Of a DNA stretch of 37,446 bases, positions 1 to 37,446 are shown one piece after another. The stretch is from Treponema sp. (GTDB lineage: Bacteria; Spirochaetota; Spirochaetia; Treponematales; Breznakiellaceae). Location: positions 1 through 37,446 of the forward strand of contig WQWU01000024.1 of assembly GCA_009785215.1 (NCBI GenBank). The letters run 5' to 3'. Under the pieces are notes generated by a model that was not told the DNA's origin, did no database searches, and saw nothing but the letters and a program-made list of their open reading frames with translations. The translations under genes were made by a program, and so were the position numbers. How positions within the stretch are numbered: position 1 is the first letter of the stretch; each line of letters begins with the position of its first letter.

Positions 1-119
1 ATTATATTAAAACATGGAATAAATCCGGACGCTCATTTATTTGGACAAAAACATCTAAAGAGATTCTTGCTAAAATTAATAAGGCTAAATCATTTTGATA
101 TTTGTTATTTACAGAACAC
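1..119 (+). mobile_element. Right end of an IS630-family insertion sequence
   Basis: The left edge of the window holds the last part of a transposase gene (stop at 96-98) followed by a terminal sequence ending at 119. Read inward from 119 on the minus strand, the end begins GTGTTCTGTAA and is flanked by TA (120-121) inside a CTAG. IS630/Tc1-mariner elements are known to use TA targets, and CTAG is a known preferred target of IS630. The end splits a lipoprotein gene on the minus strand. The left end lies outside the window, so length and flanking duplication cannot be verified here. Confidence 0.75.
3..98 (+). CDS. IS630-family transposase, C-terminal fragment (cut by window edge)
   Basis: Only the last 31 codons are inside the window; the gene continues to the left. 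The readable tail includes the stretch SFIWTKTSKEILAKINKAK, which resembles the usual IS630-family transposase C-terminus (F-x-W-T-K-T-x-x-E-I-L). The catalytic DDE residues are not in view. The stop codon lies about 20 bases before the element's terminal repeat, as is usual when the transposase reads toward the right end. Whether the full gene is intact cannot be judged. The family call is by recall of the C-terminal motif and is supported by the TA-flanked end. Confidence 0.7.
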   Translation, partial: YIKTWNKSGRSFIWTKTSKEILAKINKAKSF

Positions 120-330
120 TAGTAGTAGCTGTTTGTCTGGCTAAAGACGAATTTTGCAAATTTGCATCGCCAACTCCCCAAATTTCATCTGGCTGCGGCA
201 TTTCATTAAACCAGGATGGTACAATCTGCAGATTTGCAGCAGGTGCGGGAGATGCCGAAGGCACAGAGGCACAACTAAGTGCAAACATCACAATTAAAAC
301 AACAACGAACAATACAAAAATCTTTTTCAT
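109..330 (-). pseudogene. LPP20-like lipoprotein, truncated by the IS630 insertion
   Basis: Seventy-three residues remain. The N-terminus is a lipoprotein signal peptide with the lipid-attachment Cys in FALSCAS (about residue 20), then a low-complexity Ser/Pro/Ala linker, then PSWFNEMPQPDEIWGVGDA, which matches the start of LPP20-type domains (P-x-W-x...-D-x-I-x-G-V-G-x-A). The domain stops after about 30 residues. The final codons (AGT GTT CTG TAA) come from the terminal repeat of the IS, so the element itself supplies the stop codon. A good Shine-Dalgarno (AAAGGAG) precedes the ATG. It lies 40 bases downstream of a longer LPP20-like gene and was probably its operon partner. An anchored fragment may still be made but should lack the domain. 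Confidence 0.75.
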
Positions 331-349
331 TTTTTTCTCCTTTATATTT

Positions 350-369
350 TAAGTTTCTTAAGAAACTTA
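350..369. repeat. 20-bp perfect palindrome between two LPP20 genes
   Basis: TAAGTTTCTTAAGAAACTTA reads the same on both strands and fills the gap between the upstream LPP20-like gene (stop at 371-373) and the truncated lipoprotein gene. As RNA it could form an 8-bp stem with a TTAA loop. There is no T-run after it in the minus direction, so it is not a typical intrinsic terminator. It may be an mRNA-processing or stability hairpin, or a protein site. Confidence 0.55.
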
Positions 370-370
370 T

Positions 371-1543
371 TTACCTGTTTGGAATTAACGATGTTAGAAA
401 TTCCCTAAATACTGCAGGGTATCTTTCAGCTATTGTTCTTTCTATAAAGAAAATTGCTCTTGTTTGAGCTTCTTCATAATTCATATGGCCTTCTCTATCA
501 GAATAGCTAAATGGAAGTAAAACCGAACCTGTTGCTCTTTCAATTAAGTTTGCATTTACGGTAAAATTACAAAAAACAAAATCACTATTGGCAGGTCTAA
601 CTTCGTTCATATTAATATTTATTTCCAATATATAAGGGGAATTAACTCCCTGTGTCCGCAGCCCTTCACTATTTAGAACTCCGGCAAAAGCATCGCGGAC
701 ACGGTTATTCTGATCTCCTCTAACATTAAAACCAACCGAAATATTTCGTATTATATTCAATGCTTCCAAATTATAAAAATCTGCATTTCTTAAATTAAAC
801 GAAGCAGTAGAGCCGCCTGCCATAGAAACAACAGAAACATAATTTGTATTAATGCCTGCGATGCCGGAAGCAAGACGAAAGCGAGCCAAACCGTTAAATG
901 TATTTTTTTCGGCATTACTTATTGCTGTAAGAAGTGTTATATTCTGATTATTTAAAATAATCATATCCGTATAAATAGAAACTGTTTTTGCTTTGTCCAA
1001 AAAGGCAACTGCATAGACAGTACCGCGTCCATCATCCCAAATATTTCCGATTTCTGCACCGATTAAATTATCCATGGAAGCGGCAGTAATTATTTGAGCC
1101 CGGACATTTGTATTCTGAGAAACATTTACAGTTCCCCTGTTTACAGCTTCTGCATAAATAGTTGTTGTTGAAAAATCTGCCTGTATAGACTGGCCGAAAA
1201 ATGCAGCTAACGCAGCTAATGCTCTTCGTTCTGCATCACTGCGGTTTGTGCCAATTCCTGTAACTGCGATAAAATGCTCTCTTGGATAGACAGCATACGG
1301 GTCATTTGTCCAGCGCGGCTGACTGCCTCCTCGTGTTACCTGTGCAGGAGGCGCTGGAACTGAAGGTGTTGTATTGGCTCTTTGGCTACCTTGATCAGCG
1401 CCGCCGCTAAGAACTATTTCTAGTCTGCGTAAGGCATCTCTTGCAGCTAATTCTGCATCGGCAGATGTCTGTGCATTCGCATAATTAGTAAAAATCGAAA
1501 AATTAAGAACATAAAAAAATAATAAAAATGATATTTTAATCAT
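371..1543 (-). CDS. Exported LPP20-like protein, function unknown
   Basis: A 390-residue exported protein. It has a signal peptide (hydrophobic about residues 4-22, cleavage near ANAQ), a Pro/Gln/Thr-rich linker, then an LPP20-type region beginning near WTNDPYAVYPREHFIAVTG with the characteristic ERRALAALAAFFGQSI helix (about residues 80-125). This resembles treponemal LPP20-like proteins; their molecular role is not established. The rest (about 130-390) contains a second alpha/beta region I do not recognise. The start has the Shine-Dalgarno GGAG 8 bases upstream. It is divergent from the XRE gene at 1651, sharing a 107-base region full of GTCAAT half-sites, so it may be controlled by that regulator. 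The truncated lipoprotein lies directly downstream on the same strand. Confidence 0.7.
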   Translation of the reverse strand: MIKISFLLFFYVLNFSIFTNYANAQTSADAELAARDALRRLEIVLSGGADQGSQRANTTPSVPAPPAQVTRGGSQPRWTNDPYAVYPREHFIAVTGIGTNRSDAERRALAALAAFFGQSIQADFSTTTIYAEAVNRGTVNVSQNTNVRAQIITAASMDNLIGAEIGNIWDDGRGTVYAVAFLDKAKTVSIYTDMIILNNQNITLLTAISNAEKNTFNGLARFRLASGIAGINTNYVSVVSMAGGSTASFNLRNADFYNLEALNIIRNISVGFNVRGDQNNRVRDAFAGVLNSEGLRTQGVNSPYILEININMNEVRPANSDFVFCNFTVNANLIERATGSVLLPFSYSDREGHMNYEEAQTRAIFFIERTIAERYPAVFREFLTSLIPNR

Positions 1544-1576
1544 AAATTCGGCTCCAAAAGTGTTAATTATCTTATA

Positions 1577-1636
1577 ATTGACTATATGTCAATATTATAT
1601 TGACATTTTGTGCATTGTCAATACTTTATAGTCAAT
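1577..1636. promoter_or_regulatory. Operator-like array of GTCAAT/ATTGAC half-sites
   Basis: Five copies of one hexamer occur in 60 bases: ATTGAC at 1577, GTCAAT at 1588, ATTGAC at 1599, GTCAAT at 1617 and GTCAAT at 1631. The first three alternate in orientation with starts 11 bases apart, close to one helical turn. The array sits between the divergent LPP20-like gene and the XRE regulator at 1651 and overlaps the likely -35 of the latter. Autoregulation by the XRE protein is the simplest reading; this is inference. Confidence 0.6.
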
Positions 1637-1644
1637 TAGTATAT
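1615..1644 (+). promoter_or_regulatory. Promoter of the XRE gene, probably leaderless
   Basis: TTGTCA (1615-1620), 18-base spacer, GTATAT (1639-1644), then six bases to the ATG at 1651. No Shine-Dalgarno is visible in those bases. The geometry puts the transcription start at or within a base or two of the ATG. The -35 lies inside the GTCAAT array, so binding there should block RNA polymerase. Confidence 0.5.
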
Positions 1645-1650
1645 ATAAAG

Positions 1651-1959
1651 ATGGAGTTAAAACAGGTTTTTATCCATAATCTTAGAAAATTCAGGATTTC
1701 TAAAGAAATCTCCCAGATGAAACTAGCCGAAATTTGCGATACTTCGCCCAATTACATAGCAGCTATCGAAATTGGCCGGCGGTTCCCTTCCCTCAAACTA
1801 ATCGAAAAGATAGGTGCCGCTCTGCAGATTGAACCTTACCGTTTTTTTATAGACGAGACAAATAAAAATCAAACTGAAATGGACGAAATAATCAGTTTAA
1901 TATCAAAATTACCGGATCATAAGCGCTTGAATATAATTAACCGCATTAGTATGCATTAA
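1651..1959 (+). CDS. Small XRE-family transcriptional regulator
   Basis: A 102-residue protein that is mostly one Cro/CI-type helix-turn-helix (residues about 8-62): LRKFRISKEISQMKLAEICDTSPNYIAAIE, then the recognition and final helices. The remaining 40 residues are a charged helical tail, perhaps for dimerisation. I start at the ATG at 1651 rather than an in-frame start at 1600, because the HTH alignment begins there, the earlier start lies inside the operator repeats, and the -10 box sits six bases before 1651. It is divergent from the LPP20-like gene and upstream of the FliL-like gene, which has its own promoter. It probably represses its own transcription through the GTCAAT array. Confidence 0.8.
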   Translation: MELKQVFIHNLRKFRISKEISQMKLAEICDTSPNYIAAIEIGRRFPSLKLIEKIGAALQIEPYRFFIDETNKNQTEMDEIISLISKLPDHKRLNIINRISMH

Positions 1960-1968
1960 AATCGTGTA

Positions 1969-1997
1969 GTGACATTTCTGGAAAAACGCTTTATTAT
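1969..1997 (+). promoter_or_regulatory. Leaderless-type promoter of the FliL-like gene
   Basis: GTGACA (1969-1974), 17-base spacer, TATTAT (1992-1997), then six bases to the GTG start at 2004. There is no Shine-Dalgarno in the gap. The expected transcription start coincides with the GTG. Confidence 0.55.
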
Positions 1998-2003
1998 AGA
2001 ACT

Positions 2004-2507
2004 GTGAGCAAAATCATTATTAAAAACGATAATTCTTCCCGGATTGTATACCTTACCCTGCTTTCGGCTGCAGGCGCTTTAATTGTACTTATTTTGCTGG
2101 GAACCATTTTTGGTCTAATTCGTTCCCGCAATGCTCCGCCGGTTTTCACACTTGGAAGACAAACCGGAACACAGCAAATAGCGGTACAAAATGACGATAT
2201 TCGTGTCTTTTCCGGGCTGGGCCGCCTGCGAATCCCGCTTGCCGATTCATCAACCTTGCTTCTTTCTATTGCATTCCCCTACTCTGCCAGCGATGTTACC
2301 TTTACAGAAGAATTAGCTGCAAGAATCGGCGATTTCAGAACAATAACAACCAGTTATTTTACCTCCCTTCCTGCAGAAAATATCGATCAATTTGACGAAG
2401 ATGAAACGAAACAGGAACTTCTCCGCCGTTTTAATGCCAGCTTGCGCCTTGGACGTATCGAAACTTTGTACTTCAGCGATATGATGATTATAAACAGCGC
2501 TTTATAA
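2004..2507 (+). CDS. FliL-like single-pass membrane protein
   Basis: 167 residues with an N-terminal transmembrane helix (about 14-38) and an outward-facing domain. The C-terminal half fits the flagellar basal-body FliL pattern: a beta region with LLLSIAFPYSASD, then FTEELAARIGDFRTITTSYF, an acidic segment and ELLRRFNASLRLGRIETLYF. FliL proteins sit next to the stator and support motor torque. No other flagellar genes are adjacent, so this may be one of several FliL paralogues or another FliL-like periplasmic protein. The start is GTG, supported by the promoter spacing rather than a ribosome binding site. A pair of alternative hairpins follows the stop codon. Confidence 0.55.
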   Translation: MSKIIIKNDNSSRIVYLTLLSAAGALIVLILLGTIFGLIRSRNAPPVFTLGRQTGTQQIAVQNDDIRVFSGLGRLRIPLADSSTLLLSIAFPYSASDVTFTEELAARIGDFRTITTSYFTSLPAENIDQFDEDETKQELLRRFNASLRLGRIETLYFSDMMIINSAL

Positions 2508-2529
2508 ACCGCAGCGGTTTTTAAACCGC
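2506..2529 (+). terminator. Overlapping alternative hairpins after the FliL-like gene
   Basis: The sequence reads AAACCGC (2506-2512), A, GCGGTTT (2514-2520), TT, AAACCGC (2523-2529). The middle arm can pair with either flank (about 6 bp each), so two mutually exclusive hairpins are possible. The first is followed by TTTT-A. It could work as a weak terminator; a longer T-run (2541-2546) lies further downstream. Confidence 0.45.
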
Positions 2530-2559
2530 AACTTACACCGTTTTTTCGTGTCAAAATTA

Positions 2560-2588
2560 TAGACTGAACAATGTTATTGTTTTACAAT
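2560..2588 (+). promoter_or_regulatory. Promoter of the DUF6249-like/ECF sigma operon
   Basis: TAGACT (2560-2565), 17-base spacer, TACAAT (2583-2588). The expected start is about 2595, giving a short leader that contains a Shine-Dalgarno (TGGAG) before the ATG at 2605. Unlike several other genes here, this one has a normal leader. Confidence 0.5.
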
Positions 2589-2604
2589 TGTTCTGGAGTT
2601 TAGT

Positions 2605-2976
2605 ATGAATGGAACATCAATAGTTTTAGACAGCGCCGCAATTTACAGCGGAGCTGCACAGGTTGTTATTGCGGTAATTCCGATTGTCGGAATTGTCATG
2701 GGTTCAGTTGTGATTTTTTTCTATCTTTTATGGAATCACCGCAGAAGAACTTTACTTATTAAAGCAGGACAGTATTCAAGGCCGGAGTTTAATCTCCTTA
2801 CTTTCAGTTTATTGTCCGGGCTTCTTTTAAGCAGCGTTGGAATCGCATTAACCGTTTTTTTAATTATAGCGGTTGAAGAGGTCTCATACGGCCTATTGGG
2901 CGGAATCATTCCGCTTTCCATGGGTATCGGTCTTTTGGCCTTTTTTGCGATAAAACGCAGTGAACGGCATAATTGA
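2605..2976 (+). CDS. Small membrane protein, DUF6249-like
   Basis: 123 residues with three predicted membrane segments (about 15-40, 66-90 and 95-117). After the first segment comes a basic loop YLLWNHRRRTLLIKAGQYSRPEF, which resembles the cytoplasmic loop of DUF6249 proteins; these are often encoded next to ECF sigma/anti-sigma pairs. Its 3' end overlaps the start of the ECF sigma gene by 17 bases, so the two are translationally coupled. A role as a membrane partner of the sigma system is likely, but the biochemical function is unknown. Confidence 0.6.
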   Translation: MNGTSIVLDSAAIYSGAAQVVIAVIPIVGIVMGSVVIFFYLLWNHRRRTLLIKAGQYSRPEFNLLTFSLLSGLLLSSVGIALTVFLIIAVEEVSYGLLGGIIPLSMGIGLLAFFAIKRSERHN

Positions 2977-3556
2977 TGAATCCCAGCCCGGCAAAAACGA
3001 GGCTGAAGTTAACGATCAGTTAATTGTTAATCAGATCGTTTCAGGGCAGAAAGATCTTTTTCGTTTATTAATACGTCAGTACGAAAAAGCAGTCTACGGT
3101 ATGGGATTAAGTTTTTTTCGCAATTCGGAAGATGCTTCCGATTTTGCGCAGGAGGTTTTTTTAAAAGCCTACCGGAGTCTTTCACGTTTTGAAGGAAGGA
3201 GCCGGTTCTCGACATGGCTTTATAAAATTGCCTATAATACAGCATTAAACGAGGTAAACAGAAGAAAAGAGTATCACAGCCTTGCAGAAGAAGAAGCTGA
3301 TAAACTTGTCAGTCACGGAGATACTCCGGAACGGATAGCACTTAGAAACGCTGCAAGGGAATCTGTTCAAGCTGCCATAAAGGAATTGCCTGAACGCTTC
3401 AGAATTTGCGTTGACCTTTTCTTTTTTTACGATCGTTCATATATAGAGATTGAGGCAATTACAGGTATTCCTGTAAATACTATAAAGTCTCATGTATTTA
3501 GGGCGAAAATTATACTGAGAGATAAACTTGATCAGTTAAAAAGGAGTGCGGAATGA
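2960..3556 (+). CDS. ECF-type RNA polymerase sigma factor (RpoE-like)
   Basis: 198 residues with the two domains of an ECF (group 4) sigma factor. Region 2 (about 25-95) includes DASDFAQEVFLKAYRSLSRF and STWLYKIAYNTALNEVNRRK, which bind core polymerase and the -10. Region 4 (about 130-190) includes AIKELPERFRICVDLFF and a helix-turn-helix ending NTIKSHVFRAKIILRDKL. The start is a GTG overlapping the end of the preceding membrane protein gene. The anti-sigma gene follows with a stop-start overlap. The regulon cannot be deduced from the window, though ApbE is the next gene in the same run. Confidence 0.92.
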   Translation: MNGIIDESQPGKNEAEVNDQLIVNQIVSGQKDLFRLLIRQYEKAVYGMGLSFFRNSEDASDFAQEVFLKAYRSLSRFEGRSRFSTWLYKIAYNTALNEVNRRKEYHSLAEEEADKLVSHGDTPERIALRNAARESVQAAIKELPERFRICVDLFFFYDRSYIEIEAITGIPVNTIKSHVFRAKIILRDKLDQLKRSAE

Positions 3557-4011
3557 ATTGTTCAAAAATATTGAATATTATTTATAACGAAAATCCCATA
3601 TCGTTTGTAAACCAGTTACAGATTGGTCTGCATACTTTCTTTTGCCAGGAATGTGCCGGAAAAATTGAACAGTATGAAACTGCAATGACTTCCATGAAAC
3701 AGGATTTTTTCCAAACACCTCCAAACCTGGAAGATACCATAATGACAAGAATAGAAGCAGAAAATGAGCAAATAGAAAATCAGTCTATCTCAGGTATTCT
3801 TTCTACACGAGGCTGGGTAATTTCAGGACTTATTCTCATGGTATCTTTAATAACTGCTTTTTTTGGGTTTGAATTCCGGAGCCTTGCAAGCGAATCGGGA
3901 ATGTCATTTTTGCTTCCCATGGGTATAACAATCGGAATAATACTCACAATCTACGGCGCTCTTTTTATCGGCAGTCACCTTGATGAATTATCTGAGCGCT
4001 TTGGCCTTTAA
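3553..4011 (+). CDS. Putative anti-sigma factor with HxxxCxxC zinc motif
   Basis: 152 residues. The N-terminal cytoplasmic part contains HTFFCQEC (about residues 27-34), the H-x3-C-x2-C signature of zinc-containing anti-sigma domains. It is followed by a helical linker and two hydrophobic membrane segments (about 88-107 and 117-140). It overlaps the stop codon of the ECF sigma gene by four bases, the usual arrangement for a cognate anti-sigma. Its own 3' end overlaps the apbE start by 29 bases. Zinc-type anti-sigma factors often respond to redox or envelope stress; the signal here is unknown. Confidence 0.75.
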   Translation: MNCSKILNIIYNENPISFVNQLQIGLHTFFCQECAGKIEQYETAMTSMKQDFFQTPPNLEDTIMTRIEAENEQIENQSISGILSTRGWVISGLILMVSLITAFFGFEFRSLASESGMSFLLPMGITIGIILTIYGALFIGSHLDELSERFGL

Positions 4012-5035
4012 AAAGATAAAGATTTTATTTTTAATTCCTTTTTTTGTTTCCTGTATGCAGGGAGAGTCCTCGCTTTATGATTTTGCAATGGGAACCGCCT
4101 TTTCTATTACTCTTTATAAACACGGGCAATATAAAGTCCTAGATGAAATTTTTACTAATATAAAAACTATAGAAAATCTTATGAGTGTAAATATACCCTC
4201 TTCCGATGTAAGCCGCATTAATGCCGCCGCAGGTATAGAAGCAGTTCATGTAAATGAAAAGACTTTTAAGGTTATAGAAAGAGCAATTTATTTTGCATAT
4301 CTTAGCGGCGGCGCTTTTGATCCATCAATTGGAGCGCTTACATCTCTTTGGGGGATTGGTAACGATAATCGTAACGATTCTCGTAACGATTATCATCGCA
4401 TTCCTCTGCAAGACGATATTGATAAAATACTTTCTCTTGTAAATTGGCGTAACATAGTATTGGATTCAGAAAATAATACTGTTTTTTTAACACAAGAAGG
4501 AATGGCTTTGGATTTAGGAGCAATAACTAAAGGTTATACTGTTGACCGCACTGTTGATATTATCAGAAACGCAGGCATTAAAAGAGCCAAAATAGACATT
4601 GGCGGCGAAATTTACATGTTAGGCGAAAAAACAGATAAAACACCGTGGAGGGTTGGAATTCAGGATCCCAAGGGAGTACATGGCGGGATAATTGGATTCA
4701 TTCAAACAGGAGAAACATCTGTAGTAACATCTGGTATATATGAACGCTTTTTTGAAAAAGACGGAATACATTACCATCATATATTAAATCCTTTTAACGG
4801 TTATCCTGCAGATAATGAACTTTTGTCTGTTACGCTTACAGCTTCAAGCGCAATGGATGCTGACGCACTTTCTACTGCTATTTTTGTTCTTGGTTATGAA
4901 AATGCAGGTTTTCTATTTGAAACGCAGCCTGGAATTGCAGCTATTTTTGTTTTTAAGGATCTAAATATTAAAATGTCAGGAGACATAGATTTTACGCTTA
5001 CAAATAAAGCTTTTAATTCTGCAATGCAAGAATAA
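3983..5035 (+). CDS. apbE: ApbE, FAD:protein FMN transferase
   Basis: A 350-residue lipoprotein-type ApbE, which attaches FMN from FAD to Ser/Thr of extracytoplasmic redox proteins. The signal peptide ends at FFVSC (Cys24). Family motifs follow: YDFAMGTAFSITLY, FDPSIGALTSLWGIG, MALDLGAITKGYTVDRTV, AKIDIGGEIYMLG, and the metal-binding AMDADALSTAIFVLG near the C-terminus. The ATG at 3983 is used; it overlaps the anti-sigma gene. An unusual NDxR repeat from three 12-bp DNA repeats lies after LWGIG. The 3' end overlaps the convergent T-component-like gene by 23 bases. Neighbouring S- and T-component-like and NusG-II genes suggest a shared flavinylation role. No ApbE substrate (FMN-binding domain protein) is in the window. 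Confidence 0.9.
   Translation: MNYLSALAFKKIKILFLIPFFVSCMQGESSLYDFAMGTAFSITLYKHGQYKVLDEIFTNIKTIENLMSVNIPSSDVSRINAAAGIEAVHVNEKTFKVIERAIYFAYLSGGAFDPSIGALTSLWGIGNDNRNDSRNDYHRIPLQDDIDKILSLVNWRNIVLDSENNTVFLTQEGMALDLGAITKGYTVDRTVDIIRNAGIKRAKIDIGGEIYMLGEKTDKTPWRVGIQDPKGVHGGIIGFIQTGETSVVTSGIYERFFEKDGIHYHHILNPFNGYPADNELLSVTLTASSAMDADALSTAIFVLGYENAGFLFETQPGIAAIFVFKDLNIKMSGDIDFTLTNKAFNSAMQE
4358..4393 (+). repeat. Three 12-bp in-frame tandem repeats inside apbE
   Basis: The units are GGTAACGATAAT, CGTAACGATTCT and CGTAACGATTAT. They encode GNDN-RNDS-RNDY, a hydrophilic insertion in the variable loop between LWGIG and RIP. The unit is a multiple of three, so slippage changes the loop length without shifting the frame. 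Confidence 0.8.
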
Positions 5036-5615
5036 AAGGAAGCCATGATAGTATAACAATAAATGTCAAAATAATAAAACCAATAGATTTTGTTTTTATT
5101 TCCTGCACTTGCAGCTGTGAATTTACACCATCGCTTAAAGTTAGCATTAGGTTATCTACTTCTGCAAAAAAGTTTTTTCCGGTTATTTTATATTTTTTTC
5201 CGGTTAAAAAAGAAAAGATTTGCATAGATTCGCCGAGTAATCTGCCGAATTTTCCCGGTAATTTTAAATCCTGCCTTATTGTTACCCTTGAAAGAATTAC
5301 AAGAGCCTGCAATGTTACTGCTCTGTGAATACCGGCTTCCAAAGCACCCGATGTTATTTTAAAAGAACCAATAGAAAATAAAACATTTCCATAAGGAATA
5401 ATAAGATTAAAAATAATAATAAATAATGTAATTAAAAATGTAAATAAAATATTTATCTTTCTGCCGGATAATAATGCCAGGAATAAAAAATATAAAAATT
5501 GTATAACCCTGTATTCTGTGCCGGGATTAAATAAAAGCGAAAGCATCATTAAAATCCCTGTTACAAACAAAACTTTTGCGCCGATAGCATTTTTATAAAA
5601 TTCAGATGTTGGCAT
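5013..5615 (-). CDS. T-component-like membrane protein (ECF transporter type)
   Basis: 200 residues with about five hydrophobic segments, the last at about 175-197. A basic, amphipathic cytoplasmic region lies between residues about 105 and 170 (LSRVTIRQDLKLPGKFGRLLGESMQIFSFL). In CbiQ/EcfT proteins this position carries the coupling helices, although the exact A-R-G motif is not present. It overlaps the Gx transporter gene by 14 bases, and that pairing (S-like plus T-like) is the main support. No ATPase component is nearby; a shared one elsewhere would be needed. It is convergent with apbE. The call is structural resemblance plus context, not a firm family match. Confidence 0.55.
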   Translation of the reverse strand: MPTSEFYKNAIGAKVLFVTGILMMLSLLFNPGTEYRVIQFLYFLFLALLSGRKINILFTFLITLFIIIFNLIIPYGNVLFSIGSFKITSGALEAGIHRAVTLQALVILSRVTIRQDLKLPGKFGRLLGESMQIFSFLTGKKYKITGKNFFAEVDNLMLTLSDGVNSQLQVQEIKTKSIGFIILTFIVILSWLPFILALQN

Positions 5616-6162
5616 ATTTTTTCCGCCATTGCGACTTTTTCGAAAACTTTTCGCAAAAGAACCCTAAAATTATTCCGGTTAAAAGTCCAACTGCCAGAAA
5701 CGGCGGTGTTATATAATAGACATTTTCTCCAAAAATAAAAACATAAGCAAGCGCCAATTGCGAAATATTGGAAATCATTGCACCAGCTGATCCTATACCA
5801 ATAAAGGTAAGGTGTTTTTTCCCAAAGGCTGTTGAACCTAATCCACGGCGTAAAAAATACATTAAAAGAGCAGAAAAAAACGTACCTGCTGCAGAAAAAA
5901 TAAAAATATAGGAAAATAATGTTCCTGTTATTAGAGCCTGTCCGGTTATTTTTATGCAAATTAAAACTAAAAATGAAGGAAAAGGCAGAACATCCAGAGC
6001 AAGCATAACCGGCAGATTGGCAAGTCCAATACGTAAAAACGGCAGCGGTTTTGGTATCATATATTCAATAGCTGAAAGAAAAAGGCAAAAAGCTCCCAAC
6101 ATTGCAACGTTGTTGCTAGTTGTGTTATTACTTGTAATATTTTCCCTACCAAACAATGGCAT
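5602..6162 (-). CDS. Gx transporter family protein (S-component-like)
   Basis: 186 residues with about five to six membrane segments. The segment AFCLFLSAIEYMIPKPLPFLRIGLANLPVM is typical of the family formerly annotated as heptaprenyl diphosphate synthase component I, now called the Gx transporter family, which resembles the substrate-binding S-component of ECF vitamin transporters. In other bacteria such genes accompany ApbE, NusG-II and FMN-binding proteins, suggesting flavin transport. The start lies inside the 3' end of the NusG-II gene, with AAGGA about 11 bases upstream. The Asn/Thr-rich first 15 residues are unusual and may be unstructured. Confidence 0.75.
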   Translation of the reverse strand: MPLFGRENITSNNTTSNNVAMLGAFCLFLSAIEYMIPKPLPFLRIGLANLPVMLALDVLPFPSFLVLICIKITGQALITGTLFSYIFIFSAAGTFFSALLMYFLRRGLGSTAFGKKHLTFIGIGSAGAMISNISQLALAYVFIFGENVYYITPPFLAVGLLTGIILGFFCEKFSKKSQWRKKYANI

Positions 6163-6535
6163 CGATATAATCGTCCTTAGCGCCTTTTATTATCAATAAA
6201 ACATTATTGGGGAGACAAGCCGCCCACTGACCCTGCCTTGTTATTAAACCAACAGCTACGCACGTTTGGTTACTGCACGGCGAAGAATCTATCCATACAT
6301 GATTTTGATTAAGTTTTACAATTGTTTCTCCAAGAGGGCCTAAAACATTAATTGTTTCATCCCCGCCGAAAGAAAATATCCATTCTTCGCCTTGTCCTCT
6401 GATTAAAACCTGTGTTCTCCCCTGCGGTTTCATATAAACCGTAAAAGCTGCAAAAAAAACAACACTTGCCGCCAGCAAAATTATTAATATATCTAATATT
6501 TTTACCTGTTTTATCATTACTTTACATTTTACCAT
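6146..6535 (-). CDS. NusG domain II-containing exported protein
   Basis: 129 residues: an N-terminal membrane anchor (about 12-32), then a single NusG-II-like beta domain with RGQGEEWIFSFGGDETINVLGPLG and the pair of cysteines in SSPCSNQTCVAVGLI (about residues 86-91), followed by WAACLPNNVLLIIKG. Stand-alone NusG-II proteins are repeatedly found beside Gx transporters and ApbE. An alternative start is the ATG seven codons in (6517). It is divergent from trpS, whose promoter lies within and just upstream of the start. The Cys pair could bind metal or form a disulfide outside the membrane; that is inference. Confidence 0.75.
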   Translation of the reverse strand: MVKCKVMIKQVKILDILIILLAASVVFFAAFTVYMKPQGRTQVLIRGQGEEWIFSFGGDETINVLGPLGETIVKLNQNHVWIDSSPCSNQTCVAVGLITRQGQWAACLPNNVLLIIKGAKDDYIDAIVW

Positions 6536-6549
6536 AAAAATATTACATT
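6521..6549 (+). promoter_or_regulatory. Leaderless-type promoter of trpS
   Basis: TTTACA (6521-6526), 17-base spacer, TACATT (6544-6549), then six bases (GTCTTT) to the ATG at 6556. There is no Shine-Dalgarno. It overlaps the start of the divergent NusG-II gene, so the two genes probably compete for polymerase. Confidence 0.55.
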
Positions 6550-6555
6550 GTCTTT

Positions 6556-7551
6556 ATGAAGAAAGTATCATTAACAGGCATAAAACCAACAGGTGATTTG
6601 CACATTGGCAACTATTTCGGCGCAATAAAACCCGCGCTTGAACTGGCTAAAGAATACGATGCGCGCTATTTTATTGCTGACTATCATGCATTAAATACAA
6701 TGAAAGACCCAAAAGAATTAAACACTACAATAAGACAAGTAGCTGCCGGCTGGCTTGCATCGGGCTTGGATCCTGATAAAGTTATTTTTTACCGCCAGAG
6801 CTCTATTCCTGAAGTTTTTGAACTTACTACTATGTTAATGTCATTCACAGCCAAAGGACTTATGAACCGCGCTCATGCATACAAGGCAGCTGTTCAGGAA
6901 AATAATGAAAAAAACGATGATACTGACGCCGGAATCAATATGGGGCTTTTTACATATCCTATTTTAATGGCGGCAGATATAATCATTTTTGATTCTGATA
7001 TTGTTCCTGTCGGCAAAGATCAGGTACAGCATATAGAGATGGCGCAGGATATAGCGCAGGTTATTAACGCAAATTACGGAACACAAATATTAAAAATACC
7101 GCAGGCAGGCGTACAGGAAGATTCTGCTGTTATACCAGGACTTGACGGACGTAAAATGAGTAAAAGTTATAATAATGTTATTCCGCTTTTTGCGCCGGAA
7201 AAAGCACTGCGAAAAACAATTATGCGGATAACAACAAATTCCCAAACTGTAGAAGAGCCGAAAAATCCGGATGAATGCCAGATATTCCAGCTTTATAAAT
7301 TATTTACAGATGAAAATGAACAAACCTCTCTTGCTTCTGTTTACCGCGCCGGCGGAATGGGCTGGGGAAATGCAAAAGAAGAATTATTCAGGGTAGTAAA
7401 CCGCTGTCTTTCTCCTATCCGCGAACGGTACGATGCAATCATGGCGGACATTCCCGCTTTGGATAAGATACTTGAACAGGGAGCGGAAAAAGCAAGGCCA
7501 ATTGCCGCCGCAACAGTAAAACGTTTCCGTAAAATAGCCGGGATCGATTAA
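6556..7551 (+). CDS. trpS: Tryptophanyl-tRNA synthetase
   Basis: 331 residues, the normal length for the bacterial enzyme, which charges tRNA-Trp using ATP. Class I signatures are intact: HIGN at residues 16-19 and KMSKS at 200-204. The VPVGKDQVQHIEMAQDIA segment (about 150-167) is also characteristic. The C-terminal helical domain is complete. The start is fixed by the protein's immediate MKKVSLTGIKPTG opening and by the promoter spacing; no ribosome binding site is seen. proC follows after 27 bases and is probably co-transcribed. Confidence 0.97.
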   Translation: MKKVSLTGIKPTGDLHIGNYFGAIKPALELAKEYDARYFIADYHALNTMKDPKELNTTIRQVAAGWLASGLDPDKVIFYRQSSIPEVFELTTMLMSFTAKGLMNRAHAYKAAVQENNEKNDDTDAGINMGLFTYPILMAADIIIFDSDIVPVGKDQVQHIEMAQDIAQVINANYGTQILKIPQAGVQEDSAVIPGLDGRKMSKSYNNVIPLFAPEKALRKTIMRITTNSQTVEEPKNPDECQIFQLYKLFTDENEQTSLASVYRAGGMGWGNAKEELFRVVNRCLSPIRERYDAIMADIPALDKILEQGAEKARPIAAATVKRFRKIAGID

Positions 7552-7578
7552 TGAAAAGTTATTATTTATGGAGTGCTT

Positions 7579-8400
7579 ATGAATAAAGTTTCTTGTATTG
7601 GCAGCGGAAATATGGGATTCGCTTTAATGAAAGGTTTAATAAAAGATACAGAAATTTTTATTACTGATATTGATTCAGAAAAAGCAGCTAACGCATGTAA
7701 TCAGCTTAAAGCTGCGTCATTAAAAACGTCTGTTTTAAACTCCAACAATGAAGCTGCAGAAAAAGGAGATATTTTATTCCTTGCAGTAAAACCGCAAATA
7801 TTATCCCCTGTGTTAGCTGAAATTGCACACATTGTCATAAAAAAGCATAATTCCGGAAACCCTCTTACGCTAGTTTCCATGGCGGCAGGCTGGTCAACAG
7901 AAGGGATACAATCTGTAATAGGCGGCAAAGTTCCTGTGGTGCGGATAATGCCCAATACTCCGGCTCTTATAGGCAAAGGAATGATTGTTATGACTTCATC
8001 GCCGGAAGTGCCGCCGGAAAAAATACAGGAATTAAAAATTATTTTAGGTTCTGCTGGAATTGTAGATACTATTGATGAGCGTTTAATGGATGCTGTTACC
8101 GGGCTTTCCGGTTCCGGGCCTGCATTTGTTTTTTTATTTATAGAAGCATTGGCAGACGGCGGAGTACGCGCTGGGCTTCCCAGAGACAAGGCTCTCTCCT
8201 ATGCAGTACAAACTGTTATTGGAGCGGCGGCAATGGTTCAGGAAACAGGAAAGCATCCCGGTGAACTAAAAGACATGGTAACATCGCCGGGCGGAACAAC
8301 AATTGCAGGAATTGCTGCATTGGAAAGCGGCGCTTTCCGCAGCACAGTAATAAAAGCGGTAGAAGCAGCATGGAAACGCTCTGAAGAATTAGCCAGGTAA
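7579..8400 (+). CDS. proC: Pyrroline-5-carboxylate reductase
   Basis: 273 residues. It reduces pyrroline-5-carboxylate to proline with NAD(P)H. The N-terminal Rossmann fold has GSGNMGFALMKGL, the middle FLAVKPQ, and the C-terminal dimerisation domain carries the family signature TGLSGSGPAFVFLFIEALADGGVRAGLPR and KDMVTSPGGTTIAGI. I use the ATG at 7579, preceded by TGGAG at proper distance, rather than a GTG six bases earlier. It is the second gene of a trpS-proC unit and ends 12 bases from the stop of the convergent NYN gene. No glutamate kinase or proA is in the window. Confidence 0.96.
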   Translation: MNKVSCIGSGNMGFALMKGLIKDTEIFITDIDSEKAANACNQLKAASLKTSVLNSNNEAAEKGDILFLAVKPQILSPVLAEIAHIVIKKHNSGNPLTLVSMAAGWSTEGIQSVIGGKVPVVRIMPNTPALIGKGMIVMTSSPEVPPEKIQELKIILGSAGIVDTIDERLMDAVTGLSGSGPAFVFLFIEALADGGVRAGLPRDKALSYAVQTVIGAAAMVQETGKHPGELKDMVTSPGGTTIAGIAALESGAFRSTVIKAVEAAWKRSEELAR

Positions 8401-8412
8401 ACCCCATTAAGA

Positions 8413-9345
8413 TTAATCTATAACGGTTACTTTGGATGCTCTAAAACGGGGAGCACCGTCACGTTTGCTCCGTTCCGGATCTTCATCTAAAGAATATTTT
8501 ACCTTCATGCCGAATTTTATATCTGCAAAATCGCAGTTGGTAACTCTGCTGTAATGAAAGAAAATGTTATTGCGTTCTTCATCCCTAATAAAGCCAAAAC
8601 CGTTAGGATTTATGCTGTATATGGTAGAAATAAGTTCTTCTGTTTCATTGATCTGGTCTCCCTGTTTATAATTGGAAACAACAGGAAATTTTTCGCTGGT
8701 TTTTTCCGGAACAAACAATTCTCTTGTAAGTTCATTATCATTTTGTTCTATCTTTTGGTGCATAGGAACAGAAAAAAATACTTCTTCCTGCAATTGACGC
8801 GATGTTTTAGTTTCTACTACATCGCCGTTTTCATTGTGATACGAAAAATCCCAGCATATAAGCATTACCTGCGTACCAACAGTATGAAGTTTCCTTACAA
8901 GGGGAACATAATCCCCGTCGCCTGCAACCAAAACAAGAATGTCAAAATGTTTATATATTGCAAGTTCATACGCTTCCAATGCAAGCCAGACATCGATCCC
9001 TTTTTCCTGAACATAATTATTATCGCCAAAGCGCAGCGGAAGATAATGACTGACAATATTTTCCCTCATTAGAATATCTTCGAATACGCGTTCGCTTTGA
9101 ACTTTTTCACCTAATTCTTTTGCCGAAGATCTTCCCTTAAAATAATGAGCATCGATAATACGGCATCTGCGCACATCTGTTTTTGTAAGAGACGCAATTT
9201 CACTTCTGATAAAATCGTGCAAGCCGCTTATGCTTATTCTGGATTTTTTTTCATGTTCATATTTATAGTAATTACTGACTTTGTAAAAATAATACCCATC
9301 ATAAAAAATACCTATTCTTAAAATATCCAATAAATTCTTTTCCAT
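8413..9345 (-). CDS. NYN-domain putative nuclease fused to a cold-shock RNA-binding domain
   Basis: 310 residues with two recognisable parts. Residues about 8-175 form an NYN (LabA-like, PIN-fold) domain: RIGIFYDGYYFY with the first acidic residue at Asp16, EKGIDVWLALEAYELAI, and DILVLVAGDGDYVPLVRKL. NYN domains are metal-dependent RNases. After a linker of about 60 residues, residues about 240-309 form a cold-shock domain with RNP1 (NGFGFIRD) and RNP2 (NIFFHYSRV). The fusion suggests an RNase steered to structured or single-stranded RNA. The usual second Asp in the central helix is Glu here (LALEAY). The start is ATG with AGGAT 5' of it; that same stretch could be a -10 box. Confidence 0.85.
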   Translation of the reverse strand: MEKNLLDILRIGIFYDGYYFYKVSNYYKYEHEKKSRISISGLHDFIRSEIASLTKTDVRRCRIIDAHYFKGRSSAKELGEKVQSERVFEDILMRENIVSHYLPLRFGDNNYVQEKGIDVWLALEAYELAIYKHFDILVLVAGDGDYVPLVRKLHTVGTQVMLICWDFSYHNENGDVVETKTSRQLQEEVFFSVPMHQKIEQNDNELTRELFVPEKTSEKFPVVSNYKQGDQINETEELISTIYSINPNGFGFIRDEERNNIFFHYSRVTNCDFADIKFGMKVKYSLDEDPERSKRDGAPRFRASKVTVID

Positions 9346-9351
9346 TCAAAG

Positions 9352-9380
9352 ATCCTATCATGGAATTGGTATACAGTCTA
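9352..9380 (-). promoter_or_regulatory. Possible promoter of the NYN/cold-shock gene
   Basis: On the minus strand TAGACT (9375-9380), 17-base spacer, TAGGAT (9352-9357), then six bases to the ATG. TAGGAT is a moderate -10 match and also contains a weak Shine-Dalgarno (AGGA), so the region can be read either way. Confidence 0.35.
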
Positions 9381-9394
9381 TTAAATTCACTTTC

Positions 9395-10099
9395 TTAATA
9401 TGCAGAAAATGGAATTATTTCAGTAATTTGCACCCTAAAACGCGCAGAAACAGCCCAGCGGCCGCCATCAATATAATACCTGGGAAAAGATGCCAGACTG
9501 ATAAATCCAGTAACTTCTTTAGGCCGGTTTCTTTCGCTGCCTCTTAACATAAAGCGCAAAGCAGACCTTGCGGCATCATCCAGTGCAGTTTTTTTTAGGG
9601 CAAGCCAGCCCGGGTATTCATCCAGATGCGAAGGCCCGTAACCTACCGCCTGAGCGTTTCTTATCATCCCCGTCCGCCAAATATTCATTCTGCGCTGCTG
9701 GTTATCATTCAAATGATAATCTGCCCATATTCTAAGACGCATATCCCTAATTTCGCTGTCTGTTACTCTCATTGCAGGATCGCCGAATTGAACAGAACCT
9801 AAAGATTCAAGTTCAAGGATTTCATCAATCTGCCTTGCTCTCTCGCCTACTTCATAATTGAATGACCAGCCGTAAATCATGGCAGAAAAAAACAGAGCCG
9901 CTTCTTCCAAAGCACGGCGGCTTGCCGTTGGAAAATCCAGCGGATATTCTTCATCAATAAAACCTGCATAAATCGGCTCAATATCTACAAATACTTCGCC
10001 GCGGATAACATACGGGTGGCTTCCCCACTCGAGCCCCTGCGCAGAAAGAGCGAAAATTACAAATATAAACAAAAAAGAAAAAGCGCCAGCACGAACCAT
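9395..10099 (-). CDS. Exported protein of unknown function
   Basis: 234 residues with a clear signal peptide (hydrophobic about 5-18, cleavage near LSAQG). The mature part is mixed alpha/beta with many Arg, Tyr and Trp residues; two helices with clustered Ala (PTASRRALEEAALFFSAMIY and KKTALDDAARSALRFML) resemble the helix seen in LPP20-type proteins, but I cannot assign it. The C-terminal strand region ends RYYIDGGRWAVSARFRVQITEI. It starts 17 bases after the chemotaxis receptor on the same strand, and a GCCGATAC box precedes the ATG by six bases. Together these suggest a motility-linked periplasmic protein; that is inference. Confidence 0.6.
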   Translation of the reverse strand: MVRAGAFSFLFIFVIFALSAQGLEWGSHPYVIRGEVFVDIEPIYAGFIDEEYPLDFPTASRRALEEAALFFSAMIYGWSFNYEVGERARQIDEILELESLGSVQFGDPAMRVTDSEIRDMRLRIWADYHLNDNQQRRMNIWRTGMIRNAQAVGYGPSHLDEYPGWLALKKTALDDAARSALRFMLRGSERNRPKEVTGFISLASFPRYYIDGGRWAVSARFRVQITEIIPFSAY

Positions 10100-10105
10100 A
10101 CTTTA

Positions 10106-10113
10106 GTATCGGC
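10106..10113 (-). promoter_or_regulatory. FliA (sigma28)-like -10 box before the exported protein gene
   Basis: GCCGATAC on the minus strand matches the sigma28 -10 consensus GCCGATAA at seven of eight positions and ends six bases before the ATG. A TAAAG sits upstream but at a shorter distance than the consensus, so support is partial. Confidence 0.3.
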
Positions 10114-10116
10114 TTT

Positions 10117-12198
10117 TTAATCTACTTTAAAACGGGAAACTTCCTTTATTAAGAGTTCGATATCTTCACGGTTTTTCACGCTTATTTCGTTAACATGATG
10201 CACCGCAACATTAATTTCATCTGCGCCGGAAGCCATTTCATTCATACCTGATGTAATTTCCGATGTAATTTTTTCAAGATTTTCGCTTTCTCTGATAACT
10301 TCTTCTGAACCTTCAAGCATTTCCTGAGAACTTCGTTTTACTTCGCCGGTTATTTCGTTGATATTACTTACGCCGTCAAGTATCTGTTTGGAACCTGCGC
10401 CTTGTTCTTCCATTGCATTGCGGATATTATCTTCTTGCAAAGCAACTGTTTTAACGCCTGAATCGATCGCTTCAAACTTGTTAAGAACATTATCTGTTGC
10501 CTGAGTAATTTTATCTATCGATTCTTTTATCTTTTTAAGAACAACACTGATTGTTTTTGACTGAGTTCCGGAAGACTCGGCAAGTTTTCTGATTTCGTTA
10601 GCAACAACAGCAAAACCTTTTCCTGCTTCTCCTGCGTGCGCAGCTTCGATTGCAGCGTTCATGGATAATAGATTTGTCTGGCTTGCAATGCTTTCCATAA
10701 CGGAGTTAATTTCCAAAAGACCTTCGGATTCACGGGCAATTTCCTGAATATCTTCGGCAACTTCATGTAATCCTGCACGCCCTACTTCTGATGCAGCCAT
10801 AAGCGATTTTACGTTGGCTTCATTTTTTACAAGCGTATCTGTAACAGAACGGGTATTTGCAACCATTTGTTCGATAGCGGAAGAAGCCTGGGCAATGTTT
10901 GTACTCTGCCTGTCAATGTGTCCGTTTAATTTTGTAATATTTACAGTTACCTGCTCCATTGTTGCATGAGTTTCGCTTACGCTTGCGCTCTGATTTAACA
11001 TTCGGCTTTTTACGCTTTGAATATTCGATGTTATCTGATTTACAGCGGCGGCGGTCTGGTTCATATTGCTTGCCAAATCTGCGCCTGTAGAAGCCAGTGA
11101 ATTGGCCTCTTTTCTAATATTGATAACAAGCTCTCTAATTTTATCCAGCGTTTCATTAAAGTAAAGCGCAAGCTCACCTATCTCATCTTTTGAATGAACA
11201 TTAATGGTATGGGTTAAATCTCCTTCTCCTTCGGCAATATCTTTTAATGTTTCTGCAACATCATGAATAGGTTTGGCAATTGATCTTCCAATTAAGAAAG
11301 CTAAAGCCAAACCAACAACTATCAATATTAAACCAACAATTATGGTAGAATCACGAATCTGATTTATTTCGCCGTCTAATTCTTTTTTTTCAAAACTACA
11401 GAAAAGAATCCATGGAAAACCTTCGATATTTGTATGATAACCAATTTTTTTCAGACCTTCATATGTATAATTGGAAAAACCTTTTTTATCTTTTAAAGCG
11501 CTTTCGACAGCGCCTGCCAGTGATCTTAAAGCGGCATTTCCTGTTTCATTTATTGGATTAAATCGATTTCTGACTAAATTATTGTCTTTATGCCCGATAA
11601 AAACACCGTTATAATCAACAATAAAGAAATCTCCAGTATCCATACTTGACTTTAGGTCACCTGCCATATCGGAAAGAAGCGTTCCGCTTTTTTGCGCAAT
11701 TAATAACCCGTTAACTGCTGCATTTCTATTATCGTTTTGCATAATAGGCACTACATACATTGCATAAAGGTTATTATTTCTTCTATTCGTACTTAAGAAA
11801 ATATTTCTTTCGCCTGTAAGTGATCTTCTGATATAATCAAGATCTCCCATAAAAACTGTATCACCATTCGAGACAAAATAAGCATTTCCGTCAGGATAGA
11901 CAATAATTAAATCTTCAACGTCAAGACGGGTTATATCATTTACAAGACTTGGCTGAACAACTTCCCAATCCATTGTTCTTGTTCTTGCACGATTTGCAAC
12001 TTCCCATAGTTTATCAAGCTGTCCGTTCAATATTGCGCTTATTATGTCGGAATTTGCATCTGTCTCAACTTCCATAGCCTCAATAATTGCTTCACTTAAT
12101 ATGGAAGAACTAATCTGCAATGACACAATTGTTATGCTTAAAGATGTTACAAGCAGAATAATCCCAAAATATAAAGGTATTTTTTTACTAAGTCTCAC
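10117..12198 (-). CDS. Methyl-accepting chemotaxis protein with dCache sensor
   Basis: 693 residues from a GTG start preceded by GGGGG at good spacing; a longer in-frame ATG at 12270 would add 24 residues but overlaps the promoter region. Order: membrane helix (about 8-30), periplasmic dCache-type ligand domain (about 35-275, with [17 protein letters not shown] and [23 protein letters not shown]), second helix (about 285-305), HAMP (about 306-360), then the signalling domain with the hairpin tip [25 protein letters not shown]. It relays an unknown ligand to CheA/CheW. A FliA-like promoter lies upstream. The exported protein gene follows on the same strand. Confidence 0.95.
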
Positions 12199-12231
12199 AA
12201 TAAACCCCCATTTTTTTCTATCTTCGTATAA

Positions 12232-12259
12232 ATATCGGCATTTGTCAAGAAAAACTGTT
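12232..12259 (-). promoter_or_regulatory. FliA (sigma28)-like promoter of the chemotaxis receptor
   Basis: On the minus strand AACAGTTT (12252-12259), 12 bases, then GCCGATAT (12232-12239). The sigma28 consensus is TAAAGTTT-N11-GCCGATAA, so the -10 matches at seven of eight and the -35 at six of eight, with one extra spacer base. A sigma70-like TTGACA overlaps it. Chemotaxis genes are commonly FliA-dependent, which supports the reading. Confidence 0.45.
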
Positions 12260-12278
12260 AAATATTTCAAATTTAATA

Positions 12279-12306
12279 TTGATATTAACTAATTTTTTAC
12301 TATAAT
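12279..12306 (+). promoter_or_regulatory. Promoter of the MFS transporter gene
   Basis: TTGATA (12279-12284), 16-base spacer, TATAAT (12301-12306). The ATG at 12319 is only 12 bases beyond the -10 and has no Shine-Dalgarno, so the mRNA would have a leader of about five bases or none. Confidence 0.5.
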
Positions 12307-12318
12307 TAAATTTACTAT

Positions 12319-13542
12319 ATGCGTAATGTTGTCTTTTTGGGCTTGATAAGCTTTTTTACAGATTTTAGCACCGAAATGGTATACCCGTTGATTCCGCTTT
12401 ATCTTGTTGGAACATTCGGCGCAACTCATATCCTTGTCGGTATTATAGAAGGAATTGCCGAAAGCCTTGCAAGCCTATTAAAAGTTTACAGCGGTTATCT
12501 TACTGACAGATTTAAAAAGAAAAAAGCTCTTGCATTTTCCGGATATGCAGCAGGTTTATTTTACAAATTTGCGTTGATTTTTGCGGCTTCATGGATTGGA
12601 ATTTTAGGGGCAAGAGTACTTGACCGTTTAGGCAAAGGGATACGCACAGCTCCCCGCGATGTCCTTGTAAGTGAAAGCACAGACAAGGAAAACATGGGCA
12701 AGGCATTCGGCCTTCATAAAGCGCTGGACATGTTCGGCGCAGGTCTTGGAATATTGGTTGTTTACCTTCTTATAAGCCATTCCGGCGGAAACTACGATTA
12801 CAAACGTTTATTTTTATTTTCGGCTATACCGGCAGTTCTTGGGCTTTTCATGTTCTTCTTTGTTAAGGAAAAAAAATCCGGTTTAACTGCTGCCGCTGCG
12901 GGCACCGTTAATGCTGATACCGTAAAAAAAGAAAAACCTGTTCGTCCGCCGTTCTGGAAAAACATCGATAAAATCGACGGCCAGTTAAAATTGTACTTAT
13001 TGGTTGTTTTCATTTTCACGCTTGGGAACTCTTCCAAGGCATTTATGATTTTAAAAGCAAGCGATGCCGGTTTTAATGAAGTTAATGTAATTTTACTCTT
13101 TTTTATATATCACGCTGTTGCAGCTATTTTGTCAGTGCCAATGGGAAAATTATCTGACAAAATCGGGCGTAAAAACCTTCTTGTACCAGGTTACATTATA
13201 TTTGCCGTGTGTTACATTGGATTCGCTTTTGCAGAAACAAAAATGGCAATGATTTCGCTTTTTTCCCTATACGGACTTTATACAGCAATGATTACAGGAG
13301 TTGAACGGGCATTTGTAGCAGAGATTGCGCCGGAAAATTTAAAGGGAACCATGCTTGGACTTCATTCTACAATTGCAGGAATAGCGTTATTACCGGCAAG
13401 TATTATTGCCGGTATTTTATGGACAGGTTTTGGATCCTCTGTTCCGTTTATCTTTGGCGCAAGTTTATCATTGCTTGCCGCTGTATTACTGTTTATATTT
13501 ATGACGCCAAAAAAGGTTATTTCTTCCCGGAGTACAGGGTAA
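12319..13542 (+). CDS. Major facilitator superfamily transporter
   Basis: 407 residues with about 11-12 membrane helices. The loop between helices 2 and 3 has the MFS motif in YSGYLTDRFKKKKALAFSGY, and LDRLGKGIRTAPRDVLVSES follows helix 4, a segment seen in a widespread MFS subgroup of unknown substrate. The matching second-half loop is GKLSDKIGRKNLLVPGY (about 275-292). A basic cytoplasmic linker of about 40 residues (about 180-220) separates the halves. The substrate cannot be stated. The gene is divergent from the chemotaxis receptor. Its last 26 bases overlap the end of the convergent cyclase gene, so no terminator fits between them. Confidence 0.88.
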   Translation: MRNVVFLGLISFFTDFSTEMVYPLIPLYLVGTFGATHILVGIIEGIAESLASLLKVYSGYLTDRFKKKKALAFSGYAAGLFYKFALIFAASWIGILGARVLDRLGKGIRTAPRDVLVSESTDKENMGKAFGLHKALDMFGAGLGILVVYLLISHSGGNYDYKRLFLFSAIPAVLGLFMFFFVKEKKSGLTAAAAGTVNADTVKKEKPVRPPFWKNIDKIDGQLKLYLLVVFIFTLGNSSKAFMILKASDAGFNEVNVILLFFIYHAVAAILSVPMGKLSDKIGRKNLLVPGYIIFAVCYIGFAFAETKMAMISLFSLYGLYTAMITGVERAFVAEIAPENLKGTMLGLHSTIAGIALLPASIIAGILWTGFGSSVPFIFGASLSLLAAVLLFIFMTPKKVISSRSTG

Positions 13543-15031
13543 ATTCCATTTTTTCTTTATTCTGTGTAAGCATATTTAACCACAAATTTTTCTTTTTTGT
13601 AATTTCTTTGCTTTTACGCCCTATGTTACGGAGTTTATCATAAATAGCAGCTCCGTTTTTTGCTGCATTCCATGTTTTATAATGATCGCCATGAAAAATA
13701 GTCGCAGCTTTTTCATCAACTTCTTTATCTATGTGTTTTTCAAACGCATTAAGCAAAAGCTGATACTTGTCTGTAATTCCCCTAAGGTAATCAAGGGTAA
13801 GCCTGTCAAAACCCTGTATCTTCTCGCTTATCGCAAGCAGATTATTTAAAAATTCAATAGCAAGATAATAGTCTTCGTTTACACAATATGATTTCATAGC
13901 AAGACGGCAAAGCTGCACATAAGATTCGTTAGTCACTGTCTGCATCCCCTGAATTGGCACAGGCGGCGTTACAGTAAACTTTGGCATACACTGAGCCACT
14001 CTTGTAAGCAGTTCCATTAAATCCTGATAAATGCGCTGTTCCCAAAGATTTTCCCTTATAGATGAAAAGAGCTTTGTCATTTCTTCTGCAAATTTTTCTT
14101 TGTAGCGTTCCGATTTTTCGAATACTACTTCGCACGTTGGAATCATTACTCCCTTAAATTCGATATGTCCTGTATCAAAGAAATATATTGAATCATTCTG
14201 AAGAAGTACGCATTTATTATCTTTATTATCTTTATTTTCTTTTTCGTAATTCATCATGACTTGTTTTGCAATCATGACTCTGGAATCCTGCGGCGATAAC
14301 TCGTTCGCTCTTGTTTGCAGCCTTGCGCCTGAATTTAAAAGGAATCCTGCAAGATTTCCCCTTTCTGTAATAATTAAAGGGCTTTGCGTATTGCCGCCTG
14401 TTATCCCTGCAGTAATTTTAAAAACAGGAAGAGCCTCTGCATTACCTGTTCTTTTTGTAGATATAGAAGGATCTCCGACAACATCAGTCTTGCCGAAATA
14501 ATCGATTATGCAAAGTGTAACCATTAATGCATCTGTAGCGCTTGCGGCGACAATTACCATTTCGTCTCCGCGTTCTCTCTGACTAATTGCACCGCATAAA
14601 GTAGAGATTCTTTTAATTTCGTTTTCTATTGCCCAATCCAATGTATGCATCATAGATAAATTTTTTCTGGATTCCATGCAAAACTTTGTATAACCGTGAA
14701 TATCGCACATGGAAACATAAAGGTTAGAGATTTGCAGAGTCTTTTTTAAATCGCCGGCTTCGGGAAAATCCCGGTCCGGTATAACCATTTCTTTCCATAG
14801 TTTTTTATGAGTATTAGGACAGATCGCAGCAAAAAAACCCCAATTCATGCGCTTTAACAACTGAAATGCGCGCATAATTACAGAGTGTGTCCATTTATCC
14901 CGCATTACAGGCTGAACAAGCTCTCTGAGTTTGGAGAAAGTGGTTATCTCCTTAGATAATATTTTTTCATATAAAAAGGAGAAGAATTCGTATTCTGTCA
15001 TCCCGCTATTAAATTCGCTAATATCTTTCAC
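13517..15031 (-). CDS. Class III adenylate/guanylate cyclase-like protein
   Basis: 504 residues. A cyclase homology domain spans about 103-280. Both metal-binding Asp positions are present (Asp110 in VSMCDIHGYTKF and Asp156 in ERGDEMVIV), as are the transition-state Asn233 and Arg237 in LLNSGARLQ. Catalysis is therefore plausible, though the spacing is longer than in classical enzymes (insert at about 180-200). The N-terminal 100 residues are a helical region of no recognised type, and the C-terminal 220 residues are helical and rich in charged residues. An N-K-D repeat (about 265-273) sits in a loop. The start is GTG with CAGGA upstream. No membrane segment is seen. Two proteins with cyclic-nucleotide-binding domains lie 12 kb away. 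Confidence 0.75.
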   Translation of the reverse strand: MKDISEFNSGMTEYEFFSFLYEKILSKEITTFSKLRELVQPVMRDKWTHSVIMRAFQLLKRMNWGFFAAICPNTHKKLWKEMVIPDRDFPEAGDLKKTLQISNLYVSMCDIHGYTKFCMESRKNLSMMHTLDWAIENEIKRISTLCGAISQRERGDEMVIVAASATDALMVTLCIIDYFGKTDVVGDPSISTKRTGNAEALPVFKITAGITGGNTQSPLIITERGNLAGFLLNSGARLQTRANELSPQDSRVMIAKQVMMNYEKENKDNKDNKCVLLQNDSIYFFDTGHIEFKGVMIPTCEVVFEKSERYKEKFAEEMTKLFSSIRENLWEQRIYQDLMELLTRVAQCMPKFTVTPPVPIQGMQTVTNESYVQLCRLAMKSYCVNEDYYLAIEFLNNLLAISEKIQGFDRLTLDYLRGITDKYQLLLNAFEKHIDKEVDEKAATIFHGDHYKTWNAAKNGAAIYDKLRNIGRKSKEITKKKNLWLNMLTQNKEKMEFTLYSGKK

Positions 15032-15098
15032 TGCAATTTCCTGATAATAATTATACTATATATCACAGGAAAATAATAGTAATAATAAGGTAAATATG

Positions 15099-15127
15099 TT
15101 GTTAATCCGGTATTTTTAGGATATAAT
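15099..15127 (+). promoter_or_regulatory. Leaderless-type promoter of the TPR gene
   Basis: TTGTTA (15099-15104), 17-base spacer, consensus TATAAT (15122-15127), then seven bases to the ATG at 15135. The same TTGTTA-17-TATAAT pair occurs before the XRE-cupin gene. Confidence 0.6.
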
Positions 15128-15134
15128 GATATTG

Positions 15135-15650
15135 ATGGAAACTGCTGCCGCATTAAATAATTCTGCCGTCGCACTTACGGAAGCAAATAAGCCTTTTGAG
15201 GCAATTCCCCTGTTCCGCGAAGCGTTAATTTTGGAGCCGGAAAACCCTCTTCTTTGGCTGAATTTAGGCATAGCTCAGCAAAAAACAGGCGATTATACCG
15301 AGGCAATCGAAAGTTTTCAGCATTCTCTCATTATTGATGATGAACTTTCTGAATCCTGGAGCTCGATGGGTCTTATTTATTATGAACTTGGCGAATTTGA
15401 ACTGGCAAAAGGCTGTTATCTTTTTGCGCTTTCCAAGAATGATAACGACCCAAAACTGTGGAATAATTTGGGAGTTGTATATTTTAACGAAAATAATTTT
15501 GAAGAAGCGCGCAATTGTTTTGAAAAATCAATAAGCCTTTGCCCTCAATATCATGATGCATTATTTAATCTTCGCGATACCTGCAGGGAACTGGGAGACT
15601 TTAAAGCTGCAGCTGAATTTGAACGCGTATTATCCTCCAGATCAAGTTAG
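15135..15650 (+). CDS. Tetratricopeptide repeat protein
   Basis: 171 residues from the ATG at 15135, built of about four TPR units. Each shows the usual pattern, for example ALILEPENPLLWLNLGIAQ, SWSSMGLIYYELGEFELAK, LWNNLGVVYFNENNFEEAR and SISLCPQYHDALFNLRDTC. TPRs mediate protein contacts; no catalytic domain is present and no signal peptide is seen, so it is cytoplasmic. An in-frame ATG at 15126 overlaps the consensus -10 box and would not be transcribed from this promoter, so I prefer 15135. The YmdB-like gene follows after 14 bases and is probably co-transcribed, suggesting a functional link. Confidence 0.85.
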   Translation: METAAALNNSAVALTEANKPFEAIPLFREALILEPENPLLWLNLGIAQQKTGDYTEAIESFQHSLIIDDELSESWSSMGLIYYELGEFELAKGCYLFALSKNDNDPKLWNNLGVVYFNENNFEEARNCFEKSISLCPQYHDALFNLRDTCRELGDFKAAAEFERVLSSRSS

Positions 15651-15664
15651 ATTTTAGGATCACA

Positions 15665-16480
15665 ATGAAAATACTGTACGTAGCTGAATTAGTAGGCAAA
15701 ACAGGGGTTTATGCTTTAAAAAAAGCTCTGGTTCAGTTAAAAACTCTTTATCCATGGGATTTTCTTGTTGTCTGCGCAGACGGCGCTACGGGAGGAAACG
15801 GCCTGGGAAGAAGTCATGCAGCATATCTCCATAAAATGGGTGTTAATGTTATTACCCTTGGAGACTTTTGTTTTTATAAAAAAGACCTTACAGAAAATTT
15901 AAGTGCGCATCCATATATTCTGCGCCCGGAAAATTTAAATAAAGAAGCTCCTGGTTTAGGATTTAAAATCTTTAAAGCGGGAAATGAAAGAGTTGCCGTT
16001 GCTGTTTTACTTGGGCAAAATGGATTTACGCGCATTCATGCTTCCAGCCCCTTTCTAACTCTTCCTTCCATTATCGAAAAAATAAAAAAACAAACGCCGT
16101 ATATTATAATAGATTTCCATGCGCAGGCAAGCGCAGAGAAAAAAACTTTTTTTCATGCTGCAAACGGTCTTTGTTCTGCAGTAATCGGCTCGCACACAAG
16201 GATTCAGACTGCAGATGAATCAATCATGCCGGGCGGAACTGCGGTAATCAGCGATGCGGGCAGAACAGGAAGCCAGATGTCTGTCGGCGGCTGTGATATA
16301 AAATCCCGCATTAAAGAGTATCTTACAGGAATCCCCGATTGGACAAAAGAAGCGTGGGAAGTTATGGAATTACAAGGTGTATATCTGGATATAGGAAAAG
16401 ACGGCAAAGCGCTTTCCATAGAACGGATACGCCTTCCGGTTAATAACCTACAGGCTCACCTGCCAGACTCAGGACACTAG
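15665..16480 (+). CDS. YmdB/TIGR00282-like phosphodiesterase homologue with altered active site
   Basis: 271 residues along the full length of the YmdB metallophosphoesterase family, which in Bacillus and Deinococcus hydrolyses cyclic nucleotides using two metals. The fold motifs are present but the ligands differ: the family GD at the N-terminus is AE (Glu8), GEN is ADG (Asp39, Gly40), GNH is GDF (Asp67, Phe68) and GTHTH is GSHTR (His177, Arg179). HisH in FHAQ (His152) and RPEN are kept. The catalytic His68 equivalent is therefore missing. It may be a pseudoenzyme that still binds a ligand, or have a different chemistry. It follows the TPR gene. Its stop codon overlaps that of convergent siaC within CTAG. 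Confidence 0.8.
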   Translation: MKILYVAELVGKTGVYALKKALVQLKTLYPWDFLVVCADGATGGNGLGRSHAAYLHKMGVNVITLGDFCFYKKDLTENLSAHPYILRPENLNKEAPGLGFKIFKAGNERVAVAVLLGQNGFTRIHASSPFLTLPSIIEKIKKQTPYIIIDFHAQASAEKKTFFHAANGLCSAVIGSHTRIQTADESIMPGGTAVISDAGRTGSQMSVGGCDIKSRIKEYLTGIPDWTKEAWEVMELQGVYLDIGKDGKALSIERIRLPVNNLQAHLPDSGH

Positions 16481-16869
16481 TCATCCTTAGTTATAATATT
16501 AAATATTAAATGTTTCATGTCTTCCTTAAAGTCTTCTCCGCATTCAATGATAATTTCATTTTTTTTGTTAACAATCCAGTTTACGGTTATTTTTGATGCA
16601 TTTTTGGAATGATCCATATCCAGAAACATATTTAAAAGCACCTTAACTGTAGAACTGCTGAAATACTTTAAATCGCAGTCAAAAGCAAAAGAATTAAAAT
16701 CTGATAATAAATAAGCGCTAAGCCAATCGCTGATTTCTTTATAAAATGCAATTACATTTTCATGATAGCTTTCGCCTTCCAGTATCATATAACCTTTTTC
16801 TTCATCGATTAAAACATATGGTGTAAGATCTGTTTTTTCGCGTTCCAGTATAAATGCCTTAGTATTCAT
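16477..16869 (-). CDS. siaC: SiaC-family regulatory phosphoprotein (DUF1987)
   Basis: 130 residues matching the SiaC family: LTPYVLIDEEKGYMILEGES, then a helix HENVIAFYKEISDWLSAYL, and FAFDCDLKYFSSSTVKVLLNMFLDM, then VNWIVNKKNEIIIECGEDFKE. In Pseudomonas SiaC is phosphorylated on a Thr by SiaB, dephosphorylated by SiaA, and when unphosphorylated binds the diguanylate cyclase SiaD. The likely phosphosite here is in the SSST cluster (residues 71-74). The Shine-Dalgarno GGAGGA is strong. It is the last gene of the minus-strand unit. No siaD gene adjoins it; the nearest GGDEF proteins are about 11 kb away. Confidence 0.85.
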   Translation of the reverse strand: MNTKAFILEREKTDLTPYVLIDEEKGYMILEGESYHENVIAFYKEISDWLSAYLLSDFNSFAFDCDLKYFSSSTVKVLLNMFLDMDHSKNASKITVNWIVNKKNEIIIECGEDFKEDMKHLIFNIITKDD

Positions 16870-16879
16870 ATTTTCCTCC

Positions 16880-17443
16880 TCATTCTCCTATTGTTACATA
16901 CAAAGAAAAAAAAGATAGTCCTTCCTTATATTGTTTAAAAGAATATTCTATTTTTGCGCCGGATCGCCTTGCAATTTCTATAAAACCAAGGCCTGCTCCT
17001 TTGCTCTGCGGATTATTATCTTCCATTTTCATCTGCTTTTTATAAAAACTGCGCAGCTCCGTTTTATCCAGCGAATTTAAATAATCTATTCTGTTTTTGA
17101 TTAATTCGGCGCTTTCATTTCTTATTATATTTCCGGTTTGGACAAAAAAATTATTATCTTTTTTGCCAAGAACTATGGTTCCTTTCGGACATTCGGTATA
17201 TTCATCTTTTGAAATATTAAATTGAATTACTTCTTCCGAATACATCAGCATATTGTTCATTTGTTCAATAAAAACAGAAAATATTTTCTGCGATTTATCT
17301 AACGGTAAATTATCAAACTCCAGCCGTTTTTTTAAAACTCCGGCTATTTCTCCTATTCCTTCTGCCCACAGAGGGCCGCTATATATGAGGGATATATTTT
17401 TATCTTCCATCATTATATGCAGGTCAAATATGTCCGGATTCAT
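16880..17443 (-). CDS. siaB: SiaB-family protein kinase
   Basis: 187 residues with a histidine-kinase-like (GHKL) ATP fold. The N-box-like helix is SVFIEQMNNMLMYSEE (about residues 56-71) and the glycine-rich ATP lid is KGAGLGFIEIARRSG (about 150-164). SiaB-type kinases phosphorylate SiaC rather than acting as anti-sigma factors. The start overlaps the siaA stop as ATGA, so translation is coupled. It is 10 bases from siaC. The order siaA-siaB-siaC is the same as in Pseudomonas. Confidence 0.82.
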   Translation of the reverse strand: MNPDIFDLHIMMEDKNISLIYSGPLWAEGIGEIAGVLKKRLEFDNLPLDKSQKIFSVFIEQMNNMLMYSEEVIQFNISKDEYTECPKGTIVLGKKDNNFFVQTGNIIRNESAELIKNRIDYLNSLDKTELRSFYKKQMKMEDNNPQSKGAGLGFIEIARRSGAKIEYSFKQYKEGLSFFSLYVTIGE

Positions 17444-19359
17444 GATATTATCCTTGGTTTAAAACTAATAAGCTGAAGATCATCTCTTCTTGGGCTGTTC
17501 CCCCTGAATTTTTCAAATTCAAAAAATATTTTTTCAGAAATTATACTTTGTTTTTCTTTGTGATTTTCTAAAATGATTTTTTCCAGCCTGGCAAACCCAA
17601 AAGGAAACATCTCTGTTTCATTTTTTCCTGTTTTACCGTTTTCGCTGCATCCAATTTGTTCATATAATCCGTCAGAAGTTATATAATATTTATTATCCGG
17701 ATTGGATGGTATTTCGATAGTTTTTATATCATCCTTATTTTTTATTAAACCTTCTCCAACCCGGATTTTTTGCCCTTTAAAACGTTTTGTTTTTTCTCCG
17801 TCGCAAATAAAAACATTTGTATTACCCGATGAAATTTTAACAGAGCCGCTTTTGTTTATGAATAAAACAGCCAAATCGCAGCCGTCGTTAATTATTAATC
17901 CTCTTTCGCCTGCATTTGTATCAACATTTAATTCTTCTACAAGGCGTTTTTCCAGCTCCCAGATAATCTCTGCGGTATCTTTATAATTTTTTTGTGTAAC
18001 TACAGCTTCAAAAGCAGAAGAAACAAGCATTGTTAATAAAGCTCCGGGCGTGCCGTGCCCTGTGCAGTCACACACACAAAGAACAGTACCTTCGCTGAAG
18101 TTTTTCATCCAGTAAATATCGCCGCCTACTATATCTTTTGGTTTCCATATACAACTGTAATCTTCGAAAGCTTCGTTAAACAGACTAACAGGCGGCAGCA
18201 GATTTTTTTGTATTTTTGCCGCATATTCAATGCCGGAAACAAGATTCATATGTTCTTTTATATCATCTGCCATTGAATTAACAGCATCTTTTATATTATC
18301 AAATTCATCGTTATAATTTCCTTCTATTCTTACATTCAGATTGCTTTCAGCAATTTTTCCAAGTCCATAAACCAGATGTTTAATAGGCGAAAGAAGTTTT
18401 TCCAGCAGCAATAACATAACAATAAATATAAAAGTAATTGAAAAAATTAAAAGCCTTACGGTTTCTGCCAATATTTTATTAAGATCAAGATAATAATCGC
18501 TCCTTGGAACAAGCCCGATAATTGTATTATTGTTAACATTTTTAAATCCTGCATAATACAATTCGTTATCTTTATTAATCCAAACAAAACCGCTTCCGTT
18601 CCTTACCTCTTTGTACCAGCTTTCGCCTGAAACATCCCTGTCCAAATATGCATTATCCGGATGCGCTGTAATAATTCCCTGCGATATTATAAATCCGTAT
18701 CCATTGTCTCCTATCCTTGTTTCATTAATGGTTTTATCAATATTTATTTGGTTCTGTAATTCAGCGATTACATTCGCATTAAAACCCAGCTGAACAAAAC
18801 CGCCGCCGGGAATAGTTATACCTGTAAAATGTGTAATGCTGCCAAGCGATGAATCCGGCATTATTGTTGCGCGCGGCTCTTCGCTTAAAGACAAAGCGGT
18901 TCCATCTGCCAGAATCATATAAATTTCCGTTATCTCATTGTTTATATAATCATCACCGATAAACTCTGGAATATTGCTGTTAATAATAAAACCTTCCCTG
19001 TTTGCAATATTTATTTCGCTTATGTCCAATAATTCTGCGATATACTGCAGTTCTTCCGGTTTTATTCTTTGGCTGGTATTTTCCAGAATATATACAACAG
19101 TTTTTGCAATTGCTATATGCTTTTCGTTTAAGGTTTGCTTTGCAGAACCAAGAATAATATCTAAGTGATTAATCTGGGTTATTATATTGTTTGCAAACAT
19201 TTCAAGATTTGTATTTGTTTTTCTTCTTACAGCAGAACTTAACATTCTGTAATCTATATAAGTAATAAATAAAACAGATAGAATAAAAATAATTATTAAA
19301 GGTATAAGTACTTTTACTTTAAAACTAATTTTTTTATTCCTAAGAAAATGAAAACTCAT
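17440..19359 (-). CDS. siaA: SiaA-like membrane sensor PP2C/SpoIIE phosphatase
   Basis: 639 residues: membrane helix (about 18-38), extracytoplasmic dCache-like sensor (about 45-300, including IGDNGYGFIISQGIITAHPD and VNNNTIIGLVPRSDYY), second helix (about 305-328), HAMP (about 329-385), and a PPM/SpoIIE phosphatase domain (about 400-635). Metal-binding motifs of the phosphatase are intact: DIVGGDIYW, VCDCTGHGTPGALLT, NDGCDLAV, ITSDGLYEQ and RRDDLQLISF. It should remove phosphate from SiaC in response to an external signal. It begins two bases after deoC and has no Shine-Dalgarno of its own, so it depends on coupling to upstream translation. The ligand is unknown. Confidence 0.88.
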   Translation of the reverse strand: MSFHFLRNKKISFKVKVLIPLIIIFILSVLFITYIDYRMLSSAVRRKTNTNLEMFANNIITQINHLDIILGSAKQTLNEKHIAIAKTVVYILENTSQRIKPEELQYIAELLDISEINIANREGFIINSNIPEFIGDDYINNEITEIYMILADGTALSLSEEPRATIMPDSSLGSITHFTGITIPGGGFVQLGFNANVIAELQNQINIDKTINETRIGDNGYGFIISQGIITAHPDNAYLDRDVSGESWYKEVRNGSGFVWINKDNELYYAGFKNVNNNTIIGLVPRSDYYLDLNKILAETVRLLIFSITFIFIVMLLLLEKLLSPIKHLVYGLGKIAESNLNVRIEGNYNDEFDNIKDAVNSMADDIKEHMNLVSGIEYAAKIQKNLLPPVSLFNEAFEDYSCIWKPKDIVGGDIYWMKNFSEGTVLCVCDCTGHGTPGALLTMLVSSAFEAVVTQKNYKDTAEIIWELEKRLVEELNVDTNAGERGLIINDGCDLAVLFINKSGSVKISSGNTNVFICDGEKTKRFKGQKIRVGEGLIKNKDDIKTIEIPSNPDNKYYITSDGLYEQIGCSENGKTGKNETEMFPFGFARLEKIILENHKEKQSIISEKIFFEFEKFRGNSPRRDDLQLISFKPRIIS

Positions 19360-19361
19360 AT

Positions 19362-20045
19362 TTAATAATTTGCCGGTACTCCGCCGCTCTGCAAAGATGA
19401 ATTTTCTGTTAAAAGTTTAACCGCAGAACTTGTGCCGATTCTAGCTGCGCCGGCTTTTATAAAAGTTTCAAGGTCATCGCGTGTTTTTACGCCGCCTGCC
19501 GCTTTTATCTTAACACAACTTCCTATATGTTTTTTAAAGAGTTCAATATCTGCCAAGGCTGCGCCTGCTGTTCCAAAACCGGTAGAGGTTTTAATATAAT
19601 CTGCGCCTGCTTCTGTAACAACACAACACATGCGGATTTTTTCATCTTCTGTTAAATAACAGGTCTCTATAATTACTTTAAGAATTTTATCTTTGCAAGC
19701 TGCTTTTATTTTTTTTATTTCTTCCAGTACAGAATCAAATTTTCCGTTTTTAACATCTGTAACATTGATAACCATGTCTATTTCGTTCGCTCCGCTTTTA
19801 ATAGCGTTTTCCGCTTCCAGAATTTTTGCCTCTGTAACGGAATAACCAAGCGGAAAACCAATAACAGTGCAGATATTTAAACCGGGATATATATCAAAAA
19901 CCGGTTTTACATAAGAAGGAGGAATACAAACAGATGCTGTTTTAAAACGAACCGCTTCATCGCAGAGGGTTTTTATTTCCTCCATGGAAGCAGTCATTTT
20001 TAATAATGTATGGTCGATTTTACACAATATATCAGTATTTGTCAT
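19362..20045 (-). CDS. deoC: Deoxyribose-phosphate aldolase
   Basis: 227 residues, normal for bacterial DeoC, which splits 2-deoxyribose-5-phosphate into glyceraldehyde-3-phosphate and acetaldehyde. The Schiff-base lysine is Lys152 in ADYIKTSTGF; the proton-relay lysine is Lys181 in IKAAGGVKT; the catalytic Asp is Asp90 in NEIDMVINV. The end EFNSSLQSGG-like tail is polar. It lies 11 bases after the purine permease gene, which suggests a nucleoside or purine salvage step in the same operon. The ribosome site is weak (AAAGAT). Confidence 0.96.
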   Translation of the reverse strand: MTNTDILCKIDHTLLKMTASMEEIKTLCDEAVRFKTASVCIPPSYVKPVFDIYPGLNICTVIGFPLGYSVTEAKILEAENAIKSGANEIDMVINVTDVKNGKFDSVLEEIKKIKAACKDKILKVIIETCYLTEDEKIRMCCVVTEAGADYIKTSTGFGTAGAALADIELFKKHIGSCVKIKAAGGVKTRDDLETFIKAGAARIGTSSAVKLLTENSSLQSGGVPANY

Positions 20046-20056
20046 AATTTTATCTT

Positions 20057-21412
20057 TTAAATCTGGTTTATCGCCATAAGAATGAAATACAATACGAACA
20101 CTAAAGTTGCTCCCAATAAAATCGGATGAACATCTTTAATTTTCCTGTTACAAATTTTTACTATGCAGAAGAAAACAAAACCAGCTGCAATCCCGTAGGA
20201 AATATTATAGGATAATGCCATTACTGCAACAGTAAAAAATGCAGGAATAGCTTCGTCAAATTCTTTCCAGCGGATGTCTGCAAAAGATTCTGCCATCATA
20301 ATGCCTACAATAATTAAAGCCGGTGCGGTTGCCTGAGCAGGAGCCATGCCAAAAAGCCCTACCAGCGGCAGACACATAATAAAAAGAGCAGTAACAACTA
20401 CCGAGGTAAAACCAGTGCGGCCGCCTTCGCTAATACCTGCAGCGCTTTCAATATAAGTTGTCGTATTCGAAGTACCGAATAATGCGCCGATTGAAGTAGC
20501 TGTAGAATCTGCAAACAAAGCCTTATCCATTTTGGATTTTAAACCATTTGATTCATTCATTGCCCTTTCGTCATTTGCATCAAAGATGCCTGATTTCCGG
20601 CCTGTACCTATAAAAGTTCCAATCGTATCAAAAGTATCTGTCAGGCTAAAAGCAAAAATTGTAATTAAAACAATCATTCCCCTGCCGTCGTTAAAAAGGG
20701 ATTTAATGCCGATATCGCCGAAGAAAGCAAAAGCTACATCATTAATACCGGACAATGCCGACATATCAAAAAGTTTTTCCGGAACAGAAGTTACTCCCAT
20801 TGGAATGCCGATTAATGTAGCGGAAATAATTCCAATAATCATTGCACCCCTAACTTTAAGCAGCATAAGTATAACAATAATAAAAAGACCAATAAGCGAA
20901 AGAATCGGTCCTTTTTCATTAAAATGAGTAAGTTCAGGAACTACACCAAGTTTGATTAAACCTGCATTCATAAAACCGATATAAGCGATAAAAAGACCAA
21001 TGCCGCCGCCAATTGATAACTGCAGTGATTTTGGAATTGATTTAATTATCGCTTTCCTTAACCTTGTCACAGTAATGATAACATTAACGATACCGCAGAT
21101 GAAAACCATTGCTAAAGCTTCACGCCAATGAAATCCAAGAGCTCCGCAGACAGTAAAAGTAAAAAATGCGTTTAATCCCATTCCGGGAGCAACAGCATAC
21201 GGCACATTCGCAATAAAACCCATTACTAAAGTTCCAACTGCAGTCGCAAGGATAGTAGCTACAAAAACTCCGCCCTTGTCCATTCCTGCAGCGGAAAGAA
21301 TATCAGGATTAACAAACATAATGTAAGCCATTGTAAAAAATGTTGTTATACCTGCCAAAACTTCTGTACGAATGTTTGAGCCGCTTTTGTTTATTGCAAA
21401 AAACTTGTCCAT
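20057..21412 (-). CDS. NCS2-family purine permease (AzgA/PbuG type)
   Basis: 451 residues with about 12-14 membrane segments. Typical AzgA-type motifs are EVLAGITTFFTMAYIMFVNP at the N-terminus, VPYAVAPGMGLNAFFTFTV, SLTDTFDTIGTFIGTGRKSG and the transport-motif helix FGTSNTTTYIESAAGISEGGRTG. This subfamily takes up adenine, guanine or hypoxanthine with protons. A clear AGGA precedes the ATG. It starts seven bases after hndD and is followed at 11 bases by deoC. The exact purine cannot be told from sequence. Confidence 0.93.
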   Translation of the reverse strand: MDKFFAINKSGSNIRTEVLAGITTFFTMAYIMFVNPDILSAAGMDKGGVFVATILATAVGTLVMGFIANVPYAVAPGMGLNAFFTFTVCGALGFHWREALAMVFICGIVNVIITVTRLRKAIIKSIPKSLQLSIGGGIGLFIAYIGFMNAGLIKLGVVPELTHFNEKGPILSLIGLFIIVILMLLKVRGAMIIGIISATLIGIPMGVTSVPEKLFDMSALSGINDVAFAFFGDIGIKSLFNDGRGMIVLITIFAFSLTDTFDTIGTFIGTGRKSGIFDANDERAMNESNGLKSKMDKALFADSTATSIGALFGTSNTTTYIESAAGISEGGRTGFTSVVVTALFIMCLPLVGLFGMAPAQATAPALIIVGIMMAESFADIRWKEFDEAIPAFFTVAVMALSYNISYGIAAGFVFFCIVKICNRKIKDVHPILLGATLVFVLYFILMAINQI

Positions 21413-21419
21413 ACGTTTC

Positions 21420-23195
21420 CTATTTTAAGTATAATTCTCGTTCTACATATTTTGTATGGAGCAGTTCATGCGCTTTATGTCCGCCCGGTTCACCAAGGAA
21501 TTCCTTGTAAACTTGAGTGATGCACGGATTCTGATGCGAACAGCGATACTGAGATTTTTCATCATCTGCGTATATGCCGATAGTGCGCTGTTTGCGTACT
21601 TCATCTGTACAGCCGTACGGCTGACCGCCGCCTGCAACACATCCGCCGCGGCATGCCATAACTTCTATAAAGTGATACGGCGGTTCTTTGCCTGCGTCTC
21701 TTGCTGCGCGGATTTTATCAAGAACTGCGGCAATGTTACCCATCTGATGCGCCACTGCAATTTTTATTTTTGTACCATTTCCAAAATCAACTTCGCCTTC
21801 TTTTACGCCATCAAGCCCGCGGGCAGGTTTAAAGTTTACATCAGGCAGTTCTTTCTTTGTTACAAGATAGTAAGCGCTGCGGACTGCAGCTTCCATTACA
21901 CCGCCTGTAACGCCGAAAATAGTTCCTGCGCCCGAGTATGGTCCTAATGGACTGTCAGCTTCTTCGTCAGCCAGATCAAGAATTTCGATGCCTGCCTGTT
22001 TTATCATACGGGCAAGCTCTCTTGTTGTTATAACGATATCTACATCATAACCTGTGTCTTTACCAAGCATTTTGCCGGCGCTTTTCATATCATCGTTGCG
22101 GTGTGTTTCCCATTTTTTTGCAGTACACGGCATTACAGAAACAGAATATACCTTTGTTGGATCAACTCCTGCTTTATTTGCCCAATAAGCTTTAATCATG
22201 GCGCCCATCATCTGCTGCGGTGATTTTGCAGTAGAAAAATTCGGAATCATATCTGTATAATATTTTTCCATGTAGTCTACCCATGCAGGACAGCATGAAG
22301 TAATCAGCGGAATTGAACTTCCCTTCTCGCCTAAACGTTTAACAAGTTCTGATCCTTCTTCCATTATTGTAAGATCTGCAGAAAAGTTTGTATCAAAAAC
22401 TGTTTTAAAACCTAATTTACGCAAAGCTGCATAAATCTTTTTGGTAAAAACAGTTCCCGGAGGAAGCCCGAAATCTTCGGCTAATGCTACACGTACAGCA
22501 GGAGCTATCTGCACTACAGGAATAATTGATTCATCCTGCAGGGCTTTCCAGACTTTTTGAGTATCATCGCGTTCATAAATGGCGCCGACAGGACAATGTG
22601 CCGCGCACTGGCCGCACTTGATACACGGACTTTCACCTAACGGCGTGTCCGCTGCGCTTGCTATCTTTCCGCTGAAACCCCTTCCGATAAATTCCAGAGC
22701 CCAGACATTCTGAACATCCTGACAAACCTTTACGCATCTGCCGCAGCGAACGCATTTTTCGGGGCAAAGTACAATTGCCGGATTTGAATCGTCTATAGGT
22801 ATTGAATTTTTAACCTTTGCAAAAGGAACGTCTCTTAAACCAAATTCTGCGGCAATATCCTGAAGTTCGCATGAATGATTACGCGGACACTGCAGACAGT
22901 CATCCGGGTGATTGGAAAGAATCATTTCAAGAACAGTGCGGCGAACCAGAATAATTTCCGGATCATGCGTAATAATGTTCATATTGGGTTCGCACAATGT
23001 ACAGCAAGCGCGTACCATTTTAGGCGATCCTGCCATTCTTACAATACAGATACCGCAGGAAGCCCACGGCGGAAGATCCGGCGTATAACATAAAGTTGGA
23101 ATTTTTATATTCACCATTTTTGCGGCGTTCAGGATTGTTGTTCCCTGCTCAACTTCCAACGCTTTACCGTTTATTGTTATGTTGATCATATTCAT
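21420..23195 (-). CDS. hndD: [FeFe] hydrogenase catalytic subunit (HndD type)
   Basis: 591 residues. N-terminal [2Fe-2S] domain (Cys36, Cys47, Cys50, Cys64/65/68 region), a His-Cys [4Fe-4S] site (HPDDCLQCPRNHSC, about 96-109), two ferredoxin clusters (CVRCGRCVKVC and CIKCGQCAAHC, about 148-201), then the H-cluster domain. All three H-cluster signatures are intact: TSCCPAW (299-305), MPCTAKK (355-361) and MACRGGC (513-519) followed by VAGGGQP. With HndA, B and C it forms an NAD(P)-linked, possibly electron-bifurcating, cytoplasmic hydrogenase. GGGGG precedes the start. Maturation genes hydEFG are not in the window. Confidence 0.96.
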   Translation of the reverse strand: MNMINITINGKALEVEQGTTILNAAKMVNIKIPTLCYTPDLPPWASCGICIVRMAGSPKMVRACCTLCEPNMNIITHDPEIILVRRTVLEMILSNHPDDCLQCPRNHSCELQDIAAEFGLRDVPFAKVKNSIPIDDSNPAIVLCPEKCVRCGRCVKVCQDVQNVWALEFIGRGFSGKIASAADTPLGESPCIKCGQCAAHCPVGAIYERDDTQKVWKALQDESIIPVVQIAPAVRVALAEDFGLPPGTVFTKKIYAALRKLGFKTVFDTNFSADLTIMEEGSELVKRLGEKGSSIPLITSCCPAWVDYMEKYYTDMIPNFSTAKSPQQMMGAMIKAYWANKAGVDPTKVYSVSVMPCTAKKWETHRNDDMKSAGKMLGKDTGYDVDIVITTRELARMIKQAGIEILDLADEEADSPLGPYSGAGTIFGVTGGVMEAAVRSAYYLVTKKELPDVNFKPARGLDGVKEGEVDFGNGTKIKIAVAHQMGNIAAVLDKIRAARDAGKEPPYHFIEVMACRGGCVAGGGQPYGCTDEVRKQRTIGIYADDEKSQYRCSHQNPCITQVYKEFLGEPGGHKAHELLHTKYVERELYLK

Positions 23196-23207
23196 ACTTT
23201 ACCCCCA

Positions 23208-25019
23208 TTAACCTTTAAGCACCGCATTAAATTTACATACAGCCATACATTCGCCGCACTTGATACAATCCGCCTGATTAATAAAGTACGGCGGTTTTTT
23301 CTTGTCGGGATATTTTGCTGCATCTTCGGCAACAATACAATTTACCGGGCATTTCTTTGCGCAAAGACTGCAGCCGATACACTTTGGCGCGTCTATTGTA
23401 AAACTTAATAAGTTTTTGCACTTGCCTGCGCGGCATTTTTTATTGTGAATGTGTTCCATGTATTCGTCACGGAAACATTTTAATGTTGATATTACAGGAT
23501 TTGCAGCAGTACAGCCGAGCATACAAAGCGAAGCTCTTGTCATTGCGTGTCCTATTGATTCAAGTTTTTCAATGTCAGCTTCATCGCCTTTTCCTTCTGC
23601 GATTTTTTCCAGAATCTTTAATATCTGAGTTGTACCGATACGGCACGGAGAACATTTTCCGCAGGATTCTTCTACGCAGAATTCCATATAGAATCTTGAT
23701 ACGTCTACAACGCAGTCATCTTCGTCCATTACAATCATACCGCCGGAGCCCATCATGGATCCGTTAGCTGTCAATGATTCAAAATCTATTGGAACATCAA
23801 GATACTGTTCTGTTAAAATACCGCCGGAAGGGCCTCCCGTCTGCACTCCCTTAAACTTTTTACCGTCTTTAATGCCGCCGCCGATGTCAAATACAATGTC
23901 ACGTAATGTAGCGCCCATTGGAACTTCGATAAGGCCGGAGTTTTTAACTTTACCTGTAAGAGCAAAAACTTTTGTTCCCTTGGATTTTTCTGTACCGATT
24001 TTTGCAAGCCAGGCGCCGCCTTTAGCGGTAATAACAGGAATGTTGGCTAACGTTTCTACGTTATTAATAACTGTTGGTTTTTCCCACAAACCTTTATTTG
24101 CAGGGAACGGAGGTTTAGGAACAGGCATACCCCTGTTGCCTTCTACCGATTTAATAAGAGCGGTTTCTTCGCCGCAGACAAATGCGCCGGCTCCAAGTCT
24201 TATTTCGATATCAAAATCAAAACCTGAACTTAAAATATTTTTTCCCAAAAGACCGTATTCTCTTGCCTGAACAAGAGCTAATTTTAATCTTTCTATCGCA
24301 AGCGGATATTCAGCGCGGATATAAACAAATCCCATGTTTGAACCAATTGCTTTACCGCAAGTGATCATTCCTTCTATTACAGAATGAGGGTCGCCTTCTA
24401 TTGTGGATCGATCCATGTAAGCGCCAGGGTCGCCTTCGTCTGCATTACAGATAACGTATTTTACATCGCCTTGCGCTTTTCTTGCTAAATCCCATTTGAG
24501 CCATGTAGGAAACCCTGCGCCGCCCCTTCCTCTCATGCCGGAAATTTTCATTTCTTCTATAAGCTGTTCAGGTGTCCATTCAAAAAGAACTTTTTCAAGT
24601 CCTGAATAACCTTCGCGGGCAATATATTCATCGATACTTTCCGGATCGATAACACCGCAGTTACGCAAAACAACACGGTATTGCTTTTGATAAAACGGAA
24701 TTTCTTCCGCTACGAAAGTTTTTTTATCTTCTCCTTCATTATAAAGAAGACGTTTTACTTCGCGTCCTTTGACTATTTGTTCATGAATAATGTCTTTTGC
24801 ATCATTCGGTGTAACATCAACATAAAAAGAATCTTCGGGCAGAACTTTAACAATCGGTCCGCGTTCACAAAAGCCGAAGCAGCCTGTTTTTACAACCTGC
24901 ACTTGATCCTTAACGCCGTTTTTCTCGGCTTCTTCTTTTAACTGCGAAAAAAGTTCTATACCCTTGTTGGACTCGCAGGCTGTTCCGCTGCAAACCAGAA
25001 TATAATGGTTATACGCCAT
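23208..25019 (-). CDS. hndC: NuoF-like flavoprotein subunit of the hydrogenase (HndC)
   Basis: 603 residues. Order: N-terminal thioredoxin-like [2Fe-2S] domain (about 1-95, CSGTACESN and GCFGFCERGP), FMN/NADH-binding NuoF core (about 130-480, with GRGGAGFPTWLKWDLAR and the NADEGDPGAYMDR segment), a NuoF [4Fe-4S] site (EESCGKCSPCRIGT), and a C-terminal 2x[4Fe-4S] ferredoxin (CIGCSLCAKKCPVNC and CIKCGECMAVC). It carries electrons between NAD(P)H, ferredoxin and HndD. Good AGGGGAG ribosome site. It lies 12 bases after hndB and 12 before hndD. Confidence 0.95.
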   Translation of the reverse strand: MAYNHYILVCSGTACESNKGIELFSQLKEEAEKNGVKDQVQVVKTGCFGFCERGPIVKVLPEDSFYVDVTPNDAKDIIHEQIVKGREVKRLLYNEGEDKKTFVAEEIPFYQKQYRVVLRNCGVIDPESIDEYIAREGYSGLEKVLFEWTPEQLIEEMKISGMRGRGGAGFPTWLKWDLARKAQGDVKYVICNADEGDPGAYMDRSTIEGDPHSVIEGMITCGKAIGSNMGFVYIRAEYPLAIERLKLALVQAREYGLLGKNILSSGFDFDIEIRLGAGAFVCGEETALIKSVEGNRGMPVPKPPFPANKGLWEKPTVINNVETLANIPVITAKGGAWLAKIGTEKSKGTKVFALTGKVKNSGLIEVPMGATLRDIVFDIGGGIKDGKKFKGVQTGGPSGGILTEQYLDVPIDFESLTANGSMMGSGGMIVMDEDDCVVDVSRFYMEFCVEESCGKCSPCRIGTTQILKILEKIAEGKGDEADIEKLESIGHAMTRASLCMLGCTAANPVISTLKCFRDEYMEHIHNKKCRAGKCKNLLSFTIDAPKCIGCSLCAKKCPVNCIVAEDAAKYPDKKKPPYFINQADCIKCGECMAVCKFNAVLKG

Positions 25020-25031
25020 TTTTGCTCCCCT

Positions 25032-25427
25032 TTAATTATTAATAATATCGATAGCAGGTCTGTCCAGAATATGACCGTCCAGAAGTTCCCTGCCGATTAA
25101 ATGCTTTGTAATAATTTCCTTTACAAGCGCTGTATCAACATTTCCGTAAATAACCGCAGGCATACCCGGAACAATTACATCTATAGTGGGTTCGGAATGA
25201 CAAAAACCCATGCAGCCTGTCTGCCTGACATGGCATGTATCTACAAGTTTGTGTTCATCAAGACCGACAATAAACGCATCTAAAATTTGTTTAGCACCGG
25301 CAGCGATACCGCATGTTCCCATACCTACAACAATTTGAATTTCCTTGCCTTCTACATCTCTTTTTCTGAGATCACCTTTTTTAGTGTCACGCAGTTTTCT
25401 TAAATCGTCTAAACTCATCTTTGCCAT
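25032..25427 (-). CDS. hndB: Thioredoxin-like [2Fe-2S] ferredoxin subunit (HndB)
   Basis: 131 residues with a thioredoxin-like ferredoxin fold. Cluster cysteines appear as GTCGIAAG near residue 38 and CHVRQTGCMGFC near residues 63-75; MGTCGIAAG is the first ligand region. The N-terminal 30 residues are a charged helix. In hnd operons this subunit is thought to hold an extra [2Fe-2S] cluster in the electron path. AAGGAG lies before the ATG. It follows the GHKL ATPase by 14 bases and precedes hndC by 12. Confidence 0.93.
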   Translation of the reverse strand: MAKMSLDDLRKLRDTKKGDLRKRDVEGKEIQIVVGMGTCGIAAGAKQILDAFIVGLDEHKLVDTCHVRQTGCMGFCHSEPTIDVIVPGMPAVIYGNVDTALVKEIITKHLIGRELLDGHILDRPAIDIINN

Positions 25428-25441
25428 ATTATCACTCCTTT

Positions 25442-25990
25442 TTATTCTTCGCTTTCCAAAGATTCTAAATATTCCTTAAGTAATACTAAAGAACTGACTT
25501 CTTCGAATCCGCCGATTACTTCGGCAAGTTCCGATTTACAGATCTCATATTCGTTTTCTGCTCCATTTTTATGTTTTTTGCGGTTTAAAATAATTTCCGC
25601 ATTACTTTCAAACATCAATATCGTTCTGAACATCCCCGAAATATCACCTGTTGGGGGTATATCAACATTTTTTATGTCGAACCAGGCAGTCACAATTGTA
25701 CCTTTTCCTTTTTCCGATTTTATATCCCAGCCGCCGTTTGACTGTTCGGCAGTCTGAATCAGAAAAGGAAGCCCCAAACCAACCTTGCGGTTAGGATGTT
25801 TAATTCCATCAGTAACAAAAGGGTCTACCGCTCTTGCTAATTCCTCCTTTGTCATTCCCTTTCCATTGTCCGTAACAAGGAAACGAAACTCTGTATCGCT
25901 TTCGGTTACTGTAAGCTCTACTCTTTCTGCTCCTGCTTCAACAGCATTCTGCGTTATATCGGTAACCAAATCCGCCAATGTAAAGTGCAT
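25442..25990 (-). CDS. GHKL ATP-binding protein embedded in the hydrogenase operon
   Basis: 182 residues. A HATPase_c domain fills about 1-110: N-box DITQNAVEAGAERVE (residues 11-25), G1 box VTDNGKGM (39-46), lid GLGLPFLIQTAEQSNGG (about 71-87). No dimerisation/phosphoacceptor domain or His box is present, so it is not a classical sensor kinase. The C-terminal 60 residues are charged and have no match I know. Similar ATPases occur in [FeFe] hydrogenase operons of anaerobes, but their role is not established; an anti-sigma-type switch or a chaperone for assembly are possibilities. The start codon and Shine-Dalgarno lie in a perfect 12-bp hairpin. Confidence 0.78.
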   Translation of the reverse strand: MHFTLADLVTDITQNAVEAGAERVELTVTESDTEFRFLVTDNGKGMTKEELARAVDPFVTDGIKHPNRKVGLGLPFLIQTAEQSNGGWDIKSEKGKGTIVTAWFDIKNVDIPPTGDISGMFRTILMFESNAEIILNRKKHKNGAENEYEICKSELAEVIGGFEEVSSLVLLKEYLESLESEE

Positions 25991-26014
25991 TAAAAAATCT
26001 CCGATTTTTTAATG
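25988..26014 (-). promoter_or_regulatory. Hairpin enclosing the ribosome site and start codon of the GHKL gene
   Basis: On the minus strand CATTAAAAAATC (26014-26003), loop GGA (26002-26000), GATTTTTTAATG (25999-25988). The arms are perfect complements over 12 bp, the last three bases are the ATG, and the Shine-Dalgarno GGAG spans the loop and first stem base. Folding should lower initiation. A second copy of the left arm (ATTAAAAAATCG, 26080-26069) lies just after the hndA stop and could pair with the same right arm. Confidence 0.6.
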
Positions 26015-26017
26015 CCG

Positions 26018-26042
26018 GGAGTTTTCGCTGCGCAAAAACTCC
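26018..26042 (-). other. Stem-loop between hndA and the GHKL gene
   Basis: GGAGTTTT (26018-26025) and AAAACTCC (26035-26042) form an 8-bp stem around a GC-rich loop. There is no T-run after it in the minus direction, so it is not a terminator. It sits between the two copies of the A-rich arm described for the start-codon hairpin, and may be part of the same structured intercistronic region. Confidence 0.5.
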
Positions 26043-26081
26043 ATGTTATTTTTACAAACATAAAACATCGATTTTTTAATA

Positions 26082-26573
26082 TTAAACATTCTGGTATTGG
26101 GCGATGATCCCGGGAATCATATCCTTGGAAAGCTTGCCAAAGGTATCTGTTCCAACAGTTAAAAGCGGCGCAAGACCGCAGCAGCCGACACATCGTACCG
26201 GGTCAACCGAAAATTGTCCGTCTTCTGTAACTGCATTTGGTTCCAGCTTTAAGAGTTTTCTGGTTTCATCGATTAAATCCTGAGCGCCCTTAAGATAACA
26301 AGCGGTTCCAAGACAAACAGAAATTCTGTGTTTGCCGGGTTTTGTTGTCTTAAAAAAGTGATAAAACGTAATAACCCCATACACACGGGCAAGGGGAATC
26401 CCGGTAAGCAGGGATAATTGCTCTGCTGCAGGACGGGAAATATAACCAAAAATTTCCTGGGTTTTATGGAGAATCATGATAAGACTCCCCGGTTTAAGCT
26501 TCCATTCTTCTATAAACGACAGTAATTCCTGGGGAAAAGTATAATCCCCTTCGGTTTTAACATTTTGTGCCAT
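26082..26573 (-). CDS. hndA: NuoE-like [2Fe-2S] subunit of the hydrogenase (HndA)
   Basis: 163 residues. N-terminal helical bundle (about 1-75) followed by a thioredoxin-like domain with the four NuoE cysteines: CLGTACYLKG (Cys about 88 and 93) and RCVGCCGLAP (about 128-132). It passes electrons between the flavoprotein and other clusters. It is the first gene of the operon, with GGGGGA before the ATG and a readable promoter 30 bases upstream. The next gene (GHKL ATPase) is 91 bases downstream, the longest gap in the operon and the only one with conspicuous hairpins. Confidence 0.93.
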   Translation of the reverse strand: MAQNVKTEGDYTFPQELLSFIEEWKLKPGSLIMILHKTQEIFGYISRPAAEQLSLLTGIPLARVYGVITFYHFFKTTKPGKHRISVCLGTACYLKGAQDLIDETRKLLKLEPNAVTEDGQFSVDPVRCVGCCGLAPLLTVGTDTFGKLSKDMIPGIIAQYQNV

Positions 26574-26601
26574 TTGTCCCCCTAATTCAGTTTATTACGG
26601 T

Positions 26602-26630
26602 ATTGTATAGGTTTTAAAGAAGGTTGACAA
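26602..26630 (-). promoter_or_regulatory. Promoter of the hnd operon
   Basis: On the minus strand TTGTCA (26625-26630), 17-base spacer, TACAAT (26602-26607). Transcription would start near 26595, giving a leader of about 20 bases that contains the GGGGGA ribosome site. It is the only promoter I can see for the ten closely spaced genes down to 16477. Confidence 0.65.
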
Positions 26631-26633
26631 GTG

Positions 26634-26649
26634 CCGTGAAATATCACGG
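26634..26649. promoter_or_regulatory. CRP/FNR-like dyad upstream of the hnd promoter
   Basis: CCGTGAAATATCACGG is a perfect 6-4-6 inverted repeat with GTGA-N4-TCAC at its core. It starts four bases upstream of the -35, centred about 47 bases before the expected transcription start, a position suited to an activator of the CRP/FNR family. The regulator is not in the window. Confidence 0.55.
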
Positions 26650-26669
26650 TGCCGAAAATCCTGCTGTTA

Positions 26670-26772
26670 GTGTTCTGTAATATTCAAATGTCACAATGTA
26701 AGTTAAGGTAATTCCTTGTGCAATAAGGAATTACCGCATTTTTTATTTTGCAAACCGAATATTACAGGACAC
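26670..26772. mobile_element. 103-bp MITE related to the IS630 element
   Basis: Terminal inverted repeats GTGTTCTGTAATATTC (26670-26685) and GTGTCCTGTAATATTC (minus strand, 26757-26772) match at 15 of 16 bases. TA lies on each side (26668-26669 and 26773-26774), as expected for an IS630/Tc1-mariner target duplication. The first 11 bases equal the end of the IS630 element at 119, and 23 of the first 29 agree. It has no coding capacity and a perfect 11-bp hairpin in the middle. It is therefore a non-autonomous derivative probably moved by that transposase. Confidence 0.8.
26707..26748 (+). terminator. Intrinsic-terminator-like hairpin inside the MITE
   Basis: GGTAATTCCTT (26707-26717) pairs perfectly with AAGGAATTACC (26725-26735) around a seven-base loop, followed by GCATTTTTTATTTT. 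As plus-strand RNA this resembles a rho-independent terminator, so the element would insulate whatever it lands next to. Confidence 0.55.
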
Positions 26773-26846
26773 TAACTTTTCCTGCTCTTTATAATTAACT
26801 GGAAAATGCCGAAAATTTGATAATCTTCTTATATAAGGCGGTTGAT

Positions 26847-27107
26847 ATGGCAACAAAATGTGTCTATTGCGGAACAACAAAGTTCGGCCCTGGCTGTCCT
26901 AGCAGCTTAAATGGACTCCATAAACATAATACTGATGAAAAAAAATGCATGTTTTGCGGAAAATCCGCATATGGCAACGGATGTTTGCAGGCTCCTACAC
27001 GAAAACATATACACGGAAGCGGCGCAGGAAAATGTAAATATTGCGGAAAAATAGCAAGTAATACCATGGGTTGTCCGCATAGTCCTAACAGAAAACACGA
27101 GACCTGA
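26847..27107 (+). CDS. Three-repeat small zinc-ribbon protein, unknown function
   Basis: 86 residues made almost wholly of three repeats of about 28: C-x2-CG, then G-x-GC, then a basic P/S-rich turn and one or two His (CVYCGTTKFGPGCP...HKH; CMFCGKSAYGNGCL...HIH; CKYCGKIASNTMGCP...KH). Each repeat offers three Cys and one or two His, fitting a zinc site per repeat. No catalytic residues or signal peptide are seen. I start at the ATG at 26847, preceded by AAGGCGG, rather than 30 bases earlier. A possible role is nucleic-acid or protein binding; I do not recognise a named family. The MITE lies directly upstream. Confidence 0.75.
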   Translation: MATKCVYCGTTKFGPGCPSSLNGLHKHNTDEKKCMFCGKSAYGNGCLQAPTRKHIHGSGAGKCKYCGKIASNTMGCPHSPNRKHET

Positions 27108-27139
27108 CAGAGCGATTGCGGTCTTTCCGGGTTATTTTG

Positions 27140-27168
27140 TGGACTTTTATCCGTAAAAAGGACATAAT
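27140..27168 (+). promoter_or_regulatory. Leaderless-type promoter of the CNB/GGDEF pair
   Basis: TGGACT (27140-27145), 17-base spacer, CATAAT (27163-27168), six bases, ATG at 27175. An AAGGA lies 12 bases before the ATG, too far for normal use. Confidence 0.5.
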
Positions 27169-27174
27169 ACTGTA

Positions 27175-28188
27175 ATGACCGCAGTAAATATCGCAGAAAA
27201 TTTCGATTTTTCTTCCATTAAAAGGCAAGAACTCTTTTTAAATCTCCAAAAAAACGGGATTGATTTTGTAATTGCCCATTCTGCTGCTATCAATCTTGAA
27301 AAAAATAAACCTTTATTTTCTACCGGAGAAAAAGCGTCGCGGTTTTATATTCTAACCCACGGAGAAATCCGCGTTTTTAAAAAAAATACTGACGGCAGCG
27401 AAGTAGAAATGGCGCGGTTTGCCCCGGGTGATACAATCGGCGATTTTGACTTTGCAAGAAGCGCAAATTATGATGCAAATGCCGAAGCAGCCGAAGATTC
27501 CAGGCTTATCGCATTTCCTGCAGCGCCAGATTCTAACGAACCTTTATCGATTGATTCTCTTGCACAAAAAGATCCGGACACTGTTTGCTGTATTCTGTTA
27601 AACGCAATTATAATGATGACAGGACGCATTAAATCGACACGTAAACTAATCCTGGAAAATATGACATGGGTACAGGAACTTCACAGGCGGGCTTATGAAG
27701 ATCCCGGCACAGGGCTTTGGAAACAAATTATGATCGCAGATGAAATTACAAGCGTTTTAAAAGATCCTGCTGCTTTAATTATGCTTAAACCCGATCGTTT
27801 TAAAATTTTGGTTGACTCCCGCGGGCATAGCGCCGGAGATGAGGCAATGATCAGAATTGCGATAATCCTAAAAAACTTTTCCAGAAAAATAGGACAGTGC
27901 TGGGCATTGCGTTTTAAAAGCAATGAAGTTGGTTTAATTATAAATAACTGCAATGCATCAAAAGCAAAAGAAATAACATGGGAACTTTCCGAAGTTATCT
28001 CTGAAATGGAACCTGTGCCTGCAAAAGATGATTTGGATGAGTTTGTTTTTTCTGCAACAATTTCCTGGGCTATTTGGCCGGACGATGAAGTAGAATGGGA
28101 AAATTTATTTTCCGGAAATTATTCGCTTCTCCTTGATACATGGAAAGAAGGCGGCAATAAAATAATCCATTATGTCAGAGCAGCATAA
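27175..28188 (+). CDS. Cyclic-nucleotide-binding-like/degenerate GGDEF protein
   Basis: 337 residues. Residues about 38-115 are a cyclic-nucleotide-binding-type beta barrel (FYILTHGEIRVFKK and FAPGDTIGDFDFARS), but the phosphate-binding cassette lacks the usual G-E and R-x-A residues. Residues about 170-335 follow the GGDEF fold (EDPGTGLWKQIMIADE, LIMLKPDRFK, SAGDEAMIRIAIIL), with KSNEV (248-252) where GGDEF should be, so cyclase activity is unlikely. It may act as a sensor or partner of the next gene, which starts two bases later and has the same architecture with intact motifs. It begins with a leaderless-type promoter. Confidence 0.8.
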   Translation: MTAVNIAENFDFSSIKRQELFLNLQKNGIDFVIAHSAAINLEKNKPLFSTGEKASRFYILTHGEIRVFKKNTDGSEVEMARFAPGDTIGDFDFARSANYDANAEAAEDSRLIAFPAAPDSNEPLSIDSLAQKDPDTVCCILLNAIIMMTGRIKSTRKLILENMTWVQELHRRAYEDPGTGLWKQIMIADEITSVLKDPAALIMLKPDRFKILVDSRGHSAGDEAMIRIAIILKNFSRKIGQCWALRFKSNEVGLIINNCNASKAKEITWELSEVISEMEPVPAKDDLDEFVFSATISWAIWPDDEVEWENLFSGNYSLLLDTWKEGGNKIIHYVRAA

Positions 28189-28190
28189 TC

Positions 28191-29216
28191 ATGAAAAAAA
28201 ATGAACTATCTGTTATGTCCGAAGAAATGATTTCATCTTTAAAGAAAACTGCGCTTTTTTCTGAATTAACCGAAGAAGAATTTACTGCCATATCGCAGGT
28301 GTTAAAGCCAATTCATGCAAAAAAAGAAGATATAATTTTTAAAGAAGGAGATTCCGGCGATGAAATGTTTATTCTTCTTTCCGGTAATCTGAGCGCATCG
28401 GGGCTTCAGTCCGACGGGAATCAACGCTGGCTTTTTAATATTTATCCCGGAGAATTTTTCGGAGAAATGTCTATAATTTCTCATGAGCCGCGTTCTGCAA
28501 CAATTACTGCCGCAGAAGACTCTGTTGTAATGATGCTGCCTTCCAATGATTTTTACGAAATAATTACACATAACTCGATAATTGGAATAAAAATTCTGCG
28601 TATTATAAGCCATGTGCAGAATCAATGGCTGGATCAGTCATCAAAATCTTACAGTGACTTAATCCGATGGGGCGAGACAGCGCGCCGCAGAGCTATTACC
28701 GATGAAATGACAGGTCTTTATAACCGCCGATTCCTGGAAGAAACCATTAAAGAACGTTTCAGTAATTCTTCCATGAATTTCCGTTTAATCTCTTTATTGA
28801 TGATGGATCTGGATAAAATCCACGGCATTAATAATACTCATGGAACAAAAGCCGGAGACCTTGTTATTACTGCCGCTTCTAAAATTATCACTTCATGCCT
28901 AAGACCCGGAGATATTGCAGCGCGGCTTTCCGGGGATGAGTTTGCTGTTCTTCTTCCGGATACTGCTAGGGATGATGCTGTAATAGTCGCAGAACGGATA
29001 AGAGAAAAAATCGAAAAGCGGCAGGTAGAGGTTCCTGCATCTGCCGGTTCGCCAGAAACAACGGTAATTAGTACGCGAACAAGCATCGGCATTGCAATTT
29101 CGCCGCTTCATGCCAACACTGTGGAAGAACTTGAAGAAGCTGCCGACACCGCGCTGCGAAAAGCAAAAGAACTCGGCAGAAACAGAGTCGAAGTTTTTAA
29201 ATTAAAGTTCGATTAA
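28191..29216 (+). CDS. Cyclic-nucleotide-binding/GGDEF diguanylate cyclase
   Basis: 341 residues. An N-terminal cNMP-binding domain (about 18-140) has a proper phosphate cassette: FFGEMSII...EPRSATI with Glu92 and Arg101. The C-terminal GGDEF domain (about 170-338) has the active-site SGDEF (247-251) and an upstream RxxD inhibitory site (Arg238-Asp241), plus MMDLDKIHGINNTHGTKAGD. It should make c-di-GMP under control of a cyclic nucleotide, with product inhibition. It is directly behind its degenerate paralogue. The last 15 bases overlap the end of the convergent SH3-like gene. Confidence 0.9.
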   Translation: MKKNELSVMSEEMISSLKKTALFSELTEEEFTAISQVLKPIHAKKEDIIFKEGDSGDEMFILLSGNLSASGLQSDGNQRWLFNIYPGEFFGEMSIISHEPRSATITAAEDSVVMMLPSNDFYEIITHNSIIGIKILRIISHVQNQWLDQSSKSYSDLIRWGETARRRAITDEMTGLYNRRFLEETIKERFSNSSMNFRLISLLMMDLDKIHGINNTHGTKAGDLVITAASKIITSCLRPGDIAARLSGDEFAVLLPDTARDDAVIVAERIREKIEKRQVEVPASAGSPETTVISTRTSIGIAISPLHANTVEELEEAADTALRKAKELGRNRVEVFKLKFD

Positions 29217-30302
29217 TGTATTTAACACGCCTAGTTCATACGAAGATGTCTTGTTATCGGTACGGCACCAGCCGGTAAGACCGTTTTCGCATAACACACG
29301 GACATATAAGACAGGCTCTCCGTCTGTCCAGTATTCTATTATTCTTGTTTCTATCACCTGTACTTTTGTATTTTCTTCCAGCTCGGTAATTATCTGTGCG
29401 CCAAAAAAAGGATTCTGGCGAAGATAAAGTCTCATTGTTGTACTGTGAGTTGCGCGAAATTCGGATATATCCGGAACTTCAGCGAATACTTCTCCTTTGA
29501 TAAATTCTCCCCAATCCGGCTGAAATATTATTGATCTATATCTGGTAAAATCATTTTTTCCAGGATGTTTTACAAAGATAGACGGATTCTCGAAGCTGGA
29601 ACTTTCAAGTTTCCACTGCTCATTTTTAAATATATGCAGTGTGCCGCGAAAACGTTCAATATCAATACTGGTTAAATCCTGCAATATAAGGCTATATTCT
29701 GTTCCATCTCTGTAACGAAGGGATGTCAATGTAATATCTGCAGGATAAGATTGTCTTGGTCTGGGTATTGTGTATATAAGATGTACATTCAACGGAATAC
29801 CGGAGATGATTATCTCCTGTCCTTCCTGACGTTTCCCGTGCCTGTCCAGCGACAATGAAATTATTTGCCCTGTATAGGAAGAATCGAAAGTTATGGAAAC
29901 ATTTGCAGGTATTTCTATATCCTCTATTACCAAATTGTGCGAAGCTTGCTCTGTTTCAAACATTTCTACATCTAATACGGCTCCCCATCCAGTGGCATAG
30001 TGCTCGCAGAGAATAATACAAAAATGTTTTAATTTTATTTCGCCGTACTGGGTATTTATAACATGATTACCCAGAACTCTGCCGGAATAATACCCTTTTA
30101 TCCCGGCAATCCGAAGCAATAGCCTTTCAGGAGAAAACAATGTAATCTTTTGATCAGAAAACCTTATCGTTGGAAAGATATAAAATAGTAAGGATATAAC
30201 AAGAACAACTGCCGCCAAAGACAAAAGAATTATATTTCTGTTCTTTTTATCTTTTTCATTCTGAGAATCTTCTTTGTTGAATTCCTCGTAATAATTTGAC
30301 AT
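29202..30302 (-). CDS. Membrane-anchored protein with C-terminal SH3-like domain
   Basis: 366 residues. A charged cytoplasmic N-terminus (1-23), one transmembrane helix (about 24-45), then a large extracytoplasmic beta-rich part with no family I recognise (about 50-300). The C-terminal about 70 residues (MRLYLRQNPFFGAQIITELEENTKVQVIE ... VLCENGLTGWCRTDN) follow the bacterial SH3 (SH3b) pattern, a domain often linked to peptidoglycan or protein binding. It begins 14 bases after the acyl-CoA ligase on the same strand and has AAGG near the ATG. It ends inside the 3' end of the convergent GGDEF gene. Confidence 0.65.
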   Translation of the reverse strand: MSNYYEEFNKEDSQNEKDKKNRNIILLSLAAVVLVISLLFYIFPTIRFSDQKITLFSPERLLLRIAGIKGYYSGRVLGNHVINTQYGEIKLKHFCIILCEHYATGWGAVLDVEMFETEQASHNLVIEDIEIPANVSITFDSSYTGQIISLSLDRHGKRQEGQEIIISGIPLNVHLIYTIPRPRQSYPADITLTSLRYRDGTEYSLILQDLTSIDIERFRGTLHIFKNEQWKLESSSFENPSIFVKHPGKNDFTRYRSIIFQPDWGEFIKGEVFAEVPDISEFRATHSTTMRLYLRQNPFFGAQIITELEENTKVQVIETRIIEYWTDGEPVLYVRVLCENGLTGWCRTDNKTSSYELGVLNTLIEL

Positions 30303-30316
30303 TTAAAACCTTACAA

Positions 30317-31960
30317 TTACACCCCGCGTTCCGCTGCCATCTTGTTCCCCATGTCCCTTAACATATATTTCTGTATCTTTCCGCTTTGTGTCATTGGGTA
30401 ACTATCGATAAAAAACACGTACTTTGGTGTTTTAAAACGTCCTATTTTACCTCGGCAGTAATCACGCACTTCTTCTTCTGTCATTGTTACATCCGGTTTT
30501 AAAATAATAAAAGCGCCGACTTCTTCGCCGTATTTTTCGCTTGTGATGCCTGCTACTTGCACATCTTTAACACCCGGCATTGTGTATAAAAAGTCTTCTA
30601 CTTCTTTAGGCGAAATATTTTCTCCGCCGCGAATAATTAAATCTTTTATACGCCCTGTAACTTTAAAATTGCCGTCTGCATCTTTAATTCCCTGATCTCC
30701 TGAATGAAGCCATCCGTCTTTATCGATACATGCTTCTGTAGCTTCGGGCATTTTGTAATAACCTTTCATTGTATTGTAACCTCGGCAGCAGAACTCGCCG
30801 TGCGTGCCATCGGGGCATTCTTCGCCAGTCTCGGGGTTGCGGATTGTAACTTCGATGCCCGGTAAAGCTCGGCCTACTGTTTCAACTTTTACGATAATAT
30901 CATCATCGTAACTGGTCTGCGTCATTACAGGAGATGCTTCTGTTAAGCCGTAACAGATTGTAACTTCTTTCATATACATCTGGTCGATAACTTGCCGCAT
31001 TGTTTCGATTGGACAAGGTGAACCTGCCATGATACCCGTGCGCAAGCTTGAAAGATCAAACATTTTAAACATTGGGTGATTAAGCTCTGCAATAAACATT
31101 GTAGGTACGCCGTAAACTGCAGTGCATTTTTCTTTTTGTATCGTAGCAAGTACCAGTAATGGATCAAACCATTCAATAAGAGCGGCAGTAGAACCATGCG
31201 TTACAATCGCCATCATTCCCAATACAAGGCCAAAGCAGTGGAACAACGGCACAGGAAGACAAACTATATCTTTTTCTGTTAAACGCTGATTCTCGCCGAT
31301 ATTCCAGCCGTTGTTCAGAATATTTCTGTGAGTTAACATTACGCCTTTTGGGAAACCTGTAGTACCGCTTGTATACTGCATGTTTACAACATCGTTTGTA
31401 TTTAAAGAAGCTTCGATTTCACGTAACGCAGCGGAACCGGTATGCTGACCTAACAATAAAAGTTCGTTAAAACTGAACATTCCCCTGTGTTTTTGCTGTC
31501 CGATATGCACAATGTATTTTAAAAACGGAAATTTTTCTGAATCAATATGTCCGCGCTGAGACGTTTTTAATTCGGGCACAAGCTCGTTCACCATTGCAAT
31601 ATAATCAGAATCGCGCCAGCCGTTTGTAAGACAAAGGCATACCATATCGGATTGTTTTAAAACAAATTCAAGTTCATGCGTTTTGTAACCTGTGTTAATC
31701 GTAACAAGCACAGCGCCGATTCTTGCGCAGGCAAAAAGCACAGTATTCCAATCGGGAACATTAGTTGCCCAGATACCTACATGATCGCCTTTTTTTACTC
31801 CCATGGATAGAAAACCATTTGCAAGATCATCTACCCTTTTATTAAATTCAGAGTAAGTAAAACGAAGATTACGATCGGCATAAACGATAAAATCACGATT
31901 TGGATCAGCTTCGGTTTTTTCGCGTAAAACCTGACTCAGAGTTTTTTCTATATATTCCAT
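30317..31960 (-). CDS. AMP-forming acyl-CoA ligase
   Basis: 547 residues of the ANL superfamily, joining a carboxylic acid to CoA through an acyl-adenylate. Motifs: P-loop [20 protein letters not shown] (about 190-210), [48 protein letters not shown], and the catalytic Lys in [12 protein letters not shown] near the C-terminus. The N-terminal region resembles medium-chain or general fatty-acid ligases; the substrate is not certain. AAAGGA precedes the ATG. It lies 29 bases downstream of the XRE-cupin regulator, which probably controls it. Confidence 0.92.
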
Positions 31961-31989
31961 GTTTTTTTCCTTTAATTAATAAAAGCTTA

Positions 31990-32571
31990 TTAAACAGGCG
32001 TGTAAATAACTGCCAGAATTTTTACAGGATTATTATCTGCGGAAAAAACTCTGTGCGGTACTATTGAATCGTAATAAACACTGTCACCTGTTTTTAATGT
32101 TTCTTTATCGCTGCCGTATTCCAAAGAAAGAGTTCCTTCCATTATATAGATAAACTCCTCGCCCTCATGTGCAGATTTTTCCTGCTTGGCATCAGCTTGA
32201 ATTGTTACAATAAACGGCTCCATATGGCGTCCTGTTTTATCGGAAGCTAGAGCATTAAAACTCATGCCGTGATGACCTTCAGAAACTGCACCTTCGGGTA
32301 TACCTGTTTTAAAACGGGTAGAAACTGCAATATCCCCTGCTCTGCAAATTACTGGACCTAGTTGTTCGTGATCGTCAAGCAGAGTGCCAAGGCGTACGCC
32401 TAGACCTCTGGATATTTTAATAAGCGGAGCAAGATCGGGAATAAACCCGTCATCTTCGATTTTGGCGATAAGGTTTACCGAAACGCCTGAGCGTTCGGAC
32501 AAATCTTCACGGCTAATTGAATAGGTTTTTCTAATTTCGGCGATACGTTCGCCCGGTGTGTTCTTTGCCAT
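31990..32571 (-). CDS. XRE-family regulator with C-terminal cupin sensor
   Basis: 193 residues. HTH (about 5-60: IAEIRKTYSISREDLSERSGVSVNLIAKIEDDG) followed by a cupin_2 barrel (about 115-190: EPFIVTIQADAKQEKSAHEGEEFIYIMEGTLSLEYGS, then GDSVYYDSIVPHRV). Such proteins often sense a small molecule and regulate an adjacent pathway; here the acyl-CoA ligase follows by 29 bases. I start at the ATG at 32571 instead of 48 bases earlier because TATAAT ends six bases before it and because the HTH begins there. The 16-bp GGAA dyads upstream may be its own operators. Confidence 0.88.
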   Translation of the reverse strand: MAKNTPGERIAEIRKTYSISREDLSERSGVSVNLIAKIEDDGFIPDLAPLIKISRGLGVRLGTLLDDHEQLGPVICRAGDIAVSTRFKTGIPEGAVSEGHHGMSFNALASDKTGRHMEPFIVTIQADAKQEKSAHEGEEFIYIMEGTLSLEYGSDKETLKTGDSVYYDSIVPHRVFSADNNPVKILAVIYTPV

Positions 32572-32577
32572 GATGAC

Positions 32578-32606
32578 ATTATAAAGGTTTTTGTCAGGGT
32601 TAACAA
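32578..32606 (-). promoter_or_regulatory. Leaderless-type promoter of the XRE-cupin gene
   Basis: On the minus strand TTGTTA (32601-32606), 17-base spacer, TATAAT (32578-32583), then six bases (GTCATC) to the ATG at 32571. No Shine-Dalgarno. It is the same hexamer pair as before the TPR gene at 15135. Confidence 0.6.
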
Positions 32607-32631
32607 GTACCTTTGGCATTTTTTAATTCCA

Positions 32632-32661
32632 GGAATGCTAATTCCAAGGAACGTTAGTTCC
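32632..32661 (-). repeat. Tandem GGAAY dyads upstream of the XRE-cupin promoter
   Basis: On the minus strand GGAACTAACGTTCC (32661-32648) and GGAATTAGCATTCC (32645-32632) are two 5-4-5 dyads 16 bases apart; a third partial copy (GGAATT) follows at 32630. Each dyad keeps its complementarity although one stem base differs (C-G versus T-A). They overlap the stop codon of the lipoprotein gene and lie about 30 bases above the -35 of the XRE-cupin gene. Confidence 0.6.
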
Positions 32662-33373
32662 AAGTGACCTCATATATCAAAGGTGTTTCCAGTACCAAAA
32701 GATCGAGTAACGGTATATCAAAGGAAGCCCGTCTGCCGGAAAAAGTTCCTCCCCTTATATTTGAAATTGTACCAGGAAAATCAATTGCTGCACGGATTCT
32801 GGATGATGAGATTTCATCGCTAATTACCCTGTTGTAAAAAGAAGTAACAAGTTCCAGATATTCACGTTTAGTCATTTCTTCGCCCGTTGCAATCGGAGCC
32901 ATGAGCGCATTTAAATAATCAGAAATTTCTGGGGAAAGAAGATCGAGAATTTCAGGGCCATTATTACGGTTTATATTGATAACACACCGTCCGCCTCTTT
33001 GCCCCTGTTCAAAAACAATAAATGTGTTTTGTGTATTCCGTTCAGATCCTGCCGATGCGAGAAAATCATCTATCCGGGAAATATTAACCTGTCCTTCCAT
33101 GGAAGACGGACTTATATTTCTAAACGATGCCGATGAAATACCAGGCGCTTCGGACATTCCCCGTGTTATGGAAGGAGCATCCAATATAATACCGGCTTGT
33201 CCGCCTGCGTTAGAAAGCCTTTGTATCAATGCAGAAATTCCGGGTTCCAGTGACATATTTACAGATAAAACAGCAGACCCGTTTGCATTTATCGATCCGT
33301 TAATCCGCGCAGAACATGAAAAAAGGGAAAAAATCAAAATCAAGAAAACAAATTTAATAATTATCAATCTCAT
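32654..33373 (-). CDS. Lipoprotein of unknown function
   Basis: 239 residues. The N-terminus is a lipoprotein signal with FSLFSC, lipidated Cys at about residue 20. The mature part has Ile/Ser/Asn-rich strands (SINANGSAVLSVNMSLEPG, then MEGQVNISRIDDFLASAG) and two longer helices (about 148-185). It resembles hypothetical lipoproteins common in treponemes, but I recognise no named domain. The start has no clear ribosome site; TATTCT six bases upstream could be a -10 but no -35 fits well. It precedes the XRE-cupin gene on the same strand by 82 bases, so it may be transcribed through or end there. Confidence 0.65.
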   Translation of the reverse strand: MRLIIIKFVFLILIFSLFSCSARINGSINANGSAVLSVNMSLEPGISALIQRLSNAGGQAGIILDAPSITRGMSEAPGISSASFRNISPSSMEGQVNISRIDDFLASAGSERNTQNTFIVFEQGQRGGRCVININRNNGPEILDLLSPEISDYLNALMAPIATGEEMTKREYLELVTSFYNRVISDEISSSRIRAAIDFPGTISNIRGGTFSGRRASFDIPLLDLLVLETPLIYEVTWN

Positions 33374-33507
33374 TATTTAAGAATACTATAAATAATTGAA
33401 AAGTTACACAGTTTTTTACTTTTTTACAGCAACTTTATATTACTTTTTGTGTCAAAATGTCAAAGGGTGTTTTTATACTCATAAAAAAGGAAAATTTGGA
33501 GGAGAAC

Positions 33508-35217
33508 ATGTCTGTTCCGTACACTGAAAAACCCTGGGAATTTCTGAAAGATTACCAGGGTAAAAACTTTACAGGTCAATGGCCTACACTTCCGGAAATG
33601 TATAAAATTTCCGTTTCCCGGTTTGCCGGGCGTCCTTGCTTTACTGTATATGAGCCGGACAGGATTAGCCTTACTTATACTGAATCCTTAAAATTGATTG
33701 AATCTACTGCAAGATGGCTGCATCAAAAAGGAATACGCAGAGGTGACAGAGTTGCAGTTACAGGAAAAAATGCGCCTGAATGGTCAATTGCATATTTAAG
33801 TGTGCTCTTTGCAGGAGGCGTTGTTGTTCCTATAGATTACCAGTTAAAAAACGAAGAAACCGATCTTTTATTAAAAACATCGGGAGCGCGTATTTTATTT
33901 GTTGATGAAGAAAAACATGAATATTATCTTCAGAATAAAGGCGCACTGGAAATAATAGTATCACTTAAAAAAGGTCTTGGTTGTTACATCTACGATTTAG
34001 ACGGACCAAGTGCAGAAATTGAACAGCCGGTAGAATCCGATCTTGCGGCAATTCTTTTTACTTCCGGCACAACCGGTATTCCAAAAGGCGTTATGCTTAC
34101 TCATAAGAATCTTGTTTCGGATTGTTATCTGGCACAGGGAACACCGCTTATTATTCTGCCGACCGATGTTTTTTATGCGATTCTTCCCATTCACCATTCA
34201 TACACAATGCTTGCGGTGTTTATAGAAGCTATTTCTGTCGGCGCCGAAGTTGTATTCGGCAAAAAGATGGTAACATCGCAAATTTTAAAAGATTTAAAAG
34301 AAGCGCAGATTACAATGCTTTTGGGCGTACCTATGCTCTTTAATAAAGTTCTTGCAGGAATTATGCGCGGATTAAAAGCAAAAGGACCTGTTGTTTACGG
34401 TTTAATATCTTTTATGATGGCAATATCCGGATTTATTAAAAAAGTATTTAAAAAGAATCCCGGCAAAAAAATGTTCAAGTTCATTCTTGATAAAGCAAGT
34501 TTAACATCGATTCGCATTTGTATTTCCGGCGGCGGTCCGCTCGCTCCGAGTGTATTCAAAAAATATAATCAGCTTGGTATTGATTTTGTTCAGGGGTACG
34601 GTCTTACAGAAACATCTCCTATCATTGCTATTAATCCTGTTAAACAATTCAAGGTAAAAAGCGTAGGACGCACTTGCCCGCAGGTTGATATGAAGATACT
34701 TAATCCCGATGAACGAGGCGTAGGAGAGGTTATTGTTAAAGGACCTATGGTCATGCTTGGTTATTATAATATGCCGGAAGAAACTGCAGCTTCATTTACA
34801 CCGGACGGTTATTTAAAAACAGGCGACCTTGGTTATTTGGATAACGAAAATTATCTGTACCTTACAGGACGGGCAAAAAACATGATTGTCACAGAAGGCG
34901 GTAAAAATGTTTATCCGGAAGAAATTGAAAACGAATTCCAGTTATTCGAAGAAATCGATCAGATTCTTATCCGCGGATATATCATGGACGAAAAAATGAA
35001 AACCGAAGGTATAGAAGCGCTTGTATATCCAGCCCAGGAATTCAAAAATGCAAAAGGTGAAACTCCTTCCAAAAAAGAAATAAAAACCAGAATAGAAAGT
35101 ATCATTACCGAAGTAAACCAAAGGCTTCAGCCATGGCAGAAAATTAACAGAACCACAGTTCTGGATCAGGCTATGGAAATGACCACGACCAAGAAGATTA
35201 AGAGGAGCAATTTGTAA
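33508..35217 (+). CDS. Long-chain-type acyl-CoA ligase (AMP-forming)
   Basis: 569 residues from the ATG at 33508, which has an excellent Shine-Dalgarno (GGAGGAG); an in-frame ATG 51 bases upstream lacks one. ANL superfamily motifs: [66 protein letters not shown] and the terminal catalytic Lys in TTTKKIKR. The basic insertion KKVFKKNPGKKMFKFILDKA (about residues 310-335) is typical of long-chain/FadD15-like ligases. It probably activates fatty acids for lipid synthesis or uptake. It is divergent from the lipoprotein gene and followed by a strong hairpin. Confidence 0.92.
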   Translation: MSVPYTEKPWEFLKDYQGKNFTGQWPTLPEMYKISVSRFAGRPCFTVYEPDRISLTYTESLKLIESTARWLHQKGIRRGDRVAVTGKNAPEWSIAYLSVLFAGGVVVPIDYQLKNEETDLLLKTSGARILFVDEEKHEYYLQNKGALEIIVSLKKGLGCYIYDLDGPSAEIEQPVESDLAAILFTSGTTGIPKGVMLTHKNLVSDCYLAQGTPLIILPTDVFYAILPIHHSYTMLAVFIEAISVGAEVVFGKKMVTSQILKDLKEAQITMLLGVPMLFNKVLAGIMRGLKAKGPVVYGLISFMMAISGFIKKVFKKNPGKKMFKFILDKASLTSIRICISGGGPLAPSVFKKYNQLGIDFVQGYGLTETSPIIAINPVKQFKVKSVGRTCPQVDMKILNPDERGVGEVIVKGPMVMLGYYNMPEETAASFTPDGYLKTGDLGYLDNENYLYLTGRAKNMIVTEGGKNVYPEEIENEFQLFEEIDQILIRGYIMDEKMKTEGIEALVYPAQEFKNAKGETPSKKEIKTRIESIITEVNQRLQPWQKINRTTVLDQAMEMTTTKKIKRSNL

Positions 35218-35231
35218 AAAGCTCTGACATG

Positions 35232-35259
35232 AACCACATGAGCTCCGGCTTGTGTGGTT
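35232..35259 (+). terminator. 12-bp hairpin with C(UCCG)G loop after the acyl-CoA ligase
   Basis: AACCACATGAGC (35232-35243) and GCTTGTGTGGTT (35248-35259) pair fully in RNA with two G-U pairs around TCCG. C(UNCG)G loops are exceptionally stable. No T-run follows immediately (the next is at 35288-35293), so it may be a 3'-end stabiliser or a non-canonical terminator. Confidence 0.5.
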
Positions 35260-35316
35260 TGTGACATTAACTGAGATCAATAGCTGCTTTTTTAATTATT
35301 GGAAATATTGTCTCTC

Positions 35317-35345
35317 TTGAAATATTAGCAAAGATAAGCTACAAT
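35317..35345 (+). promoter_or_regulatory. Promoter of the PIN toxin-antitoxin pair
   Basis: TTGAAA (35317-35322), 17-base spacer, TACAAT (35340-35345). The expected start near 35352 gives a short leader carrying AAGGAG before the TTG start. Confidence 0.6.
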
Positions 35346-35365
35346 AAAAACACTAAGGAGATATT

Positions 35366-35794
35366 TTGAGAATTTATTTGGATATTTGCACTTATAACCG
35401 CCCTTTTGATGACCAACAACAGTTAAAAATTAAGCTGGAGACTGAAGCAAAATTGTTTATTCAACAAGGTATATTATCAGGTGCTTACGATTTAATTTGG
35501 TCATATATTCTAGAATATGAAAATAATCAAAATAAGCTTATAGATAGACGCAACGCAATTCACGACTGGAAAAATATCGCAAAAATACACTGCACAGAAA
35601 ACGAAGAAATTATAAAATATGCAGAAGGTCTAGAACGGTATAACATAAGAACAAAAGATGCTCTGCATATAGCATGCAGCATTTATACCAAATCAGATTA
35701 TCTTATAACAACTGATAGGCACTTATATAATCTTAATTTTAATAATATTAGGATAATTAACCCATTATCTTTTTTAAATGAAGTGGAGGATTAA
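35366..35794 (+). CDS. PIN-domain toxin (VapC-like)
   Basis: 142 residues forming one PIN domain, a metal-dependent RNase fold of VapC toxins. Acidic positions visible: Asp6 in IYLDICTYNRPFDD, the conserved glutamate in YILEYENN (about residue 52), Asp about 99 in IRTKDALHIACS, and Asp about 115 in YLITTDRHLYN. The R-P-F-D-D opening is typical of one bacterial PIN subgroup. The start is TTG with AAGGAG five bases upstream. The antitoxin is downstream, not upstream as in most vapBC pairs. Confidence 0.85.
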   Translation: MRIYLDICTYNRPFDDQQQLKIKLETEAKLFIQQGILSGAYDLIWSYILEYENNQNKLIDRRNAIHDWKNIAKIHCTENEEIIKYAEGLERYNIRTKDALHIACSIYTKSDYLITTDRHLYNLNFNNIRIINPLSFLNEVED

Positions 35795-35796
35795 AA

Positions 35797-36027
35797 ATGA
35801 ATGCAGAAATGACTTTGCGAAACGAAGGAATGAAAGTATTAATTAATAATTTAGGACGTGTCGAAGCTGAACGGTTTATTAGCCTCATTATTCGTGAACC
35901 GTTTGATTATACTGAATGGCAAAGGAACTTGTTTAATAATTTATCTGTAAAAGAACTGAGTAATATTGCGATGAAGGAATATGAAAAGGTATCCCGAATT
36001 CAAGCAGCAAGTGCAATGAAAACCTGA
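35797..36027 (+). CDS. Putative antitoxin partner of the PIN toxin
   Basis: 76 residues starting two bases after the toxin stop, with GGAGG before the ATG. TLRNEGMKVLINNLGRVEAERFISLI resembles small proteins paired with PIN toxins of this subgroup (L-R-x-x-G-x-x-x-L-x-x-x-L-G). It is not an obvious AbrB or RHH antitoxin. The last nine codons overlap the end of the IS30 transposase remnant on the other strand, so the native C-terminus may have been changed by the insertion. Confidence 0.65.
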   Translation: MNAEMTLRNEGMKVLINNLGRVEAERFISLIIREPFDYTEWQRNLFNNLSVKELSNIAMKEYEKVSRIQAASAMKT

Positions 36028-36296
36028 TAAGGTGTTTTGAAGTCTAACAGCTTCATAGGTCTATTATTAATATATTTTGCGATTCTATTCAAGTCCCATT
36101 GGGAAACATTTTTCCAGTCAGTTTTCTTGGGATAAAATCTTCTAATGATACCTATAATGTTTTCTACTGTTCCTTTTTCCCAACTGTGATATGGATTACA
36201 AAAATATGATTTAGTACCCAAAACTTTATTTGTACGTTCATGTAATGCATTTTCTAACCCATTATCATATGTTATACTTTTTCTTACTTTAGCAGG
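36000..36296 (-). mobile_element. IS30-family element remnant, 3' end of transposase
   Basis: The transposase part keeps the second catalytic Asp (YDNG) and the Glu (EKGTVEN), and its natural-looking C-terminus (TPYQVF then IALAA). The 5' two-thirds and the left end are missing. No terminal inverted repeat could be identified beyond the stop, where the PIN antitoxin gene lies. The piece probably came from a deletion between an inserted IS30 and the GNAT gene. Confidence 0.7.
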
Positions 36297-36584
36297 TAAT
36301 GTTTCAAAAGCAATATCAGGAAGCAAAAGACGTGCTCTTTCATCATCCTGAAGAGTGACAGAATCAGCGATTAGTGAGATATATGCTGCAACAACACTTG
36401 TTTCTTTTTCAATTAGCATAAAAGTATTAGAGATATGGCTCTCCTGATGCTTCATCGCATCTTGTTTGAGAAAAAGTGTATATTCATTATCATTATCACA
36501 ATTAAACTCACTAACTTTATGAGAATAGTCAAGTTTTTCAATAACAAAGTGATTGTTAAAATTATCAGGGGAAATAATAATCAT
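36000..36584 (-). pseudogene. In-frame chimera: GNAT toxin N-terminus fused to IS30 transposase C-terminus
   Basis: 194 codons. Residues 1 to about 95 are the first half of a TacT-like GNAT acetyltransferase toxin (FVIEKLDYSHKVSEFNCDND, FLKQDAMKHQESHIS, IADSVTLQDDERARL). From about residue 96 the protein becomes an IS30-family transposase (ITYDNGLENALHE, KSYFCNPYHSWEKGTVENIIG, INNRPMKLLDFKTPYQVF). The acetyl-CoA motif of GNATs and the first catalytic Asp of the transposase are both missing, so neither activity is expected. The join lies near 36290-36300 at a shared L-P-A. A 55-codon gene immediately precedes it. Confidence 0.8.
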
Positions 36585-36752
36585 TCAATAACCGAAGCAT
36601 TGGCGGAGATGTTTCATTCGGTTAATTTGAGTTTCGGTAGGAGGTGTAAGGGCGGTTTGCCACATTTTCTTCCAATCAGACGGATCTTCTACGATAGTAG
36701 CCCTAATTGGTTTTATTTTATTTACTTTGCCTTTTTTTACTTTTATTGCCAT
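36585..36752 (-). CDS. Small putative antitoxin upstream of the GNAT remnant
   Basis: 55 residues, basic N-terminus (MAIKVKKGKVNKIKP) followed by IVEDPSDWKKMWQTALTPPTETQINRMKHLRQ. The stop codon touches the ATG of the GNAT chimera (TGA-ATG), the arrangement of an antitoxin-toxin pair, and AGAGG precedes its start. TacT-type toxins usually pair with DUF1778 ribbon-helix-helix antitoxins; this protein is shorter and I see no clear RHH. It now lacks a working toxin. Confidence 0.6.
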   Translation of the reverse strand: MAIKVKKGKVNKIKPIRATIVEDPSDWKKMWQTALTPPTETQINRMKHLRQCFGY

Positions 36753-36768
36753 AACTGCCTCTTTGTAT

Positions 36769-36798
36769 AATATATCCCATATACTGGCTCTTTGTCAA
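36769..36798 (-). promoter_or_regulatory. Promoter of the GNAT-module genes
   Basis: On the minus strand a perfect TTGACA (36793-36798), 18-base spacer and TATATT (36769-36774), ending 16 bases before the ATG at 36752. The promoter appears intact although the toxin is broken. Confidence 0.6.
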
Positions 36799-36831
36799 GA
36801 AAAATAAAATTTGATTTTTAAACTTGTCACC

Positions 36832-37446
36832 CTACTCCCCCACTCTAATCGAATTAAACCAAGCGTTATTGTAAAACTCCAAATCATCGCCAAGGTCGTC
36901 GACAAGTTCGGTGATAAAAAGATCTTCTGCGGAATACCACGAGTTGCCGGTTTTGTAGGCGCGGGCGGGGATGTTTACAGTGGCGGGTAAACCAAGGGAA
37001 TCGACAATTTCGGCGTAAATATCGGGGCGGTGGATGAAGTCGATGAACGTATGGGCGAGTTCAATGTTTCTTGAGCCTTTCAAGATGACCATATAATCGA
37101 TATATGAGGGTCCGCCTTCTTGGGGGATAAAGAAAACTGTGTCTGCCAAGAGTCGGTCGTTGCCTTCTATTTCTTCGAAAACGACTTCGGGGAAGCCGTG
37201 TACTACCCAAAAATCGCCGTTTGCGTATCCTTTGCCGAATGCTTCAGAGTCAAATTTGACTAGGTTTGGTCTCCAATTTATGTTGATGAAATCTCTTACA
37301 TCTGTGATTATTGCGGGATTTGTTGTGTTTACTGAATGTCCTAAGTAAACTAATGCGCCGCCCATTACTTCGCGCATGTCATCTAACATTGCCATGCGTC
37401 CGCGAAGATCGGTTCTGTTAAAGATTGACCAGCTTCTTTCAAAATC
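36832..37446 (-). CDS. PotD-like ABC-transporter substrate-binding protein (partial)
   Basis: The open frame runs through the right edge, so the N-terminus and signal peptide are missing; about 204 codons are present. RSWSIFNRTDLRGRMAMLDD, GGALVYLGHSVNTTNP and DFWVVHGFPEVVFEEIEG agree with the C-terminal lobe of PotD/PotF-type periplasmic proteins that bind spermidine or putrescine. The ending VDDLGDDLEFYNNAWFNSIRVGE is normal, so the 3' end is complete. Transporter genes potABC would be expected outside the window, upstream on the minus strand. Substrate identity is not proven. Confidence 0.85.
   Translation of the reverse strand, partial: DFERSWSIFNRTDLRGRMAMLDDMREVMGGALVYLGHSVNTTNPAIITDVRDFININWRPNLVKFDSEAFGKGYANGDFWVVHGFPEVVFEEIEGNDRLLADTVFFIPQEGGPSYIDYMVILKGSRNIELAHTFIDFIHRPDIYAEIVDSLGLPATVNIPARAYKTGNSWYSAEDLFITELVDDLGDDLEFYNNAWFNSIRVGE

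Follow-up and report, generated by a model that had tools for sequence, protein, structure and literature searches.

The Correia elements (CREE or nemis) of Neisseria are short, TA-flanked, near-palindromic MITEs found near genes, and some of them bind IHF and are processed by RNase III. The RUP repeat of Streptococcus pneumoniae is about 107 bp in size. It is related to IS630-Spn1 and gene-free, its terminal repeats fold into one tight duplex, and its mobilisation in trans is attributed to an IS630 transposase as a presumption (PMC3049150). Another small dispersed repeat of the same species, SPRITE, carries a terminator-like hairpin (PMC3049150). In the IS630/Tc1/mariner family a TA target is duplicated upon insertion: ISY100, a relative of IS630, uses a cut-and-paste mechanism with TA as its target (PMC2170065), and IS630 prefers a TA within CTAG, according to the passage of PMC2170065 that cites Tenzen & Ohtsubo (1991).

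The element described here, at positions 26670–26772 of a Treponema contig, is a non-autonomous IS630-type MITE and an ordinary one at its hydrogenase/zinc-ribbon locus. It is similar to the Correia elements in being short, TA-flanked, near-palindromic and inserted near genes, and to RUP in being gene-free with terminal repeats that form one tight duplex. RUP differs in its host and is set apart by the description of its sequence; it is not known to carry the core palindrome of the present MITE. The T tract of SPRITE is long, and this repeat occupies convergent gene ends, whereas in the present MITE the T-run is not conserved and the orientation is unbiased. In contrast to IS630 and ISY100, the element has no transposase, while its ends match the IS630 type.

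The analysed window (37,446 nucleotides) is the whole of contig 24 of a draft genome of 1.9 Mb in 54 contigs, which is 75% complete. The unit TA-GTGTTCTGTAATATTC ... GAATATTACAGGACAC-TA spans 26668–26774, and the element proper comprises 103 bp without a transposase gene. Its left terminal inverted repeat (TIR), GTGTTCTGTAATATTC, lies at 26670–26685 on the plus strand, and the right one, found by the TIR pattern search, at 26757–26772, reading GTGTCCTGTAATATTC on the minus strand; the TA target-site duplication is seen in the sequence at 26668–26669 and 26773–26774. These 16-base arms, which the earlier note had proposed together with a perfect 11-bp central hairpin and a T-rich run, are indeed present and pair at 15 of 16 positions, with one mismatch. 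The hairpin and the run are present as well: the core palindrome GGTAATTCCTT-GTGCAAT-AAGGAATTACC (26707–26735, plus strand) forms a stem of 11 Watson–Crick pairs (26707–26717/26725–26735), extended to 13 by two inner pairs in the RNA fold, and the T-rich run GCATTTTTTATTTT (26736–26749 as a feature, plus strand) begins about 3 nt past the stem, after GCA. The 18-base TIR pattern occurs at two sites in the window, both of them the MITE ends, against 0.04 expected from shuffles. The near-palindromic fold of the element is far above chance (−47.3 kcal/mol versus −17.5 for shuffled sequences, z = −9.7; both strands were folded), and Rfam gave no match within the window.

The element belongs to a dispersed family. 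The draft genome itself contains four full copies, 90–100% identical and in both orientations, hence it is not the single copy that the earlier note had named as counter-evidence. Among 60 relatives scanned, with no more than 14 candidates scored in each genome so that counts per genome are minimum values, the MITE was matched in 22, all of the same genus save one marginal hit. Most of the named genomes that carry the TIR are MAGs of termite-gut Treponema. The core palindrome alone occurs about 78 times in genome G004. We aligned 49 full copies and 25 more, i.e., 74 distinct copies from 12 genomes of the genus (termite-gut Treponema/Breznakiellaceae MAGs). The TIRs are conserved across all 74, and their arms covary. 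No match to the MITE was found in the phage and plasmid collections, and our literature search found no described MITE of such kind for Treponema.

Some copies show further rearrangements. In G004, head-to-tail arrays occur (C141:589-822, C52:7792-7922, C75:6673-6803, and C204:615-826), where core palindromes or MITEs are 105–106 bases apart. MITEs without the hairpin are rare; those at loci L246, L248, and L249 lack exactly the 32-base hairpin module; their junction is identical in different sublineages, and no flanking direct repeat was seen. At L243 (~2945-3042), another palindrome, GAGCTTTTCCCAAAACC...GGTTTTGGAAAAAGCTC, is placed inside a MITE core palindrome.

The likely parent of the family is indicated by the element ends. 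The window begins with the tail of an IS630-type transposase gene, comprising the final 31 codons and the stop codon (YIKTWNKSGRSFIWTKTSKEILAKINKAKSF; 3–98, plus strand) and truncated by the contig edge, and with the corresponding IS630 element end in a CTAG target (91–121, minus strand). This end is identical to the MITE left end at 25 of 31 positions including the TA, and positions 91–119 without it give the 23 of 29 that had been claimed from the sequence alone. The IS630 element that had been placed at the window start is therefore represented by a related end and not by a whole element, since only the last 31 codons and one end precede the contig edge. The same transposase/IS end closes contig C38, which would be expected of a repeat at which assemblies break. 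An even closer end, 27/31 identical to the MITE left end, was found in a congener (G025), so that the MITE shares its ends with transposase-bearing IS630 elements. Of 150 family genomes, 21 contain the transposase tail YIKTWNKSG..., past which the DNA mostly ends as TAGTGT(T/C)C(T/C)G..., in CTAG. A DDE_3 search of the draft genome (75% complete) was negative and gave no intact IS630, so that the partner element is represented there by the end fragment. The IS ends vary like the MITE TIRs (e.g., GTCTTATAC and GTATTATTC), and the TIR variants GTAATATTC, GTCTTATTC, GTCCTATTC, GTTATATTC, and GGAATATTC are each matched on both MITE arms. The simplest reading of these sequences is that different MITE lineages track different IS630 lineages; another reading is arm-to-arm palindrome repair.

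The target sites agree with the IS630 affiliation. When empty targets were rebuilt by joining the flanks, CTAG was obtained in 35 of 49 cases and CTAA in 8. Most copies have TA on both sides. The left TA is present in 56 of 73 copies, the others having CA (14/73) or AA or GA (3/73), on the left side only, whereas the A of the right flank is kept in 73/73. ORFs of at least 90 aa contain none of the 49 copies, compared with 59 of 88 background CTAG sites (two thirds), and insertions into coding sequence therefore appear to be lost. In 17 of 49 copies the target TA is part of a gene stop codon, which is preserved as TAG because the element begins with G. Nevertheless, stop-codon targeting was rejected, since a similar share (9/29) of the non-coding background CTAG sites has this position; the CTAG target and the loss of coding insertions suffice to explain it.

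At the locus itself, the MITE separates two divergent genes. The left neighbour, an HndA/NuoE-like gene with PF01257 (26082–26573, minus strand), opens the FeFe-hydrogenase operon and is followed leftward by histidine-kinase-like, NuoF-like, and hydrogenase genes; to the right is a gene for a zinc-ribbon-repeat protein of 86 aa (26847–27107, plus strand). The likely hydrogenase operon promoter, TTGTCA-17-TACAAT (26602–26630, minus strand), is outside the MITE. Right of the MITE, a conserved motif AAAATGCCGAAAAT (26803–26816, plus strand) precedes the zinc-ribbon gene; most relatives have this motif (elsewhere GCCGATAA) in front of the gene, and by inspection it looks like a sigma-28 −10 box. 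In a relative (G008, locus L263) the same gene order is found, with proteins 94% and 88% identical, but the 132-bp spacer has no MITE. This spacer retains the hnd −35/−10 and the zinc-ribbon motif, although its divergence near the insertion prevents the empty site from being read base by base. Together with the multiple copies, the CTAG/TA targets, and the IS ends next to a transposase tail, this orthologous spacer without the element fully supports the earlier classification as an IS630-related MITE. Two divergent promoters thus flank the MITE, and neither is supplied by it.

The earlier note had also taken the element as a candidate for a mobile insulator or promoter. In the terminator or insulator reading, rightward transcription between the two genes would be stopped by the central hairpin and its T-run. 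The stem of 11–13 pairs followed by GCATTTTTTATTTT gave one terminator-like hit, and pneumococcal SPRITE offers a precedent for a terminator-like repeat (PMC3049150), but chance alone would give 1.3 such hits in this region, the stem is AT-rich (4 G–C among 13 pairs), and the T-run comes 3 nt late. The G+C-rich stem directly before a T tract and the downstream orientation typical for an intrinsic terminator are both lacking. Only 28 of 74 copies have TTTT no more than 8 nt from the stem, the aligned G004 copies having none, and the 5′ gene shares its strand with the MITE in 24 copies and is on the opposite strand in 21. A terminator would skew both the T-run and the orientation, and neither is skewed. 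Locally, both genes point away from the element, with their likely promoters outside it, and the hairpin is therefore not reached by any known transcript. Given the unconserved T-run, the unskewed orientation, and this gene layout, we rejected the terminator or insulator and regard it as quite improbable; the core palindrome is maintained as a palindrome, not as a terminator.

Donation of a promoter is a very remote prospect. Under this proposal, the right end of the MITE would give the −35 box AGGACA to TATAAT (26790–26795) and so drive the zinc-ribbon gene. The 18-base spacing is correct, as had been noted, and the match to consensus is 10/12. However, when a −10 box (at least 5/6, spacing 16–18) was sought across MITE ends, it was found at 4 of 96, compared with 1–6 in thirteen shifted controls, which is the chance level. 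In the MITE-less relative the TATAAT position holds TATTTT, while the AAAATGCCGAAAAT-like motif nearer the gene is kept. Promoter donation was rejected on both counts.

The core palindrome, which is the most conserved part of the MITE, presents an unexpected feature: it is common to the MITE and to elements integrated beside tRNA genes. Among MITE copies it is kept and covaries, with two Watson–Crick types at three positions of the 11-pair stem and variation in the two inner pairs as well. Of 40 congeners, 27 have the pattern TAATTCCTTN{3,9}AAGGAATTA, whereas the reversed-pattern control occurs in 0 of 40. The form TAATTCCTTA-N5-TAAGGAATTA is also found outside the MITE in several genera and in viral contigs. 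Of the 33 matches in viral contigs, about two thirds show an irregular centre, with neither tRNA nor integrase, and are likely due to chance, given the size of the collection. In genomes without full MITEs the palindrome mostly follows the 3′ end of a tRNA gene (Tyr, Leu, Phe, Gln, Met, Lys, Arg, Gly, and Ala) or of tmRNA at a distance of 4–8 bases. Such loci, with distances of up to 60 bases and often a neighbouring tyrosine integrase, include L040, L045, L169, L197, L199, L229, L233, L235, L253, L254, and others; since they were picked by exact pattern, the variation at tRNA sites is underestimated. All ten of the adjoining ORFs tested encode PF00589 tyrosine integrases. At L051, L178, L188, and L232, GCACGATGCTACC-like repeats, possibly arm sites of the integrase, are present near the tRNA-side palindromes.

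Loci L253 and L254, in a complete genome of 3,855,671 bp, represent two tandem elements at tRNA-Gly with a common 551-bp att-like block, in which the tRNA 3′ end is followed by a real terminator, the palindrome, and the integrase gene. For L253, the palindrome was therefore rejected as a tRNA terminator, because a true T-tract terminator precedes it, and L043 looks similar. It is also unlikely to be the integrase crossover site, since the L253/L254 identity block starts inside tRNA-Gly and not at the palindrome. As for the MITE palindromes, half MITEs broken near the centre suggested integration sites, and this was dismissed because no integrase is present at those loci.

With rather low probability, the palindrome is a protein-binding site or a functional RNA hairpin serving both the MITE and the tRNA-lodged integrative elements, which would add to the identity of the MITE rather than replace it. 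The occurrence of exact 10-bp arms TAATTCCTTA/TAAGGAATTA away from the MITE in numerous genomes, the empty reversed control, the closeness to tRNA 3′ ends with integrase neighbours, and the place of the palindrome within the att-like block after the true terminator point in this direction. On the other hand, other tRNA–integrase junctions of the same genomes have no palindrome, some of the palindrome-bearing integrative elements possibly have a common origin, and no integrase was found within 3 kb of the scanned MITE copies, which do not resemble an integrase attachment region in this respect. With similarly low probability, the 25-base TAATTCCTTA-N5-TAAGGAATTA would be a DNA or RNA site recognised in two unrelated mobile classes of termite-gut spirochaetes, one of which, the MITE family, would carry it to dozens of sites in each genome. 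The sharing may stem from capture by the MITE, from a common binding factor, or from an independently moving hairpin.

We suggest that the element at 26670–26772 is, with high probability, one copy of an IS630-type MITE family in one genus of termite-gut treponemes, moved in trans and neutral at this place. An IS630-type transposase would be supplied in trans, e.g., by elements like the one at 3–121 of the window, would bind the terminal repeats and excise the MITE, and the excised MITE would be pasted into a TA, preferably within CTAG, with duplication of the TA. At the hydrogenase/zinc-ribbon spacer, the insertion would have occurred between both promoters. Such mobilisation and the neutrality of the MITE in this spacer are most likely.

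These results add to the Breznakiellaceae a well-populated IS630-type MITE family for which the likely parent ends are known, and remove a claimed regulatory switch from the hydrogenase promoter. If the shared palindrome is a bound site, the spread of the MITE and the integration at tRNA sites would be linked via one factor of the host or of the elements.
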